This document shows positions 1 to 64,000 of a stretch of DNA of 64,000 nucleotides, in pieces. The translations under genes were made by a program, and so were the position numbers. Source of the stretch: Paroceanicella profunda (GTDB lineage: Bacteria; Pseudomonadota; Alphaproteobacteria; Rhodobacterales; Rhodobacteraceae). The notes under the pieces were generated by a model. That model saw only the letters and a list, made by a program, of their open reading frames with translations. It was not told the DNA's origin and did no database searches. Each line of letters opens with the position of its first letter. The first letter of the stretch is position 1. The DNA is taken from NCBI RefSeq assembly GCF_005887635.2, contig NZ_CP040819.1, positions 124,001-188,000 on the forward strand, given 5' to 3'.

Positions 1-1
1 C

Positions 2-586
2 TGGCTCATCCTGCGCGCCTATGCCCTGCAGCAGGAAGGCTTCGACCTCGCCGCGGGCACGGACCAGGTGTTCGCGGCGCCGCCGCTGATCTTCCGGCAG
101 GCGCGGTCCGGCGCGCTCGGCGGGGCGGTGAACTTCTGGCACTTCATGGCGCGGATGCGCGCCGCGGGCCTGCGCGAGCTGGTCTCGGTTTCGGACGCGG
201 CGGGCGCGCTGGGGCTCGACCCGCAGACGCCGCTGCTGGGCTACGTGTTCCGCGGCGAAGACCTGCGCGCCCGGCCGGAACTGGTGCGCGGCATGATGGC
301 GGCGTCGCGCGCGGCGAAGGACCTGCTGGCGCAGAGCGATGCGCCCTGGGAGCGCCTGCGCCCGCTGATGAACGCGGCGGACGATGCGGAGTTCGCCGCC
401 CTGCGTGAGGGTTTCCGCGCCGGCATCCCCGCACCGGGCCCGGTGGATGAGGCGGCGGCGGGGCGCCTGCTCTCCCTCATGGCGGACCTGGGCGGCGCGG
501 ATCTCGTGGGCCCGGACCTCGCGGGGGCAGGGCCGGACGCCGGGCCGCGGCTGCCGCCGGGCCTCTTCGTGCAGCCCGGGATCTGA
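2..586 (+). CDS. ABC transporter substrate-binding protein, NitT/TauT type (3' part)
   Basis: The 5' end lies outside the window; the frame is open from the first bases to the stop. The visible 194 residues look like the second lobe of a periplasmic binding protein of the nitrate/taurine/thiamine-precursor class: hydrophobic 'APPLIFRQ', then 'LLGYVFRGEDL' and a helical C-terminal part with 'ASRAAKDLLAQSDAPWERLRPL'. A permease gene follows after 8 bases and an ATPase overlaps that, so the three form a classic import operon. The substrate cannot be read from sequence; taurine, a sulfonate, or a methylotrophy-related compound are options because the methanol locus is nearby. The proline/glycine-rich tail after residue 160 is unusual for the family. 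Confidence 0.75.
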   Translation, partial: WLILRAYALQQEGFDLAAGTDQVFAAPPLIFRQARSGALGGAVNFWHFMARMRAAGLRELVSVSDAAGALGLDPQTPLLGYVFRGEDLRARPELVRGMMAASRAAKDLLAQSDAPWERLRPLMNAADDAEFAALREGFRAGIPAPGPVDEAAAGRLLSLMADLGGADLVGPDLAGAGPDAGPRLPPGLFVQPGI

Positions 587-594
587 GCCGCGCG

Positions 595-1380
595 ATGACC
601 GCGACCGATGCCCCCCCGCAGCCGGCCCGCCCGGGCGGTGCCCGGCTGGTGCGGCTCGCCTCGCTGGCCGGGCTGCTCGGCCTCTGGGCCCTTGCCGCGC
701 TCCTGGCGCAGGATCCGGGCCTGATGCCCGGGCCCTGGGTGGTGGGCCCGCTTCTGTGGCAGGAGGCGGCAAGTGGCCGGCTCTGGCTTCACCTCGGCGC
801 CACCCTGGCCCGGGTGGCGGCCGCCTTCGTGCTGGCGATGGGCCTGGGCACCGCGCTCGGCCTCGCCATGGGCCGCGCGCCGCGGCTCGACCGCTGGCTG
901 GACCCGTGGCTGGTGGTGCTGCTGAACCTCCCCGCGCTGGTGACCATCGTGCTGTGCTACATCTGGATCGGCCTCACGGAGACCGCCGCCATCACCGCCG
1001 TGGCGCTCAACAAGGTGCCGATGGTGACGGCGATGCTGCGCGAGGGCGCCCGCGCCCTGGACCCGGGGCTGGACGCGATGGCCCGGGTCTTCGCCATGCC
1101 GCCGGGCACGCGCCTGCGCCACGTGCTGCTGCCCCAGCTCGCGCCCCATCTCGCGGCGGCGGCGCGCACCGGGCTGGCGCTGATCTGGAAGATCGTGCTG
1201 GTGGTGGAGTTCCTCGGCCGCTCCAGCGGCGTGGGCTTCCAGATCCACCTCTATTTCCAGCTGTTCGATGTCGGCATGGTGCTGGCCTATGCCCTCGCCT
1301 TCGTGGCGGTGATGCTGGCGATCGAGGCGCTGGTGCTCCGGCCCTGGGAGGCGCGGGCCCGGCGCTGGCGGGCGCCATGA
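595..1380 (+). CDS. ABC transporter permease, NitT/TauT (SsuC/TauC-like)
   Basis: A 261-residue inner-membrane protein with about six hydrophobic segments, typical length for SsuC/TauC/NrtB permeases. The cytoplasmic coupling loop is recognisable around residues 145-185 (dense Ala/Gly/Arg with 'MARVFAMPPGTRLRHVLLPQLAPHL', which fits the EAA consensus 'A..lGas....f..v.lP.a.P'). It should form the homodimeric channel for the preceding binding protein and the following ATPase. The start ATG lies 8 bases after the binding-protein stop and its own stop overlaps the ATPase start in an ATGA, which implies translational coupling. Confidence 0.85.
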   Translation: MTATDAPPQPARPGGARLVRLASLAGLLGLWALAALLAQDPGLMPGPWVVGPLLWQEAASGRLWLHLGATLARVAAAFVLAMGLGTALGLAMGRAPRLDRWLDPWLVVLLNLPALVTIVLCYIWIGLTETAAITAVALNKVPMVTAMLREGARALDPGLDAMARVFAMPPGTRLRHVLLPQLAPHLAAAARTGLALIWKIVLVVEFLGRSSGVGFQIHLYFQLFDVGMVLAYALAFVAVMLAIEALVLRPWEARARRWRAP

Positions 1381-2006
1381 GCGGCCCGGCACCGGTTTCC
1401 ATCGACATCTGGGTGAAACGCTTCGGCGCGCGCGAGGTGCTGCGCGACATCGCGCTCACGCTGGCGCCGGGGGAGCGGGTGGCGGTTCTCGGGCCCTCGG
1501 GTGTCGGGAAATCCACCCTGCTGCGCATCGCCGCCGGGCTGGACACCGCCTTCGAGGGCACCGTGCGCGGCGCCGGGCGGGTGGCGATGGTGTTTCAGGA
1601 ACCAACGCTGCTGCCCTGGCGTTCGGCACGCGACAATCTCGTCCTCGCCGCCCGCATTCCCGCGGCGGAGGCCGAGGCGGCGCTGGCCTCCGTCGGTCTG
1701 GCGGGGCGGGGGGAGGCGTTTCCGGGCCACCTGTCGCTGGGCCAGCAGCGGCGGCTGGCGCTGGCGCGGGCACTGTGCGCCCGCCCGGAGTTCCTGGTGC
1801 TGGACGAGCCCTTCGCCTCGCTCGACGCCGAAACCGCGGCCGGGATGCGGGCGCTCACCGCGCGGCTGGTGGCCGAGTGCGGCGCGACGACCCTGCTGGT
1901 GACCCATGCCCCGGCCGAGGCCGAGGCGCTGGCCGACCGCATCCTGGTGATGTCCGGCACACCGGCGCAACTGCGGCCCCGGGGCCGCAGTTCCGGGGAA
2001 AGGTGA
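1377..2006 (+). CDS. ABC transporter ATP-binding protein, NitT/TauT (SsuB/TauB-like)
   Basis: A 209-residue cytoplasmic ATPase energising the upstream permease. Walker A 'GPSGVGKST' is near residue 41, the Q-loop is in 'VFQEPTLLPW', the signature is 'LSLGQQRRLALARAL' (LSLGQ instead of LSGGQ), Walker B is 'FLVLDEPFASLD' and the switch histidine is in 'LLVTHAPAEA'. It starts at the ATG of an ATGA overlap with the permease. It is somewhat shorter than typical SsuB/TauB (about 250 residues), mainly at the C-terminus, but all catalytic motifs are present. Confidence 0.87.
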   Translation: MSGPAPVSIDIWVKRFGAREVLRDIALTLAPGERVAVLGPSGVGKSTLLRIAAGLDTAFEGTVRGAGRVAMVFQEPTLLPWRSARDNLVLAARIPAAEAEAALASVGLAGRGEAFPGHLSLGQQRRLALARALCARPEFLVLDEPFASLDAETAAGMRALTARLVAECGATTLLVTHAPAEAEALADRILVMSGTPAQLRPRGRSSGER

Positions 2007-2152
2007 CCGGGCGGACCGGCGGAGACTTGCCGCTTTGTCCGTCCGCGTGGCAATGTTCCGCCGGATTCGGGTTGACCTGTGGCCTTAATGACCCATTTCG
2101 CCCCCAAATCGATGGCCGGCCTGGCACCGGCGCAACGCAGAGGCGGATTTTC

Positions 2153-2178
2153 GGAACCCCGGACGGGGTTGAGGTGTT
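2153..2178 (+). promoter_or_regulatory. Weak candidate EcfG-type promoter before the response regulator
   Basis: GGAAC is followed after 17 bases by TGTT, one base away from the EcfG consensus (GGAAC-N16/17-CGTT). It lies about 40 bases before the response-regulator start. One mismatch in a four-base element makes this only suggestive. Confidence 0.28.
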
Positions 2179-2215
2179 GATCCGGCAACAGTGAACAGAA
2201 TGCAGGCGCAGACAG

Positions 2216-2623
2216 ATGTCGAGAAAGATACTCATTGTAGAGGATGAAATCTTCATCGCCCTCGAGGTCGAGGCAATTGTTCGCGAGCTCGGACATGAAT
2301 CGGCCGGAATTGCCGCAGACAGTGCAGCCGCGATGAAGAAGGGGGCCGACGCGGATGTGGCCCTCGTGGATCTCAACCTGGCAGACGGCCCCACCGGGGT
2401 TTCCCTCGGGCGCAAGCTGCGGGACACGTTCGGGCTCACGGTGCTCTATGTCACCGCGAACCCCTCGCAGCTTGGCGATGGCGTGCCCGGCACGCTGGGC
2501 GTTGTTCCCAAGCCGGTGACGGAGCGCGAGATGCGCGACGTGATTTCCTACGCGGTCGCCGCCTGCGAGGAAATCACCATGCCGCCGCCGCGCAGGATGC
2601 GGGTGTTCTCCGCTTCGGCGTGA
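2216..2623 (+). CDS. Single-domain response regulator (receiver only)
   Basis: A 135-residue cytoplasmic receiver domain with no output domain. The acidic pocket is E9-D10, the phospho-acceptor is D52 in 'VALVDLNLADG', the switch Thr is T80 in 'LYVTANP' and the conserved Lys is K99 in 'VVPKPV'. It is convergent with an HWE histidine kinase about 540 bases away, which is its most likely phosphodonor. In alphaproteobacteria such stand-alone receivers with HWE/HisKA_2 kinases often tune the general stress response or light/redox signalling; that role is inference. It does not carry the FATGUY motif of SdrG-like regulators. The ATG is preceded by a modest purine-rich stretch. Confidence 0.88.
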   Translation: MSRKILIVEDEIFIALEVEAIVRELGHESAGIAADSAAAMKKGADADVALVDLNLADGPTGVSLGRKLRDTFGLTVLYVTANPSQLGDGVPGTLGVVPKPVTEREMRDVISYAVAACEEITMPPPRRMRVFSASA

Positions 2624-2798
2624 GGTGAATTCCGGCGCTGGCCCGCAGGCCATCGTGAGACGAGATGCGCTCCGGACGGGGCGCCAGAAAGACGGGGCGC
2701 CCCAGTGCGCCCCGTCTTCTTTTGTGCGCGGCGTCCCGTTCCCCCGATTTCAGCGGCGCCGAATTGTTCTTGCTTGTGAAGCGACTGGTGGAGATCGT

Positions 2799-2965
2799 CA
2801 GGGCACAGGGCACAGGGCACAGGGCACAGGGCACAGGGCACAGGGCACAGGGCACAGGGCACAGGGCACAGGGCACAGGGCACAGGGCACAGGGCACAGG
2901 GCACAGGGCACAGGGCACAGGGCACAGGGCACAGGGCACAGGGCACAGGGCACAGGGCACAGGGC
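2799..2965. repeat. Heptanucleotide tandem repeat (GGGCACA, about 24 copies)
   Basis: Twenty-three complete, perfect GGGCACA units run from 2801 to 2961, with two matching bases before and four after. The repeat sits in the convergent gap between the response regulator and the histidine kinase and is in neither coding region. Because seven is not a multiple of three, every strand and frame reads through as a low-complexity heptapeptide; these are not believed to be translated. Perfect identity of all copies implies recent slippage, so copy number is likely polymorphic. Confidence 0.97.
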
Positions 2966-3159
2966 TCCGGTTGCACCTGACGGTGCCGGGCGTGCCTCCG
3001 CCGGCTTCCCGCCACTGGCGGGGCCGGCAGACATGCCGTCGAGGGGTGTCCGACCCGCCGGAGAGCGCCCCCCGTGCCGCGCGGGCTGCGGCGGTGGCGT
3101 TCGCAGCCCGCGCGGAGGAGAGAGGGTGCCTTGCGGGAACTCGCGGGGCAGCGGGGGCT

Positions 3160-5085
3160 TCAGGCGGCCGGAGCGGGGGCGGTGCCGAGGCTGTGGACCC
3201 GGCGCAGGGAGGCCAGGGGTACGTCCACCGCCATCGACAGGCCGCTGTCCGTCCAGGTCCGGGTGAAGCGCCCGCGCATCTGGCCCTCGATGCTCAGGCT
3301 GATGAGGCGCGAGCCGAACCCGGCCTCCATGTCGGCCGCGGCATAGCCGGCCCCGGCATGTTCGCGCCACAGCAGCTCCACCCGGTCGCCCCGCAGGCGG
3401 GTTTCCACCGAGATGCCGCTGCCCTCGGGCGCGAGCCCGCCGTATTTCGCCGCGTTGGTGGCCAGTTCGTGGATCAGCAGCGCCATCGGCGTGGCGGCCT
3501 GGTCGTCCACCTTCAGGTCATCGCCGCCGATGCTCACCCGCGCGGAATTGTGCTCCATGAACGGCCGGAGCAGCTGGCGGATCATCGCGTGCAGGGTGGT
3601 GTCGCCCACCAGCGGCTGCGAGGCGTTGGAATGCGGGCGCACGAGGTCATGCGCCTGGCCCATCGCGAAGATGCGCTGGCGCAACTGCTCGGCGAAATCC
3701 TGCACCCCGGGATAGGAGCGCGCGGAGAGGCTGATGAGCCCGGAGAGCACCGAATAGATGTTCTTGATGCGGTGGCTCAGCTCCTGCGCGATCATCTCGC
3801 GCTCCTCGGCGGCGATGCGCTGCTCGTTGATGTCCGTGAAGGTGCCGAACCAGCGCGACACCCGGCCCCAGTTGTCGCGGATGGGCACGGCGCGGGCAAG
3901 GATCCAGGGGTGGTTGCCGGCGCTGTCGCGCAGGCGGTACTCGTCCTCGTACACTTCGCCGGTGCTCAGCGCCTCCTCCCAGTTCTCCAGGGCGGTGTCG
4001 CGGTCCTCGGGGTGGAGCAGCTGCGCCCAGCTGTCCCGGGTGGCGCCGTCGCGGGGCTCCTCCTCGCCGGTGAACTGGTACCAGCGGGCGTTGTAGTAGT
4101 CATGCCGGCCGCCGGGCAGCGCGGTCCAGATCATCTGGGGCATGCTGTCGGCCAGGGCGCGGAAGCGCTGCTCGGATTCGCGCAGGGCGTCCTCGGAGCG
4201 CCGGCGCTCGGTGAGGTCCACCGCCACGCCGGTGAAGCGCACGCAGCGGCCGGCCTCGTCGAAGCTGCAGTCGCCACGCGCGTTCACCCAGCGGATCTCG
4301 CCGGTGGGGCTGCGCAGGCGGAAATCCTCGGCGAAACTGTGCCCGCGCTCCATGGAATTCTCCAGCGCGGCGCGCAGGCGGGGGTCGTCTTCGGGGTGGA
4401 AGGCGGCGAGGAAGGCCTCGGCGCGCAGGCCGCGCGCCGCCTCCTCGCGGTCCACCCAGAACATGTCGGCGAAGCGGTGGTCGGTCACGATGCGGTCGGC
4501 GACCACGTCCCAGTCCCACACGCCGATCAGCCCGGCACTGTCCAGCGCCAGCTCCAGCCGCTCTTCGTTGCGCGCCAGCGCCTCCTCGGAGCGGATCTTG
4601 CTGGTGACGTCATGCACCCGCGCCAGCACCGCGATGGGCTGGCCGGAGCGGTTCAGCACCGGGGAATATTCGAGGTCGAACCAGACATCCTCCGGCTCCG
4701 AGCCGCGGTTGAGCGTGAGGCGCTGGCCGTCGAAGCTCACCGTCTCGCCGTTCAGCACCCGGTCGATGAGGTCGCGGTTGAAGCTGGCCACCTCCGGCCA
4801 GGCCTCCACGGCGGGCCGCCCGAGGATGTGCGGATGCCGGGCGCCGGCGATCCGGGCATAGCCGTCATTGTAGAGCAGGATGCCCTCGGGCCCGACCATC
4901 ACCACCATCGCCTCACGCGAGGCCAGCATCATGCGCACCGTGTAGCACAGCGCGCCGGACCATTCCGCCACCGGGCCCAGCGGGGTCGCGGACCAGTCGA
5001 ACCGGTCCATCGTCTCGAGCATCTCGGGGCTGGCTATGCGATCGAGGAGTTTCTCGCCCGCCTTGTTGAAGAGCGTACTGCGCAT
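3160..5085 (-). CDS. PAS-domain sensor histidine kinase, HWE family
   Basis: A 641-residue protein with no transmembrane segment, so a cytosolic sensor. There are three PAS-like modules: about residues 45-165, 180-295 ('WDWDV', 'FHPEDDPRL', 'EDFRLRSPTGEIRWV') and 303-422 ('LLHPEDRD', 'YEDEYRLRDSAGNHPWIL'). The kinase core has the H-box 'QELSHRIKN' (His438), the HWE-type N-box 'HELATNAAKYG' (His539, Asn544) and the 'WRE' of the G1 region (573-575) that names the family. HWE kinases in alphaproteobacteria usually phosphorylate PhyR or single receivers; the convergent receiver gene is the obvious partner. The domain reading is secure; the signal is unknown, though PAS domains could hold a flavin or other ligand. 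Confidence 0.92.
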   Translation of the reverse strand: MRSTLFNKAGEKLLDRIASPEMLETMDRFDWSATPLGPVAEWSGALCYTVRMMLASREAMVVMVGPEGILLYNDGYARIAGARHPHILGRPAVEAWPEVASFNRDLIDRVLNGETVSFDGQRLTLNRGSEPEDVWFDLEYSPVLNRSGQPIAVLARVHDVTSKIRSEEALARNEERLELALDSAGLIGVWDWDVVADRIVTDHRFADMFWVDREEAARGLRAEAFLAAFHPEDDPRLRAALENSMERGHSFAEDFRLRSPTGEIRWVNARGDCSFDEAGRCVRFTGVAVDLTERRRSEDALRESEQRFRALADSMPQMIWTALPGGRHDYYNARWYQFTGEEEPRDGATRDSWAQLLHPEDRDTALENWEEALSTGEVYEDEYRLRDSAGNHPWILARAVPIRDNWGRVSRWFGTFTDINEQRIAAEEREMIAQELSHRIKNIYSVLSGLISLSARSYPGVQDFAEQLRQRIFAMGQAHDLVRPHSNASQPLVGDTTLHAMIRQLLRPFMEHNSARVSIGGDDLKVDDQAATPMALLIHELATNAAKYGGLAPEGSGISVETRLRGDRVELLWREHAGAGYAAADMEAGFGSRLISLSIEGQMRGRFTRTWTDSGLSMAVDVPLASLRRVHSLGTAPAPAA

Positions 5086-5174
5086 GTGTCCGGTCTGTTC
5101 ATCCCGCGGCCTGGCCCCGGGCTCCTCTGGCGTCTCCGCCTCGCGGGCGCAGAACGGTTAACGTCATCAACGAT

Positions 5175-5199
5175 AATGAAGCAAAAGGTAAAAGGTTCC
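5175..5199 (-). promoter_or_regulatory. Weak candidate EcfG-type promoter before the HWE kinase
   Basis: On the minus strand GGAAC is followed after 16 bases by CATT (consensus CGTT). It lies about 90 bases before the kinase start in an AT-rich patch. The mismatch in the -10 element keeps confidence low. Confidence 0.22.
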
Positions 5200-5272
5200 G
5201 CGTGTCCTGCGCGTGGCGCGGTGGTCCGCCGGCCCGAAGCCGCCAGGCTTCCGGCCGGCCGTTCCGGTGCTG

Positions 5273-6097
5273 CTATCGCGCGGGGCCCCGGCGGCCGATC
5301 ATCCCCTTCGACGGATCATAAGCATAAATCGCGGCGGCGAGAAAGACCAGTCCACAGCCCCCGACGACCCCCAGCGACAGCCAGTTCACCTTCAGGTACA
5401 GCGCGAAGCGGATGAGCTCCACGGCATGGGTGAACGGGTTGAGCGCGCAGATGTCGTGCAGGAGCGTGGAGGCCTCCGACATCCGCCACAGCGGATAGAG
5501 GGCCGAGGAGGCGAAGAACATCGGGAAGATCACGAAGTTCATCACCCCGGCGAAATTCTCCAGCTGGCGGATGGTCGAGGAGATCAGCAGCCCCAGCGCG
5601 CCCAGCATCAGCCCGGAGAGCACCAGCGCCGGCAGCGCGGCGAGATAGCCCCACAGCGGCGGCTCCACGTCCCAGAACCAGGCGATGGCGAGGAAGGCGT
5701 AGACCTGCAGCAGGGAGACGATCACCCCCGCCGCCAGCTTGGAGGAGAGCAGGAACCAGCGCGGATAGGGGCTGACCAGCAGCGTGCGCATGGCCCCGGT
5801 CTCACGGTCATAGACCATGGAGAGCGAGGATTGCATGCCGTTGAAGAGCTGGATCATCGCGCAGAGGCCGGGGGTCACGTAGACCTCGTAGAGCACGTAG
5901 GTCTCGTAGGGCGGCGTGATGGAGATGCCCAGCACGGCGCGGAAACCGGCGGCGAAGATGAACAGCCACACCAGCGGGCGCACCAGCGCGGAGAGGAACC
6001 GCTCGCGCTGGCGCAGGAAGCGCAGCCCCTCGCGCCAGACGATGCCGCGGAAGGCGCGCATCCGCCCCGACCAGCCCAGGCGCGACACCGGGCTCAT
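5273..6097 (-). CDS. ABC-2 type permease of the PQQ-dependent alcohol system (PedC-like)
   Basis: A 274-residue ABC-2 membrane protein with about six hydrophobic segments ('LVWLFIFAAGFRAVLG', 'VSLLQVYAFLAIAWFW', 'ALVLSGLMLGALGLLI', 'FVIFPMFFASSALYPLW', 'VVGGCGLVFLAAAIYAY'). The 'FFASSALYPLW' segment is typical of the ABC-2 family. The ATPase gene overlaps its start in an ATGA. In methylotrophs and alcohol-oxidising pseudomonads this permease family travels with a PQQ-associated ATPase, binding protein and propeller; here those partners lie some 5 kb upstream. The transported substrate is unknown. The true start was taken at the ATG that overlaps the ATPase stop; more upstream codons in this frame are shadow of the ATPase gene. 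Confidence 0.87.
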   Translation of the reverse strand: MSPVSRLGWSGRMRAFRGIVWREGLRFLRQRERFLSALVRPLVWLFIFAAGFRAVLGISITPPYETYVLYEVYVTPGLCAMIQLFNGMQSSLSMVYDRETGAMRTLLVSPYPRWFLLSSKLAAGVIVSLLQVYAFLAIAWFWDVEPPLWGYLAALPALVLSGLMLGALGLLISSTIRQLENFAGVMNFVIFPMFFASSALYPLWRMSEASTLLHDICALNPFTHAVELIRFALYLKVNWLSLGVVGGCGLVFLAAAIYAYDPSKGMIGRRGPAR

Positions 6098-6837
6098 GCC
6101 TCTGCCTCCGTCTCGAGGCCGGTCATCTGCAGGAAGGCCGCGGAGAGGTCGCCGCCCCGGGCGATGGCCCCCGCCGTGCCCGTGGCCAGCACGCGGCCGC
6201 GGTGCAGGACCACGGCGTCGTCCTGCGGGTGGATCTCGTCGAAGAGATGCGTGGCCCAGAGCACCCCGACCCGGTCCACCTCCACCAGCCGGCGCACCAG
6301 CCCGAGCACCTCGCGCCGGGACTGGACGTCGAGCCCCACCGTGGGTTCGTCGAGCAGCAGCAGCCGCGGCCCGTGCATCAGCGCCCGGGCGATCTCGGCG
6401 CGCCGCGCCTGCCCGCCGGAGAGGGCGGAGACCGGAGTGTCGAGCTTGTCGCCCAGCCCGACGCGCGCGATCAGCCCGGCGGAGCGCGACCACGTCTCGG
6501 CCCGGGTGAGCCCGTGCAGCGCCGCGTGGTAGGCGAGGTTCTGCCCCACCGTGAGGTCGCGGTCCAGCGCGCGGGACTGGAACACCACGCCGAGCGCCGC
6601 GAGCGCCGGCCCCGGCCGCCGCCGGATGTCATGCCCGAGCACCCGGATCTCGCCGGAGACGTTGTCGTAGAGCCGGGTGATCAGGTTGAACAGGGTGGTC
6701 TTCCCGGCGCCGTTCACGCCCAGCAGGGCGGTGAAACTGCCGGGCGCCACGCTGAGCGACACGTCGTCGAGCGCCTTCGTCCGACCGAAGGCATGGCTGA
6801 CCCCGCGCACGCTGAGGGCTGGTTCGATGTCTGGCAC
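6094..6837 (-). CDS. ABC ATP-binding protein of the PQQ-dependent alcohol system
   Basis: A 247-residue ATPase for the ABC-2 permease it overlaps. Walker A is 'GVNGAGKTTL', Q-loop 'VVFQSRALDRDLTV', signature 'LSGGQARRAEIARAL', Walker B 'LLLLDEPTVGLD', H-loop 'LWATHLFDE'. I chose a GTG start because GGAGG lies 8 bases before it and it gives the usual family length. The frame stays open for another 120 residues upstream, reaching through a 24-bp tandem repeat that would encode an octapeptide array; that extension has no family support and is treated as leader DNA. With the permease it probably exports or imports a compound linked to PQQ-alcohol dehydrogenase function. Confidence 0.87.
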   Translation of the reverse strand: MPDIEPALSVRGVSHAFGRTKALDDVSLSVAPGSFTALLGVNGAGKTTLFNLITRLYDNVSGEIRVLGHDIRRRPGPALAALGVVFQSRALDRDLTVGQNLAYHAALHGLTRAETWSRSAGLIARVGLGDKLDTPVSALSGGQARRAEIARALMHGPRLLLLDEPTVGLDVQSRREVLGLVRRLVEVDRVGVLWATHLFDEIHPQDDAVVLHRGRVLATGTAGAIARGGDLSAAFLQMTGLETEAEA

Positions 6838-6883
6838 GCGCGGCGCCTCCGGCAATTGCCTCCGCCCGGAGCGGAGGAGGTGG

Positions 6884-7051
6884 GCTCCGCCAGAGGCGGA
6901 AGGGACAGATCCGCCAGAGGCGGAGGGAACACCTCCGCCAGGGGCGGAAGGCACGGGTCCGCCGAAGGCGGAAGGGACAGGTCCGCCGGAGGCGGAGGAT
7001 ACAGGCCCGCCGGAGGCGGAGGAAACAGGTCCGCCGGAGGCGGAGGGGGAG
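6884..7051. repeat. 24-bp tandem repeat, 7 units, each with a hairpin
   Basis: Seven consecutive 24-bp units of the form xxTCCGCCxxAGGCGGAxxxxxCx. Every unit carries the inverted repeat CCGCC/GGCGG around a 3-base centre, so the RNA from either strand could form a string of small hairpins. The first units diverge more than the last three, which are nearly identical. The array lies upstream of the PQQ-ABC ATPase start, in its probable 5' leader, and in phase with that frame (8 codons per unit). No spacers are present, so it is not a CRISPR array. Confidence 0.93.
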
Positions 7052-7391
7052 CGATCCGCGATCCGCGGAGGATGTGGCTGCGGCCCGGTAGCAGCGGGCA
7101 TGGCTCCCGCCAGTATGGCGGTCGCCCGGGTTTGCGCCATTGGCGGAAAGTCCCCGTCGCCCTGCCGATGGATGACCGCAACACCCCCGATGCCCATAGC
7201 ATAATCGGGAACCGGGCAGGGGTTCCATCCTCCTCGGGGGTGTTCGGGGCATGGCGCTGACCGTCGATGGTGGCGGGCCCGCGGACCTGCACGGCTTCCG
7301 CGGGGGCGCCCTGGCGTGAGCCGTCCGGGCCCGGCCTGGCCGCGTCATTGCCGCGCCCCGCGAGGGGGGAGCGATTGCGCGGGAATGTGAA

Positions 7392-7407
7392 TTGAGCAAT
7401 CGCTCAA
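7392..7407. promoter_or_regulatory. Likely TetR-family operator
   Basis: TTGAGCAATCGCTCAA is an inverted repeat with perfect 6-base arms and a 4-base centre, located 45 bases before the TetR gene start in a short lower-GC stretch. Its form (TTGAGC...GCTCAA) resembles operators of autoregulating TetR repressors. It probably controls the TetR-GST cluster and perhaps the leftward PQQ-ABC genes. Confidence 0.6.
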
Positions 7408-7452
7408 AAACATGCAGGATGGGGCGATCGAAACCTTCAGGGGCAGGCACAG

Positions 7453-8055
7453 GTGAGCAGACCGACGCGATACGAACGCGAGCGCGCGCTTGACGCGGCG
7501 ATGTGCCTCTTCTGGCGGAAGGGCTATCACGCAACCTCCCTGAAGGACCTCGAGGCCGCGCTGGACATGAAGCCCGGCAGCATCTACGCGGCCTTCGCCA
7601 GCAAGGAGAACCTCTGCCTGCTCTCGCTGGAGCGCTACTTCGAAGCCTCGCTCTCGCGCTTCCGCGCGCATATGGAGACCACGGCCTCGCCGCTGTCGGG
7701 GCTGGCCGATCACCTGAGGGGGTTCGCGCGGCTCGCGCCGGAAGACCAGGCGCGGCAGGTCTGCATGCTGACCAGAACGCTCATTGACACGAAGGCCACG
7801 ACCCCCACCATCTCTGCCTGCACAAGAGCCTACCTCGGCGCGATCAGGGACGCGTTCGCCGCCGGTTTCGAGCGGGCGAAGGCGCAGGGAGAGCTGCCGC
7901 AATCGGCCGACAGCGCCCGCCTTGCCCGAAGGCTGCAGGCCACGGTGTCGGCGCTGCGCTTCGAACTGCACCTGGGCACGGACCCGGCCGAGGTCTCCGC
8001 GCTGGCCGAAGACATGGCGCGCGAGATCGAGGCCCTGCGCCTCACCGGGGCCTGA
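7453..8055 (+). CDS. TetR/AcrR family transcriptional regulator
   Basis: A 200-residue DNA-binding protein. The N-terminal helix-turn-helix is canonical: 'ALDAAMCLFWRKGYHATSLKDLEAALDMKPGSIYAAFASKENL' split over residues 12-55, with the recognition helix at 'KPGSIYAAF'. The C-terminal ligand domain is of the AcrR/YdeS-like type (contains a single Cys-rich spot 'QVCMLTRTL' and 'ISACTRAYL', which could sense electrophiles or redox). The GTG start is preceded by an AG-rich site. Two glutathione-transferase genes follow on the same strand, so it probably represses a detoxification unit through the inverted repeat upstream. Confidence 0.88.
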   Translation: MSRPTRYERERALDAAMCLFWRKGYHATSLKDLEAALDMKPGSIYAAFASKENLCLLSLERYFEASLSRFRAHMETTASPLSGLADHLRGFARLAPEDQARQVCMLTRTLIDTKATTPTISACTRAYLGAIRDAFAAGFERAKAQGELPQSADSARLARRLQATVSALRFELHLGTDPAEVSALAEDMAREIEALRLTGA

Positions 8056-8120
8056 GCGGGCACCCTGCAAGGCCCGCGCCCGTCCACACACGACATACCC
8101 ACCCAAGAGGAGCCCTGCCG

Positions 8121-8987
8121 ATGGCTGACTACATTCCCCCGAAAACCTGGACCTGGGACGCCGAGAGCGGCGGCAACTGGGCCAGCATCAACCGCCCCGT
8201 GGCCGGGGCGACCCATGACGCCGAACTGCCCGTGGGCAGGCACCCGCTCCAGCTCTATTCGATGGGCACCCCCAACGGGCAGAAGGTGACGATCCTGCTC
8301 GAGGAGCTGCTGGCGATCGGCAAGACCGGCGCGGAGTATGACGCGCACCTGATCCGGATCGGGCAGGGCGATCAGTTCTCCTCCGGCTTCGTCGCCCTCA
8401 ACCCCAACTCGAAGATCCCCGTGCTGCTGGACCGTGAGACGGGCAGCCGTGTGTTCGAGAGCGGGGCGATCCTGCTGTACCTGGCGGAGAAGTTCGGCGC
8501 CTTCCTGCCGGAGGATGCCGCCGCGCGCACCGAGGTGATGAACTGGCTGTTCTGGCTGCAGGGCTCCGCGCCCTATCTGGGCGGCGGCTTCGGGCATTTC
8601 TATGCCTATGCGCCGGAGAAATTCGAGTATCCGATCAACCGTTTCACCATGGAGGTGAAGCGCCAGATGGACGTGCTCGACCGCGAGCTGGCAGAGCACC
8701 GCTACCTGGGCGGAGAGGAATATACCATCGCCGACATCGTCACATGGCCCTGGTACGGCAACCTGGCTCTGGGCAATGCCTATGACGCGGGCACCTTCCT
8801 GGACGTGGGCTCCTACAAGAACCTGGGCCGCTGGGCCAGGGAGATCCTCGCGCGTCCGGCCGTGCAGCGGGGGCGCATCGTGAACCGGACCTTCGGCCCG
8901 CTGAACGAGCAGCTTCACGAACGCCACGAGGCTTCGGATTTCGACACCAACACCCAGGACAAGATCGCGGCCGGCACCGACGCCTGA
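8121..8987 (+). CDS. yghU: YghU-type glutathione transferase (disulfide-bond reductase)
   Basis: A 288-residue cytosolic protein of the Nu-class GST family (YghU/YfcG), full length for YghU. The characteristic long N-terminal arm (residues 1-45, 'YIPPKTWTWDAESGGNWASINRP') precedes the thioredoxin-fold domain; 'SMGTPNGQKVTILLEEL' carries the glutathione-activating Thr/Asn of this class, 'NPNSKIPVLLD' has the cis-Pro and 'FESGAILLYLAEKFG' binds the gamma-Glu of GSH. The C-terminal helical domain contains 'EYTIADIVTWPW'. These enzymes reduce small disulfides or peroxides using two GSH molecules. It follows the TetR gene and precedes a second GST by 29 bases. Confidence 0.92.
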   Translation: MADYIPPKTWTWDAESGGNWASINRPVAGATHDAELPVGRHPLQLYSMGTPNGQKVTILLEELLAIGKTGAEYDAHLIRIGQGDQFSSGFVALNPNSKIPVLLDRETGSRVFESGAILLYLAEKFGAFLPEDAAARTEVMNWLFWLQGSAPYLGGGFGHFYAYAPEKFEYPINRFTMEVKRQMDVLDRELAEHRYLGGEEYTIADIVTWPWYGNLALGNAYDAGTFLDVGSYKNLGRWAREILARPAVQRGRIVNRTFGPLNEQLHERHEASDFDTNTQDKIAAGTDA

Positions 8988-9016
8988 CCCCGACCTTCCC
9001 ACAGCGGAGCAATTCC

Positions 9017-9694
9017 ATGCTGAAATTCTACTACCATCCGACACCCAACCCGATGAAGATCGCGCTGTTTCTCGCGGAGACAGGTCTGCCCTTCGAACTG
9101 GTGCCCGTCGACACCGCCAAGGGCGAACAGCACGAGGCGGCCTTCCGCGCGGTGAATCCGAACGGCAAGCTGCCCGCGATCGAGGATGACGGCGTGGCGG
9201 TCTTCGACAGCACCGCCATCCTGCTCTACCTCTCCGAGAAGACCGGCCTGCTGGGCGGGGCCGCGCAGGACCGTGGGGCGCTGCTGTCCTGGCTGATGTT
9301 CATCGCCTCCGGTCTCGGCCCCTTCTCGGGCCAGTCCGTCCACTTCCACCACGCCGCGCCGGAGGCCCTGCCCTATGCCCGGAACCGCTACATGCGCGAG
9401 GCCGAGCGGCACTACCAGGTGCTCAACGATCACCTGAAGGGCCGTGCCTTCATCGTGGGGGAGAGCTATTCCATCGCGGATATCTCCGCCTGGGGCTGGG
9501 TGAGCCGCGCGCCGCGGGTGCTGGGCGACGGCGCCCTGGCCCGGTTCCCGGAGGTCGAACGCTGGTTCGAGGCCATCAACGCGCGCCCTGCAGTGGAAAA
9601 GGCGCTCCGCATCGCCGAGGGGCTGACCTTCAAGACGCCGGGTGACGAGGCGTCGATGCGGGCGCTCTTTCCCGGCAACTTCGTGACGAGCTGA
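9017..9694 (+). CDS. Glutathione S-transferase family protein
   Basis: A 225-residue soluble GST. The N-terminal thioredoxin-like domain has 'YYHPTPNPMKIALFLAE', 'NPNGKLPAIEDDG' (cis-Pro) and 'FDSTAILLYLSEKTG' (GSH gamma-Glu binding Ser). The all-helical domain includes the N-capping/hydrophobic staple 'SYSIADISAWGW'. The gene sits 29 bases after the YghU-like gene with an AGCGGAG ribosome site, so they are probably co-transcribed under the TetR regulator. The electrophilic substrate is unknown; given the neighbouring methanol locus, formaldehyde or dihalomethane-type stress is possible but not shown. Confidence 0.9.
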   Translation: MLKFYYHPTPNPMKIALFLAETGLPFELVPVDTAKGEQHEAAFRAVNPNGKLPAIEDDGVAVFDSTAILLYLSEKTGLLGGAAQDRGALLSWLMFIASGLGPFSGQSVHFHHAAPEALPYARNRYMREAERHYQVLNDHLKGRAFIVGESYSIADISAWGWVSRAPRVLGDGALARFPEVERWFEAINARPAVEKALRIAEGLTFKTPGDEASMRALFPGNFVTS

Positions 9695-10002
9695 GCGCAG
9701 GCCCGGGGGCCGGGCGAAGGCGATGGCCCCCGAGCCCCGCTCGGCGCATCGGCGCCCCGGGGGTGAGGCTGCGTGACAGCAGGCCCCGGGGCAGGCCGAA
9801 GGGCGCCAGACGCATTGTCGAAGGCCTCCGCGGCAGGTCCGCGGAGGTGTCCAGGCGCGGATGGCGGCGCCTTGTGCGGGGGGCCGGCCCCGGGTTTCAA
9901 GAGGGCACCGGAGCGCGCCGCGCGCCGGACGTCATTGCGCGGGCCCCGCCGGCGCCGGCCCCAGCCGGAAAGGCTCACCCGGGCTGCGCGGCCCCGGCCG
10001 GC
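9695..10002. other. Convergent intergenic gap, no gene seen
   Basis: About 300 very GC-rich bases between the GST and the minus-strand luciferase-like gene. Open frames here show no family resemblance and have biased Arg/Pro/Gly composition; no strong terminator hairpin with a T-run was found. Confidence 0.5.
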
Positions 10003-11028
10003 TCACGCCCTCAGGCGCGGCGCGACAGCGGTGCCCAACAGCGTGATGGAGCGCTGCATCGCCGCGGTTTCCAGCATGGCGGAGCTCATCTGGAAGGTGA
10101 CGCGGGACAGGCCTCCCAGGGCCTTGTCCGCGGCGAGAACCTTCTCGAACACCGTATCCGGGCTGCCGATCAGGAAGGCGCCGCCCGGCCCGGCCATCGC
10201 TTCGAACTGGGCGCGCGTGACGGGCGACCAGCCGCGCTCACGGCCGATTTCCGTGAACATGTGTGCCCAGCCGGGAAAGAAGGCGTCCCGCGCGGCGGCG
10301 TCCGTGTCGGCGACGAACCCCATGGCGTGCACCCCCACCCTGAGGGCCTCCGGCGGATGTCCGGCCTCGCGGCCCGCGGCGCGGTAGAGGTCGACCAGCG
10401 GGCGGAACCGCTCGAACGTGCCGCCGATGATCGCGACCATCAGCGGCAGGCCCAGGGCTCCGGCACGGACAAAGGACTGCGGCGTGCCGCCCACCCCCAG
10501 CCAGACCGGCAGTCTCGCCTGGTGCGGGCGGGGAAACACCCCCTGGTCGGTCAGCGGCGGGCGGAACCGTCCGCGCCATGTGATGCGCGCCGTCTCGCGC
10601 AGCGTCAGCAGGAGGTCCAGCTTTTCCGTAAACAGGGCGTCGTAGTCCTCGAAGGCGAAGCCGAACAGGGGGTAGGCCTCGCCGAAGGACCCCCGGCCCG
10701 CCACGATCTCGGCCCGGCCCTTCGAGATCAGGTCGATGGTCGCGAACTCCTGGAAGATGCGGACAGGGTCCGCGGCGCTCAGCACCGTGACGGCGCTGGC
10801 GAGGCGGATGGTGCTGGTGCGCGCGGCCGCCGCGGCCAGAAGGACGGTGGGCGCGGAATCGAGGAAGTCCTCGCGGTGGTGTTCGCCGATCCCGAAGACG
10901 TCGAGGCCCACGCGGTCCGCGGTCTCCACCTCGTTCAGCAGCGCCTCTATCCGGTCCGCAGGGGGAACGGTCTCTCCCGTTTGCGGATTCGGAATGGTGG
11001 CTGCGAAGCTGTCTATGCCGATTTCCAT
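10003..11028 (-). CDS. LLM-class flavin-dependent oxidoreductase
   Basis: A 341-residue TIM-barrel protein of the bacterial luciferase-like family (F420/FMN dependent). Visible family features: 'DVFGIGEHHREDF' (the G.GEHH motif near residue 45), 'LASAVTVLSAADPVRIFQEFATIDLISKGRAEIVAGRGSF' region around 80-118, 'LPVWLGVGGTPQSFVRAG' and C-terminal 'PGGAFLIGSPDTVFEKV'. Members use reduced flavin to oxygenate or desulfonate small organics. The start is the ATG with GGGAACC just upstream. A degenerate LysR gene lies upstream on the same strand and may once have regulated it. Confidence 0.9.
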   Translation of the reverse strand: MEIGIDSFAATIPNPQTGETVPPADRIEALLNEVETADRVGLDVFGIGEHHREDFLDSAPTVLLAAAAARTSTIRLASAVTVLSAADPVRIFQEFATIDLISKGRAEIVAGRGSFGEAYPLFGFAFEDYDALFTEKLDLLLTLRETARITWRGRFRPPLTDQGVFPRPHQARLPVWLGVGGTPQSFVRAGALGLPLMVAIIGGTFERFRPLVDLYRAAGREAGHPPEALRVGVHAMGFVADTDAAARDAFFPGWAHMFTEIGRERGWSPVTRAQFEAMAGPGGAFLIGSPDTVFEKVLAADKALGGLSRVTFQMSSAMLETAAMQRSITLLGTAVAPRLRA

Positions 11029-11373
11029 GATGGTTCCCTTCACTGTTGTCTTCACGCGGCGCGGCGGGGGCTGCTCCGCGCCGCCCGCCGTCGTTGTCCC
11101 TGCCCCGGGCATGGCGTCCCGGAGCACTGCCCCGAAGCTGGCCGCCCGGAGCAGCCCCCCGAAGCCGGCCGCCCCGGCGCCCTCTCCTCTGCCCCCTCGG
11201 CGTCCGGAAGTCTGGCCGGGAGGGCCGCGCTTCCGGCCCGGGCGCCGGCCACGGCCCCTCGCCTCGTCCCCCACACCCAGCCACCGGGCGCGCGGGAAGG
11301 CAAGCGGTTGCCGCCCGATCCCGGCCCGCCGCCCCTGCGTGCGCCACGGCAGGGGGGCGGGCGCGCTCCCCGG
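11029..11373. repeat. Intergenic gap with a 27-bp tandem duplication
   Basis: No gene is seen between the luciferase-like gene and the LysR remnant. Positions 11118-11144 and 11145-11171 are two adjacent 27-bp copies (CCCGGAGCA...GAAGC[T/C]GGCCG) differing at a few bases. The rest is GC-rich with no recognisable signal beyond the ribosome site of the downstream gene. Confidence 0.6.
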
Positions 11374-11850
11374 TCAGGGGCGTGCACAGGCGGCCGGGTG
11401 GTCTGAGCGCACCAGCAGCTCCACGAAAGGCCAAGGCCCTCGCGGCGCGAAGGCCCGCCGCGGGAAACACGGTGCGGATGCCGCCCGGGGGCAGATGCCA
11501 GTCCGGCAGGACGTGCCGCAGCTCTCCCGTGGCCGGCAGCGGCGCCACCGGAATCTCCGGCAGAACCGCCAGCCCGCCCCCCGCCGCCAGCGCGCTCAGC
11601 GCCGTGTCGATGGCGATGCCCGGCTTCGGGGAGACATCCGCAGCCGGGCCGTCATCCTGCGCGACGTGCCAAGAGAGCGGCGCACGCAGCGCCAGATTGG
11701 CGATGAAGGGGGGCGGCAGACCTCCCGGAGGCCCTATCGCGCTGGCCGATAGTTCCGGGGCGTCGCTTGCCACGAGGCATTGCCTGGAGGTGCCGATCCT
11801 GCGTGCCTGCGTGCCTGGGCCCGCCAGCCATCCGACACGGATCTCCGACG
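11374..11850 (-). pseudogene. LysR-family regulator remnant (effector domain, frameshifted)
   Basis: The minus strand encodes the later part of a LysR effector domain in pieces. One frame reads 'EIRVGWLAGPGTQARRIG' then, continuous with it, 'GGGLAVLPEIPVAPLPATG', 'LRHVLPDWHLPPGGIRTVFP' and 'LRAARALAF'. At the TTT near 11426-11428 the frame must slip by one base to continue as 'FVELLVRSDHPAACARP' followed by a stop, which is the normal LysR C-terminus. Upstream of 'EIRVGWL' the frame meets a stop, and 'RTLTIVGD' continues in another frame, so at least a second lesion exists. The DNA-binding domain was not found. Either a decayed gene or, for the single T, a sequencing error. Confidence 0.75.
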
Positions 11851-12213
11851 ATGGTCAGCGTGCGACCCCGAGGAAGCCACTCGGCCCTTTCCCTCCGGAA
11901 AACGCGCCCGGACGGCGGTGGCCTCGGGCACCACGCTGGTGATGCCGCAATCACAGGGGGCGGGCATGGGATGCGGCGCAGGTCTGCTGGCAGGAGGCAG
12001 CGCGGGTCGGCCGGCGGGACGCTGCCTTCAGTGGCAGGTCGGGGCCGGGCGCCTCGGGGTGCACCCCTTTCCCGGCGGGGAGCTGGTGGTTCTGCGGGAC
12101 CACGCGGGGCGTCGGAGCGGTGGCCACTCCGGGTCTTGCCGCGGCTGGCGCGGCGCGCGGGGAGGGCTGGCTGGCTCCGGCGGCGGAGCGGGGCTTGCCC
12201 GGGTTCCGCCCGG
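11851..12213. other. Gap without recognisable gene
   Basis: About 360 bases upstream of the LysR remnant. It may hold further decayed LysR sequence ('ITSVVPEATAVRARFPEGK' in one minus frame) but no domain is recognisable. No promoter or terminator could be supported. Confidence 0.4.
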
Positions 12214-12669
12214 TCAGCGGATGGTGAAATGGGCGAGCTGGGAGTCGCCGCGCGCGCCGGGAATGCCGAGCGTGTATTGCCCGGGGACGATGGCGATGAA
12301 GGATATTTCCGCCTCGCCCTCGTCATCGAATTCCAGCGAGGACAGGCCCATGGGCCGCACCTCGATGTCGTTGATCACCACCTCGTTCACCCAGATGTTG
12401 CGAAAGAACTCCGGCCCGGCGACGGCCAGTTCGGCGGAGCCGTCGGACACGATCCTGATGCGGTAATAGCCGCCGGAGCGCAGCTCGTAGGGCGCATCGG
12501 CCAGCGGCTTGCCGGAGCCGAGGGTGATGGGCGGCAGGTCCTCGCGGTTCTTGCGGTCGAGCAGGCCGGCGAAGCCGAGCTTCAGCACGTTCTCCTCGGC
12601 GCGGCCGGGCAGGGCGGGGAGCAGCAGCGTGAGCGCCAGTGCGGCGGCAATCAGGGGTCTGGCAGGCAT
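12214..12669 (-). CDS. Secreted protein of the PQQ-alcohol ABC cluster, unknown function
   Basis: A 151-residue protein with a clear signal peptide ('MPARPLIAAALALTLLLPALPGRAEE'). The mature part is beta-rich and acidic, with 'YELRSGGYYRIRIVSDGSAELAVAGPEFFRNIWVNEV' spread over residues 60-95 and 'GQYTLGIPG' near the end; the pattern suggests a cupredoxin-like beta-sandwich, but the usual copper ligands (His...Cys...Met) are absent. It is the third gene after the PQQ-associated binding protein and propeller on the same strand, with a strong GGAGGAAAC ribosome site. In other methylotrophs this position also holds a small uncharacterised exported protein. I do not recognise the family with certainty. 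Confidence 0.78.
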   Translation of the reverse strand: MPARPLIAAALALTLLLPALPGRAEENVLKLGFAGLLDRKNREDLPPITLGSGKPLADAPYELRSGGYYRIRIVSDGSAELAVAGPEFFRNIWVNEVVINDIEVRPMGLSSLEFDDEGEAEISFIAIVPGQYTLGIPGARGDSQLAHFTIR

Positions 12670-12699
12670 TGTTTCCTCCGGTTTCTGGTTGGTGTGAGC

Positions 12700-13686
12700 T
12701 CAGTCGGGCGCGACGACGACACCCCAGGGCTGCTGGCCCACGGGAATGGACTTGATGACCTTCAGGTCCTCCACGTCGATCACCGAGACATCGTTGGTGT
12801 TGCCGTTGGTGGCGAAGAGCAGCTTCTCGTCCGGCGTGAAGGCGAGCTGCCACACGCGCTGCCCGGTGAGCAGGTATTTCACCACCTCATGCGTCTCCCC
12901 GTCGACCACCGCCACCCGGTTCGCGGGGCCGAGGGCGACGAAGACGGTCTTGCCGTCACGCGTCACCCGGATGCCCACCGGCTGCAGCGCCTCGGGCACC
13001 ACGCCGGGCACCTCGAAGCTGATCTTCTTCACGATCTCCGCCGTCGCCGGGTCGATCACGCTCACCGTGCCGCCGATCTCGGCGCTCACGTAGAGCAGCT
13101 TGCCGTCATGGCTGAACTGGGCGAAGCGCGGGCGCTGGTCCACCAGCACGTTCTCGACGATCTCGAAGGTCTCGGTGTCGATGAAATGCGCCATGTTGGT
13201 GGTTTCGGAGGTGTTGACCACGAAGGCGCCGTCCGGGCTCACGCCCATGCCCTCGGGCTCCACGCCCACCGGCACCTCGGCCAGCACCTGGTGGGTCTTC
13301 ACGTCCACCACGGTGACGATGTTGTCATCCTCGTTGGCGATGTAGAGCGGGTTTCCGGAGGGGTGGAGCACGAAGAGCTCCGGGTCCGGCCCCGAGGGCA
13401 GGGTGTGGAGCTGCGCGTAGGTCTTCGGGTCGAACACGCGCACCGTGTCATCGTCCGAGGCGCAGACGTAGAGCTCGGTGCCGTCCGGCGAGATGGTGAT
13501 GCCGCGCGGGCGCTGGCCGGCGTCGAAGGTGCCCACCACCTCCAGCGTGTCGGAATCGATCACCGTCACCGTATTGCCCTTCTCGTTGCTCACGTAGACC
13601 ATGTTGGCGCCCGCCGGGCCGGCGAGCGCGCCCAGGACCAGGGGCGGGGCGAGCAGCAGGGCGCGCGCGAGGGGGAAGGGGCGCAT
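12700..13686 (-). CDS. PQQ-dependent catabolism-associated beta-propeller protein
   Basis: A 328-residue exported YVTN-type beta-propeller. After a signal peptide ending near 'AGPAGAN', about seven blades repeat the pattern 'VYVSNEKGNTVTVIDSDTLEVVGTF...G..PRGITISPDGTELYV'. Other blades read 'LYIANEDDNIVTVVDVKTH' and 'LLFATNGNTNDVSVIDVED'. It matches the family found beside PQQ-alcohol dehydrogenase ABC systems, where its role (scaffold, sensor or cofactor handling) is unknown. It lies 11 bases after the binding-protein stop, with GAGGAGACC as ribosome site, and 30 bases before the next small secreted protein. Confidence 0.9.
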   Translation of the reverse strand: MRPFPLARALLLAPPLVLGALAGPAGANMVYVSNEKGNTVTVIDSDTLEVVGTFDAGQRPRGITISPDGTELYVCASDDDTVRVFDPKTYAQLHTLPSGPDPELFVLHPSGNPLYIANEDDNIVTVVDVKTHQVLAEVPVGVEPEGMGVSPDGAFVVNTSETTNMAHFIDTETFEIVENVLVDQRPRFAQFSHDGKLLYVSAEIGGTVSVIDPATAEIVKKISFEVPGVVPEALQPVGIRVTRDGKTVFVALGPANRVAVVDGETHEVVKYLLTGQRVWQLAFTPDEKLLFATNGNTNDVSVIDVEDLKVIKSIPVGQQPWGVVVAPD

Positions 13687-13697
13687 GATCGGTCTCC

Positions 13698-14900
13698 TCA
13701 GTTCAGGTCGCAGGTGGTTTCGGGTTCATCGGTGCCCAGCGTGTCGAGCCGCGAGACCCGGTGCAGGAACTCCTCCTGCGGCGAGACCGAGACGATCACC
13801 CGGTCCGAGGCCAGGATGATCGGCTGGCGCAGCTGGTGGTTCCAGGGGCGGAAGGTGAGCTTCTGGCCCTTGAAGGCGGCCAGTTCGAAGGCGGGGGAGA
13901 GGATGTAGTCCCGCAGCGCGTTGAAATCGGAGGATTTCGTGCGGGTGGCGGCCTCTCCCAGCACCCGCAGCGCCATCCACACCTGGTAATCCTCCGGGCG
14001 CATGGTCCGGCCGGACTCCCGCTCGAAGCGGCGCTGGAACTGGGTTGCGCCCCAGGCCTCCAGCGCCGGGTGCCAGGAGACGGGCCGCAGCCCGGCGGAC
14101 CCGGCGACGGGCCGGGGCTCCCATGTCTGGTAGGGCAGATAGGCGGCGAAGACATCGGCCTCGTCGGCCGCGATCACCACGTCATGATCCTCGGCGCGCT
14201 GGGTGAACACCGGGATCTGGCGCTGCACCAGAACGTGGCCGGTGTCGGTGCGCCGGGCGCCGCCGGTGTCCTCGAACACCCGCTCCTCCACGATCTTCGC
14301 GCCGAACTTGCGCGCCGAGGCCCGGTAGGCCTCCGCCAAGGCCTGGTCCTCGGGGTGGGAGCCGGGAACGAGGAACCAGTCCGTCCACTTCTTCCACACG
14401 AGGAACTGCGCCAGCGCATCGGTGAGCATCGCCCGCGAGGGCGCGACATGCATCACGTTTGCCCGGCAGTCCGCGTTGCGCAGCCGGGTGTCCTGCGCGG
14501 TGGCATTCACGATCAGCGCCCGGTCTCCCGCCGCCTGCGACAGGGCGAGCAGCGTGTCGGGCCCGGCCATCACCGCGATGAAGGTGGTCCCTGCGGAGAT
14601 CAGCGTCTCCAGCGCGGCCACGGCGGTGTCGGGCGTGGCGTCGACATCCTCGGTGAGGAACTGCTGGCCCATGAAGCGGCCGGTGGTCTGGTTGTCCTCG
14701 GTGGCGAGCCGGCCGCCGGCGAAGCCGAGGTCGTCGGGCGGCAGGTCCAGCCGCGAGATCGGCAGGGCCGGGCCCCGGTCCACGCGCAGCACGGCGGCGC
14801 GCACCTGCGCGGGGGCATCTGCGGTCTGGGCCGGGGCTGTCGCGGGGGAACTCAGGGCGATGGCAAGAGCGGCGAGAATCGGGCCGGCGGAACGTCTCAT
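13698..14900 (-). CDS. ABC substrate-binding protein, PQQ-dependent alcohol dehydrogenase system
   Basis: A 400-residue periplasmic protein with a signal peptide ('AALAIALSSPATAPAQT'). It has a Leu/Ile/Val-binding-protein type fold: N-lobe 'AVLRVDRGPALPISRLDLPPDD', central 'FIAVMAGPDTLLALSQAAGDRALIVNATAQD' region, and 'WTDWFLVPGSHPEDQALAEAYRASARKFGAKIVEER' typical of type I binding proteins, though each is quoted only in part from longer matching stretches. This family is confined to genomes with PQQ-alcohol dehydrogenases and accompanies the PedC-like permease/ATPase. I chose the ATG at the start of the signal peptide; the open frame upstream has no homology. It is the first gene of a minus-strand operon divergent from the plus-strand accessory operon. 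Confidence 0.88.
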   Translation of the reverse strand: MRRSAGPILAALAIALSSPATAPAQTADAPAQVRAAVLRVDRGPALPISRLDLPPDDLGFAGGRLATEDNQTTGRFMGQQFLTEDVDATPDTAVAALETLISAGTTFIAVMAGPDTLLALSQAAGDRALIVNATAQDTRLRNADCRANVMHVAPSRAMLTDALAQFLVWKKWTDWFLVPGSHPEDQALAEAYRASARKFGAKIVEERVFEDTGGARRTDTGHVLVQRQIPVFTQRAEDHDVVIAADEADVFAAYLPYQTWEPRPVAGSAGLRPVSWHPALEAWGATQFQRRFERESGRTMRPEDYQVWMALRVLGEAATRTKSSDFNALRDYILSPAFELAAFKGQKLTFRPWNHQLRQPIILASDRVIVSVSPQEEFLHRVSRLDTLGTDEPETTCDLN

Positions 14901-15063
14901 GTCTGGGCCTCCTCGGGCTGAATTAACGAAGGCAAACCCGTGACGCGTCAAGGTGCAGGGCACCTGAAAGTGCGAATAAGGAAATAATAAGAATGACTTG
15001 CCGCACGCTTGTCCGACCTTGGTCGCAATTGCCTGCCCCCGGGCGATGAAGGACGCTGAGGCC

Positions 15064-15597
15064 ATGAAAGCCCTTGCCGCAGCCCTTGTCCTTGCCCTCG
15101 CGCTCACCGCGCTTGCCGGCCCGCCTGCCGGCGCCGGGCCCGGTGCGGGGCTGCGCGAGGGCGCGCGGGTGGCCTTCTTCGGGGTGCATTTCATCGACAC
15201 CAGCCAGGAGGGCGCGCTCAACGGCGTGCGCGCGGACGAGACGGCGCGGCTCCGGGCCTCGGAGGCCCAGGTCACCGAGGCGCTGCACGCGCACGGGTTC
15301 GAGACCGTGCCGCTCGCCCCGGTGCAGGCCGAGCTCGACCGGGTGGTGAACCCGGCGGATTGCAACGGCTGTGCGCTGCGCATGGCGCAAAGGCTGGGCG
15401 CGGATTACGCGATGGTCTCCGAGGTGCAGAAGGTCTCGAACCTCATCCTGTCGATGAACATCGTGGTGCTGGACGCGGCCACCGGCGCCAAGGTCCGCGG
15501 CATCTCGGCGGACATCCGCGGCAACACGGACGAGAGCTGGCGGCGCGGATTTTCCTACATCCTGCGCAACAACATATTCCGGAAAGGGGAGGACTGA
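15064..15597 (+). CDS. Exported DUF2380/DUF3280-like protein of the methanol cluster
   Basis: A 177-residue protein with a signal peptide ('MKALAAALVLALALTALAGPPAGAG'). The mature domain reads 'REGARVAFFGVHFIDTSQEG', 'FETVPLAPVQAELDRVVNPADCNGC' (two Cys, residues about 101 and 104, in an NGC-type pair), 'RLGADYAMVSEVQKVSNLILSMNIVVLDAATG' and ends 'GFSYILRNNIFRKGED'. This matches the small family of unknown function seen with xox/mxa and PQQ-associated genes. It starts the plus-strand operon and its stop overlaps the next start by one base (TGATG). The upstream in-frame ATG at 15046 is possible but would give a poorer signal peptide. Confidence 0.82.
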   Translation: MKALAAALVLALALTALAGPPAGAGPGAGLREGARVAFFGVHFIDTSQEGALNGVRADETARLRASEAQVTEALHAHGFETVPLAPVQAELDRVVNPADCNGCALRMAQRLGADYAMVSEVQKVSNLILSMNIVVLDAATGAKVRGISADIRGNTDESWRRGFSYILRNNIFRKGED

Positions 15598-16136
15598 TGA
15601 AACGGATGGCTTGGATCGCGGCGCTCGGCGCCGTCGTCTTCGCGCCGATGGCGGCGCAAGCGCACGGGCCCACGCGCCAGAAGGTGACCGTGACCGTGGA
15701 GGTGGCCGCGCCGCCCGAGACGGTGTGGGAGGCGATCGGCAATTTTCAGGACATGAGCTGGCACCCGGCCGTGGACCATCTGGAGGGCCAGGGCGGAAAC
15801 GAGATCGACGCCACCCGCGTGCTGCACCTGAAGGGCGACGGAGACCCGACCATCTCGGAGATCCTCTACAAGTACAGCGCCGAGAAGATGAGCTATTCCT
15901 ACCGCATCGAGGCGGTGGCGGTGGAGGTGCTTCCGGTGACGAACTACTCCTCGCACCTCACCGTGAAGCCGGTGGAGGGCGGCTCGGAGGTGGAATGGCG
16001 CGGCGCCTTCTACCGCGGCTACCCGAACAACGACCCGCCCGAGAACCTCAATGACGAGGCCGCCATCGCCGCGGTCACCGGCGTCTACGAGGCCGGGCTG
16101 CACGCGCTTCAGGAGCGGTTCGGAGCGCTCGATTGA
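15597..16136 (+). CDS. MxaD-like SRPBCC family periplasmic protein
   Basis: A 179-residue protein with a signal peptide ('MKRMAWIAALGAVVFAPMAAQAHG') and a START/SRPBCC (polyketide cyclase-like) domain: 'VTVEVAAPPETVWEAIGNFQDMSWHPAV' around residues 30-58 and 'VLPVTNYSSHLTVKPVEGGSEVEWRGAF' around 116-145. MxaD-type proteins aid electron transfer between methanol dehydrogenase and its cytochrome in Methylobacterium; a similar role with XoxF is inference. Translationally coupled on both sides: TGATG with the upstream gene and TTGA with the downstream propeller. Confidence 0.87.
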   Translation: MKRMAWIAALGAVVFAPMAAQAHGPTRQKVTVTVEVAAPPETVWEAIGNFQDMSWHPAVDHLEGQGGNEIDATRVLHLKGDGDPTISEILYKYSAEKMSYSYRIEAVAVEVLPVTNYSSHLTVKPVEGGSEVEWRGAFYRGYPNNDPPENLNDEAAIAAVTGVYEAGLHALQERFGALD

Positions 16137-17074
16137 GGCCGCTCCCGCTGGCGCTGGCGCTCCTGTGCGGCGCTCCGGCGGCGGCGGGGGACCGCGCCTA
16201 CGTGACCAACCAGCTGTCGGAGACCGTGTCCGTCGTGGATCTCGCCACCGGCACGGTGCTGCGCGAGATCGCGGTGCCGGGCAAGCCCGCGGGTGTGGCC
16301 GTGGCGCCGGATGGCGGCACGGTCTACGCCGTGAGCCCGGAGACGAAGACCCTCGACATCCTGCCCGCCGGCCCCGGCCAGCCGCGCCGCATCCCCCTGG
16401 ACGGCGGACCCTTCGGCGTGGCCGTCCACCCCTCCGGCAGCCTGGTCTACGTGGGAGACTGGTACGGCGCGCGCATCTTCGTGATCGACCCCGTGGCGGG
16501 GCGCGTGACCGGCGAGATCGCGGTGGGGGCCGCGCCCTCGGGCCTCGCGGTCACCCCGGACGGGCGGCTGCTGCTGAGCGCGGACCGCGACGCGGATTCC
16601 GTCTCGGTGATCGACACGGCCACCGCCCGGGTGGTCGCGCAGGTGGGGGTGGGCGGGCGGCCCTTCGGCCTCACCATCGGCCCCGACGGCCGCTTTGCCT
16701 ACACCGCCGACGTGGCCAGCGACACGGTGAGCGTGATCGACATCGCCGCCCGCGCGAAGGTGGGCACGGTGGCGGTGGGCGCGCGGCCCTACGCCGTCGC
16801 GCTCACCGGGCGCTACGGTTTCGTCACCAACCAGTACGGCGACTCGGTGAGCGTGTTCGAGCGTGAGAGCCTCGCGCCCGTCACCGAGATCGAGGTTGGC
16901 GAATATCCCGAGGGCATCGGGGTGAGCGGCGACACCGTGGTGGTTGCGAACTGGGCGTCCAACACGCTTACTGTGATAGACGCGACCCGGCTGGAGGCGT
17001 CGGGTGAGATCGCCGTCGGCGACGGCCCGCGCGCCTTCGGCCTCTTCATCGCGCAGGCCCCGCCGACCGACTGA
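16133..17074 (+). CDS. Second YVTN beta-propeller protein of the methanol cluster
   Basis: A 313-residue exported beta-propeller with signal peptide 'MRPLPLALALLCGAPAAAG' and about seven 'AYVTNQLSETVSVVDLATGTVLREIAVPGKPAGVAVAPDG'-like blades (quoted in part: 'VYVGDWYGARIFVIDPVAG', 'LLLSADRDADSVSVIDTAT', 'FAYTADVASDTVSVIDIAA'). It starts with TTG inside a TTGA overlap with the MxaD-like gene. It is a paralogue of the propeller on the opposite strand 2.5 kb away. The family partners PQQ-alcohol systems; function is unknown. It could bind the cofactor-containing dehydrogenase or monitor it. Confidence 0.88.
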   Translation: MRPLPLALALLCGAPAAAGDRAYVTNQLSETVSVVDLATGTVLREIAVPGKPAGVAVAPDGGTVYAVSPETKTLDILPAGPGQPRRIPLDGGPFGVAVHPSGSLVYVGDWYGARIFVIDPVAGRVTGEIAVGAAPSGLAVTPDGRLLLSADRDADSVSVIDTATARVVAQVGVGGRPFGLTIGPDGRFAYTADVASDTVSVIDIAARAKVGTVAVGARPYAVALTGRYGFVTNQYGDSVSVFERESLAPVTEIEVGEYPEGIGVSGDTVVVANWASNTLTVIDATRLEASGEIAVGDGPRAFGLFIAQAPPTD

Positions 17075-17095
17075 CAGAACAACAGGGAGACCGAC

Positions 17096-17809
17096 ATGAA
17101 ATCCGGAGAGATCGGACGCATCCTATTCGGGGCGGGAGGCCTCATCATCGGCATGCTGATCGGCGTGGCGGTGACGGACAGGGGCGATGACAGCCAGAAG
17201 GCGCTGCACGAGGACATGGCCGCCACCCGCAGCGCCGCGGAAGGCGTGGGAGACCGGGTGGGCCAGCTGGAGGAGCGCCTCTCCGGTGTCGAGGCCACGC
17301 TGGCCCGGCTGGAGGAAGGAGCGGGCAGCCTGAGCGACAAGCTCGACGCCACCGGCCAGGGCCTCGTGGAAAAACTCGACGCCCAGGCCAGCGCCGGGCA
17401 GGACGCGCTCAATGCCGCGCTGCAGGACATGGGCAGGCGCATCGACGCCGTGGCCGCGGCGCCCGCGCCGCAGCCCGGGGCGGAAAGTGCCGAGGAGGCC
17501 GCCGCCTCCGACCCCGCGGTGATGGAGAAGGACGAGGCCGACGCGGGCGAGGCCGCCGGCGAGGACGACGCAGACGGCCTGTCCGTGGGCCATGCGCAGG
17601 TCTTCGAGGACGGCAAGATCCGCGTCTTCCTCTCCGGCCTGACCGAGGGCAGCTACGACCGCAAGGCGCGGCTGGCGGTGAACGGCTTCGAGATGAAGAG
17701 CCTGCGCGCGAAGGACACCCTTCCGGTGCGCGTCGAGGACAAGGATTGCACCCTCACCCTCGACGCCATCCGGGACGACAAGGCGCAGATCTCCGTGGAT
17801 TGCCAGTAA
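17096..17809 (+). CDS. Membrane-anchored coiled-coil protein, unknown function
   Basis: A 237-residue protein with an N-terminal membrane anchor (residues 8-27, 'RILFGAGGLIIGMLIGVAV'), a long heptad-patterned coiled coil (about 40-120, e.g. 'VGQLEERLSGVEATLARLEE'), a strongly acidic Ala/Glu/Asp linker (about 130-165) and a compact C-terminal domain ('IRVFLSGLTEGSYDRKARLA', 'VRVEDKDCTLTLDAIRDD', two Cys at about 216 and 236). The layout suggests a periplasmic domain held away from the inner membrane. It is the last gene of the plus-strand methanol accessory operon, 21 bases after the propeller, with an AGGGAGACC ribosome site. I do not recognise the family. Confidence 0.8.
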   Translation: MKSGEIGRILFGAGGLIIGMLIGVAVTDRGDDSQKALHEDMAATRSAAEGVGDRVGQLEERLSGVEATLARLEEGAGSLSDKLDATGQGLVEKLDAQASAGQDALNAALQDMGRRIDAVAAAPAPQPGAESAEEAAASDPAVMEKDEADAGEAAGEDDADGLSVGHAQVFEDGKIRVFLSGLTEGSYDRKARLAVNGFEMKSLRAKDTLPVRVEDKDCTLTLDAIRDDKAQISVDCQ

Positions 17810-18287
17810 CCCCGGCGGCGAACCGGTCCCGGGCCGGTTCGCCACGCCTCTCCTCGGGACGTTCCGGTCATCAGATGCCGGTGAATGACGAGTGCCCCCG
17901 GCAGCGTTCCGCTCCGGACACGCCCCTGGCCGGTTCGCGGTGCCTCTCCTCGGGGCGTGCCGGGTATCGGATGCCGGCGGAGGACGAGTGGCCCCCGCCA
18001 CATCCGGCACCGAGGGGGGCAACCGCGCCCGCGCGGCGCATGATCTTGGCCAGCACGGTGCCGGCAGCATTGGCACGATGGTTGCCGACGCTGCCCCGGG
18101 CCGGACCGACATCGGCTCAGGGCGTGCCACGCAACAGGTTCTGGTGGACAATGAACGGCGGCGCGGGCCTGTATCGGTGGGCTGATCGACCGTTCCGGCG
18201 CGGTGCTCCACACCGCCGGGCATGGCGGCCGCCGGATCGTCACCGTGGATGCCGACGTGATCGGACGCCCGATCGCGCCGCGCCGGC
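17810..18287. repeat. Convergent gap with two imperfect ~80-bp direct repeats
   Basis: No gene is seen. A block beginning GGCCGGTTCG at 17832 recurs at 17928 (period 96). The copies share GCCTCTCCTCGGG, a variable GATGCCGG segment and ACGAGTG[G]CCCCCG at the same spacing, to about 17905 and 18002. They are diverged, so the duplication is not recent. The rest is featureless. Confidence 0.75.
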
Positions 18288-19061
18288 TCAGGGCGCGCCG
18301 CGCAGCGGCATGGCGCGGTCCATCGGGTAGTTCGCGGCGCTCCAGCCGTCCACGCCTTCGGGGTACCAGTGGATCGAACTGTAGCCCAGGGAAACCGCCC
18401 GGCGCGCGGCGTTCCAGGACATCCAGCACTCCGCCTTGCAGAAGAGCACCATGGTCCGGTCCGTCCGGCCGCCCGACAGCCGGGCGAGCATGTCGGCGAA
18501 CCAGCTCTCCGTGTCCGGGTCCAGCGCGCCGTAGCCGGTGTTGGCCAGCCAGACGGCGCCGCGGATCGTGTCATGCGGCGTGTCGCGCCAGACCGTGCCC
18601 TCCGGCAGGTTGGCCGGCCGGAACGCATGCGGCAGGGTGTCGACGAAGGGCACCCCGGCCTGCCACAGCCGGTGCGCCTCCCCGGTGTCGATCACTGTGG
18701 CGCCGGCGAGCGTCGCGGGCACCGGCGCGCGATAGTTCTCCGTCCGATAGCTGTCGGGCTCGGGCACCGCCCCGGCCTGGGAGGCCGTTGCCGGGGCCGC
18801 CAGCCCGGGTTGGGGCGCTGCGACGCTCAGCGCCATCAGCAACAGGGCCAAGCCCGCCGCCAGCCCTTGCGGCGCGCGGCGGTGCCGCCGGGCACCGGAA
18901 CGCCGCCCGGCACCGGGCCTGCGCTCCGGATCTTTCGGAGCCTGAGCAGCCTTGCAGGCGAGGCCCGCCCCAGCGGCGCTGCCAGCGGCCGGGGCGGATG
19001 GCGGAAGGGGGCCCTCCGCGGGCTGCGGCGGACGGGGGGGCAGGTCCCGGCCGCGGGGCAT
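18288..19061 (-). CDS. PQQ-dependent catabolism-associated CXXCW-motif rhodanese-like protein
   Basis: The C-terminal 160 residues form a rhodanese-like domain: 'ATVIDTGEAHRLWQAGVPFVDTLPHAFRPANLPEGTVWRD' region, then the redox-type motif 'CKAECW' in 'VLFCKAECWMSWNAARRAV' (Cys pair separated by three residues, then Trp). This family occurs with PQQ-alcohol dehydrogenase systems and may act in periplasmic redox or cofactor chemistry. The ATG overlaps the xoxJ stop (ATGA), implying coupling, but it gives an odd 65-residue Pro/Arg-rich lead before the hydrophobic signal core 'LAAGLALLLMALSVAAP'. A shorter non-ATG start just before that core is possible; the start is therefore uncertain. Confidence 0.82.
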   Translation of the reverse strand: MPRGRDLPPRPPQPAEGPLPPSAPAAGSAAGAGLACKAAQAPKDPERRPGAGRRSGARRHRRAPQGLAAGLALLLMALSVAAPQPGLAAPATASQAGAVPEPDSYRTENYRAPVPATLAGATVIDTGEAHRLWQAGVPFVDTLPHAFRPANLPEGTVWRDTPHDTIRGAVWLANTGYGALDPDTESWFADMLARLSGGRTDRTMVLFCKAECWMSWNAARRAVSLGYSSIHWYPEGVDGWSAANYPMDRAMPLRGAP

Positions 19062-19918
19062 CAGGGGATGGCCTTCAGCGCCGTGCCCTGGTCATTGAGC
19101 ATCGGCACGCCGTAGTCCGCCAGAATGGCGTCGATCTCGGCCTGGTTGCGCCGGATGAGGCTGTTGAGCTTGCGCTTCCACACCAGCTCGCCCTGCCGGA
19201 CACCCATGGTGATGCGGTAGAACAGCCGCGGCGGCAGGGTTTCCTTGACCAGCGGCGTGACGGTGAGCGCCACGCCGGCATCCCGCGCCAGCGCACCGCC
19301 GATCGGGCCCCAGAGCACGGCCACGTCGATCTGCCCGGAGGAGAGATCCGCGATCATCTTCGCGGAGGGCGACTCGTAGCGGCTGTCGACCATGAGCTGG
19401 TAGCCCTCCACCTGCCCCATCAGCCCGTTGCGCGCGAGATGCGAGGCCGGCGGCGTGCCGGCGACCACCCCGATCCGGGCCGCCTTCAGCTTCGGATCGG
19501 ACAGGGTGTCGACCGCGGAGAGCGGGCTGTCCGCCCGGGTGATGAGCGCGTAGGCGGAGGTGAGGTAGTGGTTGGTGTTGAGCACCAGCTCATGGCCCTG
19601 GGCATAGCCGATCACCACGTCGCAGCGGTCCTCCCCCAGGGTCTTGCGAATGAAGCCCGTCGCCATCGGGAACCAGTAATACTCCAGCGGCAGGCCGAGC
19701 TTTTCGGCGAACAGGCTGGCGATGCGGTTCTCATAGCCGGTGCCCTTCTTGTCGGAAAACGGGTAGGCCGCCGGGTCCGCGCAGACGCGGAAGGCGGTCT
19801 GCGAGGTGAGGTCGGAGGTCTGCCCCGCCGCGGAACCGGCGGCCAGACAGAGGAGCGCCGCCAGCACGGCGCCCCCCGCGCGGGTACAGGCCCCGCGCTC
19901 AGCCCCCCATGCAGGCAT
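19061..19918 (-). CDS. xoxJ: XoxJ/MxaJ-type periplasmic protein of methanol dehydrogenase
   Basis: A 285-residue periplasmic solute-binding-protein fold. After the signal peptide ('GGAVLAALLCLAAGSAAGQT') come 'FRVCADPAAYPFSDKKGTGYENRIASLFAEKLG' (split), 'EDRCDVVIGYAQGHELVLNTN', 'IDVAVLWGPIGGALARDAG' and 'VKETLPPRLFYRITMGVR'. XoxJ binds XoxF and is thought to help its activation or maturation rather than transport. I chose the ATG at 19918, which overlaps the xoxG end by 20 bases and gives a normal signal peptide; an ATG 66 bases further upstream would add an Arg-rich lead. The stop overlaps the CXXCW-gene start. Confidence 0.92.
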   Translation of the reverse strand: MPAWGAERGACTRAGGAVLAALLCLAAGSAAGQTSDLTSQTAFRVCADPAAYPFSDKKGTGYENRIASLFAEKLGLPLEYYWFPMATGFIRKTLGEDRCDVVIGYAQGHELVLNTNHYLTSAYALITRADSPLSAVDTLSDPKLKAARIGVVAGTPPASHLARNGLMGQVEGYQLMVDSRYESPSAKMIADLSSGQIDVAVLWGPIGGALARDAGVALTVTPLVKETLPPRLFYRITMGVRQGELVWKRKLNSLIRRNQAEIDAILADYGVPMLNDQGTALKAIP

Positions 19919-20420
19919 CTTCGTTCTCGGTGAAGGCATCCGATTTCGATTCCTTCTTCGCCGGGCGGCCGCGCGGAATGGCATCGGTGCCGCGGGCCTT
20001 GAGGTAGATGTAGATGTCGTCGATGTAGCACATCACGTTCTTGTTGGTGCCGAAGGAGGGCATCACCTGGTTCTGCGAGGAGTTCACCTCCTTCTTGCCG
20101 TTGGTGACCACGTCGATGAAATCATAATAGTCGAGGTTCAGCGCCGATTTCTTCAGCGCCGGGGCATAGGTGGAACCCTCGCCATCCGGGCCGTGGCACA
20201 CGTGGCACTCCGCGTGGTAGCGGCGGAAGCCGGAGAAGGTGTACCAGTCCACGGTGCCATCCTCGGACACCTTGAAGGTGGGAATGTCATCGGCGGTGAA
20301 CCACTTGCCGCCTTCCTCGTACTCGGCGGTGACATTGTCGGAGTCCTGGGCCGAAGCCGTGCCTGCGGCGCCGAGAACCGCGCAGAGCGCGATCAGGCTC
20401 CATGATCGGATGGATGGCAT
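19899..20420 (-). CDS. xoxG: XoxG c-type cytochrome (methanol metabolism-related)
   Basis: A 173-residue periplasmic cytochrome, the electron acceptor of XoxF. Signal peptide 'WSLIALCAVLGAAGTASAQ'; single haem site CHVCH at residues 72-76, which has a His inside the CXXCH; 'MPSFGTNKNVMCYIDDIYIYLKARG' in the C-terminal part holds the probable axial Met. Extra cysteines (Cys131 region in 'NVMCY', and 'EDACMGG' at the end) agree with the four-cysteine methanol-related cytochrome family. It lies between xoxF and xoxJ, the conserved order of xoxFGJ loci, and is separated from xoxF by a strong hairpin. Confidence 0.93.
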   Translation of the reverse strand: MPSIRSWSLIALCAVLGAAGTASAQDSDNVTAEYEEGGKWFTADDIPTFKVSEDGTVDWYTFSGFRRYHAECHVCHGPDGEGSTYAPALKKSALNLDYYDFIDVVTNGKKEVNSSQNQVMPSFGTNKNVMCYIDDIYIYLKARGTDAIPRGRPAKKESKSDAFTENEDACMGG

Positions 20421-20502
20421 TCGTCTCTCCCTTTGGCCGCTCTTCGGCGGCGAATCTTGTGGTTGATTGGGGTCAACACCCTGAAAGAAAATATAAAGCC
20501 AA

Positions 20503-20531
20503 GGGGCCGGGCTTCAAAGAAGCCCGGCCCC
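20503..20531 (-). terminator. Hairpin terminator/attenuator between xoxF and xoxG
   Basis: GGGGCCGGGCTT and AAGCCCGGCCCC form a perfect 12-bp stem with a 5-base loop. On the minus strand it is followed by a T-rich tract (TTGGCTTTATATTTTC). Being inside the xox operon, it probably ends most xoxF transcripts and lets some read on into xoxGJ. Confidence 0.8.
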
Positions 20532-20567
20532 CGACATTGGTCGTATGTGCCTTTCGGCAGGGGAGGA

Positions 20568-22367
20568 TCAGTTCGGCAGCGCGAAGACCGTGAGCTGCCC
20601 GCCAAGCGCGGTGTAGTTGTTCAGCGAGGCATAGCCGCCCACGGCGCCCAATCCGTCATTGGGGTTGGTGAGACCGGCCGCGAGGCCGATGCCGGCCCAG
20701 CCGCCCACGCCGGAGAGGATGGCCACGTACTGCTTGCCCTCCAGGCTGTAGGTCATCACGTTGCCGATGATGCCCGAGGGGGTCTTGAACTTGTAGAGCT
20801 CGTCACCCGTCTCGGCATCGACCGCCTTCAGGTAGCCTTCCAGCGTGCCGTAGAACACCACGTCACCCGCGGTGGCCAGCGCGCCGGACCACACCGAGAA
20901 GCGCTCCGGCAGGGACCACTTGATCTCGCCCTTGGTCGCGTCCCAGGCGATGAAGTTGCCCATGCCGCCGTGGCTGTCCGGAGCGGGGTACATGGCCAGC
21001 GTGGCGCCCACGTAGGGCTGGCCGGCGGTGTAGCTCACCCGGAAGGGCTCGTAGTCCATGCACACATGGTTGGTGGGCACATAGTGCAGGCCGGTCTTGG
21101 GGCTGAACGCCGCCGGCTGCTGGTCCTTGGAGCCGAGGGCCGCCGGGCAGATGCCGGTGGAGTTCTCGTCCTCGCCGTTCTGTTCGGTGGAGTATTCGGC
21201 GACGACCTGCGGACGCCCGTACTGGTCGGAGTCCTTGTCCATCACCACTTCGGTCGCCCAGTTCACCGCCGGGTCGTACTTCTTGGCCACCAGCAGTTCG
21301 CCCGTCACCCGGTCCAGCGTGTAGCCGAAGCCGTTGCGGTCGAAGTGCACCAGCACCTTGCGCATCTCGCCGTCGATCTCCTGGTCGGAGAGGATCATCT
21401 CGTTGACGCCGTCATAGTCCCATTCGTCATGCGGCGTCATCTGGTAGACCCACTTGGCCACGCCCGTGTCCGCGTCGCGCGCGAAGATGGTCATCGACCA
21501 CTTGTTGTCGCCCGGGCGCTGGGTGGGGTTCCAGGTGGAGGGGTTGCCGGAGCCGTAATAGAAGAGGTTGGTTTCCGGATCATAGGAATACCAGCCCCAG
21601 GTGGTGCCGCCGCCGATCTTCCACTGGTCGCCTTCCCAGGTGTTGATCGAGCTGTCCGCGCCCACCGGCTTGCCCAGCGAGGTGGTGTTCTCGTCGAACA
21701 TCAGCTGGTCGTCCGGGCCCACCGAATAGGCGCGCCAGAGCTTCTCGCCGGTGTTCATGTCATAGGCCGTCACATGGCCCTGCACACCGAATTCGCCGCC
21801 GGAGATGCCGACGATGATCTTGTCCTTCACCGGCAGCACAGTGGCGGTGTTGGTCTCGCCCTTGGTGGGGTCGCCGTTCACCGCGGACCATTTCACCTCG
21901 CCGGTCTTCGCGTCCAGCGCCACCACGGTGGTATCGGCCTGGTGGAGGAAGACCATGTCGTTGGCATAGGCGAGGCCGCGGTTGACCGTGTCGCAGCACA
22001 TCACCGGGATGACGTCGGTGTCCTGCTTGGGCTCGTAGCGCCACTTGATCGCGCCGTCATTGGCGAGGTCGAGGGCGTAGACCACGTTCGGGAAGGGCGT
22101 GTGCACGTACATCGTGTCACCCACCACGAGCGGTGAGCCCTCATGCCCGCGCAGCACGCCGGTCGAGAAGGTCCATGCGACCTGCAGGTCCCCGACGTTG
22201 TCCTTGTTGATCTGGTCGAGCTTCGAATAGCGCTGGTTGGCGTAGTCGCCGGTCTGGAGGACCCACTGGTCGGGGTCCTGCGTCATTTCGAGAACCTTGT
22301 CGTTGGCCTGAGCCGCGAAGCCGCCGGCGAGCAGCAACGCGGCAGTAGCCATGAGCGTGTTACGCAT
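20568..22367 (-). CDS. xoxF: Lanthanide-dependent methanol dehydrogenase XoxF (PQQ quinoprotein)
   Basis: A 599-residue periplasmic quinoprotein oxidising methanol (and often formaldehyde). Signal peptide '[17 protein letters not shown]'; eight-bladed propeller with tryptophan-docking motifs; vicinal disulfide Cys124-Cys125 ('[10 protein letters not shown]') over the PQQ; metal/PQQ ligands Glu192 ('GGEFGV') and Asn275 ('[10 protein letters not shown]'); catalytic Asp317 and, two residues on, Asp319 in '[11 protein letters not shown]'. Asp319 is the residue that marks XoxF and coordinates a lanthanide; calcium-type MxaF has Ala there. It donates electrons to XoxG. No mxaF was seen in the window. 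It is preceded by a strong ribosome site (AAAGGGAGAAAACG) and a 600-base leader region. Confidence 0.97.
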
Positions 22368-22834
22368 CGTTTTCTCCCTTTGTGGCCGCGGATATCGGAG
22401 CCGGGCTCCCCTCCGCGTATTATTCGAGGCGACCCGCGCGCCCCGGGTTCAGGTCGGCCGCGAGACCGTTCCTAAGGACTTCATAAGAGCGGCGGCGGCC
22501 GGTCTGCGTCAACGGTGTGCAGGGTCTTGTTGGGCTAAAGTAGTACCCGCCGCGCGCGCCCCGGCCGGGAGGGCGGAAAGGCGGCGCCGGAGCCGCCCTG
22601 CGGCCTCCCGCGCGCCCTGCGAGGGCGGGTCGTCCTGAACGGAATTCGGGGGGAGCAAGGGCCCGGGCAAGGCGGCGGCGTGGGCCCTGCGCCCCGGACA
22701 CATGTCCGGTGGAGACCAGGGGCCGACGCGGGCTGGAAGACGGTGTCCGGCCGCGGGCCCGGGGCCCGCGCTGCGCCCATCCTTCCCCGCCTTCGGCCGG
22801 CGCGGTGCCCGCCCGCCTGGCAGGCCGTTCATCA
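22368..22834. other. xoxF upstream region
   Basis: A 470-base stretch between xoxF and the repeat that follows the cytochrome gene. No coding sequence is credible. It presumably holds the xoxF promoter; no sequence matching a known regulator site could be named. Several GC-rich inverted repeats occur but without T-runs. Confidence 0.4.
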
Positions 22835-22984
22835 GCCCGGTCACGGCCGGGCGGTGGTCGATCCGCCCGTCCGGGAGCCTGCTGTGGTTCTACTGCCCGT
22901 CCGGGGCCGGGTGGCAGCTTATCCGCCCGGCCGGAACCGGGCGGGGGCCTCGTTGCCCGGGCAGGACCGGGCGGGAGCCTTACT
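22835..22984. repeat. 30-bp imperfect tandem repeat, 5 units
   Basis: Five contiguous units start with GCCCG at 22835, 22865, 22895, 22925 and 22955. The shared pattern is GCCCGxCCGGxxCCGGGxGG followed by a less conserved ten bases. The last unit includes the stop codon of the cytochrome c gene. Each unit can form a small hairpin (GCCCG/CGGGC). It lies in the 3' region of the cytochrome gene and before xoxF, so it may stabilise or terminate the transcript. No spacers, so not CRISPR. Confidence 0.88.
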
Positions 22985-23354
22985 TGAAGGTCGAGAGATA
23001 GGCGATCACGTCCTCGCGCTCGTCGTCCTTGCGCAGGCCGGCGAAGGTCATCTTGGTGCCCTTCACGAAATCCTTCGGCTTGGTGAGGAATTCCGCGATG
23101 TGCTCGGGCGTCCAGACCAGCCCGCCCGCGGCCGCCTCCTGCATGCCGGAGGAATACTTGAAATCCCCGATCGAGCCGGCGGGGCGCCCGACGATGCCGT
23201 TGAGCTCCGGACCCACCTTGTTGGACGCGCCCTCGCCGACCGCGTGGCAGGCCTGGCACTTGCGGAACACCTTCTCTCCCTTCTCGGGGTCGCCGTCGGC
23301 GAGCGCCGGGCTGGCGAGGGCAAGGAGCGTGGCTGTGAGGATCAGGCGATTCAT
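22980..23354 (-). CDS. Class I cytochrome c (c-550/isocytochrome c2-like)
   Basis: A 124-residue periplasmic cytochrome with signal peptide 'MNRLILTATLLALASPALAD', haem site CQACH (residues 33-37) and axial Met102 in 'KGTKMTFAGL'; 'NKVGPELNGIVGRPAG' is the typical class I segment. It would carry electrons from XoxG to the terminal oxidase. Its place between fghA and xoxF parallels cycI beside adhI in Rhodobacter. I chose the ATG at the signal peptide, with AAAGGGAAAG just upstream; 12 further codons upstream overlap the fghA tail and are less likely. Confidence 0.93.
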   Translation of the reverse strand: MNRLILTATLLALASPALADGDPEKGEKVFRKCQACHAVGEGASNKVGPELNGIVGRPAGSIGDFKYSSGMQEAAAGGLVWTPEHIAEFLTKPKDFVKGTKMTFAGLRKDDEREDVIAYLSTFK

Positions 23355-23386
23355 CTGGCTTTCCCTTTCTGGCTTCTTCCAGGCGG

Positions 23387-24214
23387 TCACTTCAGGCGGT
23401 CGGCATGCCAGTCGACATGATCACCGGCAAAACTCTGGACGAAAAAGTAGCTGTGGTCGTATCCCGGCTGCATGCGGAACACGGATGGAGTGCGGCTTCG
23501 GGCCAGCGCGGCCGACAGGGCCTCCGGCTTCAGCAGGTCGAGGAACTGGTCCGAGGCGCCCTGGTCGATCAGCATGCCGCCCTTCCAGCCGCCGGCGCCC
23601 ACCAGCAGCGTGGAATCATGCCCGCTCCAGGCGCTTTCGTCCGCGCCCAGATAGGCGGTGAGCTGCTTGCGGCCCCAGTCCGAGCCGGTGGGGTTCGCGA
23701 TCGGCGCGAAGGCCGAGAGCGAGCGGTAGGCGCCCGGATTGCGCAGCGCCAGCGTGATGGCGCCGTGGCCGCCCATGGAGTGGCCGGTGATGCCGTGCCT
23801 GTCCGGCAGCACCGGGAATTCGGCCTGCACCAGGGCGCGCAGCTCGGTCAGCACGTAGTCGTACATGCGGTAATGGGCGGCCCAGGGCGCCTCGGTGGCG
23901 TTCACGTAGAAGCCCGCGCCCTTGCCCAGGTCATAGGCGTCGTCATCCGCCACGCCGTCGCCGCGCGGGCTGGTGTCGGGGAAGACGAGGGCGAGGCCGC
24001 GGCGCGCGGCATGTTCCTGCAGCCCGGCCTTGGTCATCGCGTTCTCATGCGTGCAGGTGAGCCCGGAGAGATACCACAGGCAGGGCACCGGCCCCTTGCT
24101 GGCCTGCGGGGGCAGATAGACGGCGAAGGTCATCTCGCAATCGGTCGAGGTCGCGGCATGGGTATATACGCCCTGCACGCCGCCGAAGCTCGCGTTCTCC
24201 GATTTGATCTCCAT
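23387..24214 (-). CDS. fghA: S-formylglutathione hydrolase
   Basis: A 275-residue cytosolic alpha/beta-hydrolase (esterase D family) that splits S-formylglutathione into formate and GSH, the second step of GSH-dependent formaldehyde oxidation. Nucleophile Ser146 in 'GHSMGG', acid Asp222 in 'DQGASDQF' and base His254 in 'GYDHSYFF'; the oxyanion region 'LSGLTCTHENAMTKAG' is typical. Full length for the family. The ATG has AAAGGAA six bases upstream; a GTG directly before it is the only alternative. It follows adhI on the same strand and precedes the cytochrome gene by 32 bases, though a divergent small gene lies between it and adhI. Confidence 0.95.
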   Translation of the reverse strand: MEIKSENASFGGVQGVYTHAATSTDCEMTFAVYLPPQASKGPVPCLWYLSGLTCTHENAMTKAGLQEHAARRGLALVFPDTSPRGDGVADDDAYDLGKGAGFYVNATEAPWAAHYRMYDYVLTELRALVQAEFPVLPDRHGITGHSMGGHGAITLALRNPGAYRSLSAFAPIANPTGSDWGRKQLTAYLGADESAWSGHDSTLLVGAGGWKGGMLIDQGASDQFLDLLKPEALSAALARSRTPSVFRMQPGYDHSYFFVQSFAGDHVDWHADRLK

Positions 24215-24235
24215 CACATTCCTTTCAGGGAGCGT

Positions 24236-24261
24236 GGAACCAGTTACGATCCCGTGACGTT
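24236..24261 (+). promoter_or_regulatory. EcfG (general stress sigma) promoter of the 22-residue membrane protein gene
   Basis: GGAAC, a 17-base spacer and CGTT give an exact match to the alphaproteobacterial EcfG consensus (GGAAC-N16/17-CGTT). The expected transcription start is about 30 bases before the small-protein ATG, which has its own ribosome site and downstream terminator. Confidence 0.7.
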
Positions 24262-24298
24262 ACCTATCCGAATACAGGTTGTAGAACGGAGAGGAACA

Positions 24299-24367
24299 AT
24301 GCATTCGATCATCTATCTCGTCGGTCTGGTTGTTGTCGTCGGCGCCATCATCAGCTTCGTGGCCTGA
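24299..24367 (+). CDS. 22-residue single-span membrane microprotein
   Basis: This reading frame encodes just 22 residues: a short polar start (MHS) followed by one continuous hydrophobic helix ('IIYLVGLVVVVGAIISFVA'). Support for it being real: an EcfG-type promoter about 40 bases upstream, a good ribosome site (GGAGAGGA four bases before ATG) and a strong hairpin terminator 35 bases after the stop, so it is a complete one-gene transcription unit. It lies on the plus strand between fghA and adhI. Very small one-helix proteins of this 'IIYLVGL' type are, from memory, seen in other alphaproteobacteria as unannotated hypotheticals. A role in stress adaptation of the membrane is inference from its promoter. 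Confidence 0.75.
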   Translation: MHSIIYLVGLVVVVGAIISFVA

Positions 24368-24401
24368 CAAGACAAAACCCGATCCGGTTCGAACAGACTT
24401 C

Positions 24402-24438
24402 GGAAAGCCCCGTGCGAAACTCTCGCCCGGGGCTTTCC
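24402..24438. terminator. Bidirectional hairpin terminator between the microprotein gene and adhI
   Basis: GGAAAGCCCC and GGGGCTTTCC form a perfect 10-bp stem around a 17-base loop. Short T-containing tracts follow on both strands. It serves two convergent genes: the microprotein and adhI. Confidence 0.8.
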
Positions 24439-24447
24439 TGTTTCCGA

Positions 24448-25560
<1,113 letters not shown>

Positions 25561-25919
25561 TGAGGTACTCCCCCGTTCGATCTGATCGATGGATCGCGGC
25601 CCGGATTTTCCGGGCGCGACGGATTGGGGTGAGTTTCATCGGAGGCAGCGCGCTGCGTCCAGTCCTTTCACCCCGTTCCATCCTCATACCTTAGTACAGG
25701 GGCGGCGCGCGCGCGACCGAAACCCGCAGGGCGCGGGGCCGAAACATGCGCGATTCCAGAGGCTTCCGCCTGGGCGTTCCTTCGGGGCCGGTGTCTTATG
25801 ATTCTCTTATTAGCCGAAAGGCTTTGACGGCCGCGCCGTGGCGCGGCCAGTCTGTAGCGGGCCGGGCAGGCCCCCGTCAGGCGGCGAACCCGCGCCGCCG
25901 GCTGCCGGGCCGCGCGGGC
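25561..25919. other. adhI upstream region
   Basis: A 359-base gap between adhI and the small cysteine-containing gene on the same strand. It should contain the adhI promoter. One lower-GC patch (near 25790-25815) is the only compositional feature; no regulator site could be identified. Confidence 0.4.
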
Positions 25920-26126
25920 TCAGATGTGGATTTCGCGATCGCGCACCGACTGGCATTTCCACTGGGAGATGCTCCAACCCGGGTGGCTCTCCACCCATTT
26001 GGCCAGTTCCGGCTGGGCGCCCATGGCGCAGGCCAGCGGGCTGATGGGTTCGACGTACTGAACGGCCTTCTGTTCGCAGACGCTGGGGGAGGACTGGAGG
26101 CAGGCGACGAAGATGAGTTCGATCAT
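25920..26126 (-). CDS. Small conserved protein with paired cysteines, unknown function
   Basis: A 68-residue protein: hydrophobic start 'MIELIFVACLQSSPSVCEQ', then 'SPLACAMGAQPELAKWVESH', then 'SQWKCQSVRDREIHI'. Four cysteines (positions 9, 17, 33 and 58) could make two disulfides in the periplasm. Similar short proteins of the form 'IACLxxxPxxCE...W...HP' are, from memory, common in Rhodobacterales and never characterised. It lies upstream of adhI on the same strand. The ATG gives the best start; the open frame continues 70 codons upstream with no coding character. Confidence 0.72.
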   Translation of the reverse strand: MIELIFVACLQSSPSVCEQKAVQYVEPISPLACAMGAQPELAKWVESHPGWSISQWKCQSVRDREIHI

Positions 26127-26334
26127 GGCGTGGTCCGTTGGATCGTGGTTGTGGACAGGTGGCTGTGTCTCCGGGCCGGGGCCCGGCAGTCTGGCTTCCT
26201 TCCCCCCAGGATCAGGCGTCCGGGCGCGTTGCGGCCCGGGGATGCATGGCAGGTTCGGCCCCGCATGATCCGACATGCCGGATATTGGAACATGGATGGG
26301 TGAACAGAGGATGTGCGAAATGTCGCAGTGCAGC

Positions 26335-26976
26335 ATGGCTCACGAAAATGTGACTTCAGCAGCCCGGCCGGGGCTGCGCATGGCGGTGGCTGCGGTTCTG
26401 GCGGTGCTGTGCGCCGGCGCCGCGCCGGCGGCGGATTTCAAGGACCCGGACTGGCCCTGCATCCAGCCGAAGGTCGGGCATATCTCCATCGGGCAGATGT
26501 GGGCCGGGCCGCTGCCGGAGGGGGACTGGAAGGCGGACCGCGAGGTGGCCGCTCTCGCGCATCGCCTGGCGCAGCGCCGCACCAGCCTGGAGGAGGCGCA
26601 GGCGCTGATGAGCGGCTTCGTGCAGGACGGCGGGCCGGCGCGGCGGGAGAAGCTCCTGCTGGCCTTCTCCGGCGCCTTCGAGCTCATCGACCACGAGCGC
26701 AGCGCGCTCATCGGCGGCATCGCGCGCTATGCCCGCAAGCAGGAGGCGCTGACCGGGCGCATCGAGGCCAAGCAGGACGACCTCTACCGCCTGGACGCGC
26801 TGCCCGAGGCGGAGCGCGACGCCGACCGCATCGAGGAGCTGCAGGACGAGATCGCCTGGGACACCCGGATCTACCGCGACCGGGCGCAGTCGCTCACCTA
26901 TGTCTGCGAAACCCCGGTTCTGCTGGAGAAGCGCGCCTTCGCGCTGGCCCGGTCGGTGGGCGCGCTGACCGAGTAG
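26335..26976 (+). CDS. Exported helical protein near adhI, unknown function
   Basis: A protein of up to 213 residues with a hydrophobic signal core ('MAVAAVLAVLCAGAAPAAD') and a mature helical region: 'WPCIQPKVGHISIGQMWAGP' near its start, then mainly amphipathic helices ('ERSALIGGIARYARKQEAL', 'ADRIEELQDEIAWDTRIYRD') and 'VCETPVLLEKRAFALARSV' at the end. Two cysteines (after the signal and near the C-terminus) could pair. The start is uncertain: ATGs at 26335 and 26380 both work. Similar proteins occur in Rhodobacterales beside methanol or denitrification-type periplasmic redox genes, but I cannot assign a function. Confidence 0.72.
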   Translation: MAHENVTSAARPGLRMAVAAVLAVLCAGAAPAADFKDPDWPCIQPKVGHISIGQMWAGPLPEGDWKADREVAALAHRLAQRRTSLEEAQALMSGFVQDGGPARREKLLLAFSGAFELIDHERSALIGGIARYARKQEALTGRIEAKQDDLYRLDALPEAERDADRIEELQDEIAWDTRIYRDRAQSLTYVCETPVLLEKRAFALARSVGALTE

Positions 26977-27100
26977 CCGGCGCCCGCGCGGCCCCTGCCT
27001 GTTGTGATTTATGGGCAGGTGTGGCGAAGTGTGAATGGCCAAGAGCGGCCCGATAGGCTACTCAGGGCAGGCTCACCCCACAGAAGAACAGGACGAACGG

Positions 27101-28915
27101 TTGGACAGAAACGTGCTGGGGCGCGGATTACTTCTCTGCGCCTTGTCGGGCCTGGCGAGCGGATGCAGCGACGAGCTGTCCCTGGCCGAGGCCTCGCCCC
27201 CGGAAACTCAGATCGACTCCTACGAGATCGTGCTGGACGGCGCCCCGAGCGAGGATTTTTCCGACCTCGCCGAGGAGGCGCTGCAGACCTACCGGCTGGA
27301 GGAGAACGGGGCCCAGTCCCGCGCCTTCCTGCGCCGCCGGGCCGAGGGCGATATCGAGACCATCGTGAAGATGCTGAAGTCGCAGGGCTATTACGAGGGC
27401 ACGGCGAGCATCGAGCTGTCGCCCCCCGAGGCGGAGGAGGTGACGGTGACGCTGCATGTCATCCCCGGCCCGCGCTACGATCTGGCCGCGCACGACTTCC
27501 AGCTCATCGAGGTGGACGACACCCCGCCGCCGCTGGACGCGAAGGCGCTCGGCTCGCCGGTGGGCGAACCGGCGGTGGCCGCGCGGATCGTCGGGGCCGA
27601 GGACGCCGCGGTGGGCCTGTTGCAGCGCAAGGGCTTTGCCTATGCGAAGTTCCTCGGGCGCGACGCGGTGGCCGACCCGGCCGCGCACACGATCGAGGTG
27701 CAGTCCTCCTTCCAGGTCGGCCGGCACTACACCTTCGGCGACGTGACCTTCGACAACATCACCGTGGTCGAGGACGAATACCTGCGCACCTACATCAACT
27801 GGGACCCGGACGAGACCTTCAGCCAGGCCAAGCTGCGCGAGTACCAGAAGGAGCTGTCCAACACCGGCCTGTTCACCGCGGTGAGCGCCGACACGCCGGA
27901 GAAGGCGCCGAAGAGCCGGGCCCTGCCGATCACCGTGACAGGGGAGGCGCGCCCGCCGCGCACCGCCTCCGCCGGGCTCTACTACGACACCACGGACGGG
28001 GTGCTGGTGCAGGGATCGCTCGCGCATCGCAACCTCTTCGGGCGCAACGAGCAGGGCGCGGTGACGCTGGAGGCCGGGGTGGACACCCAGCGGCTGGAGT
28101 TCACCTATCTGGAGCCGCAGTTCAAGCGCGACGGGCAGAATCTCGTCGGCGGGCTGGAGCTGCGCAACGAGGACATCGACGCCTACGAGGAAACCGGCGG
28201 CACGCTCACGCTGGGCGTGGAGCGCGAGCTTTCCGATGTCTGGACCGTGGGCGCCGGCGGGCTGCTGGAAATCAGCCGGATCCAGGATGACGGGGAGGAC
28301 TCCGACGCCTTCCTCGGCGGTATCCCCGCCTTCGTGCGCTACGATGACACCGATGACCTGCTGGACCCGCGCGAGGGCATCCGCTTCCGCATCAACGCCA
28401 CCCCGATCGGCGGCGAGTACAACGACGAGAGCACGGCCTTCCTGGTCCTGGACGGCAACGCCTCCACCTACGTGCCCCTCGACGAGCATCGCAAGTACGT
28501 GCTGGCGCTGCACGGCCGGCTCGCCACGATCCTCGCGGAGGATCTCGACCGCGTGCCGCCCACCCGGCGGCTCTACGCCGGCGGCGGCGGCTCGATCCGC
28601 GGCTACGGCACCGACATGGTCGGGCCGCTGGACGACAACGGCGACCCGGTCGGCGGCCTCTCGGCCATGGAGCTGGGCGCGGAGATGCGCGCGCAGGTCT
28701 ACGGCGACTTCGGCGTGGTCGGCTTTCTCGACGCGGGGTCGGTCTCCACCGAGGCCTATCCCGATTTCGATGACGGCGTGCAGGTCTCGGCCGGCGTGGG
28801 CGGGCGCTACTACTCGCCCGTCGGCCCGATCCGCTTCGATATCGGCGTGCCGCTGAACCCGCGCGACAGCGACGACGATTTCCAGCTCTACTTCTCCATC
28901 GGGCAGGCTTTCTGA
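27101..28915 (+). CDS. tamA: TamA-like outer-membrane protein (BamA/Omp85 family), possible lipoprotein
   Basis: A 604-residue Omp85-family protein: POTRA domains over about residues 35-265 and a 16-stranded barrel with the conserved 'GGGGSIRGYG' (VRGY/IRGY motif) near residue 500 and terminal Phe ('FQLYFSIGQAF'). It forms the translocation and assembly module with TamB, encoded directly downstream (TGATG overlap). I chose a TTG start because AGGAC lies six bases before it and it opens directly into a signal sequence. That signal ends 'GLASGCSDEL', which fits the lipobox pattern, unusual for proteobacterial TamA; an ATG 66 bases upstream is an alternative without changing this. Confidence 0.88.
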   Translation: MDRNVLGRGLLLCALSGLASGCSDELSLAEASPPETQIDSYEIVLDGAPSEDFSDLAEEALQTYRLEENGAQSRAFLRRRAEGDIETIVKMLKSQGYYEGTASIELSPPEAEEVTVTLHVIPGPRYDLAAHDFQLIEVDDTPPPLDAKALGSPVGEPAVAARIVGAEDAAVGLLQRKGFAYAKFLGRDAVADPAAHTIEVQSSFQVGRHYTFGDVTFDNITVVEDEYLRTYINWDPDETFSQAKLREYQKELSNTGLFTAVSADTPEKAPKSRALPITVTGEARPPRTASAGLYYDTTDGVLVQGSLAHRNLFGRNEQGAVTLEAGVDTQRLEFTYLEPQFKRDGQNLVGGLELRNEDIDAYEETGGTLTLGVERELSDVWTVGAGGLLEISRIQDDGEDSDAFLGGIPAFVRYDDTDDLLDPREGIRFRINATPIGGEYNDESTAFLVLDGNASTYVPLDEHRKYVLALHGRLATILAEDLDRVPPTRRLYAGGGGSIRGYGTDMVGPLDDNGDPVGGLSAMELGAEMRAQVYGDFGVVGFLDAGSVSTEAYPDFDDGVQVSAGVGGRYYSPVGPIRFDIGVPLNPRDSDDDFQLYFSIGQAF

Positions 28916-31900
28916 TGAGACGACTTCTCCTGATCGGCTTCGCACTGGTGCTCGCCCTCACCGCCCCCGCGGCGCAGGCGGACACGTCCATCTTCAACGT
29001 GCGCAGCCGGCTCGTGCAGTTCCTGCTCGAACAGGTCTCCACCCCCGGCTCCTTCGAGGTGACGGTGGAGGAGGTCGACAGCCCGGACAGCGGGGTCACC
29101 CGGCTGAAGGGCCTGAAAGTGTCGGATTCCGAGGGGGTGTGGATCACCGCCGGCGTGGTCTCGCTGGAGTGGAACGCCACGCGGCTGCTGCGCGGCGAGC
29201 TGGAGATCCCGCAGATCCTGGTGCAGGACCTGAACGTGATCCGCCCGCCCGCGCCCGGGCAGGAGGCGCCCGAGATCAAGGAAGGCGAGGCGGACCCCAA
29301 TGCCTCGCCCTTCGACTGGCCGCGCAGCCCGATCACCCTGCGCATCGCCGAGATGAAGCTGGAGCGCATCCACATCGCCGAGGGCGTGCTGCCCCAGGAG
29401 ATCACCTTCGACGCGCTCGGCTCGGCGGTGGACGAGGGCGACCAGCAGGCGCTGAAGCTCGACGTCACCCGCACCGACGCCGTCGCCGGCAAGATCGCGG
29501 TGGATTACCTGCGCGATTTCTCGAATGACACGCTGCGCATCAAGCTCGACGCGGACGAGGCGCCCGGCGGCATCGTCGCCGCCGCCGCCGGCTTCCCCGA
29601 CGACAGCCGCAGCAGCGTGACCCTGCTCGCCGACGGCCCGAAGGACGACTGGAAGGTGACCTTCGACGCCGCCGTCGACCGGGTGTTCGACGCCGACGGC
29701 ACCGCCACCGTCTCCTACGTCGCCCCGCTCTCGGTTTCCGCCGATTTCGCCCTGCGCCCGGGCGAGGCCATGTCGCCGGATGTGCGCGACCTGCTCTCGC
29801 CCTCCGCCGACATCCGCGCCCGGGTGTCGGAGGAGAGCGGGATCATCCGCTTCCAGGACCTGTCGCTGACCTCGCCGGAGCTGAACCTGAACGCCCAGGG
29901 CACTTTCGCGCGCGAAACGGGCGCGATGGACCTGGTGCTGGACCTCGCGGGCCAGTCCGGCCTCGCGAAGCTCGCCGATGGCGTGGATTTCGACCGGTTC
30001 GGCTTCCGCGGCACGGTGCAGGGCACGCCGGACAGTCTCGCCGCGAAGGGCGTTGCCTCCCTCGCCGGGCTGAAGACGGCGCCGGCCGATGCCGGCAGCC
30101 TGGAGTTGAACCTCGACGTGGCGCGCAACGGCGAGCGGCTCACCTTCAACGTGGACGGCAAGGGCACCGCGGTGCGCCTCGACAAGCTGCAGCCCGACGT
30201 GGTGGGCGACATCAACCTCACCGCTTCCGGCACGCAGGAGGGCGAGCAGCTCGAACTGTCCATCCTCTCGCTCGCCGGGCCGCTGATGCAGGTGACGGCC
30301 AGCGGCGGAACCGATCTCTCCTTCCAGGAGGCGGGGCTGAACTTCACCGCCCGCCTGCCGGAATTCGGCCCCTTCGCCCGCGCCTACGGGCAGGACATCG
30401 ACGGCAGCGCCGACCTGAAGGGCCGGGTGGACGTCGCCGCCGGCGCGCCCACCGCGCATGTGGAGGGCACCGTCTCCGAGGTGCGCTCGCCGATGGCGGA
30501 CCTGGGCCGCTTCGCGCTCACCGCCGACGTGGCGCAGGAGGGCGCGCAGCTCACCTTCGCCGCGGACGGCATGGTGGAGCGCCTGCGCCTGGACCGGATC
30601 GGCCCGGACGTGCTGGGCACCACCCGGCTCACCCTGCGCGGCGCGATGGAGGGAGACGCGCTCACGCTGGAGACGGCGGCGCTGGACGGGCCGCGTCTCA
30701 CCGCCTCGGTGAGCGGCGCGCTGGACCTCGCGCGCACCGACGGCCGCTTCGACTACACGCTGCGCGCGCCCGAGATCGGCCCCATTGCCGCGGCCTATGA
30801 CCAGGACGTCACCGGCGCGGTGGAGGCCGAGGGCACGCTCACGCTCGCCGGGGCGGTGCCGACCCTGTCCGGCACCGCGGCGCTGCGCGATTTCGCCTAT
30901 GCCGGCACCGGCTACGGTGACATCGTCGCCCGCCATGACGTGACCTTGGGCGAGAGCCCGGAGGGCACGCTCAGCATCGACGCCAGCAAGGGCGCGATCG
31001 GCGAGGCGAAGATCGCCACCGCCTTCCGCCTCGCCGGGCAGGACCTCGCGCTGAGCGGCATCGACGTCTCGGCGCTCGGCCTCTCGGTGACCGGCGACAT
31101 GACGACCGACCTCGACACCACCCTGTCCACCGGGGCGCTGAAGGTCTCGGCGCGCTCGCTCTCGGCGCTGGGGCGCTTCGCCGGCACCCCGCTGGCCGGA
31201 ACGCTCGACGGGTCCGTGACGCTGGACGCGGCGGGGGGCACGCAGGGCGTGGCGGCGAAACTCACCGGGCGCGGCGTGGGCACGGCGGGCATCGGCACCG
31301 AAACCGTGCGGCTCGACGCGAAGGTCTCCGACGCGCTGGGGACGCCCTCGGTGACGGCCAGCGCCGACGTGACGGTGCTGGACCTCGGGGAGACCGGGCG
31401 ACTGGACACAGTCACTCTGCGCGCGAAGGGGCCGCTCAGCGGCCTCGAGGTGACGGCAGACACGGCCGGCACGCTGATCGACAAGCCGTTCAGCGCCGGG
31501 GTCACCGCTTCCGTCGCGGTGCAGGGCAGCACGATCAGCGCGCGGGTGAGCCGGCTGGAAACCCGGCTCGACGAGCAGGAGATCAGCCAGCAGGGCCCGC
31601 TCACCCTGCGCGTCTTCGGCGGGACGGTGACCGCGCAGGGGCTGGACCTGCGCTTCCCCAGGGGCGGGCGGGTTTCCGGCGATGCCGGGTATTCCGCCGC
31701 CGGCTTCTCCGGCGACCTGACGATCGACGCGCTCGACCTCACGCTGGCCAACACGTTCGGCGAGGCGCCGGTGCAATCGGGCAAGCTCTCGGGCCATGCG
31801 GCCTTCGACACCCGGCCCGGCCGCGCGACGGCGGACGTGGACCTGCGCGCCGCGAACCTCAAGCTGCGCGACGTGGCGCCGGAGGCCGAGCCGTTCCGCG

Positions 31901-33306
31901 CCCGGTTCACCGGCACCTGGAACGGCCGGCTGGCCGATGTCACGCTGCGGGTGGAGGGCGCCTTCGGCGAGCCCATCCGCGTGAAGGCCGCGGTGCCGCT
32001 GCGCGCGGCGAGCGGCGGCATCCCGCAGGTCGTGGGCACTGGCGCGCTCTCCGGCTCGGTGAACTGGAGGGGCGAGATCTCGCCGCTCTGGGCCCTCGTG
32101 CCGCTGGCCGATCATGAGCTGACGGGCGATGCCAACGTGGCGCTGGAACTGGGCGGCACGCCGGACACGCCCACCGTTTCGGGCCGCATCGGGCTGGAGC
32201 ATGGCCGCTACCAGAACCTCGCCCTGGGGGTGATCCTCACCGATGTCACGGTGCGCTCGAAGATCGAGGGCCCGCAGGACCTGGTGCTGAACCTCTCGGC
32301 GAAGGACGGCAACCAGGGTGCGGTCACCGGCCGGGCCCGGATCCTCTCCGGCGAGGGAGAGCCGCGCCTGCGCGTCGAGGTGAAGGCCGACCGCGCGGTG
32401 CTGGTGCGGCGCGACGACGTGACGGCGATGATCTCCTCGGACATCACCGTGCGCGGCCCGGTCTCCGCCCTGCGGGTGGAGGGGGACGTGACCATCGACC
32501 GCGCCGAGGTGCGGCTGGTCGACACGCTGCCGCCCTCCATCGTCACGCTCGGCGACGTGCGCATCAAGGGCGAGGCGGTTCCGGAGGAGGAGCCGGCCGC
32601 CGGCAGCACCGTGCGTCTCGCGATCAGGGTGAGCTCGCCCGGCAACATCTTCGTGCGCGGGCGCGGGCTCGACAGCGAGTGGCAGGCGGACATGAACATC
32701 GGCGGCACCGCCGCGGTTCCGCAGGTCACCGGTACGGTGTCGAAGGTGCGCGGCAGCTTCGACCTGGTGGGCAAGACCTTCGATCTCGCCACCGGGGAGG
32801 TGCGCTTCAACGGCGGCCGCAAGATCGATCCGGATCTCGACGTGGTGCTGGAGCGCGACGACAACGACATCACCGGCCGCGTGCGGGTGAAAGGCCCGGC
32901 CTCGGACCCGGAGATCAGCTTCGACTCCACGCCCGCGCTGCCCGATGACGAGGTGCTGCCGCGCCTGCTGTTCGGCACCTCGAAACAGTCGCTCAGCGGG
33001 GCGCAGGCCATCCAGCTTGCCATCGGCATCCGCACCCTGACCACGGGGGACGCAGGCCCGCTCGACATGGCGCGCTCCGCGCTCGGGGTGGATGTGCTGC
33101 AGGTCGACCCCACCTCGGAAGGCGCGGAGGTGACCGTGGGCAAGAACGTCGCCGACGGCGTGTTCGTCGGCGCCTCCAAGGAGGTCGGCGGCGAGGGCGG
33201 GGAATCGGTGAAGGTCGAGGTCGACATCTTCGAGGGCGTGACGGCGGAGGGCGATGTCGGCACCGAGAGCTCGAAGGTCGGCATCGGCTGGAAGACCGAT
33301 TTCTGA
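28915..33306 (+). CDS. tamB: TamB-like translocation and assembly module protein
   Basis: A 1463-residue protein with one N-terminal signal-anchor ('LLLIGFALVLALTAPAAQA') and a very long beta-helical body of repeated two- or three-strand units, ending in the diagnostic TamB/DUF490 domain ('FDLVGKTFDLATGEVRFNGG', 'SDPEISFDSTPALPDDEVLP', 'LLFGTSKQSLSGAQAIQLA', 'VTVGKNVADGVFVGASKEVG'). AsmA-family bridges of this kind span the periplasm and carry phospholipid to the outer membrane. Coupled to tamA by one-base overlap. The final residues 'GIGWKTDF' end in Phe as in the family. Confidence 0.93.
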   Translation: MRRLLLIGFALVLALTAPAAQADTSIFNVRSRLVQFLLEQVSTPGSFEVTVEEVDSPDSGVTRLKGLKVSDSEGVWITAGVVSLEWNATRLLRGELEIPQILVQDLNVIRPPAPGQEAPEIKEGEADPNASPFDWPRSPITLRIAEMKLERIHIAEGVLPQEITFDALGSAVDEGDQQALKLDVTRTDAVAGKIAVDYLRDFSNDTLRIKLDADEAPGGIVAAAAGFPDDSRSSVTLLADGPKDDWKVTFDAAVDRVFDADGTATVSYVAPLSVSADFALRPGEAMSPDVRDLLSPSADIRARVSEESGIIRFQDLSLTSPELNLNAQGTFARETGAMDLVLDLAGQSGLAKLADGVDFDRFGFRGTVQGTPDSLAAKGVASLAGLKTAPADAGSLELNLDVARNGERLTFNVDGKGTAVRLDKLQPDVVGDINLTASGTQEGEQLELSILSLAGPLMQVTASGGTDLSFQEAGLNFTARLPEFGPFARAYGQDIDGSADLKGRVDVAAGAPTAHVEGTVSEVRSPMADLGRFALTADVAQEGAQLTFAADGMVERLRLDRIGPDVLGTTRLTLRGAMEGDALTLETAALDGPRLTASVSGALDLARTDGRFDYTLRAPEIGPIAAAYDQDVTGAVEAEGTLTLAGAVPTLSGTAALRDFAYAGTGYGDIVARHDVTLGESPEGTLSIDASKGAIGEAKIATAFRLAGQDLALSGIDVSALGLSVTGDMTTDLDTTLSTGALKVSARSLSALGRFAGTPLAGTLDGSVTLDAAGGTQGVAAKLTGRGVGTAGIGTETVRLDAKVSDALGTPSVTASADVTVLDLGETGRLDTVTLRAKGPLSGLEVTADTAGTLIDKPFSAGVTASVAVQGSTISARVSRLETRLDEQEISQQGPLTLRVFGGTVTAQGLDLRFPRGGRVSGDAGYSAAGFSGDLTIDALDLTLANTFGEAPVQSGKLSGHAAFDTRPGRATADVDLRAANLKLRDVAPEAEPFRARFTGTWNGRLADVTLRVEGAFGEPIRVKAAVPLRAASGGIPQVVGTGALSGSVNWRGEISPLWALVPLADHELTGDANVALELGGTPDTPTVSGRIGLEHGRYQNLALGVILTDVTVRSKIEGPQDLVLNLSAKDGNQGAVTGRARILSGEGEPRLRVEVKADRAVLVRRDDVTAMISSDITVRGPVSALRVEGDVTIDRAEVRLVDTLPPSIVTLGDVRIKGEAVPEEEPAAGSTVRLAIRVSSPGNIFVRGRGLDSEWQADMNIGGTAAVPQVTGTVSKVRGSFDLVGKTFDLATGEVRFNGGRKIDPDLDVVLERDDNDITGRVRVKGPASDPEISFDSTPALPDDEVLPRLLFGTSKQSLSGAQAIQLAIGIRTLTTGDAGPLDMARSALGVDVLQVDPTSEGAEVTVGKNVADGVFVGASKEVGGEGGESVKVEVDIFEGVTAEGDVGTESSKVGIGWKTDF

Positions 33307-33797
33307 CGGTGCAGGGGGGCCCCGCGCGGCCCGGCTTCCTCCGCAGGTTCAGACAGGACAACGGCCCGGGTGCACCCCGGGCCGTACGCGTCTGCGAGGC
33401 CCCCCGCCGCAGGCTCCACGCGCCACGCAACGCGCTCCGCCGGGTGAACTTGGCTACTGACGTGCGCGCGCCCCACTTCCGCCGCTGTGCACCGGGGGTG
33501 GGAGGCGCACCCGTCACCGGCCGAGGGCAGGCCCGGGAGAGCGATGCGCGGGAGCGGCCTCGCCGGGCAGGCCAGGGGCGTTCGGGGCCTTGGCGCTCGC
33601 GCAACCTGGGATGCGGAATGTGCCGGGGCAGGCGGAAGGGCCGGCGGCGGGGCTCGCCCGTGGAAGCCATTCCCCGGAGGAGGTCTGCCGGTGGGTGGCC
33701 TGCCGACAAGACCGGGAGGGTGTCGGACGGGGCAGGGGCGGGGCGACAGGGCCCTGCGCGTGATCATGGGGCAGACAGGTGCCCGCGCACGAAAATA
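33307..33797. other. Gap after tamB with a GC-rich hairpin
   Basis: No gene is credible in these 490 bases. At 33361-33385, ACGGCCCGGG and CCCGGGCCGT form a perfect 10-bp stem with a 5-base loop, a likely end signal for the tam operon although no T-run follows. The remainder is very GC-rich without signals. Confidence 0.6.
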
Positions 33798-33823
33798 CCC
33801 GCCGGCGAAGGATCGCCGGCGGG
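33798..33823 (-). terminator. Intrinsic terminator of the PRC-barrel gene
   Basis: CCCGCCGGCG and CGCCGGCGGG form a perfect 10-bp stem with a 6-base loop; on the minus strand it is followed by TATTTTC. It lies 60 bases after the stop of the PRC-barrel gene. Confidence 0.85.
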
Positions 33824-33883
33824 CACCGAAACAGCCACCAGGGATGGGGATCAAGGATGGCTGCCCCGATCAGCGGGAGCGGA

Positions 33884-34807
33884 TCAGCCCTCGTAGGTGG
33901 GCATTTCCTTCAGCTGTTCACCCGTGGTCTGGACGTAGATGCGCAGGTCATTCTCGTCCTCGCCCTGCATGATCTGCAGCTCCTTGAATTCCACCGAGAC
34001 GCGCTTGGCGCCAAGGCCCAGGAAACCGCCCACGTCGACGATCGCCTTCTGTGCCGCACCGTCCTCGTTCATCACGATTTCGGTGACTTCGCCGATCTCG
34101 GCATCCTCGGCATCATAGACCGGGGCGCCGATGAGCGCGTCGGACTTGATCTGGTCAGCCGGCGTCTCCTTGTAGCCTTCCGGAGCGGACATCAGCGTGC
34201 CGCCGCCCACGGTGGCGTTCGACTCGGCCGCTGCCGTCTGGGTATCGGGCTTCGGCTCGCCGGCCATCTTGTCGGTGCCGGTCTGGTCGGCCGGCATCGC
34301 GGTGTCGGCCTTGTCCATCGTGTCGCCGGTCACGGCGGTGTCGGTCGACGCCTCCTGGTCCATCACGTCGGAATGCTCGCCGCGGTCGAAGGCCGGGGCA
34401 TTCTCCAGCGCTTCGCGGGAGGTGTTGATGGCGATGAACGTGTCATCGGCGTCGCCGCTCTCGTGCAGGAACGACAGGTCGCTCATCTCCACGGCCACGG
34501 TCTTTTCCCCGATGCCGAGGAAGCCGCCCACGTCCACGAGCACGGCGCGGATGTCACCATTCTGGTCCATCACCACGTCGCTGACCTCGCCGAGATCGTC
34601 CCACTCGGTGTCGCCGTCGGCGGGCATGGCCATGTCGGCCTCAGCCGGCTTCTCGGATGCATAAACGCGGCTTCCGATCAGGTCAGACGCGTATACATCG
34701 CTGGCTTCAGGAGCCTTCAGGTAAGAAGACTGGGCAACATCCTGAGCATAGACGGTGCTGCCGCCCATCACGAGGGCCAGAGCGGTGGTTGCAATAAGAC
34801 GTTTCAT
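33884..34807 (-). CDS. Secreted protein with two PRC-barrel domains
   Basis: A 307-residue exported protein with signal peptide 'MKRLIATTALALVMGGSTVYAQ'. Two PRC-barrel domains, about residues 35-115 ('SDLIGSRVYAS', 'GDIRAVLVDVGGFLGIGEKTVAVEM') and 220-305 ('SDALIGAPVYDAEDAEIGEV', 'KAIVDVGGFLGLGAKRVSVEF'), flank an acidic Thr/Asp/Ala-rich linker with no sign of a fold. PRC-barrels of this type are frequent stress-induced periplasmic proteins in alphaproteobacteria. It is a single-gene unit with an exact EcfG promoter and a strong terminator, so it is probably part of the general stress regulon. The two 'VDVGGFLG' segments show the domains arose by duplication. Confidence 0.9.
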   Translation of the reverse strand: MKRLIATTALALVMGGSTVYAQDVAQSSYLKAPEASDVYASDLIGSRVYASEKPAEADMAMPADGDTEWDDLGEVSDVVMDQNGDIRAVLVDVGGFLGIGEKTVAVEMSDLSFLHESGDADDTFIAINTSREALENAPAFDRGEHSDVMDQEASTDTAVTGDTMDKADTAMPADQTGTDKMAGEPKPDTQTAAAESNATVGGGTLMSAPEGYKETPADQIKSDALIGAPVYDAEDAEIGEVTEIVMNEDGAAQKAIVDVGGFLGLGAKRVSVEFKELQIMQGEDENDLRIYVQTTGEQLKEMPTYEG

Positions 34808-34880
34808 GTCGAATCTCCTCATTGTTTCTTTTCATCTCCCCGTCGTGGCGTCATCACCACTTCAGGCGTTCTGGCTGGTC

Positions 34881-34905
34881 AACGTGCCGGCCCGGGAAGA
34901 GTTCC
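34881..34905 (-). promoter_or_regulatory. EcfG promoter of the PRC-barrel gene
   Basis: On the minus strand GGAAC, a 16-base spacer and CGTT match the EcfG consensus exactly. The start of transcription would be about 65 bases before the ATG, and the region just around it is AT-rich. Confidence 0.8.
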
Positions 34906-35199
34906 GGGAAAAAACGAGATTAAAATTCATGCGTTTGCGGGAACTTTTTCCGGGAAAGCTGCGCAGGGCCCCGATGATCGGACGGGGCGCGGGCAGGAGG
35001 CGGAGCGGGTCCCGGGCGGGCGCCCGGGGGCAGTCGGCACGGGCGCGCGCGCAGGCGCCTCACCCGATTGCGGGCACAACGCGGCGCGCGGGGCGGCGGT
35101 TCCGGAGTGCGCCGCGCGGCGGGGCGTTGTTTGCCGGGCCGGGCGCGCTAGGTTGAGGGGTCCGCACCCACCTGCGCCCCCAACCGCCCGGAGCCTCCG
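34906..35199. other. Divergent intergenic region
   Basis: About 290 bases between the stress promoter and the metallopeptidase start. GC-rich after 34960; no further signal was recognised, and no second promoter could be assigned to the rightward gene. Confidence 0.4.
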
Positions 35200-36177
35200 A
35201 TGGAAATCTTTGCCTGCCCGAGCTGCAACGGCTCCCTGTTCTTCGAGAACCTCGCCTGCTCCTGCGGGCAGGGGGTCGTCTGGGACCCCGGCAGCCGGAA
35301 CTTCCTTGGCATCGAGAACCGCGCCGGCTGCGCCAACCGCCATGAGATCGAATGCAACTGGGCGGCCTCGGCGAACGGCGCGCTCTGCCTGTCCTGCGCG
35401 ATGACCCGCACCCGCCCGGACCCGAGCGTGCGGCGCAACGCGGCCCTCTGGGCCGAGGCGGAGGCGGCGAAACGCTGGGTTCTGGCCAACCTCATGCGCT
35501 GGGGCATCTTCACGGCGCAGGACCCGGCCAGCCCGCCGGTGTTCGACCTCCTGTCGGAACTGGTGGGCAGCGGGCGCGAGCAGGTGATGATGGGCCATGC
35601 GGACGGCGTGATCACCATCAACGTGGGCGAGGCCGACGCGGCCCTGCGCGAGCGCCGCCGCAGCCAGCTTGACGAGCCCTACCGCACGATGATGGGCCAT
35701 TTCCGCCACGAGCTGGCGCATTACCTGTTCCTGCGGCTGGAACCGCGCGAGCAGTTCATCCATCCGTTCCGCGCCATGTTCGGCGACGAGCGCGCGGATT
35801 ACGGCGCGGCCCTGCAGGCCTATTACAATTCCGGCCAGCCGCCGCAGGGCTGGCAGGAAACCCATGTGAGCGAATATGCCCGGGCCCATCCGCACGAGGA
35901 CTGGGCGGAGACCATGGCCCACGCGATGCATCTCACCGACCTGATGGACAGCGCGGCCGCTATGCAGCTCTCCACCCCGCGCTCGGCGCTGAACGTCGAC
36001 GCCTACGATGACCCGGCCACGGAGGAGACCCTGGGCAGCGCCCTCGATCTCGCCATCGCGATGAACCACATGGCCCGGTCCATGGGGTTGCTGGACGTCT
36101 ATCCCTTCATCGTCTCGGCCGGGGTGCGGGAGAAACTGCTCTTCGCGCGCGAATGGCTGCCGCGCGTGGTGGGCTGA
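35200..36177 (+). CDS. Putative zinc-binding metallopeptidase with N-terminal zinc ribbons
   Basis: A 325-residue cytosolic protein. The N-terminus holds zinc-ribbon cysteines (C6-x2-C9, C20-x-C22, C44, C52, C63-x2-C66). The catalytic part has a gluzincin-type HEXXH: 'FRHELAHYLF' (His170, Glu171, His174), with the likely third ligand Glu233 or Glu237 in 'HPHEDWAETMAH'. This matches the bacterial 'putative zinc-binding metallo-peptidase' family, usually about 330-380 residues, whose substrates are unknown. The gene stands alone, with GGAGCCTCC before the ATG as a weak ribosome site. Confidence 0.87.
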   Translation: MEIFACPSCNGSLFFENLACSCGQGVVWDPGSRNFLGIENRAGCANRHEIECNWAASANGALCLSCAMTRTRPDPSVRRNAALWAEAEAAKRWVLANLMRWGIFTAQDPASPPVFDLLSELVGSGREQVMMGHADGVITINVGEADAALRERRRSQLDEPYRTMMGHFRHELAHYLFLRLEPREQFIHPFRAMFGDERADYGAALQAYYNSGQPPQGWQETHVSEYARAHPHEDWAETMAHAMHLTDLMDSAAAMQLSTPRSALNVDAYDDPATEETLGSALDLAIAMNHMARSMGLLDVYPFIVSAGVREKLLFAREWLPRVVG

Positions 36178-36356
36178 GCCGGGGGGGCCGGGCCGGCGCC
36201 CGCCCTTCCCCGGTGCCGCAGCGGAACCGGCCCCGGGCGGCACCGCCGAAATCGCCCGGAGCAGGAACATTTCCCGGCCCCGGGTGGTTGCATTCCGCCC
36301 GCGCCACTGGCTATGCGGGGGCACCGCGGCCGAAGCAGGTCAACAGGGAGAGAAGA

Positions 36357-38039
36357 ATGGGCGAAACCGCCGACATCATCATCACCAACGGCATTCTCAT
36401 CACCATGGACGAGAGCCGGCCGCGCGCCGAGGCGCTGGCCATCGCAGGCGGGCGGATTGTGGCGGTCGGCGATGCCGAGGGGATCGCGCCGCTGGCCGGG
36501 CCGCGCACCCGGGTGGTCGATGCGCGGGGGGCGACGGTGCTGCCCGGGTTCAACGAGGCCCATATCCACATCTTCCCCGGCTCCGTGGCGCTGGACCAGC
36601 TGTCGCTGGCCGGGGTGACCGGCGAGGCCGCGCTGCGCGCGCAGGTGCGCGCCCGTGACGCCGCGGCGCCCGGGCCCGGGCTGTTGATCGGCAAGAGCTG
36701 CGACTACACCATCCTGGGCACGGAGCGCAGCCTGGACCGCGGCCTGCTGGACGAGATCCTGCCGGACCGGCCGCTGCTGCTCGTGGCGCCGGACCATCAC
36801 ACCGCCTGGGCGAACACCGCCGCGCTCACCGCCGCGGGGCTGCTGCACGGCCGGGCGCTGCCGGCGGGCAACGAGATCGTCATGGGGGCGGACGGGCTGG
36901 CCACCGGCGAGTTGCGCGAGAATGCCGCCTTCGGGCCCGTGGAGGCCATTGGCCCCACCGGCGGGCGCGAGGGGGCCGGGCTGGTGACCGGCCGCGACCC
37001 CGAGCCCGCGCCCGGTACCGCCGAGCGCGAGGCCGATCTCGCCGCGCTGCGCAAGGGGCTCGCGCATCTCGCCTCCCACGGCATCACCAGCTTCCAGAAC
37101 ATGGACGGCAACCCCTATCAGCTCGACCTTCTCTCCGAGCTGGAGCGCCGGGGCGAGTTGCTGTGCCGCGCCCGCGTTCCGTTCCATTTCGTGCCGGAAA
37201 TGCCGCTCTCCGCGCTGGACACCGCCAGCGAGATGGCCGCCCGCCACGGCTCGCCGCGCCTCTCCTCCGGCACGGTGAAGCTGTTCATCGACGGGGTGCT
37301 GGACGGCTGGACCGCGCTGATGGCCGAGCCCTACGCCGACCGCCCGGACTGGTGCGGGGAGCCCCGTTTCGAGGAGGAGCGCTTCCACGCCATCATCGCG
37401 GAGGCGGACCGGCGCGGCCTGCAGGTGGCCGTGCACGCCATCGGCGACCGGGCGGTGAACATGGTGCTCGACGGCTACGAGAAGGCCCGGGCCGCCAATG
37501 GCCCGCGTGACAGCCGACACCGGGTGGAGCACATTGAGGTGGCGCTGGCCTCCGACATTCCGCGCTTCGCCGAACTTGGCGTCATCGCCTCCGTGCAGCC
37601 GCCGCATCCGCCGGGCCAGGCGGGCCTGCCGCTGGAGCCCACGCTTTCGCGCATCGGCAAGCCGCGCTGGCCGCTCGCCTACCCCTGGGCGGCGCTGCGC
37701 GCGGCGGGGGCCGGGATGCTCTTCGCTTCCGACTGGCCGGTGTCCCCGGTCGATCCGCTGGCCGGCGTGGCCGCCGCGATGACCCGGCCGAAATGGGATG
37801 CGGACCAGCCGGACAACCGCCAGACCCTGATGCAGGCGCTGGAGGGCTACACGCTGGCCGGCGCGAAGGCCGAGTTCCGCGAGCACGAGAAGGGCCGGCT
37901 GGCCCCGGGCTTCCTCGCCGACATCGTGGTTCTGGACGACGACCTCGAAGCCGCGGACCCCGAGGAATTCCCCGAGATCCGCCCCGTGCTCACCATCTGC
38001 GACGGCGCAGTCACCTTCGAGGATGAAGACGCCTTCTGA
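36357..38039 (+). CDS. YtcJ-type amidohydrolase (metal-dependent)
   Basis: A 560-residue amidohydrolase-superfamily enzyme. Metal-binding HxH at His69/His71 ('FNEAHIHIFPG'), further ligands in 'LQVAVHAIGDRAV' and 'RVEHIEVA', and Asp near 'LFASDWPVSPVDPLAG'. Members hydrolyse N-acyl, formamide or cyclic amide bonds (YtcJ, NfdA-like); the C-terminus 'GRLAPGFLADIVVLDDDLEA' closes the small composite domain as usual. The ATG is preceded by AGGGAGAGAAG. It is convergent with the following FAD oxidoreductase. It is not in an operon, so its substrate is open. Confidence 0.87.
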   Translation: MGETADIIITNGILITMDESRPRAEALAIAGGRIVAVGDAEGIAPLAGPRTRVVDARGATVLPGFNEAHIHIFPGSVALDQLSLAGVTGEAALRAQVRARDAAAPGPGLLIGKSCDYTILGTERSLDRGLLDEILPDRPLLLVAPDHHTAWANTAALTAAGLLHGRALPAGNEIVMGADGLATGELRENAAFGPVEAIGPTGGREGAGLVTGRDPEPAPGTAEREADLAALRKGLAHLASHGITSFQNMDGNPYQLDLLSELERRGELLCRARVPFHFVPEMPLSALDTASEMAARHGSPRLSSGTVKLFIDGVLDGWTALMAEPYADRPDWCGEPRFEEERFHAIIAEADRRGLQVAVHAIGDRAVNMVLDGYEKARAANGPRDSRHRVEHIEVALASDIPRFAELGVIASVQPPHPPGQAGLPLEPTLSRIGKPRWPLAYPWAALRAAGAGMLFASDWPVSPVDPLAGVAAAMTRPKWDADQPDNRQTLMQALEGYTLAGAKAEFREHEKGRLAPGFLADIVVLDDDLEAADPEEFPEIRPVLTICDGAVTFEDEDAF

Positions 38040-38132
38040 GGCCCGCTCCGCGCATCCGCCCGCCGGCGGCGGGTGCGTATCCGCCCCGTCCGCGCGCCGT
38101 GCGCTGGGGGGCTTCCGGCCGAGGCTGCGGCG

Positions 38133-39449
38133 TCAGGCGAAACGGTCGCGCAGGGCGTACCAGGTGGCCAGGGCGGTGACGATGGGCTTGCGCAGCATGT
38201 GGAACGGGATGGGGGTGACGGCGGTGGTCGGCACGTCCAGCGCGTTCGCCGGGGTGCCGGAGACCCGGCGGGCAAGCTCGCGCCCCATCGCCGTGGCCAT
38301 GGCCACACCGCGCCCGTTGTAGCCCAGGCCCGCGTGCAGGCCGGGCTCGATCTCGTGCAGGTGGGGCAGGTGATCGCGGGTCATCGCCACGTATCCGCCC
38401 CAGTGGTAGGGCCAGTCGAGCCCGGCGAGCTGGGGGTAGAGCGCCACCGCCTTGCGCTTCAGGGTCTCCAGCCTGCCGGGCATCTGCGCCTCCGAATAGG
38501 CGCCGCGCCCGCCGATCACGAAGCGGTTCTGCGCGTCGAGCCGGTAGTAGACCAGCAGCCGGTAGAGGTCGGAGACCACCTGCCCCTCGGGCAGGATGTT
38601 GCCGCGCAGGTTCGCCGGCAGCGGATGGGTCGCGATCTGGGTGGAAACCACCGGTACCACCGAGCGCCGCAGCCTGTCCTGCACCGGGCCGGAATAGCCG
38701 TTGGTGGCGAGGATGACGCAGCGCGCCTTCAGCACGCCGCGCGCGGTGGTCACCCGCCAGCCGGCACCGTCGCGCGCGAGGCCGGTTACCTCGGTGGAGC
38801 CGTGCAGCACCGCGCCGAGCGACAGCGCCGCCCGGGCGAGGCCGAAGGCGTAGCTCAGCGGCTGGACTGCGCCGGAACGCCGGTCGATCAGCCCGGAGTG
38901 ATAGCCCTCCGCGCCCAGCAGATCCGCGGTTTCGCGCGCCGAGAGCAGGGAGATCTCCTCCGACCAGGGCTGCCACTGGCGCACGCGGGCCTCCTGGACC
39001 TTCCGGGCCGCCGCGTCCTGCGCGGGCTGGATCCAGCCGGTTCGGCTGGCGCCGCAGTCGATGCCGAAGCGCGCGCAGAGGTCGAAGACCAGCCCGGGCG
39101 CCTCGCCGGACAGCCGGTTGAGGCGGCCGCCGAGCGCGGCGCCGAAGCGGCGCAGCACCACCTCCGGGTCCTCCTTCAACCCGGCGATCACCTGCCCGCC
39201 GTTGCGCCCGGAGGCGCCCCAGCCGGGGTGATGGCTGTCCAGCAGCGTCACCGCCCGGCCCGCCTCGGCGAGATGCAGCGCCGCGGAGAGGCCGGTGAAG
39301 CCGCCGCCCACGATGGCGACATCGGTCTCGTCCGGCCCGGTGAAGGGCGGGGTCTCCGGGCGCGGCGTGGCGGTATCGGTCCACAGCGACCGGGAGAGGG
39401 ACGGGCGTTCCGACTCGATCAGGCTGCCATCGGGCATCGGGAGCTCCAT
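38133..39449 (-). CDS. FAD-dependent amine/amino-acid oxidase (DAO family, PuuB-like)
   Basis: A 438-residue flavoprotein. The dinucleotide fold is at residues 43-75 ('DVAIVGGGFTGLSAALHLAE'), followed by 'GWGASGRNGGQVIAGLK', the motif that marks gamma-glutamylputrescine oxidase and glycine/sarcosine oxidase relatives. C-terminal FAD contact 'GLGYNGRGVAMATAMGRELA'. These enzymes oxidise amines or N-methyl amino acids to imines. It lies downstream, on the same strand, of the N-carbamoylase/DUF1028 pair after a 375-base gap, so it may act on the amine that pathway releases; that link is inference. Confidence 0.9.
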   Translation of the reverse strand: MELPMPDGSLIESERPSLSRSLWTDTATPRPETPPFTGPDETDVAIVGGGFTGLSAALHLAEAGRAVTLLDSHHPGWGASGRNGGQVIAGLKEDPEVVLRRFGAALGGRLNRLSGEAPGLVFDLCARFGIDCGASRTGWIQPAQDAAARKVQEARVRQWQPWSEEISLLSARETADLLGAEGYHSGLIDRRSGAVQPLSYAFGLARAALSLGAVLHGSTEVTGLARDGAGWRVTTARGVLKARCVILATNGYSGPVQDRLRRSVVPVVSTQIATHPLPANLRGNILPEGQVVSDLYRLLVYYRLDAQNRFVIGGRGAYSEAQMPGRLETLKRKAVALYPQLAGLDWPYHWGGYVAMTRDHLPHLHEIEPGLHAGLGYNGRGVAMATAMGRELARRVSGTPANALDVPTTAVTPIPFHMLRKPIVTALATWYALRDRFA

Positions 39450-39824
39450 TCGGGGGTTTCCCCGATCAAAGGCCCTTCGCGCGGTGCCGTCCAGAGATTT
39501 CGCGCCGGAGGGCGGGGGCAGGCGCCCGGGGGCGCGTCCCGCCCGGGGATGTGCGGTTCGGGGCGGGTATGGTGTGCACCTCCGACAGTCCGTCGGGCCG
39601 GGCCACGATGCCCGCCGGGCAGTGGAACGGCGATGCCGCGGAAGCGCCCTGGCCCGTTGCTGCGGGCAGCGGTGGTGGGCGACCGAGATGCCGCAGGAGC
39701 CGCGGCGCGCCGGGCGACCGGACCGGGCGGAGGGGCGCCCGGCTGCCGCGGGCGGGTCAGCCTCCGCGCCTCCCGGCGCAGGGCAAATCCGCCGCGCCGG
39801 GCCGGGGGCGGGCCCGGGGGAAGA
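39450..39824. other. Gap between FAD oxidase and DUF1028 genes, no gene seen
   Basis: Both flanking genes are on the minus strand. The 375 bases are very GC-rich with no credible frame or T-run terminator; a promoter for the oxidase gene is presumably near 39460-39600 but could not be picked out. Confidence 0.4.
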
Positions 39825-40502
39825 TCAGCCGCGTCCGCCGTGTTCCACCTCGCGCGAGGGCGGCGCGGAGTCCGGGTCCAGCACGCGGAGGCGGTAGGCG
39901 GCGGCCTTGGGGGCCCAGTCGGCCCAGAGCCGGGCCAGTTCGTCCACCGGGGTGGGGGAGCGGTCGGCGCGCAGGTCGGCCTCGAAGATCCCTTCGCTGC
40001 CCAGCACCTTCAGCGCGGCGGATTGCAGCGGATCGCGCTCCGCCCCGGCGGCCACACCGGCGGCGAGCCCGGCGATCAGGCGCTCCGCGAGCGGGCCCTG
40101 CGTTGCCTCGAAGGTGGCGACCATCGCGGGCATCACCTCGGCGGAGCCGAGGAAATTACCGAGTGCGAGGCACATCGCGCCCGCCAGCCCGCCGCATTCG
40201 GGCAGGCAGGAGGCGCCGGTGTGGTGCAGCGCCGCGCCGCTGCGGGTGAGGATGCCGAACTGGCGCCAGTGCGGCGCTACGGCGGCACCGCGCATCGCGC
40301 CGATGGCCGCTTCGGCCGAGCCGGTGGCGGCATGGGCGGCGAGGCCCACGGCGTGCAGGCGCGGGTCCGTCCGCGCCTGGGAGAAGACCACGCACTCCGG
40401 CCCGATCGCCCCCACCCGCGCGCCCACGCAGACGCTGGAGGTGGTGACGGCATAGCCGATCTGCCCGGTCCGCGCGCAGACACCGGCGAGCGAGAAGGTC
40501 AT
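39825..40502 (-). CDS. DUF1028 family protein, copy A (putative Ntn-type hydrolase)
   Basis: A 225-residue protein beginning 'MTFSLAGVCARTGQIGYAVTT', the family hallmark. DUF1028 proteins have, to my knowledge, an Ntn-hydrolase-like fold; after Met removal Thr2 would be the N-terminal nucleophile, which fits the invariant MTFS start. Other family parts: 'ARTDPRLHAVGLAAHAAT', 'HTGASCLPECGGLAGAMCLALGNFL' region, and 'PVDELARLWADW' at the end. The start overlaps the N-carbamoylase stop (ATGA), so the two are translated together and likely act in sequence. Reaction unknown. A paralogue is encoded 3 kb away. Confidence 0.87.
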   Translation of the reverse strand: MTFSLAGVCARTGQIGYAVTTSSVCVGARVGAIGPECVVFSQARTDPRLHAVGLAAHAATGSAEAAIGAMRGAAVAPHWRQFGILTRSGAALHHTGASCLPECGGLAGAMCLALGNFLGSAEVMPAMVATFEATQGPLAERLIAGLAAGVAAGAERDPLQSAALKVLGSEGIFEADLRADRSPTPVDELARLWADWAPKAAAYRLRVLDPDSAPPSREVEHGGRG

Positions 40503-41434
40503 TCCGCGATCTCCACCCCGGTCTGCGAGGTGATCAGCCCGTAATGCTCGATGCGCCGGTGGCGGGCGAAGTCGAACACCGAGCGGCGGATGTATTCGCC
40601 CAGCTCCATGTCGCAGGCATGGGTGATGACCTCGTCCTCCTCGGAGACCGCGTAGGCAACCGTCTCGCCGGTGGGGGCGACGATGGCCGAGCCGCCGATC
40701 ATCGCGAACCCGTCCTCGGCGCCGCACTTGGCCGCGGCCAGCACCCAGGCGCCGTTCTGGTAGGCGGCACTCTCGATGGAGAGCCTGTGGTGAAGCGCGC
40801 GCAGGTGCGCGGGCTCGGGGTGGTGGATGTTCAGCGTGGGCGTGTTGTAGCCCAGCATGAAGATCTCCGCGCCCTGCAGCGCCATCACCCGGAAGGTCTC
40901 CGGCCAGCGGCGGTCGTTGCAGATGCACATGCCGATGCGCCCGATGGGCGACTTGAAGGTGTTGAAGCCCAGGTCGCCCACCTCGAAGTAGCGCTTCTCC
41001 AGATGCTCGAAATTCGCCTTGTGCAGCGGGTCCTTCGTGCCCGGCAGATGCACCTTGCGGTACTTGCCGAGCAGGGTGCCGTCCGGGCCCACCAGCACGC
41101 AGGTGTTGTAGCGATGCGTCTCGCCGCCCTCGGTCACCTTCTCCGCGAAGCCCAGGTAGAAGCCGACGCCGAGCGCCTTCGCCGTCTCGAACAGCGGCAG
41201 CATGGCGGGCGAGGGCAGACCCTCCTCGAAGAAGCGGTCATACTCCTGCGGCGTCTCGTAGATGTAGCGCGGGAAGAAGGTGGTGAGCGCCAGCTCCGGG
41301 AAGGTCACCCATTTCGCGCCACGGCCATGCGCCTCGCGCAGCATCCCGATGAGACGCGCGACCGTGGCTTCCTTCGTGTCGTTGAGATGGACCGGCCCCA
41401 TCTGGGCGACGGCGAGAATTTCCTTGCGGCTCAT
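40499..41434 (-). CDS. N-carbamoyl-D-amino-acid hydrolase-like carbon-nitrogen hydrolase
   Basis: A 311-residue nitrilase-superfamily enzyme. The catalytic triad falls at Glu47 ('TFPELALTTFFPR'), Lys127 ('KYRKVHLPG') and Cys172 ('CICNDRRWPET'), the same numbering as Agrobacterium D-carbamoylase; 'NDRRWPE' and the His pair in 'LNIHHPEPAHLRALHH' are also typical of that branch, which hydrolyses N-carbamoyl amino acids to amino acid, CO2 and ammonia. Beta-ureidopropionase is the main alternative. Coupled by ATGA to DUF1028 copy A and divergent from the LysR gene. Confidence 0.9.
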   Translation of the reverse strand: MSRKEILAVAQMGPVHLNDTKEATVARLIGMLREAHGRGAKWVTFPELALTTFFPRYIYETPQEYDRFFEEGLPSPAMLPLFETAKALGVGFYLGFAEKVTEGGETHRYNTCVLVGPDGTLLGKYRKVHLPGTKDPLHKANFEHLEKRYFEVGDLGFNTFKSPIGRIGMCICNDRRWPETFRVMALQGAEIFMLGYNTPTLNIHHPEPAHLRALHHRLSIESAAYQNGAWVLAAAKCGAEDGFAMIGGSAIVAPTGETVAYAVSEEDEVITHACDMELGEYIRRSVFDFARHRRIEHYGLITSQTGVEIAE

Positions 41435-41529
41435 GGGCTCTCCTTCCCTTGCGGATCACATCAGCACTAGACGAGCGTTTCGATATGTTGAAATAAAATA
41501 CTGCCCCCTGGAGTATAAGGCCGGATTAT
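41435..41529. promoter_or_regulatory. Divergent promoter region of the carbamoylase and LysR genes
   Basis: A 95-base spacer between two divergent starts. It contains the most AT-rich patch of the neighbourhood (about 41474-41503, ATATGTTGAAATAAAATAC), the expected place for a LysR binding site and overlapping promoters. No symmetric operator stands out. Confidence 0.45.
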
Positions 41530-42420
41530 ATGATCAACGCCCGCCAACTGGAAGTTCTCAGCACCGTCATCGAGGTCGGCACCACGGCCCGGGCGGCGGA
41601 GCTGCTCAATGTCTCGCAGCCCGCGGTGAGCAACATGATCCGCCACACGGAGGACATCACCGGCCTCACCCTGTTCGAGCGCGATCGCGGCCGGCTGATC
41701 CCCACGCGGGAGGCGCGCCACATCGCGCAGGAGGCCCAGCACCTGTTCATGCAGCAAAGGCGCATCGCCAACATCGTGGAGGAGCTGCGCGGCGGCACCA
41801 TGGGCACGCTGAGCATCATCGCCTCGCCCTCCATCGGGCTGGGGGTGCTGCCGCGCGCGCTCGCCGCCTTCTCGAAGGCGCGGCCGAAGCTGCGGCTGTC
41901 GGTGGAGCTGGGCTCGGTGGACGAGATCTCCGAGCAGCTGGTGAGCGGGCGGGCTGACCTCGGCCTGTCGATTACCGTGCCGCGGCACCCGTCGCTCTCC
42001 GTCGGGCCGATCGCGGCGGGGGAGCTGGTGTGCGTCTGCCCGCCGGGGCATGATTTCGCCTTCATGAAGCGGGTGAGCATCACCGACCTCAACCTGGTGA
42101 ACCACATCTCCTACGCCGCGAACACGCCGCTGGGCCGGCTGGTGGACCAGGTGTTCGCCGAGCGCGGGCTGGAGCGGCGCTATTCCTGCGAAGTGCGCCA
42201 CACCGCGACGGCGCTGGAGCTGGTGGCCTCGGGCATGGGGGTGGCGCTGGTGGACAGTTTCGCGCTGATCGGCCGCGAGCCGGGGCGCATCGTGCGGGTG
42301 CCGACGGACCCGGCGCTGCCCATCCGCATGTCCTCCATCACCTCGCGGCTGTTTCCCACCTCGAACCTCGCCGGGCAGTTCATGGCGTTCTTCCGGGAGT
42401 TCATCGCAGAGGCTGGTTGA
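41530..42420 (+). CDS. LysR family transcriptional regulator
   Basis: A 296-residue LysR protein: N-terminal winged helix ('ARQLEVLSTVIEVGTTARAA', 'LNVSQPAVSNMIRHTED', 'LFERDRGRLIPTREA') and a type 2 periplasmic-binding-like effector domain ('GTLSIIASPSIGLGVLPRAL', 'GRADLGLSITVPRHP', 'ALELVASGMGVALVDSF'). The branch resembles OccR/NocR-type opine and amino-acid regulators. It is divergent from the N-carbamoylase operon and probably controls it. Its last 20 bases overlap the convergent EamA gene. Confidence 0.92.
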   Translation: MINARQLEVLSTVIEVGTTARAAELLNVSQPAVSNMIRHTEDITGLTLFERDRGRLIPTREARHIAQEAQHLFMQQRRIANIVEELRGGTMGTLSIIASPSIGLGVLPRALAAFSKARPKLRLSVELGSVDEISEQLVSGRADLGLSITVPRHPSLSVGPIAAGELVCVCPPGHDFAFMKRVSITDLNLVNHISYAANTPLGRLVDQVFAERGLERRYSCEVRHTATALELVASGMGVALVDSFALIGREPGRIVRVPTDPALPIRMSSITSRLFPTSNLAGQFMAFFREFIAEAG

Positions 42421-43312
42421 ACCGCCGGGTGAGCTTGCGCCCCTCGCGCAGCACCATGATGCCGCCAAGGGCGATGAGCACCGAGCCGAGCAGCGCCGCC
42501 GGTCGGGGCAGGTGCCCCCAGGCGGCGAAGTCCAGCAGCATCACCCACAGGAGGTAGGTGTAGCTGAAGGGCGCGAGATCCGCCGGCGCGGCGCGCTGGT
42601 AGACCCAGACCAGCAGGAAGCCCGAGCCGATGCTCGCCAGCCCCACCAGCCCCACGGCGCCCCAGAGCGCGGCCGGCATCGGCACCCAGACCCCGCCGGA
42701 GGTCGCGGGCACCACCGCCAGCGCCAGGCCCGCCACGCAGAGCGCCACCAGCGCCTGGGTGCGCACCAGCGCCACCGGCTGTTCGTGCTTGCAGTGGTAA
42801 TGCGTCACCAGAACCGAGGCCGCGTAGCAGAAGGCGGCGAGGAAGGGCAGGGCGAGGGCGGCCCCCTCCGCCCGGGCCGGCCCGATGATCAGCACCGCGC
42901 CGATCAGCCCGAGCACGACGGCGGCGGCCTGAACCCGGCTCACCCGCTCGCGCATCACCAGGGCGCTGAGCAGGGTGGAGAACAGCGGGAAGGTGTAGAA
43001 GCACACGGCGGCGGTGGAGAGCGGCAGCAGCGAGAGCGCGAAGATCTGCAGCAGCATCGAGCAGGCCTGCAGGCCGCTGCGCGCCAGCACCGCGCCGCGC
43101 TTCACCGGCCGCGCGCGCAGCCCGGTGAAGGCCAGCGCGCCCAGGCACAGGAAGCCGAAGATGAAGCCCGCACGCAGCACGCCGTACTGGAGGGCGCTCA
43201 CCTCGGCGGTGATCGCCTTCACGAAGCCGTCGTTCAGGCAGAAGACCGCCTGCGCCGCGACCATCACCGCCGCGACCGGCGCGAAGCCGGTGCGCGCCCG
43301 GGCCGGGATCAT
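42401..43312 (-). CDS. EamA/DMT-family transporter
   Basis: A 303-residue inner-membrane protein with ten hydrophobic helices in two EamA repeats ('AAVMVAAQAVFCLNDGFVKA' starts the first, 'AALWGAVGLVGLASIGSGFL' lies in the second, 'LLGSVLIALGGIMVLREGRK' ends it). DMT members usually export amino acids or metabolites, or import purines/nucleosides in some cases. Its ATG overlaps the stop of DUF1028 copy B (ATGA), so it belongs to the amidohydrolase operon; its 3' end overlaps the LysR gene tail-to-tail. Start chosen by that coupling; the frame stays open far upstream but only as a shadow. Confidence 0.88.
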   Translation of the reverse strand: MIPARARTGFAPVAAVMVAAQAVFCLNDGFVKAITAEVSALQYGVLRAGFIFGFLCLGALAFTGLRARPVKRGAVLARSGLQACSMLLQIFALSLLPLSTAAVCFYTFPLFSTLLSALVMRERVSRVQAAAVVLGLIGAVLIIGPARAEGAALALPFLAAFCYAASVLVTHYHCKHEQPVALVRTQALVALCVAGLALAVVPATSGGVWVPMPAALWGAVGLVGLASIGSGFLLVWVYQRAAPADLAPFSYTYLLWVMLLDFAAWGHLPRPAALLGSVLIALGGIMVLREGRKLTRRFNQPLR

Positions 43313-44070
43313 CCCCGCAGGGTCCAGGTGTCCCGGCGCCGGGCGGTGGGGAAGCGGTCCGCGAGGCCGAGGGCCTCGATGCGCGCGACGGAGGCGTCGA
43401 ACAGCGTGCGCGACACCGGCAGCGCGTCCGGCTCCAGCGCGATGCGGCGCAGTTCCTCCGCCTGGTCGCCATAGGCGGTCTTGAGGGCGCGCAGGTCGGC
43501 CACGGCGTCGGTGGCGGAGATGTCCACCCTGAGGTCGCACCGGTCCAGCCCGTGCTCGCCGGTGGCGCGCAGGACGGAGGAGCGCAGCGGCCCGAGGATC
43601 TCGCCGCCCGCGTCGCGCCCGGCTTCCAGCGCGCGCAGGAGCCGCTCGGAAAGCTCGTCCTCGGGGCGGTCCTCGAAGGCGGCGATCATCGCGGCGGTGA
43701 TGGTGTCGTTCGCCAGGATGTTGCCGGCGGCCACGCAGTTGCGGCCGATGGAATGGGTGTAGATCGAGTACATGCGCCGGCCGTGGTAGACGGAGGCGCG
43801 GCCCTCCGCGTCCAGCGCCGCGAGCTGGCGCCACTCCACGTCCGGCGTGCTCTCGCACACGCGGGCCACGGCCTCGTCCGCCGTCGCGCCGCCGGCGAGC
43901 AGCGAGATGCCGAGGTCGCCCAGCCGCGGGTCGGTGCGGTGCTGGCTGAGGAAGGCGCCCTTGCGGTGGCTGAGCCGGGCGCAGCGCGAGCCCACCGCCA
44001 GGTTGGAGGTGGTGACGGCCGCGCCGAAGGCCCCGGTGCGCTCGCAACGGCCGATGATCGAGAAGGTCAT
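43309..44070 (-). CDS. DUF1028 family protein, copy B (putative Ntn-type hydrolase)
   Basis: A 253-residue DUF1028 protein beginning 'MTFSIIGRCERTGAFGAAVTT', with 'QHRTDPRLGDLGISLLAGGAT', 'SIYTHSIGRNCVAAGNILAN' and 'AEELRRIALEPDAL'. Thr2 would be the exposed nucleophile if the Ntn-hydrolase reading of the family is right. It is diverged from copy A (225 residues), so each probably has its own substrate or partner. It lies 27 bases after the TRZ/ATZ-type amidohydrolase with CAAGGGACAGGAAACG as ribosome site, and overlaps the EamA transporter. Confidence 0.87.
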   Translation of the reverse strand: MTFSIIGRCERTGAFGAAVTTSNLAVGSRCARLSHRKGAFLSQHRTDPRLGDLGISLLAGGATADEAVARVCESTPDVEWRQLAALDAEGRASVYHGRRMYSIYTHSIGRNCVAAGNILANDTITAAMIAAFEDRPEDELSERLLRALEAGRDAGGEILGPLRSSVLRATGEHGLDRCDLRVDISATDAVADLRALKTAYGDQAEELRRIALEPDALPVSRTLFDASVARIEALGLADRFPTARRRDTWTLRG

Positions 44071-44097
44071 GTTCGTTTCCTGTCCCTTGAGTGTTTT

Positions 44098-45465
44098 TCA
44101 GACCGTGTCGCGCTGCGGCAGCGGTATGTCCTTTTCCTGCGCGGCGAAGCGGGTCCACATCGCGTCGGTGGCGGCCTGGGCCTCGGCCACGGCGGCGCCG
44201 TCGTCCACCGTGGTGAGCCGGCCGTCGCGCATCAGGAAGCGGCCGTCGACCATCGTGTCGGTCACCACGCCGGGGTGGCCGTAATGCACGAGGTTGGAGA
44301 CCAGCGAGATGCGCGGGTTCAGCGCCGGCGCGTGCAGGTCGAAGAGGGCGAGATCGGCCTTCGCGCCCACGGCGATGCGGCCTAGATCGCTGCGCCCCAG
44401 CGCCTTCGCCCCGTTCACGGTGGCATAATCGAAGGCCCGGCCGGGCTGCGGGGTCACCGAACGCCCCCAGGCGCCGCGGTGCACGGTGAGGCCCAGTTTC
44501 ATGGCGTGGAACATGTCCTCGGTCATGTTGTCCGTGCCCAGGGCGATGTTCACGCCGCTCTCCAGAATGGCGCGGATCGGCAGCTGGTGCGGGCCCTTCA
44601 CGGACATCGAGGCCGGGGAATGGGCGAAATGCGTGCCGGAGGCGGCGAGGGTGGCCACGTCCTCCTCGGTGCAGAAGGTCCAGTGCACGGCGAGGAGATC
44701 GTCGCCGAGAAAGCCCTCGCGCGCGAGATATTCCGTGGAGGTGCAGCCGTGCAGCGCTTTCACCTGCGCGACCTCGGAGATGATCTGGCTGAGGTGCACC
44801 GTGCGGCGCAGGCCGTGGGCCCGGGCCATCTCCTTCAGCGTGGCCAGCATCCAGGGCGAGCAGTTGTCCGGCGCATGCGCGGCGATCATCACCTGCACGC
44901 GGCCGTCCTCCGCGCCGTGGAACCGCTCGATGAGGTCGCGGGTGCGGGCGAGGAAGGTCTCGCCCCAGGCGCGGTCGAAGCGGTAGGTGCCGCGGCCCAC
45001 CTCGGTGGTGACGGCGTCGGCGCAGCTCTCGGCCAGCCACAGGCGCAGGCCGGTGCCGATCATCGCGGGCGCGTAATCCGCGACGTGGCGCAGCGGGTCG
45101 ACCATGGTGGTGGTGCCGCAGCGGATCGCCTCCACGCAGGCCAGCCTGGCGATGGCGGCGCGCTCGGCGGGCTCCAGCAGGTAGCTCGCCGGCACCATGT
45201 ACTGGTAGACGAGGTTGCCCTCGATATCCTCCACCGTGCCGCGCAGTGCCAGCAGCACCGCGTGGGTGTGGGCGTTGATGAAGCCGGGCGAGACCGCCTT
45301 CGCGGAGCAGTCCACCGGCTCGAAATCGGCGAAATCGGTGCCGTTCAGCGTGTCGGGAAGGGCGACGATCCGGCTTCCCTCGATGGCGATGTGGCCGGCG
45401 CGCAGCACCGGGCCGGCGCCGTCATGGGCGATGTAGCGCGCGTCGCGCAGCAGATACCGGCTCAT
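44098..45465 (-). CDS. TRZ/ATZ-type amidohydrolase (deaminase/chlorohydrolase family)
   Basis: A 455-residue amidohydrolase. Zinc/iron ligands: 'PGFINAHTHAVLLALRG' (HxH near residue 71), His in 'MIAAHAPDNCSPWML', His in 'GDDLLAVHWTFCTEEDV' region, and Asp in 'VNIALGTDNMTEDMFHAMKL'. The 'GTDN' and C-terminal 'GRIAVGAKADLALFDL' are standard for the SAH/guanine-deaminase and triazine-hydrolase group. It should deaminate or hydrolyse a cyclic amidine or ureide. Its start overlaps the stop of the ABC permease (ATGA), so import and hydrolysis are tied in one operon. Confidence 0.9.
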   Translation of the reverse strand: MSRYLLRDARYIAHDGAGPVLRAGHIAIEGSRIVALPDTLNGTDFADFEPVDCSAKAVSPGFINAHTHAVLLALRGTVEDIEGNLVYQYMVPASYLLEPAERAAIARLACVEAIRCGTTTMVDPLRHVADYAPAMIGTGLRLWLAESCADAVTTEVGRGTYRFDRAWGETFLARTRDLIERFHGAEDGRVQVMIAAHAPDNCSPWMLATLKEMARAHGLRRTVHLSQIISEVAQVKALHGCTSTEYLAREGFLGDDLLAVHWTFCTEEDVATLAASGTHFAHSPASMSVKGPHQLPIRAILESGVNIALGTDNMTEDMFHAMKLGLTVHRGAWGRSVTPQPGRAFDYATVNGAKALGRSDLGRIAVGAKADLALFDLHAPALNPRISLVSNLVHYGHPGVVTDTMVDGRFLMRDGRLTTVDDGAAVAEAQAATDAMWTRFAAQEKDIPLPQRDTV

Positions 45466-46238
45466 GACTTGCGCAGGGCTCCGATCACCATGATGGCGAG
45501 GGTGATCACGGTGAGCACCGTGGCGACCGCCGCGATCGTGGGGTCGATATTGTCCTGGATGCCCTGCCAGATCATCTTCGGCAGGGTCTGCACATTGCGC
45601 ACGGTGAGGAACAGCACGCCGACGATTTCGTCGAAGGAGACGATGAAGGCGAAGACCGCCCCTGCCGCCATGCCCGGCTTCGCCGCCGGCACCACCACCG
45701 AGATCACCGTGGTCCAGACCGAGGCGCCCAGCGAGCGCGCCGCCTGCGGGATGCGCCGGTCGAGGTTCGCAAGTGCCGCGAAGACCGAGATGGAGACGTA
45801 GGGCAGCGCGAGCAGCGTGTGGGCGAGGATCACGCCGGTATAGGTGTCGATCAGCCCGAGCTGCACCCAGAAGCGGTAGAAGCCGAGCGACTGCACCACC
45901 GGCGGCACCAGGATCGGGGTGATCAGCACCCAGCGCGCGATGGTCGACATCCGGTCGGAGAGGAACCAGCAGCCGATGGCGAAGGCGGTGCCGAGCACGG
46001 TGGCCAGCAGCGCCACGGCCAGGCCGATGAACAGGCTGGTGCCCGTGGCCCAGAGCCATTTCGCCGAGGTGAAATAGTTCTGGTAATGCTGCAGCGACAG
46101 ACCGTCCTGCGGCAGCGAGATGTAGCTCTTGTCGGTGAGCGAGACCGGGATCACCACCAGCATCGGCAGCAGCAGGAAGGCGAGGATCAGCCACGCACCC
46201 GTCTGCATGGAGATGCGGAAGAAGGAGCGGTTGTGCAT
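45462..46238 (-). CDS. Spermidine/putrescine-type ABC permease (PotC-like)
   Basis: A 258-residue inner-membrane permease with six hydrophobic segments and the EAA loop 'AARSLGASVWTTVISVVVPAAKPG' (quoted in part; residues about 165-188). The N-terminal 'LILAFLLLPMLVVIPVSLTDKSY' and 'VSFDEIVGVLFLTV' are typical of PotC/YdcV. It pairs with the preceding PotB-like permease (ATGA overlap) and is coupled to the amidohydrolase gene after it. Substrate unknown; PotABCD-like systems take cationic, amide or amino-acid derived compounds. Confidence 0.9.
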   Translation of the reverse strand: MHNRSFFRISMQTGAWLILAFLLLPMLVVIPVSLTDKSYISLPQDGLSLQHYQNYFTSAKWLWATGTSLFIGLAVALLATVLGTAFAIGCWFLSDRMSTIARWVLITPILVPPVVQSLGFYRFWVQLGLIDTYTGVILAHTLLALPYVSISVFAALANLDRRIPQAARSLGASVWTTVISVVVPAAKPGMAAGAVFAFIVSFDEIVGVLFLTVRNVQTLPKMIWQGIQDNIDPTIAAVATVLTVITLAIMVIGALRKS

Positions 46239-47086
46239 CAGCCTCTCTCCAGGAAGGCGCGGCGCAGGTTCACGAAGCGCGCGGCGGCAAGGATCACCAC
46301 CCCCGTGGCCACCAGCAGGGTGACGGAGAGCATCGTCCCGGTGCCCCATTTGAGGAACTCCTGGATCTGGTAGGTGATGTATTCGGAAATCATCAGCACG
46401 CGGCCGCCGCCCAGCAGCGCCGGGGTGATGTAGAAGCCGAGCGAGAGCACGAAGACCAGCAGGGCGGCGGAGAGCACGCCGGGCTTGGTCTGCGGGAAGT
46501 AGACCTGCCAGAAGGCCGTCCACTCCGAGGCGCCGAGGCCGCGGGCCGCGTTCACGAAAGAGCGGTCGATGCCCTTCATGTTGGCCATGATCGGCAGCAC
46601 CGCGAAGGGCAGCATCACGTGCACCATGGCGATGAGCACGCCGAACTCGTTGTGCATCAGCCGCAGGGGGCGGTCGATCAGCCCCATGCCCATCAGCGCG
46701 TCGTTCACCAGGCCCGAGCGGCCCAGCAGCACGATCCAGGAGAAGGAGCGGATGAGCACCGAGATCCAGAACGGCAGCAGCACCAGCGCCACCATCAGCC
46801 CCACCCCGCGCTGCGAGGCGTTGTAGATGGCGTAGGACACGATGTAGCCCAGCACCAGGCAGAAGGCCGTGGTGATCGCCGCCACCCGGAAGGTGATGAT
46901 GAAACTGGTCTGGATCGGGTGGCTGGTGGCCAGGAGGGTGTAGTTGCCCAGGCCGGGTTCCGGCTCGGTCACCGAGATGCCGAGGATGTTCACCAGCGGC
47001 CAGATGTAGAAGACGATCATCACCAGCAGGGCCGGCAGGATCAGGAGCCAGTAGCGGTGGCGGTCGGTGAGCAGGCCGGGTGTCAT
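46238..47086 (-). CDS. Spermidine/putrescine-type ABC permease (PotB-like)
   Basis: A 282-residue permease with six hydrophobic helices: 'RYWLLILPALLVMIVFYIWP' at the start, 'VLLPFWISVLIRSFSWIVLL' in the middle and the EAA loop 'AARGLGASEWTAFWQVYFPQ' near residue 190. It forms a heterodimer with the PotC-like protein. Ribosome site GGAGGGG before ATG. Two strong hairpins separate it from the binding-protein gene upstream, which would keep binding-protein message in excess. Confidence 0.9.
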   Translation of the reverse strand: MTPGLLTDRHRYWLLILPALLVMIVFYIWPLVNILGISVTEPEPGLGNYTLLATSHPIQTSFIITFRVAAITTAFCLVLGYIVSYAIYNASQRGVGLMVALVLLPFWISVLIRSFSWIVLLGRSGLVNDALMGMGLIDRPLRLMHNEFGVLIAMVHVMLPFAVLPIMANMKGIDRSFVNAARGLGASEWTAFWQVYFPQTKPGVLSAALLVFVLSLGFYITPALLGGGRVLMISEYITYQIQEFLKWGTGTMLSVTLLVATGVVILAAARFVNLRRAFLERG

Positions 47087-47138
47087 GTGTCCCCTCCGGT
47101 GCGGCGGGGCGCGTGCCGGGCCGGCCCCGTGCCCCGCC

Positions 47139-47198
47139 GCCCCGGGCGTGACCCCGGGGCAACGAGCCCCCCCGCCGGCCCCGGGTCAGGCCCGGGGC
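47139..47198. repeat. Twin GC-rich hairpins between binding-protein and permease genes
   Basis: Two copies of the same stem, GCCCCGGG...CCCGGGGC (8 bp), at 47139-47160 (6-base loop) and 47178-47198 (5-base loop). They lie exactly between the periplasmic binding-protein gene and the first permease gene of one operon, the usual place for stem-loops that protect binding-protein mRNA or attenuate transcription. Confidence 0.7.
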
Positions 47199-47245
47199 GC
47201 GGCGGGGGGGAAGGGCCGGTCGCGGCGCGCGCCGGGATCGGTCGA

Positions 47246-48379
47246 TCAGTTGATCAGGGCGTCGACGTACTGTTCCTCGGCCGAGATCTGGTACTTCGCG
47301 TACCATTCGTCGTTGTAGAGGATCTGCGTCGCGAGGTTCTCGGGCGAGGACGGGTTCCACTTCTTCAGGTTCTCGGGAACCAGGGCCGCGGCGGCCGGGT
47401 TCACCGGGCCGGAGCCGATCAGTTCGAGCCACTTCACCTGAAGCTCCGGGTCCTGCGCGAAGGCGATGAACTTCATCGCTTCCTCGGTGCCGGCCGGGTT
47501 GTCCTTCGGAACCACCCAGACGCCCGGCGAGATCACGCCGCCGTTGAAGGTGACGGTGAAGCTGTCTGCGTCCATCTCGTCCTTGAGCAGGTGGGCGCGG
47601 GTGGACCAGATGTTGCCCATCGACACCTCTTCCTGCAGGAACAGGTTCTGGCTGTCCGAGCCCGAGCCCCAGACGATGATGTGCTCGCGCAGCTGGCGGA
47701 ACTTGTCGACCGCCGCGTCGATGCCGTCCTGGGTGCCGAGGGTCTCGTACACGTTCTCGGGCGCCACACCCATGGCCATGGTGGCGCTCTCCAGCATGCC
47801 GCGCACCGACTTGCGGAAGGTGCGCATGCCGGGGAAGTCCTTCACGTTCCACACGTCTTCCCAAGTCTGGGGCACGTTGCCGCCGAGCATCCTGGGGTTG
47901 GAGGCCAGCACGTAGGAATAGACGTAGTTGCCCACGCCATACTTCCAGGTGGCGCCGTCGATGACCTTGGACTTGTCGACGACGGAGTAGTCGATCTCCT
48001 GGGTCATGCCGGCTTCGCCGAGGATGATGGCCGAGCCGGGGCCGCTGTCGCACACGTCCCAGACCACGGCGCCGCTCTCGACCATCGCGCGGATCTTGCC
48101 GGCGGAGGGACCGGAGCCGTCGATCACCACGGGCATGCCGGTGGCGGCGGTGTAGGTGTCGCCCAGCACTTCCTTGATCACGTCGGCGGCGGTGCCGCCC
48201 CAGTTCACGATCACCAGTTCCTTGGCCTGGGCCATGGCGCCCCGGCCCATCATCGGCAGCACGCCGAGCGCGCCGAGGGCGGCGATGAAGCCGCGGCGGC
48301 TCAGCCGGCCCTCGCGGTAGCGGTGCGCCGCGATCTCGACGAAATCGGCGCGGAATTCTTGATCGACGGTATCAGTCAT
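47246..48379 (-). CDS. PotD/PotF-type ABC substrate-binding protein, Tat exported
   Basis: A 377-residue periplasmic protein with a twin-arginine signal ('LSRRGFIAALGALGVLPMMG', residues about 27-46). The mature part has the polyamine-binding-protein layout: 'ELVIVNWGGTAADVIKEVLG', 'SGAVVWDVCDSGPGSAIILG', 'YVYSYVLASNPRMLGG', 'PGVWVVPKDNPAGTEEAMKF' and 'SPENLATQILYNDEWYAKYQ'. It binds the imported compound, which may be a ureido, guanidino or cyclic amide given the linked amidohydrolases. The ATG follows GGAGTTTCC. Confidence 0.92.
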   Translation of the reverse strand: MTDTVDQEFRADFVEIAAHRYREGRLSRRGFIAALGALGVLPMMGRGAMAQAKELVIVNWGGTAADVIKEVLGDTYTAATGMPVVIDGSGPSAGKIRAMVESGAVVWDVCDSGPGSAIILGEAGMTQEIDYSVVDKSKVIDGATWKYGVGNYVYSYVLASNPRMLGGNVPQTWEDVWNVKDFPGMRTFRKSVRGMLESATMAMGVAPENVYETLGTQDGIDAAVDKFRQLREHIIVWGSGSDSQNLFLQEEVSMGNIWSTRAHLLKDEMDADSFTVTFNGGVISPGVWVVPKDNPAGTEEAMKFIAFAQDPELQVKWLELIGSGPVNPAAAALVPENLKKWNPSSPENLATQILYNDEWYAKYQISAEEQYVDALIN

Positions 48380-48410
48380 CCGGAAACTCCTTGTTGGGGG
48401 CTGGTGTTCT

Positions 48411-49493
48411 TCACGCGTCCTCGAGGAAGACGCAGGCGTCGCTGTCCCAGCCGAAAGAGACGCCGAGGCCGGGTTCGGGGGTGATCCCGGCCTTCCAGGT
48501 CGGGCAGGAGACGAGGATCTCGCCCAGGCCCGCATGCTTCACGATGACATGGGCGCGCTCGCCCAGGTAGGATAATTGCCGGATCTGGCCGGTGAAGGGC
48601 TCCGCGCCCGGCGCGCCGATGCGCACCCGCTCCGGGCGCAGGGCCAGCTTGCGGGTGCTGCCGGCGGCCGGGGCGGCGGCGGTCGCCACGCAGAAGCGCT
48701 CGCCCCCCGCGGTGCACTCGGCAACGCCGGCGGAGGCGGCGGTCACCTCGGCCTCGATGAAGTTCGACTTGCCGAGGAAATCGGCCACGAACGGGGTGCG
48801 CGGCGCGTTGTAGAGCTCGTCCGGCAGGCCGATCTGCTGGATGCGGCCGTCCTTCAGGATGACGATGCGGTCGGACATCGACAGCGCCTCGTCCTGGTCA
48901 TGCGTCACGTAGATGAAGGTCACGCCGAGCTGGCGGTGCAGGTCCTTCAACTCCCACTGCAGGTCGGCGCGCAGCTTCTTGTCGAGCGCGGAGAGCGGCT
49001 CGTCCAGCAGCAGAACCGAGGGGCGGAAGGAGAGCGCGCGCGCCAGCGCCACGCGCTGCTGCTGCCCGCCGGAAAGCTGGCCGGGCATGCGGTCGGCGAA
49101 TTTTTCCATCTGCACCAGGGCGAGGCACTCGGCCACGCGGGTGTTGATGTCGGAGGAATTCCACTTCCGCACCTTCAGCGGGAAGGCGATGTTGCCGGCC
49201 ACGGTCATGTTCGGGAACAGCGCATAGCCCTGGAACACCATGCCGAAGTTGCGCTTGTCGGGGCTCTGCGAGGTGATGTCGGTGCCGCGCAGGTCCAGCG
49301 TGCCGGACTCGAGCTCGGTGAAGCCCGCGATGGCGGTGAGCAGCGTGGTCTTGCCGGAGCCGGAGGGGCCGAGGAGGGTGAGGAACTCGCCGTCGCCGAT
49401 CTCGAGCGAGACGTCGTCGAGCGCCCGCACCGGGCCGTAGCGTTTCACCGCATTGCGGACCGAGAGGACGGAATTGGACATGTCGGTGGTCAT
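48411..49493 (-). CDS. PotA-type ABC ATP-binding protein
   Basis: A 360-residue ATPase with Walker A 'GPSGSGKTTLL', Q-loop 'GMVFQGYALFPNMTV', signature 'LSGGQQQRVALARAL', Walker B 'VLLLDEPLSALDKKLR' and a C-terminal TOBE domain (about 280-360, 'LALRPERVRIG'). First gene of the PotABCD-like operon on the minus strand. Three in-frame starts lie within 18 bases (GTG 49499, ATG 49493, ATG 49481); the middle one is used, without a strong ribosome site to decide. Confidence 0.92.
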   Translation of the reverse strand: MTTDMSNSVLSVRNAVKRYGPVRALDDVSLEIGDGEFLTLLGPSGSGKTTLLTAIAGFTELESGTLDLRGTDITSQSPDKRNFGMVFQGYALFPNMTVAGNIAFPLKVRKWNSSDINTRVAECLALVQMEKFADRMPGQLSGGQQQRVALARALSFRPSVLLLDEPLSALDKKLRADLQWELKDLHRQLGVTFIYVTHDQDEALSMSDRIVILKDGRIQQIGLPDELYNAPRTPFVADFLGKSNFIEAEVTAASAGVAECTAGGERFCVATAAAPAAGSTRKLALRPERVRIGAPGAEPFTGQIRQLSYLGERAHVIVKHAGLGEILVSCPTWKAGITPEPGLGVSFGWDSDACVFLEDA

Positions 49494-50189
49494 CCCCACT
49501 GGTTTCGGATCAGGGTCGGGCCGCAGCCTTCAGGGGGAACTTGATCACGCGGGCCCACAACACGGAAATTAAAAAGTGCCGTCGAAGAATAATCCCACAT
49601 TATGAGGAGGGTGGCGCTGGAGACGGGCTCCGGTGGCATGTGCGGGGGCCGGTGGCGACCCTCTCGGTCAGCCGGTCGCCCGGGCGGCACCGCGTGCCCG
49701 CGGAGCCCGAAAGCGTGGCTGCGCCCCCTCGGCCGGATCGCCAGCGGGGTGTCCGCCGGGCAGCTCTCCATCCCGGCGCCGGCGCGGAGGACGCGGGCAT
49801 GGTGCGCGCCGGGCAGGACAAGCCGCCGCTCGCGGCGCCCGCGCGGCGGCTCATCCGGGTTGGCTTTCGCCCGGCCCTCCGCGGTGGCGCCTCATCGGCC
49901 GCCAGGGCGCCGTGCCGCCCGGTGGTTGCGGAGACCCTGTTCCTTCGTCCCGATGGAGAAGCCGATGACCGGGCGGATGCGGCGCGGCTTTCGCCCTGCG
50001 CGGGGCGGGGACGACCTTCGCGTGCCACAGGCGGCCCCGGGGTGTTGCGCCGTGCCACCATCCCGGGTCAGGGGCCCGGGCCGGGCCGGCATAGACAGCG
50101 ACGGCCCCCGGAGGCGGCCAGCGGGATGGACCGCGCGAGGGGGCAGGCATCCGGTTCGGGGGGCCTGCGTCCCGGCCGGCGCGGCGCGA
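49494..50189. other. Operon upstream region, no gene seen
   Basis: About 700 bases between the ABC operon start and the nucleobase permease end. The first 110 bases include a lower-GC stretch (49557-49605, AAATTAAAAAGTGC and TAATCCCACATTATGAGG), a likely promoter/regulator area for the ABC operon. The remainder has long open frames but their proteins are Arg/Pro/Gly-rich and resemble nothing. Confidence 0.45.
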
Positions 50190-50223
50190 AACCGGGGGTC
50201 CGGGGCCGCGATAAGCCCCGGTT
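50190..50223 (-). terminator. Possible terminator of the nucleobase permease gene
   Basis: AACCGGGG and CCCCGGTT form an 8-bp stem around an 18-base loop which itself can fold (GGGGC/GCCCC). It begins 14 bases after the permease stop. No T-run follows, so termination efficiency is uncertain. Confidence 0.4.
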
Positions 50224-50237
50224 ATAGGCGCGGAGCG

Positions 50238-51638
50238 TCAGCTTTCGGTGCGATGGCCGGACAGGCCGCCGGAGACTTCCTCGGTCTGGTCCGCGGTCAC
50301 CGGGTCCGGCAGCAGCAGGTTGAGCAGGATGGCGATGAGGGCGGCGGGCAGCAGGCCCGAGGTCATCAGCACCTGCCCGGTGCGCGGCAGGTGCTGGACC
50401 GCGCCCGGCTCCAGCTGCAGGCCGAGCCCGACGGAGAGCGCCACCGCGAAGATCACCATGTTGCGCCGGTTCCAGTCCACGTCCGAGAGCATGGAGATGC
50501 CGGCGGCCACCACCATGCCGAACATCACGATCACGCCGCCGCCCAGCACTTCGATGGGCACGGTGGAGATGGCCGCGCCGATCTTCGGCACCAGGCCGCA
50601 GACGATCAGGAAGATCGCGCCGCAGGTGACCACGTGGCGGCTCATCACCCCGGTCATGGCGATGAGGCCCACGTTCTGGCTGAAGGAGGTGTTGGGCAGG
50701 GCGCCGAACACGCCGGCCACCGCCGAGCCGAGCCCGTCGGCGAAGGTGGCGCCGGAGATTTCCTTGTCGGTCGCCTCGCGGCCTGCGCCGCCCTTGGTGA
50801 TGCCGGAGACATCGCCCACCGTCTCGATCGCGGAAATGAAGCCCATCAGCGCGAAGCCGATCACCGCCGCGAGGTTGAACTCGAAGCCGAAGTGGAACGG
50901 GTCCGGCAGGGTGAACCAAGCCGCCCGGCCCACGGAGGCGAAATCCACCATGCCCAGGGCCCAGGCCACGATGTATCCGGCGATCAGCCCGATCAGGACC
51001 GAGGCGATGGACATCATGCCATGGGTGAAGAACTTCAGCCCCAGGGTGACCAGCAGCACCACCAGCGCCACCGTCCAGTTCTGCAGCGAGCCGTATTCGG
51101 GCGTGCCGATGGCCGGCACGCCGCCGGCGGCATACTGGATGCCCACCCGCACCAGCGCGAGACCGATCATGGTGACCACGAGCCCGGTGACCAGCGGCGG
51201 CAGCGCGAAGCGGATCTTGCCGATGATGGTGCCGAGCGAGGCGTGGAACAGCCCGCCGATCACCACGCCGCCGGTGAGGGCGGCCATGGCTTCCACGCCC
51301 TGGCCGGCGACCAGCGGGATCATGATCGGCAGGAAGGCGAAGCTGGTGCCCTGCACGATGGGCAGCCGCGCGCCCACCGGCCCGAAACCGATGGTCTGGA
51401 ACAGGGTGGCGATGCCGGCGAAGAGCATCGACATCTGGATCATGTAGACGAGGTCGCCCACGCCGGGCGAGCCGAAGCCGAAGCCCGCCGCGCCGGCCAC
51501 GATGATCGCCGGGGTGACGTTGCTCACGAACATCGCCAGGACATGCTGGATGCCCAGCGGGACCGCCCGGGCGAGGGGCGGGGTGTAATCCGGGTCGGCC
51601 AGCTGCGCGGGCGTGCCGAGCGTGTCGTGAAATGTCAT
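50238..51638 (-). CDS. Nucleobase:cation symporter-2 permease (xanthine/urate/uracil type)
   Basis: A 466-residue inner-membrane transporter with 12-14 hydrophobic helices. The NAT/NCS2 signature 'QNVGLIAMTG' ([QEP]NxGxxxxT) and the acidic helix-8 motif 'ALMGFISAIETVGDVSGIT' are present, and 'GTSFAFLPIMIPL' matches the helix-3 region. The 'FSQNVGLIAMTGVMSRHV' form is nearer the xanthine/urate branch than UraA. It imports a purine or pyrimidine base with protons. It is preceded by AAGGAAAGAC. Neighbouring amidohydrolases suggest the base or its ring-opened products are degraded here. Confidence 0.9.
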   Translation of the reverse strand: MTFHDTLGTPAQLADPDYTPPLARAVPLGIQHVLAMFVSNVTPAIIVAGAAGFGFGSPGVGDLVYMIQMSMLFAGIATLFQTIGFGPVGARLPIVQGTSFAFLPIMIPLVAGQGVEAMAALTGGVVIGGLFHASLGTIIGKIRFALPPLVTGLVVTMIGLALVRVGIQYAAGGVPAIGTPEYGSLQNWTVALVVLLVTLGLKFFTHGMMSIASVLIGLIAGYIVAWALGMVDFASVGRAAWFTLPDPFHFGFEFNLAAVIGFALMGFISAIETVGDVSGITKGGAGREATDKEISGATFADGLGSAVAGVFGALPNTSFSQNVGLIAMTGVMSRHVVTCGAIFLIVCGLVPKIGAAISTVPIEVLGGGVIVMFGMVVAAGISMLSDVDWNRRNMVIFAVALSVGLGLQLEPGAVQHLPRTGQVLMTSGLLPAALIAILLNLLLPDPVTADQTEEVSGGLSGHRTES

Positions 51639-52022
51639 CCCTGTCTTTCCTTCGCTGTTGCGGCCCGCTGTCCGGCTGGGGACGGGCCTGTGGCGTGGGC
51701 GCGGTGGGCCTTCCCCGCAAGATCCGCGCGCCGCAGCGCCGGGCGCTGCCAAGAAACGGTGTGGCGCAGCAGGGGCGAGTTCGGCTCCGAACCTCAATAA
51801 TGCATTGCACAATACTCGCAGGATTTTCCGAGGGGGCTGTCGTGTCAAGCAAAATGGCGGCGGCGCGGGCCGTGACTGCGTACAAAACGCCGCAGGCGGC
51901 TGGCTTTCTCTTTCCGGCCGGGCGGGGGCGCGTCGGATGGGTGCAGTGCACAAGAAACCGGATGAACGCGGCGCCGGACGCGGCTAGACTGCGTCCCTCA
52001 CCGCCCCAAGGACCGGACCCGC
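51639..52022. promoter_or_regulatory. Divergent region between nucleobase permease and YitT-like gene
   Basis: A 384-base spacer. The lower-GC part 51790-51860 (AATAATGCATTGCACAATACTC) holds the small palindrome TGCATTGCA and related TGTGCAAT/GTGCAC steps that could be a GntR-type or similar site, but symmetry is short. No gene or riboswitch fold was recognised. Confidence 0.35.
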
Positions 52023-52634
52023 ATGACGCCAGAGCCCACAGCCCCCCGCCACTCCCTGATCGAGAACGCCCAGGGCCTCACGGCCGGCATGGTGCTCACC
52101 TCGCTCGGGGTGACCTTCATCGGCCAGGCGGGGTTGCTGACCGGGCAGACCGCGGGCATCGCCTTCATCATCGCCTATGCGACGGGCTGGGGCTTCGGGC
52201 CGGTGTTCTTCGTGGTGAACCTGCCGTTCTACTACTTCGCCGTGCGGCAGATGGGCTGGGGTTTCACGCTGCGCACGCTGGGATGCGTGGCCGGGGTGTC
52301 GGTGCTCACCGCCATCGCGCCGGGCCTCGTGCCGCTGGGCGCGGTGCCGCCGCTCTCCGCCGCGATCCTCGGCGGCTGCGTGGCCGGCGTGGGGCTTCTG
52401 GCGCTGTTCCGGCACGGGGCGAGCCTCGGCGGCGTCGGGATCATGGCGATCTACCTGCAGGACAGGCACGGCATCCGTGCCGGCTGGGTGCAGATGGCGG
52501 TGGATCTCTGCGTGCTGGTGCTGGCCTTCGCCGTGGTGCCGCCGCTCTCCGTGCTGATGTCGATCGCGGGGGCCGCGGTGATGAACATGATCCTCGCCTT
52601 CAACCACCGGCGCGACAGGTACGTGGCCATCTGA
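52023..52634 (+). CDS. YitT family membrane protein
   Basis: A 203-residue protein with five to six hydrophobic helices: 'MVLTSLGVTFIGQAGLLTGQ', 'IAYATGWGFGPVFFVVNLPF', 'LGCVAGVSVLTAIAPGLVPL', 'LGGCVAGVGLLALFRHGASL', 'VGIMAIYLQDRHGIRAGWVQ' and a last helix. The 'TAGIAFI...FFVVNLPFYYFA' pattern is the DUF161/YitT family, whose function is unknown (proposed transporter). Single gene, no operon partner. Confidence 0.85.
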   Translation: MTPEPTAPRHSLIENAQGLTAGMVLTSLGVTFIGQAGLLTGQTAGIAFIIAYATGWGFGPVFFVVNLPFYYFAVRQMGWGFTLRTLGCVAGVSVLTAIAPGLVPLGAVPPLSAAILGGCVAGVGLLALFRHGASLGGVGIMAIYLQDRHGIRAGWVQMAVDLCVLVLAFAVVPPLSVLMSIAGAAVMNMILAFNHRRDRYVAI

Positions 52635-52774
52635 ATCTCCGTCCCCCGAGGGCCTGAAACCCTCGCCAACCGGCATCGGCAGGCGCCGCCTGTGCGCCGC
52701 CTCCCCGGCATGCGTTCGGCAGCCTTGGACGAACCCCCGTTACGGCAAGCCCGCTTCCCGGACCGGCGGGCCGG

Positions 52775-53245
52775 TCAGCGCGGGGCCGGGGCGTCCAGCA
52801 GGCGGTGCAGATGGTCGCGCAGGATGCGGCGCAGGGCGGTGAAATCCTCCTCCGGCATGGCGGCGAAGGCCCCGGCTTCCAACTCGTCCGCAATCGTGTC
52901 GCAGGCCTCCAGAAGCCGCGCGCCCTCCGGGCGCAGGTAGGTCACCAGGATGCGGCGGTTGCCGGGCAGCTCGCGCCGCTCGATCAGCCCGCGCTTCTCC
53001 AGCCCGGTGACGATCTCGTTCATCGTCTGCGGCGTCACGAAGAAGCGCCGCGCGAGATCCGCCGAGGAGATGCCGTCGCGCGCCCGCACGATCGCCAGCA
53101 CCGTGTACTGGATGCCGGTGACACGGTGGTCGCGCAACCGGGTTTCCAGCACCGTCCGGATCGACTGGTTCACCTGGTTGAGCAGGTACATCGTGCGCGG
53201 TCTGAGAGCGGCACGGTCGCTGGTGGTCTCGGTCTCCGCTGCCAT
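52775..53245 (-). CDS. MarR family transcriptional regulator
   Basis: A 156-residue winged-helix regulator: 'VTGIQYTVLAIVRARDGISS', 'LARRFFVTPQTMNEIVTGLE' (recognition helix) and 'LIERRELPGNRRILVTYLRP' (wing with the DxR-like basic tip). MarR proteins usually respond to aromatic or phenolic ligands. It is divergent from the first TRAP transporter and probably controls it. ATG chosen at 'MAAETET'; upstream codons read into the spacer. Confidence 0.9.
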   Translation of the reverse strand: MAAETETTSDRAALRPRTMYLLNQVNQSIRTVLETRLRDHRVTGIQYTVLAIVRARDGISSADLARRFFVTPQTMNEIVTGLEKRGLIERRELPGNRRILVTYLRPEGARLLEACDTIADELEAGAFAAMPEEDFTALRRILRDHLHRLLDAPAPR

Positions 53246-53617
53246 GTATCGCGTCACACCTCGTTTCCGGTCCGGGGCCCCGAGTGAACCAGCAGCGGCG
53301 GGGCTGTTGCAAGCCGCAAACGCTGCAGCGCGGCAGAGTCGGCCCGCAAAACACGGATATGTGCGTATTGCTGACCTTTTTCGTGCGCTCGGGCCGGAGT
53401 TTCGGCGGTTTCGGCGTGGATTCTTGCGTCCCGCATGGGGTTTCCCAAGATTCCGGTTGCATCGGCCCAGACGGGGCGGCAAGGGAAGAGCCCGTGCGAC
53501 GGGCCGCGGCCCAGCCCGCCGTCGCCATGGTCCGCTCCGGCCCCGCAGGTGAGACCGGAGCGGCGACACGCACATGCAGCGGCCCCGCGGGCCGGAATGA
53601 GGAAGGCCGGCCCCGGA
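53246..53617. other. Divergent spacer between MarR and TRAP genes
   Basis: A 372-base region that should carry the promoters of both units. No clear palindromic MarR site was picked out. An open frame leading into dctQ from 53435 is GC-biased low-complexity sequence and not regarded as coding. Confidence 0.4.
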
Positions 53618-54169
53618 ATGTCTGCTCTTGTCGTCATCGTCCGTCTGATCAGCGGCCTGAACCGCCTGATCGGTGCAATCTTTTCCTGGCTCGCCCTGGC
53701 GATCGTGGTGGTCTGCTTCGCGGTGGTGGTGCAGCGCTATGTCTTCTCCACCAGCTTCGTGTGGATGCAGGACCTCTACGTCTGGCTCAACGGTGCCATG
53801 TTCACCGCCGTGGCCGGCTTTGCGCTGATGCGCGACGACCATGTGCGCGTCGACGTGTTCTACCGCAACGCCCCGGTGCGCCGGAAGGCGATGGTGGACC
53901 TGTTCGGCGTCTTCGTCTTCCTGCTGCCCTATTGCTATGTCGTGGCCTTCTACGCCTGGCCTTTCGTGGCGCGCGCGTGGAAATACGGCGAAGGCTCGGC
54001 GAATTACGGCGGCATGCCCGGGCTCTGGGTGCTCAAGAGCTTCATCATCGCGTTCGCGGCCCTGGTGGCGCTGCAGGGCCTGGCCATGGCCGCCCGCAGC
54101 GTGCTGGTTCTGGCCGGGCGCGAGGCGGAGCTGCCCGTGTCCCTGCGATACACATCTGGCCAGGAGTAA
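53618..54169 (+). CDS. TRAP transporter small permease (DctQ-like)
   Basis: A 183-residue membrane protein with four hydrophobic helices ('AIFSWLALAIVVVCFAVVVQ', 'WLNGAMFTAVAGFALMRDDH', 'FGVFVFLLPYCYVVAFYAWP', 'SFIIAFAALVALQGLAMAAR') and the family motifs 'QRYVFSTSFVWMQDLYVWL' and 'DHVRVDVFY'. It pairs with the large permease 6 bases downstream. The larger loop 'WKYGEGSANYGGMPGLWVLK' is typical of DctQ partners of mannitol/chloroaromatic or TakP-type systems. The ATG follows AGGAAGG; an ATG 21 bases upstream is an alternative. Confidence 0.88.
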   Translation: MSALVVIVRLISGLNRLIGAIFSWLALAIVVVCFAVVVQRYVFSTSFVWMQDLYVWLNGAMFTAVAGFALMRDDHVRVDVFYRNAPVRRKAMVDLFGVFVFLLPYCYVVAFYAWPFVARAWKYGEGSANYGGMPGLWVLKSFIIAFAALVALQGLAMAARSVLVLAGREAELPVSLRYTSGQE

Positions 54170-54175
54170 TCCCCG

Positions 54176-55567
54176 ATGGATACGGTTCTGATCGGCGAGG
54201 TTCTCGCCGGCATCATGTTCTTCGGCATCATCGGGGTGCTGATGCTGGGCTTCCCGGTGGCCTTCACGCTGGCCGGCGTGTCGCTCCTCTTCGGGCTGGC
54301 GGGCCTGGCCTTCGGGGTGTTCGACCCCTCGAACCTCTCCTCCCTCGCGCCGCGCTACACCGGCTTCATGACCAACGAGGTGCTGGTGGCGGTGCCGCTG
54401 TTCATCTTCATGGGCGTGATGCTGGAGCGCTCGAAGATCGCCGAGCAGCTGCTGCTGACCATGGGCAAGCTCTTCGGCAACATGCGCGGGGGGCTGGGCG
54501 CCTCCGTCATCGTGGTGGGTGCGCTGCTCGCGGCCTCCACCGGCGTGGTGGGGGCCACGGTGGTCACCATGGGGCTGATCTCGCTTCCGGCAATGACCAG
54601 GGCGGGGTATGACCCGAAGCTCGCTTGCGGTGTCATCTGCGCCTCCGGCACGCTGGGCCAGATCATCCCGCCCTCCACCGTGCTCATCTTCATGGGCGAC
54701 ATGCTCTCGGGCATCAACGCCCAGGTGCAGATGGCCAAGGGCAACTTCGCGCCCACGCCGGTCTCGGTCGGCGACCTCTTCGCCGGGGCCTTCCTGCCCG
54801 GGCTGCTGCTGGTGGCTCTCTACCTCGCCTGGATTGCCCTGAAGGCGATCTTCGACCCGCAGAGCTGCCCGGCCACCCCGGTGCCGGCGGAGGAGCGCAG
54901 GCACCTCGGCCGCGAGATCGTGACCGCGCTGGTGCCGCCGCTGATGCTGATCTTCGCCGTTCTGGGTTCCATCCTGGGCGGCATTGCCACGCCGACGGAA
55001 GCCGCCTCGGTGGGCGCGGTGGGCGCGACCATCCTGGCCGCGGCGCGCTGGCGCCTGTCGCTCTCGGTGCTGCGCGAGGTCGTGGTCTCCGCCGCCAGCA
55101 TCACCTCCATGGTGTTCATCATCCTGTTCGGCGCCTCGGTGTTCTCCATCGTCTTCCGGCTTATGGGCGGCGACAACCTGGTGCACGAGATGCTTTCCGG
55201 CCTGCCCGGCGGCGTGACCGGGGCGCTGATCTCCGTGATGCTGGTGATGTTCCTGCTCGGGTTCATCCTGGACACGTTCGAGATCATCTTCATCGTGATC
55301 CCGATCACCGCGCCGGTGCTGTTCGACCTCGGGGTGGACCCGGTGTGGCTGGGCATCCTGGTGGGGGTGAACCTGCAGATGAGCTTCCTCACCCCGCCCT
55401 TCGGCTTCGCGCTGTTCTACCTGCGCGGCGTGGCGCCGGGGTCGATCTCCACCTCGATGATCTATCGCGGCGTGGTGCCCTTCGTGGGCATCCAGGCGGT
55501 GGCGATCGCGCTGCTGTTCATCTTCCCCGGCATCGCCACCTGGCTGCCGACCATGCTCTACCGCTGA
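54176..55567 (+). CDS. TRAP transporter large permease (DctM-like)
   Basis: A 463-residue membrane protein with about 12-13 helices. Family motifs: 'VAVPLFIFMGVMLERSKIAE', 'ASTGVVGATVVTMGLISLPA', 'ASGTLGQIIPPSTVLIFMGD' and 'LTPPFGFALFYLRGVAPGSI'. The extra cytoplasmic loop around 'FDPQSCPATPVPAEERRHLG' is seen in TakM-type proteins. With DctQ it forms the sodium-driven channel; the matching binding protein is probably the TakP-like one encoded 0.7 kb downstream on the other strand. Confidence 0.93.
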   Translation: MDTVLIGEVLAGIMFFGIIGVLMLGFPVAFTLAGVSLLFGLAGLAFGVFDPSNLSSLAPRYTGFMTNEVLVAVPLFIFMGVMLERSKIAEQLLLTMGKLFGNMRGGLGASVIVVGALLAASTGVVGATVVTMGLISLPAMTRAGYDPKLACGVICASGTLGQIIPPSTVLIFMGDMLSGINAQVQMAKGNFAPTPVSVGDLFAGAFLPGLLLVALYLAWIALKAIFDPQSCPATPVPAEERRHLGREIVTALVPPLMLIFAVLGSILGGIATPTEAASVGAVGATILAAARWRLSLSVLREVVVSAASITSMVFIILFGASVFSIVFRLMGGDNLVHEMLSGLPGGVTGALISVMLVMFLLGFILDTFEIIFIVIPITAPVLFDLGVDPVWLGILVGVNLQMSFLTPPFGFALFYLRGVAPGSISTSMIYRGVVPFVGIQAVAIALLFIFPGIATWLPTMLYR

Positions 55568-55575
55568 GCCGGCCG

Positions 55576-55600
55576 GCGCCCGGGGCGGAACCCCGGGCGC
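55576..55600. terminator. GC-rich hairpin after the TRAP large permease gene
   Basis: GCGCCCGGGG and CCCCGGGCGC form a perfect 10-bp stem with a 5-base loop, 9 bases after the stop. No T-run, so it may stabilise the mRNA end or terminate weakly. Confidence 0.5.
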
Positions 55601-55658
55601 TGCTGCAACGTTGACCCGCAGGGAGGGACTTCACCTCCGGAGACGGGAGAGAACGACG

Positions 55659-56171
55659 ATGCAGTTCCACAGAAGCTTCCGCCGCGCGGTTCCGCTGGCC
55701 GCGCTGGCGCTGATCTCGGCGGCACCCTTTGCCGCCGCACAGCAGACCGTGACCCGCGAGCAGAAGCAGGCCTGTGTCGCCGCGGCGTCACGCGAGTACA
55801 GCACCTCCCTCGGCGACATCGCGGTGACGGGCGCCGAGCTGGGCCCCAAGGGCGGGGCGATGGTCCATCTCTCGGTGAAGGGCACCCTGGCGCATTGCCG
55901 GGTGAGCGCGCGGGACCAGGTGCGCGAGATCAAGAGCTACGGCACCGAGGCGCGCGATAAGCCGGCCCCCAGCGACCGCGCCACCAGCCGCGCGCAGGAG
56001 CAGGCCTGCGTGGCCGCCGCCTCGCGCAACCGCGGCGTGCCGGTGGGGCAGGTGGACCTGGTGTCCTCGCGCCCCGGCTCCGGCTCCGGCGCGGTGGTCA
56101 CGCTGAACGTTGCCGGGCAGCGGGCAGACTGCCTCGTTTCCGCCAACGGCCAGGTATCGCGCATCGAGTGA
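55659..56171 (+). CDS. Secreted protein with an internal duplication, unknown function
   Basis: A 170-residue exported protein with signal peptide 'AVPLAALALISAAPFAAAQQ'. The mature part is two copies of one ~60-residue unit: 'KQACVAAASREYSTSLGDIA...LAHCRVSARDQVREIKSY' and 'EQACVAAASRNRGVPVGQVD...RADCLVSANGQVSRIE' (gaps marked). Each unit has two cysteines about 40 residues apart, probably disulfide bonded, and ends in a 'CxVSAxxQVxxI' strand. The gene has its own GGGAGAG ribosome site and may be alone between TRAP genes. I do not recognise a named family. Confidence 0.83.
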   Translation: MQFHRSFRRAVPLAALALISAAPFAAAQQTVTREQKQACVAAASREYSTSLGDIAVTGAELGPKGGAMVHLSVKGTLAHCRVSARDQVREIKSYGTEARDKPAPSDRATSRAQEQACVAAASRNRGVPVGQVDLVSSRPGSGSGAVVTLNVAGQRADCLVSANGQVSRIE

Positions 56172-56231
56172 GCCCGGCGCCGCGCGCTGCGGCCGGCCGG
56201 AGCGGTGCACGTCCGGTGCGGCACGCACGAA

Positions 56232-56262
56232 AAAGGCCCGGGGGAGTGTCCCCCGGGCCTTT
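56232..56262. terminator. Strong bidirectional terminator
   Basis: AAAGGCCCGGGGGA and TCCCCCGGGCCTTT form a perfect 14-bp stem with a 3-base loop; the A/T ends of the stem give a T-run in both directions. It separates two convergent genes. Confidence 0.92.
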
Positions 56263-56302
56263 CGCCTGTCCGATGCCGCGCCGGCGTGGCCGGCAGGCGG
56301 GA

Positions 56303-57388
56303 TCAGATCTTGTAGAACTTCTCGCGCGCGGCGAGGTAAGGCATCTCGGTGCCTTCCGTGCGGGTGCGCAGCAGGGCGAGGGCGGTGAGGAAGCTCTCCG
56401 CGGTCTTCTTGGTCATGGCGTCGGAGCTGTCGCGCAGCTCGGTCATGATCTCGGTCGCGGCCTTGGCGCCGGCCTCGTACACGTCGTCCGGGAAGGGGCG
56501 GACGATGACGCCGTGGTCATCGACCAGGGTCTTCAGCGCGCGCGGGTCGTTCGCGTACATGTCGGCGGAGACGTTGTCGTATTCCGCCTGGCAGCAATCG
56601 CGCACGATGGCCTGAAGGTCCTCGGGCAGGGCCTGGAACTTCTCCTTGCTCACCACGCATTCGGTGGCGAGGCCGGGCTCGTTGAAGCTCGGCATGTAGT
56701 AGTTCTTCGCCACCTGGTAGAAGCCGAGGGCGAGGTCGTTGTAGGGGCCCACGAACTCCGCCGCGTCCAGCGTGCCGGATTGCAGCGCCTGGAAGATCTC
56801 GCCGGCGGCCATGTTGGTGACGGTGACGCCCATCTTCTCCCACACGCGGCCACCGAGGCCGGGGGTGCGGAAACGCAGGCCCTTGAGGTCTTCGAGGCTG
56901 TTGATCTCGTTGCGGAACCAGCCGCCGGCCTGGGTGCCGGTGTTGCCCGAGGGGAAGGCCTGCACGCCGAACTGGTCGTACACTTCGTCCCAGATCTCCT
57001 GGCCGCCCATGAAGCGGATCCAGGCGCCGTATTCCTGCGCGGTCATGCCATAGGGCACGCCGGTGAAGAAGTTCAGCGCCGGGCTCTTGTTCTGCCAGTA
57101 ATAGGCAGCGGAGTGGCACATCTCGGCCGAACCGTCGATCACCGCGTCGAGCGACTGCAGCGGCGGCACCATCTCGCCGGCGGAGTAGAGCTGGACGGTG
57201 AGGCGCCCGCCGGAGGCGGCGGTGATGCGGTCCGCGAGGCGCTGCGCGCCCACGCCCAGACCGGGGAAGTTCTTCGGCCAGGTCGTGACCATGCGCCAGG
57301 TGGTGTTGCCCTGCGAAATCGCGGGCGTGGCAAGAGCTGCCGCCGCGCCGCCGATCCCAGCGGTGCGGATGAATGAACGCCGGTCCAT
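56303..57388 (-). CDS. TRAP substrate-binding protein, TakP-like (2-oxo acid type)
   Basis: A 361-residue periplasmic binding protein with a twin-arginine-like signal ('MDRRSFIRTAGIGGAAAALA'). Family features: 'WRMVTTWPKNFPGLGVGAQR', 'SAAYYWQNKSPALNFFTGVP', 'PSGNTGTQAGGWFRNEINSL' and 'LKGLRFRTPGLGGRVWEKMG' (the conserved Arg of the R-P motif binds the ligand carboxylate). TakP of Rhodobacter binds pyruvate and other 2-oxo acids with sodium. The adjacent DctQM pair on the opposite strand lacks its own binding protein, so they probably work together. Ribosome site GGAGGAGATC. Confidence 0.92.
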   Translation of the reverse strand: MDRRSFIRTAGIGGAAAALATPAISQGNTTWRMVTTWPKNFPGLGVGAQRLADRITAASGGRLTVQLYSAGEMVPPLQSLDAVIDGSAEMCHSAAYYWQNKSPALNFFTGVPYGMTAQEYGAWIRFMGGQEIWDEVYDQFGVQAFPSGNTGTQAGGWFRNEINSLEDLKGLRFRTPGLGGRVWEKMGVTVTNMAAGEIFQALQSGTLDAAEFVGPYNDLALGFYQVAKNYYMPSFNEPGLATECVVSKEKFQALPEDLQAIVRDCCQAEYDNVSADMYANDPRALKTLVDDHGVIVRPFPDDVYEAGAKAATEIMTELRDSSDAMTKKTAESFLTALALLRTRTEGTEMPYLAAREKFYKI

Positions 57389-57529
57389 GTTGATCTCCTC
57401 CTGACGTGATCGTTTCTTGGTATTTCGGCTGGGCTTCCGTTTACCAGTTTGCAGGCCCTGTGCCACCCAAATTCTCGTTTGTTGCGGCGCACATAGCGGA
57501 AAAATGGTGAAAATTTCCCTGCCGCGGGA

Positions 57530-58546
57530 TCAGTCGAGATTTTCGCGCAACATGATGAGCATCGGCAGGGCGGGGGCGGGCAGCTCCGCGCCGGCCAGCG
57601 CGCGCAGCGCGGTGGTGATCACCGCTTCCGGGCTCTGGCTGATGCAGGCGTCCATCGTCTCGTCGAGCAGGGCGGCGCGGGTGTCGGGGGTGAGCGCGTG
57701 GCCGATGAACAGGATGCGCCGGCCGCTCTCGCGCAGCGCCCGGGCGATGCCGTCGGAGGAGCCGCCGACATTGTAGATCCCCACCAGGTCGGGGTTGCGG
57801 GCGATGAGCTCGCGGGCGTGGTGGTAGTTCTCGTCGCGGTCGTCGTGCCCCTCCCGCGTGCCGGTGAGGCGCAGGCCGGGCATCATCTCGTCGAGAATGG
57901 AGAGGAAGCCGATCTCCCGCTCGCCATGCGCATGGTAGGCCCGGCTGGCCGCGATCAGCGCCACCGAGCCGCTGCGCCCGGCCGCGAAGCGCGCCATCAG
58001 GTAGCCCGCGGTGCGGCCCACCTGGCGGTTCTCCAGCCCGATATAGGCGTGGCGCCGGGTGTTCGGCACGTCCGAGACCAGGGTGACCACGCGCTTGCCG
58101 AGCTCCACCAGGTGGTCGGCGGCGGCGCGCACCAGCGGGTGGTCCACCGCCATGAAGGCCACGCCGTCCGAGCGTTCGCCGTGCCGGCGCAGCGCCTCGG
58201 CCATGGCGGCGGGGTTGAAGCTCTCCTCGAAATGGCAGCGGATGCGCGGGCTGCCGGGGGTGGGCTGGGCGGCGATCTCGCGCAGCCGCGCGCCGAGCAG
58301 GCGCAGGTAGGGGTTGCCGCCGCGCGGCAGCAGGAAGGTGTATTGCGCCACCTCCGGCTGCTGCATGCGCGCCACGTCCGCCGCGGAGAGATAGTCCAGC
58401 GCCGCCGCCGCCTCCAGCACCCGCTCCACCGTGCGCGCCCGCACCCCGGGGCGGCGGTTCAGCACCCGGTCCACCGTGGCACGCGACACGCCGGCGCGGG
58501 CGGCCACGTCCTCGATCAGCGGGCGGGAGGCGGGTGTGTCCTGCAT
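57530..58546 (-). CDS. LacI family transcriptional regulator
   Basis: A 338-residue repressor. The LacI DNA-binding domain is at the N-terminus ('IEDVAARAGVSRATVDRVLN', hinge 'RRPGVRARTVERVLEAAAAL'); the rest is a sugar-binding-protein-like effector domain ('SDGVAFMAVDHPLVRAAADH', 'VVTLVSDVPNTRRHAYIGLE', 'NPDLVGIYNVGGSSDGIARA'). The branch with 'ARAGVSRATVDRVLN' often senses sugars or polyols. It is divergent from the TRAP/RuBisCO-like operon and most likely controls it through the near-palindrome in the spacer. Confidence 0.92.
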   Translation of the reverse strand: MQDTPASRPLIEDVAARAGVSRATVDRVLNRRPGVRARTVERVLEAAAALDYLSAADVARMQQPEVAQYTFLLPRGGNPYLRLLGARLREIAAQPTPGSPRIRCHFEESFNPAAMAEALRRHGERSDGVAFMAVDHPLVRAAADHLVELGKRVVTLVSDVPNTRRHAYIGLENRQVGRTAGYLMARFAAGRSGSVALIAASRAYHAHGEREIGFLSILDEMMPGLRLTGTREGHDDRDENYHHARELIARNPDLVGIYNVGGSSDGIARALRESGRRILFIGHALTPDTRAALLDETMDACISQSPEAVITTALRALAGAELPAPALPMLIMLRENLD

Positions 58547-58578
58547 GCGGTACCTCAGAAAGCCTCAGAAATCACGTT

Positions 58579-58590
58579 TTGACGCATCAA
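58579..58590. promoter_or_regulatory. Candidate LacI-type operator
   Basis: TTGACGCATCAA is a 12-bp near-palindrome (one mismatch) with the central CG step typical of LacI-family sites. It is in the 126-base spacer between the divergent LacI gene and the TRAP operon. Two CCTCAGAAA direct repeats just before it (from 58553) are also notable. Confidence 0.5.
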
Positions 58591-58672
58591 GGGGGAATGG
58601 CGCACAAACACCGTGCAGACGTCAAGAAAAAGGCGCGAACGCGCTCAAAAAGCATCAAGGGAGGAGAACGGA

Positions 58673-59677
58673 ATGTCATTTTCACTCACGCGGCGCGCCC
58701 TGCTGGGCGCGGGTTTCGCTGCGGCACTGGCCGGGCTGGGCGCTGGCGCCTCGGCCCAGACCGTGCTGCGCTACGGGCACAACAATTCGCCGGACAGCGT
58801 GGTGGGCCAGCAGGCGGACTGGCTGGCCGGGGAGATCGCGAAGAACACCGGCGGCTCGGTGGAGGTGGAGGTCTATCCCGCCTCGCAGCTCGGCAAGCTG
58901 CAGGAGCTGGCGGAGGCCGTGTCGCTGGGCACCGTGGCGCTCTCGCACAACACCGCCGGGGCCTATTCCACGCTCTACGAGCCGCTGGGCGCGCTCGACA
59001 CCCCCTATCTCTACCGCGACGTGGACCACCTGATGAAGGTGATGGACGTGGACGGGCCGGTGATGTCCGGGCTCAACGAGGGGCTGATCGCCTCCGCCGG
59101 GGTGCGGGTGCTCTATGCCTTCTACTTCGGCGCGCGCCAGCTCACCGCGAACGAGGCCTTCCACGCGCCCGCGGAGCTGGCGGGCAAGAAGATCCGCGCC
59201 GTGCCCTTCCCGATCTACCTCACCGCGGTGGAGGGGCTGGGCGCCGCGCCGGTTCCGGTGGACTGGTCGGAGGTGCCCACGGCGCTGGCCACCGGCGTGG
59301 TGGCGGGGCAGGAGAACCCGGTCAACATCATCCTGTCGAACAAGCTCTACGACGTGCAGTCCACGCTGATGCTCACCGGGCACATCGCCTCCGCCGAGCT
59401 GGTGGTGATCAACGAGGATGTGTGGCAGGGGCTCACGGAGGAGGAGCGCGAGGGCATCCGCGCCGCCGCCCGCACGGTGCGGGACCGCGCCACCGCCGCG
59501 GTGCGCGACAAGGAGGCCGAACAGATCGAGGAACTGAAATCCCTCGGCATGACGGTGATCGGCCCGGAGGAGGGGCTGGACCTCGACGCCTTCCGCACCT
59601 CGGTGAAGGCGCTCGTGCATGAGCGCTTCGACGAGAAATACGGCGATCTCTACGCCAAGATCGACGCGGTGAAATGA
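58673..59677 (+). CDS. TRAP transporter substrate-binding protein (DctP family)
   Basis: A 334-residue periplasmic binding protein with signal 'RRALLGAGFAAALAGLGAGA'. DctP motifs: 'VLRYGHNNSPDSVVGQQADW', 'YPASQLGKLQELAEAVSLGT', 'PAELAGKKIRAVPFPIYLTA' (carboxylate-binding Arg) and 'ALATGVVAGQENPVNIILSN'. The ligand is probably a sugar acid, given the genes that follow. First gene of a six-gene operon, with GGGAGGAGAACGG as ribosome site; its stop overlaps dctQ (ATGA). Confidence 0.93.
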   Translation: MSFSLTRRALLGAGFAAALAGLGAGASAQTVLRYGHNNSPDSVVGQQADWLAGEIAKNTGGSVEVEVYPASQLGKLQELAEAVSLGTVALSHNTAGAYSTLYEPLGALDTPYLYRDVDHLMKVMDVDGPVMSGLNEGLIASAGVRVLYAFYFGARQLTANEAFHAPAELAGKKIRAVPFPIYLTAVEGLGAAPVPVDWSEVPTALATGVVAGQENPVNIILSNKLYDVQSTLMLTGHIASAELVVINEDVWQGLTEEEREGIRAAARTVRDRATAAVRDKEAEQIEELKSLGMTVIGPEEGLDLDAFRTSVKALVHERFDEKYGDLYAKIDAVK

Positions 59678-60195
59678 TGTTCGGGCGCGGTGTCTTCCGG
59701 CTGCTGGGTGCGGTCTCCACGCTGGGGCTCTGGCTGGGCATGGGGCTGCTGTTCCTGATCACGGCGCTGATCGTGCTTCAGGTGGTGGCGCGCAACCTGT
59801 TCAACCTCGGCCTGCCCTGGGCGGACGAGGGCGCCCGGTTCTGCGGCATCGCGCTCGTCTATCTCTGCGTGCCCTGGCTTGCGCTGCGGGGGCGGCACAT
59901 CGCGGTGGATCTCGTGTCCGCCCGGCTCACCGGGGGGTGGCGGCGCGGGCTCATGGCGCTCACCGAACTGGCGGTGCTCGGCTTCGCGGGCATCGTGCTC
60001 CACGGCTTCTCCGCCTTCCTGGAGCGGGCGGCGAAATTCGCCACGCCGGCGATGGGGATGCCCAATTCCATCTTCTATGCGCCCGCGGTGGCCGGCTTCG
60101 TGATGCTCGGCCTCATCGCGCTGGCGCGGCTTCTCACCCTGCTGGCGGGCGGCGCGGTGGAAGAGAGCGGCGAAGGCTTCGAGGGCCGGGTATGA
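59674..60195 (+). CDS. TRAP transporter small permease (DctQ)
   Basis: A 173-residue membrane protein with four helices ('GMGLLFLITALIVLQVVARN', 'FCGIALVYLCVPWLALRGRH', 'ALTELAVLGFAGIVLHGFSA', 'APAVAGFVMLGLIALARLLT'). 'LPWADEGARFCGIALVYLCV' and 'RGRHIAVDLV' are the DctQ signatures. Coupled to the binding protein before it and the large permease after it by ATGA overlaps. Confidence 0.9.
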   Translation: MMFGRGVFRLLGAVSTLGLWLGMGLLFLITALIVLQVVARNLFNLGLPWADEGARFCGIALVYLCVPWLALRGRHIAVDLVSARLTGGWRRGLMALTELAVLGFAGIVLHGFSAFLERAAKFATPAMGMPNSIFYAPAVAGFVMLGLIALARLLTLLAGGAVEESGEGFEGRV

Positions 60196-61469
60196 CACTG
60201 ATGCTGCTGGGCCTTTTCGGCCTCCTCATGGTGATGGGCGCGCCGGTGGCGGTGTGCCTGGGCCTGTCCGCGGCGGCGACCATCCTTGCCTTCGGCCAGC
60301 CGGTGGCGGTGATGGCGCAGCGGCTGCAGAACGCGCTCGACAGCGGGCCGCTCCTCGCCGTGCCGCTGTTCATCTTCGCCGCCAGCCTGCTGAACGCGAC
60401 CGGGGTCACCACCCATCTCTTCGACCTCATCCGCATGCTGGTGGGCCGGCTGCGCGGCGGCGTGGCGCAGGTGAGCGTGCTGGTGAGCCTGGTGTTCTCC
60501 GGCATCTCCGGGGCGGCGCTCGCCGATATCGGCGCGCTCGGCGGCATCCAGATCCGCCAGATGACCGAGCAGGGCTACCGGCGCGAGTTCGCCGCCGGCA
60601 TCACCATGGCCGCCGCCACCATCGGGCCGATCTTCCCGCCCTCCATCCCGATCATCATCTACGCCGCCGCGGCCAATGTCTCGGCCGTGAAGCTGCTGCT
60701 GGCGGGCGTGGTGCCGGCGCTGATCATCACCGTGTTCCTGATGCTGCAGATCGCCGTGATCGGGCGGCTCGCCGACCTGCCGCGTGACACCGTGCGCCCC
60801 ACGAAACGCGCCATCGCCCGCAAGGCCGGCATCTCGGCGCCCGCGCTGCTCGCGCCGGTGCTGCTGATCGGCGGGCTGATGAGCGGGCTGTTCGGGCCCA
60901 CCGAGGTGGCCGGCATCACCGTGGCCTATGCCATCTTCGTGGGCATATTCATCTACCGCGCGCTGAGCCTGAAGGACTTCCTCACCTCCGCGCGCGAAAC
61001 GGTGGAGAGCACGGCGAACGTGCTCTTCATCGTCTCTGCCGCCGCGCTCTTCGCCTGGGTGCTCACCGTGGCGCGCGCGCCGGCGGAGGTCTCGGCCTTC
61101 CTGCTGGGGCTGAGCGACAACCCGCTGGTGCTGCTGCTCATCGTCAACGTGATCCTGCTGGTGGTGGGCATGGTGCTGGAGAGCATCGCCGCCATCCTGA
61201 TCATCGCGCCCATCGTGGCGCCGGCGCTCACCCTTGCGGGGGTGGACCCGCTGCAGCTCGGCATCGTCTTCGTGCTCAACCTGATGATCGGGCTGCTCAC
61301 GCCCCCCGTGGGCATGAGCCTCTACATGGTCTCGATCATCGCGAAGATGCCGCTGCACCGGGTGATCGCCGGCGTGGTGCCCTTCCTGATCCCGCTTTTC
61401 CTGTCGCTTCTGGTGGTCACGCTGTTTCCCGGCCTCTCCACCTGGCTTCCCAACCTACTCATCAAGTGA
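60192..61469 (+). CDS. TRAP transporter large permease (DctM)
   Basis: A 425-residue membrane protein of 12 helices, the standard DctM length. Motifs: 'LLAVPLFIFAASLLNATGVT', 'FSGISGAALADIGALGGIQI', 'AATIGPIFPPSIPIIIYAAA' and 'IGLLTPPVGMSLYMVSIIAK'. The start is the ATG of the ATGA overlap with dctQ; longer upstream frames are shadows. It completes the importer for the operon's substrate. Confidence 0.94.
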   Translation: MTLMLLGLFGLLMVMGAPVAVCLGLSAAATILAFGQPVAVMAQRLQNALDSGPLLAVPLFIFAASLLNATGVTTHLFDLIRMLVGRLRGGVAQVSVLVSLVFSGISGAALADIGALGGIQIRQMTEQGYRREFAAGITMAAATIGPIFPPSIPIIIYAAAANVSAVKLLLAGVVPALIITVFLMLQIAVIGRLADLPRDTVRPTKRAIARKAGISAPALLAPVLLIGGLMSGLFGPTEVAGITVAYAIFVGIFIYRALSLKDFLTSARETVESTANVLFIVSAAALFAWVLTVARAPAEVSAFLLGLSDNPLVLLLIVNVILLVVGMVLESIAAILIIAPIVAPALTLAGVDPLQLGIVFVLNLMIGLLTPPVGMSLYMVSIIAKMPLHRVIAGVVPFLIPLFLSLLVVTLFPGLSTWLPNLLIK

Positions 61470-61475
61470 GGCGCC

Positions 61476-62015
61476 ATGAGCACCCTTTTCGGTGAAATCC
61501 GCCAGCTCGGCTATGTGGTCGAGGACATCGAGGCCGCGATGGCGCATTGGAGCGCCGAGCTCGGCGTGGGCCCGTGGTTCTACAACCCGAAAGTGCCGAT
61601 CGAGGACTATCGCTATGACGGCGAGCCCTACGAGGTGCACAATTCGGTGGCGCTGGCCAATTCCGGCTTCATCCAGGTGGAGCTGATCCAGACCCGCAAC
61701 GACGCCCCCTCCATGTACCGCGACTTCCGCCTCGCCGGGAACCTCGGCCTCCAGCATGTCGCCTACTGGACCCAGAGCTTCGACGCCGATCTCGCCCGGG
61801 CCGAGACCGCCGGGTTCGAGGTGAAGATGAGCGGCTGCGTGGGCGCCAACGGCCGGTTCGTCTATTTCTCGAAGGAGGCGCACCCCGGCACGGTCATCGA
61901 GCTTTCCGAGGTGATGGGCCCCAAGGGCCGCATGTTCGACATGATCCGCGAGGCCTCCACCGGCTGGGACGGCTCGGACCCCGTCCGCCCCTTCCCGGAC
62001 CTCGCGAGGATCTGA
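61476..62015 (+). CDS. VOC/glyoxalase-superfamily protein in the sugar-acid operon
   Basis: A 179-residue vicinal-oxygen-chelate protein: 'IRQLGYVVEDIEAAMAHWSA' opens the first beta-alpha-beta unit, 'FIQVELIQTRNDAPSMYRDF' holds a likely metal-binding Glu, 'GLQHVAYWTQSFDADLARAE' (His) opens the second unit and 'HPGTVIELSEVMGPKGRMFD' has the last Glu. With His/Glu/Glu present it can bind a metal and may catalyse an isomerisation, epimerisation or cleavage. It lies 6 bases after dctM and 3 bases before the RuBisCO-like gene, so it should act on the same substrate. Reaction unknown. Confidence 0.88.
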   Translation: MSTLFGEIRQLGYVVEDIEAAMAHWSAELGVGPWFYNPKVPIEDYRYDGEPYEVHNSVALANSGFIQVELIQTRNDAPSMYRDFRLAGNLGLQHVAYWTQSFDADLARAETAGFEVKMSGCVGANGRFVYFSKEAHPGTVIELSEVMGPKGRMFDMIREASTGWDGSDPVRPFPDLARI

Positions 62016-62018
62016 GCC

Positions 62019-63278
62019 ATGCTCGAAGCGCAATACCTCGTCGAGACCCCGCTCGACCCCGCCCGCGTCGCCGAGATCATGGCCGGCGAGCAGAGCTGCG
62101 GCACCTTCGTGCGCGTGGAGGGCGAGAGCGACGATCTGCGTGCCCGCGCCGCCGCTCGCGTGCTCTCGGTGGAGGAACTGGCCCCGGCCGAGCGGCCCTC
62201 GCTCTCCTCCTCCTACCTCGAGCGCAAGGGCTTTGGTGCGCCCTGGCGGCGCGCGCGGGTGCGCGTGGCCTTCCCGGAGGCGAATTTCGGCGTGAACCTG
62301 CCCACCATGGCCGCCACCGTGGCCGGAAACCTGTTCGACCTAGGCGAGGTGACCGGCCTGCGGCTGGAGCGGCTCTCGGTGCCCGCCCACATCCGGGCGG
62401 ACTACCCGCGCCCGCTGGTGGGCGTGGCGGGCACCCGCGCCTCCACCGGGGTGCAGGACCGGCCGCTCTTCGGCACCATCATCAAGCCCAACGTGGGCCT
62501 GCGCACGCCGGAGCTGGTGGCGCTGGTGGAGCGGCTGTGCACCGCCGGGCTCGACTTCATCAAGGACGACGAGACCTGCGCCAACCCGCGCCACGCCCCG
62601 CTGGCCGAGCGCGTGCCCGCCATCATGGAGGTCATCCGCCGCCACCGCGACCGCACCGGCCGCCAGGTGATGATGGCCTTCAACGTGACCGACGAGACCG
62701 ACGCCATGCGCCGCCACGCCGACCTGATCGAGGCCGAGGGCGGCACCTGCGCCATGGTGAGCCTGAACTGGGTGGGCCTCGCCTCGGTGGAGAGCCTGCG
62801 CCGGGCCACGCGGCTGGCCATCCACGGCCACCGCAACGGCTTCGGCGGCTTCGGCCGCCACCCGGCCATCGGCATGGCCTTCCCGGCCTACCAGGCGCTC
62901 TACCGGCTCGCCGGGGTGGACCACATGCATGTGCACGGCATCGACGGCAAGTTCTCCGACGATCCGTCCGAGGTGGCCGAGGGTGCGCGGCTCTGCCTCG
63001 CCCCGCTCGCGCCCGGCGGGGATGACCCGGTGATGCCGGCCTTCTCCTCCGGCCAGTGGGCGGGCACGCTGGCGGCCACCCATGCGGCGGCCCGGTCGGA
63101 AGACTTCCTGTTCATGGCCGGCGGCGGCATCCTCGCCCACCCTTCCGGTGCGGAGGCCGGCGTGCGCGCCCTGCTCGACGCCTGGGAGGCGGTGCGCGAC
63201 GGCGTGGCCCTGGAGCAGGCCGCGAAGGCGAGCCGCCCGCTCGCCGAGGCGATCGACTTCTTCGGGGCGCGCACGTGA
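62019..63278 (+). CDS. RuBisCO-like protein (form IV type), sugar-acid catabolism
   Basis: A 419-residue RuBisCO-large-subunit homologue. Against true RuBisCO: Lys156 in 'FGTIIKPNVGL' corresponds to catalytic Lys175, but the next Lys (177) is Asn158; Lys182-Asp184-Glu185 in 'FIKDDET' keep the carbamylated Lys and both Mg ligands; His306 and Lys311 in 'HVHGIDGKFSDD' match the loop 6 region; 'FMAGGGILAHPSG' is the phosphate-binding Gly loop. So it likely forms a metal-stabilised enediolate but is not a CO2-fixing enzyme. Known relatives act as 3-oxo-isoapionate-4-phosphate decarboxylase or transcarboxylase/hydrolase; that kind of reaction is inferred from the DUF1537 kinase next door. Confidence 0.93.
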   Translation: MLEAQYLVETPLDPARVAEIMAGEQSCGTFVRVEGESDDLRARAAARVLSVEELAPAERPSLSSSYLERKGFGAPWRRARVRVAFPEANFGVNLPTMAATVAGNLFDLGEVTGLRLERLSVPAHIRADYPRPLVGVAGTRASTGVQDRPLFGTIIKPNVGLRTPELVALVERLCTAGLDFIKDDETCANPRHAPLAERVPAIMEVIRRHRDRTGRQVMMAFNVTDETDAMRRHADLIEAEGGTCAMVSLNWVGLASVESLRRATRLAIHGHRNGFGGFGRHPAIGMAFPAYQALYRLAGVDHMHVHGIDGKFSDDPSEVAEGARLCLAPLAPGGDDPVMPAFSSGQWAGTLAATHAAARSEDFLFMAGGGILAHPSGAEAGVRALLDAWEAVRDGVALEQAAKASRPLAEAIDFFGART

Positions 63279-64000
63279 GCACCGGCCTCGCCTTCATCGC
63301 CGATGATTTCACCGGCGCCTCCGACACGCTGGGTGTGTTGGGCCGGGCCGGGCACAAGGTGCGCCTGCATCTCGACCTGCCGGGCCGGGGCTATGACGGC
63401 ATCGCCGGCGTGGCCACCGCCCTGCGCTCCATGGGGCCGGGGGAGATCCGGCCGGAGGTCCGGCGACTCGCCGCCGGGCTGATCGCGCGTGGCGCCCGGG
63501 TGCTGCACTACAAGGTCTGCTCCACCTTCGATTCGAGCCCGGAGATCGGCTCCATCGGCGCGGCGGCGGAGGGGTTTCGCGCCGCCTTCCGCCATGCCGG
63601 AGCGGGGGAGCCCCTGATCGCGGTGATCGGGGGGCAGCCCGGGCTCGGGCGCTACTGCCATCATGGCACGCTCTTCGCCGCCGCGGCGGACGGCGCGGTG
63701 CACCGCATCGACCGACACCCGGTGATGGCCCGCCACCCGGTGACCCCGATGAAGGAGGCGGACCTGCGCCGCCACCTCGCCGCCCAGGGGCTGGACGGGC
63801 TCGCGCTGATCGACGAGCGCGATCTCGCCGCCACGCCGCTGAAGGCGCTCGCCGCCGCGCGGGCGGCCGGCGCGCGCCGCATGCTCTTCGACCTCGGGCG
63901 CAACGACGATCTGCCGGCCCTGCGCCTCGCGCTGGAGGCTCTCGCCGCCGAGGCGCCGCTGGTCTGCATCGGCCCGAGCAGCGTGATGGAGGCGCTGCGC
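63275..64000 (+). CDS. DUF1537 (four-carbon acid sugar kinase) family protein, 5' part
   Basis: The first 242 residues of a sugar-acid kinase; the 3' end is beyond the window (family length about 400-430). The start 'LAFIADDFTGASDTLGVLGR' is the DUF1537 N-terminal motif, 'VLHYKVCSTFDSSPEIGSIG' carries the K.CSTFDSS substrate motif, and 'LIAVIGGQPGLGRYCHHGTL' follows. The family phosphorylates erythronate, threonate, 3-oxo-acids and, as OiaK, 3-oxo-isoapionate. It begins with GTG in a GTGA overlap with the RuBisCO-like gene, so kinase and RLP products are made together, as expected for consecutive steps. Confidence 0.92.
   Translation, partial: MSTGLAFIADDFTGASDTLGVLGRAGHKVRLHLDLPGRGYDGIAGVATALRSMGPGEIRPEVRRLAAGLIARGARVLHYKVCSTFDSSPEIGSIGAAAEGFRAAFRHAGAGEPLIAVIGGQPGLGRYCHHGTLFAAAADGAVHRIDRHPVMARHPVTPMKEADLRRHLAAQGLDGLALIDERDLAATPLKALAAARAAGARRMLFDLGRNDDLPALRLALEALAAEAPLVCIGPSSVMEALR

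Follow-up and report, generated by a model that had tools for sequence, protein, structure and literature searches.

The end of the window (the whole stretch of 64,000 nucleotides analysed here, positions 124001-188000 of Paroceanicella profunda contig NZ_CP040819.1) carries a single operon encoding a TRAP importer, a VOC-fold enzyme, a RuBisCO-like protein (RLP) and a DUF1537 kinase, next to a divergent gene for a LacI-family regulator. With a confidence a little short of even, this operon can be read as a self-contained catabolic unit, in which import, isomerisation by the VOC protein, phosphorylation and cleavage by the RLP occur under LacI control; the VOC protein is proposed to be the isomerase feeding the kinase. 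The features are as follows:

57530..58546, minus strand: LacI-family regulator (PF00356 and PF13407), divergent
58547..58672, no strand: lacI-dctP intergenic control region, defined from the sequence
58613..59677, plus strand: TRAP solute-binding protein DctP (PF03480, 200.7 bits)
59674..60195, plus strand: TRAP small permease DctQ (PF04290, 78.9 bits), 4-base overlap with dctP
60192..61469, plus strand: TRAP large permease DctM (PF06808, 362 bits; TIGR00786 above cut-off), 4-base overlap with dctQ
61476..62015, plus strand: VOC-fold enzyme (PF13669, 81.6 bits), 6-base gap after dctM
62019..63278, plus strand: RLP of the KPN clade (PF00016 and PF02788), 3-base gap after the VOC gene
63275..64000 in the window, whole gene to window-equivalent 64522, plus strand: DUF1537 (SBD_N and NBD_C) kinase (PF07005, 145.4 bits; PF17042, 80.3 bits), GTG start, 4-base overlap with the RLP gene

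The coordinates originally assigned to lacI, dctPQM and the VOC and RLP genes were confirmed, and the ATG at 58673, behind GGGAGG, is a likelier start for dctP than position 58613. All three TRAP components are present, and the original prediction that this importer is coupled to the VOC, RLP and kinase genes by overlaps and short gaps (4-base overlaps; 6- and 3-base gaps) is borne out, as is its view of the set as one operon, akin to yet distinct from the RLP/DUF1537 systems for apionate, with a VOC protein in the slot of ApnO. The kinase gene leaves the window and occupies 63275-64522 on the continuing contig. Past 64000, where an ApnO-like oxidoisomerase, a lactonase or other enzymes had been envisaged, no additional pathway enzyme follows the kinase; the genes that come next encode DUF4198, CbiM, CbiQ and an ABC ATPase (a cobalt/nickel-type uptake set), so the operon ends with the kinase gene. 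Beyond this set lies a gene for a Peripla_BP_6 importer protein.

The arrangement is strongly conserved in the best 80 of the 178 relatives found. The VOC, RLP and kinase genes are adjacent in all 80 loci, with TRAP genes alongside, and a LacI homologue is present in 78, the contigs of the other two ending upstream; the grouping is, thus, not due to chance. No additional gene cluster has a constant position in these 80 loci, the largest other cluster being found in 27, on both strands. Within 8 kb of the RLP gene, ApnO-like, LerI-like and Gfo/Idh genes were each detected in none of the 80, a DerI-like gene in one (7 kb away) and SDR-like genes in five. The ApnO domain (PF16896) is also absent from the genome of P. 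profunda itself, and 2 of 22 VOC-bearing genomes have an ApnO-domain gene elsewhere. The VOC protein is the most conserved of the three, with 69-83% identity, versus 59-70% for the RLP and 34-50% for the kinase (79 loci, the closest genome being left out). The VOC-RLP-kinase unit is retained behind differing importers: 30 of the 80 loci have a DctP with a fused DctQM, this DctP being 24-28% identical to that of the window, and one betaproteobacterium has an SBP_bac_3 ABC importer in place of the TRAP system. In Azospirillum argentinense the operon is carried by plasmid p2, and the VOC gene is found on plasmids of A. brasilense as well.

The RLP belongs to the RuBisCO superfamily (PF00016, 197 bits; PF02788, 36.9 bits) and has the carbamylated-lysine motif KDDE, within DFIKDDE. 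It carries the motif KPN...VHG..GKF and, in a quick tree of 56 hand-picked rows with SH-aLRT support only, falls in a clade of its own (98) near the apionate-linked RLPs (KPS...VNG..NKF), from which it differs at three conserved positions (N/S, H/N and G/N); this difference could reflect another substrate or reaction. A placement among known RLP clades had been suggested: the proximity to apionate-linked RLPs is found, but the protein is not OiaX, the 3-oxo-isoapionate-4-phosphate decarboxylase (NF042437, 381.8 bits against a cut-off of 700), and the operons do not have the LerI and DerI isomerases of the OiaX pathway (LerI-like in 0 and DerI-like in 1 of the best 80 of 178 loci). OiaT is the transcarboxylase/hydrolase RLP that splits 3-oxo-isoapionate-4-phosphate into 3-phosphoglycerate and glycolate; the ApnO/apiose-ABC-linked clade with KPS..VNG..NKF is probably OiaT, judging by gene context, and the KPN..VHG..GKF protein lies outside it. 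There is no OiaT model among the NCBIfam matches. As predicted, the RLP is not the methionine-salvage enolase MtnW acting on diketo-methylthiopentyl-phosphate (144.5 and 115.2 bits against 409 and 513.6). Nor is it a true RuBisCO (form III TIGR03326, 222.4 bits against 497.45; KPN rather than KPK). Its match to 3nwr has an E value of 3.7e-172, and 3NWR itself belongs to the KPN clade: over 417 residues it shares 92.8% identity with the RLP encoded beside a VOC gene in Paraburkholderia ginsengisoli. The PDB listing calls it just 'A rubisco-like protein', and this structure was found with no operon function attached. The kinase has both DUF1537 domains well above their gathering scores (PF07005, 145.4 against 25; PF17042, 80.3 against 28.3), and it scores 181.2 bits with OiaK, the 3-oxo-isoapionate kinase (NF042436, cut-off 700), and 126.4 bits with the 3-oxo-tetronate kinase (NF043035, cut-off 350). 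With the OiaX and OiaK scores this far under the cut-offs, neither window protein is assigned to those families.

An exchange of the RLP/kinase pair in genus g267 provides a rare natural test of which intermediate connects these enzymes. The VOC gene is present in 15 of 242 genomes of this genus, and 11 of these 15 have beside it an RLP with the apionate-linked motif. The nine such loci read with wide flanks also have an OiaK-like kinase (43-46% identity, versus 35-37% to the window kinase) and have no ApnO, LerI or DerI. They keep LacI (46-50%), DctP2 (77-80%), DctQM2 (79-82%) and VOC (71-73%), orthology of LacI and the TRAP proteins being judged by identity only, as the trees cover the VOC, RLP and kinase. 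In the RLP tree described above, the exchanged RLPs nest inside the ApnO/apiose-ABC-linked clade (98), and a single group of all VOC-linked RLPs is rejected (p-AU 0.0148, locus L181, with an RLP called short, being left out). The position of the VOC is unmoved in a tree of 44 hand-picked rows with SH-aLRT support only, in which the G794 VOC, which has an in-frame stop, is represented by a 33-residue piece; the kinase tree was a quick one of 51 hand-picked rows without L004, again with SH-aLRT support only. Since the RLP and kinase were exchanged with the regulator, importer and VOC kept, the VOC probably supplies a substrate usable by a 3-oxo-isoapionate kinase/RLP pair, taking the place of ApnO; it may be, though, that the product changed when the new pair was acquired. 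The variant apionate-type route originally suggested is supported by this exchange, by the lack of ApnO in all of the best 80 of 178 loci and by its lack in the organism's own genome, but apionate itself is an unlikely substrate, because the operon has no oxidising enzyme.

The VOC protein is a member of the VOC superfamily (PF13669, 81.6 bits against a gathering score of 27), as confirmed by an AF2 model (mean pLDDT 95.4) and Foldseek, and has no NCBIfam family match. In fold it is closest to methylmalonyl-CoA epimerases, dioxygenases and glyoxalases, the first match being the putative methylmalonyl-CoA epimerase 3gm5, which is also its sole PDB sequence match at E values up to 1. It resembles glyoxalase I and methylmalonyl-CoA epimerase in fold and in four putative metal-ligand positions, but is distant from both in sequence. 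Residues Q10, E69, H94 and E142 are invariant in all 43 aligned VOC sequences; their assignment as metal ligands is putative and draws on alignment, Q/E/H/E being the ligand set of glyoxalase I, and H/Q/H/E that of methylmalonyl-CoA epimerase. Relatives with 48-53% identity have no RLP gene within about 1.5 kb (11 of 11), and five wider contexts gave no lead. A second type of VOC operon, seen at three loci in three genomes, has a VOC 63-66% identical to that of the window, together with an OiaK-like kinase, a dehydrogenase of the PdxA type and an aldolase of the DhnA type, with no RLP. PdxA normally requires a 3-hydroxy acid phosphate, so this second type fits a 3-oxo VOC product poorly. At a further locus (L233), LacI, DctP and VOC genes occur with no permease, RLP or kinase gene across 17.5 kb.

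We infer every reaction, and the substrate, of the following route. DctPQM would import a small branched sugar acid of the oxo or aldehydo kind, probably with five carbons. The VOC enzyme would isomerise it with no redox step to a 2-hydroxy-3-oxo acid, 3-oxo-isoapionate or a close analogue, its glyoxalase-I-type Q/E/H/E site allowing metal-assisted enediolate or ketol chemistry. The kinase, by analogy with OiaK and 3-oxo-tetronate kinase, would phosphorylate the terminal hydroxyl, and the RLP would act on the resulting beta-keto acid phosphate. An OiaT-like cleavage to 3-phosphoglycerate and a C2 acid such as glycolate seems likelier than plain decarboxylation, because no tetrulose-phosphate isomerases accompany the RLP. 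The presence of glycolate oxidase is uninformative as a check of this product: GlcD matches were found in 22 of 22 VOC-bearing genomes, none above cut-off, and in 11 of 14 controls, two above cut-off. LacI would control the operon, presumably as a repressor; a simple palindrome scan of the lacI/dctP region over the relatives yielded no common operator.

The VOC protein might instead be an epimerase, using methylmalonyl-CoA-epimerase-like 1,1-proton transfer to make the stereoisomer of an imported hydroxy or oxo acid accepted by the kinase, the substrate being no isomer of apionate. This is unlikely, although the fold and sequence matches led by 3gm5 point in this direction, as does a Rufibacter locus in which an RLP-kinase pair adjoins a gene of the Asp/Glu-racemase family, another 1,1-proton-transfer family, and the operons of the PdxA type would likewise be compatible with an epimerase. 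As a putative ligand set, Q/E/H/E agrees with glyoxalase I rather than with the H/Q/H/E of known epimerases, and 3-oxo-isoapionate, which has no alpha hydrogen, could not be the epimerised compound. It is more doubtful still that the VOC protein stands outside the pathway and clears something that the RLP forms on the side, either a reactive dicarbonyl or a dead-end product. RLP enediolate intermediates can yield dicarbonyls and the putative metal site is of the glyoxalase type, but the VOC is better conserved than the RLP and kinase, stays when both are exchanged, and also occurs with a kinase in the absence of an RLP.

A similarly low probability attaches to the RLP being an oxygenase acting on a keto-polyol phosphate. 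An RLP oxygenase is on record from Ochrobactrum for the D-hamamelose route, which reportedly ends with 3-phosphoglycerate and glycolate (Kim et al., 2018, as cited in the available text of PMC8914248 and PMC10176493), and these products call for no additional operon gene. Hamamelose catabolism is, like the route preferred here, a branched-sugar route ending in an RLP (the two RLPs being compared by description only), but the window operon has no dehydrogenase gene for forming the keto-polyol. L-threonate/D-erythronate catabolism, which runs via OtnI, OtnK and OtnC, has the same logic of isomerase, DUF1537 kinase and C-C cleaving enzyme, with OtnI and OtnC having other folds than the VOC and RLP. 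The least probable alternative is a route of this kind for an unbranched 2-oxo acid, in which the VOC would stand in for OtnI (the isomerase that turns 2-oxo-tetronate into 3-oxo-tetronate), the kinase would act on 3-oxo-tetronate and the RLP would take over from the decarboxylase OtnC. In its favour, besides this shared logic and the kinase match (126 bits), the TRAP family includes pantoate/D-erythronate binders (PMC5812351, available text). However, the kinase is under the family cut-off of 350 bits and scores higher with OiaK (181), another DUF1537 kinase gene stands next to class II aldolase and TRAP genes in this genome (L004), and the pair acquired in the exchange is linked to apionate rather than to tetronate.

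The importer gives little further guidance as to the ligand. The best-scoring solved structure for the window DctP is 4nq8. In the sister operons, the fused-TRAP-type DctP (L044 being the one modelled) shares 62-63% identity with 4OAN, which was reportedly modelled with acetolactate, an analogue of 3-oxo-isoapionate. A gene 100% identical to 4OAN (G1078) adjoins an acyl-CoA ligase gene rather than VOC or RLP genes; 4OAN is a paralogue serving another pathway, and was rejected as a ligand clue for this reason. No paper found by text search names RPB_2686 or 4OAN. TRAP ligands in the available text of a review include 2-acetolactate and pantoate/D-erythronate (PMC5812351).

In D-apiose/D-apionate catabolism, OiaK is reportedly used with the RLP OiaX or OiaT (Carter et al., 2018). 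The RLP gene there adjoins or overlaps the DUF1537 kinase gene, as in the window; the RLP clade is the one nearest to that of the window, and it is this RLP/kinase pair that g267 has swapped in downstream of the VOC. The window operon differs in having a VOC in place of ApnO, a TRAP rather than a ribose-type ABC importer (L122) and the KPN/VHG motif, and it contains neither a lactonase nor a dehydrogenase nor tetrulose-phosphate isomerases. This account draws in part on the NCBIfam models and the available text of PMC6302742. No description of a VOC-RLP-kinase operon was found in the mostly open text of the literature on RLPs and apiose, apionate or hamamelose catabolism (PMC6302742, PMC11747546, PMC10176493, PMC8914248, PMC10173188, PMC9833046, PMC5812351, PMC7325909, PMC9833052). 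A text search for RLP together with apionate gave no match, and one for RLP and DUF1537 returned DUF1537 in reference lists only, in the text available.

RLPs with an established reaction are few (PMC10176493, available text). The operon seems complete, with nothing extra, so that only a few assays are needed to approach a large RLP clade for which a crystal structure (3NWR) is available, and a highly conserved family annotated merely as 'VOC family protein' would gain a slot in a pathway. Tentatively, the VOC metalloenzyme may be a new non-oxidative entry to 3-oxo-isoapionate-type intermediates, in a widespread VOC/DUF1537 kinase/KPN-RLP pathway by which proteobacteria of sea and soil use a branched acid that is common but has gone unrecognised. 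The KPN clade, including 3NWR, would then differ from other RLPs in reaction or stereochemistry, and a second pathway would re-use the VOC enzyme with PdxA and an aldolase.

The operon spans window positions 57530-64522, its final 522 bases lying beyond the window on the same contig, and its gene families were clearly assigned with Pfam: lacI is divergent from dctP, dctQ, dctM and the genes for a VOC-fold enzyme, a RuBisCO-like protein (RLP) and a DUF1537 kinase. The operon genes are joined by 4-base overlaps or by 3- and 6-base gaps. The contig was read past 64000, as the original prediction had proposed: the kinase gene ends at 64522 and is directly followed by a cobalt/nickel-type uptake set (genes for DUF4198, CbiM, CbiQ and an ABC ATPase), with a Peripla_BP_6 importer protein gene further along. 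The catabolic unit therefore looks complete, with a single importer, three enzymes and a single regulator. A second TRAP set adjoins the operon (window 53435-55567, +, and 56303-57466, -), comprising DctQ, DctM and an oppositely oriented Tat-type DctP. The other DUF1537 kinase gene of this genome is grouped with genes for a GntR/FCD regulator and a class II aldolase and, as ORF reading indicates, a TRAP set (L004:5738-11736, in G000:C4), an arrangement resembling a tetronate operon.

The operon is well-defined and widespread. An RLP scan of species-representative genomes yielded 178 relatives, the best 80 of which were kept (59-95% identity). In all of these 80 loci the VOC gene directly precedes the RLP gene, the kinase gene follows and TRAP genes are present, in two types: window-type DctPQM in 50 (DctM at least 350 bits) and DctP2, the type with a fused DctQM, in 30, the fused permease not being found within the locus in three (L046, L057 and L059). 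LacI is present in 78, the remaining two loci being truncated by contig ends. No other gene has a fixed place among the best 80 loci; the largest other ORF cluster occurs in 27, on both strands. At L163, a betaproteobacterial locus, an SBP_bac_3 ABC importer replaces TRAP. A search from the VOC side, over 398 genomes sampled across the phylum (flanks of about 1.5 kb), found RLP adjoining all eight VOC matches of at least 68% identity, this genome included, and beside none of the 11 matches at 48-53%. One VOC gene (G794:C2:501232-501765; L173, L189) is interrupted by an in-frame stop, its operon being otherwise complete, and two VOC-RLP-kinase operons (L187 and L238) have a weak SDR match between lacI and dctP.

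The RLP has retained KDDE, the motif for carbamylation, along with the KP, HR and GGG motifs. It scores below cut-off on the models for OiaX, the 3-oxo-isoapionate-4-phosphate decarboxylase (382 bits; cut-off 700), and form III RuBisCO (222 bits; cut-off 497). An MtnW identity was ruled out (144 and 115 bits versus cut-offs of 409 and 514), as the original prediction required. KPN and DH.HVHG..GKF are common to the RLPs of all best 80 loci; where an RLP is encoded beside the oxidoisomerase ApnO, an apiose-type ABC importer, an SDR or a racemase, the motifs are KPS and VNG (or CNG), and the OiaX motif is KPA. A tree of 56 rows groups the KPN RLPs in one clade (support 98) and the ApnO/apiose-linked RLPs, together with one SDR-linked row, in another (98). 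RLP-kinase pairs in which an SDR or Asp/Glu-racemase family gene takes the place of VOC or ApnO were seen on plasmids of Bradyrhizobium elkanii, Agrobacterium and Rufibacter (L115, L118 and L121), where these genes are further candidates for entry enzymes.

The 179-residue VOC protein consists of one PF13669 domain and shares 69-83% identity with the corresponding proteins of 79 of the best 80 loci (closest genome left out). AF2 modelled it confidently (mean pLDDT 95.4); its closest fold matches are 3gm5, annotated as a putative methylmalonyl-CoA epimerase, and further methylmalonyl-CoA epimerases, together with glyoxalases and 4-hydroxyphenylpyruvate dioxygenases. Q10, E69, H94 and E142, invariant in 43 of 43 VOC sequences, would, by alignment, occupy the superfamily's four metal-ligand positions. 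The metal ligands are Gln/Glu/His/Glu in human glyoxalase I and His/Gln/His/Glu in methylmalonyl-CoA epimerase; glyoxalase I shifts a hydrogen between adjacent carbons via an enediolate. The VOC enzyme may perform a kindred reaction, forming a 3-oxo acid by aldose-ketose or ketol isomerisation. If the imported acid were already an oxo or aldehydo isomer, an oxidising enzyme would be unnecessary.

The main argument for VOC occupying the ApnO position comes from one genus (g267), with VOC in 15 of 242 genomes (70-74% identity). The adjoining RLP is KPS-type in 11 and KPN-type in four. Wide flanks were read for nine of the KPS loci; in these, the kinase resembles the 3-oxo-isoapionate kinase OiaK (43-46% identity, versus 35-37% to the window's kinase), LacI, DctP2, DctQM2 and VOC are those of other VOC operons, and no ApnO, LerI, DerI or Gfo/Idh was found. 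In trees, these KPS RLPs and their kinases nest among apionate-linked RLPs and kinases, and their VOCs among those of KPN operons; a single clade for all VOC-linked RLPs was rejected (p-AU 0.0148; 38 rows versus 17). On a plain reading of these sequences, an apionate-kind RLP/kinase pair appears to have taken the native pair's place, leaving importer, regulator and VOC unchanged. If so, the VOC product would be accepted by OiaK-type kinases and their RLPs.

Twenty-four loci (L226-L249) around fused-TRAP-type DctP genes were picked from search matches; nine contain VOC, five of these with RLP. Three others have VOC, an OiaK-like kinase, a PdxA-type dehydrogenase and a DhnA-type aldolase, without RLP:

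L229:1691-9662, L230 and L232 (genomes G1026, G985 and G1010): second VOC operon type, with a fused-TRAP importer and VOC 63-66% identical to the window's

The OiaK-like kinase in this second kind of operon supports the idea that VOC feeds the kinase; the PdxA-type operons fit a 3-oxo VOC product less well, because PdxA oxidises a 3-hydroxy acid. L233 (G1066:C1:1623500-1641000) encodes LacI, DctP and VOC; the stretch read contains no permease, RLP or kinase gene, which makes this an incomplete or split operon. The TRAP protein of structure 4OAN is encoded beside a fused permease and an acyl-CoA ligase (L226:4331-9036), an arrangement conserved in a second genome (L227:7697-12314).

Within 8 kb of RLP, where the locus extends so far, none of the best 80 loci has an ApnO-like or LerI-like gene, and five have an SDR-like gene; in one, a DerI-like gene lies at a distance of 7 kb. 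The ApnO domain (PF16896) was not found in this genome and is present in two (G654 and G728) of 22 VOC-bearing genomes searched. Since the tetrulose-phosphate isomerases are missing, the best closure of the pathway would be an OiaT-like cleavage by RLP to 3-phosphoglycerate and glycolate. Both RLP reactions published for 3-oxo-isoapionate-4-phosphate are confirmed in PMC6302742, and an RLP oxygenase is reported for the hamamelose pathway (PMC10176493, PMC8914248). The specific mechanism, with VOC feeding the kinase and RLP from ApnO's slot, is a serious possibility that we advance tentatively. Among RLP/DUF1537 sugar-acid pathways the operon represents a new variant, its key slot taken by a putative VOC enzyme, and its RLP clade includes an orphan structure, PDB 3NWR, placed there by its KPN motif and its 92.8% identity to an RLP from a VOC operon of Paraburkholderia.
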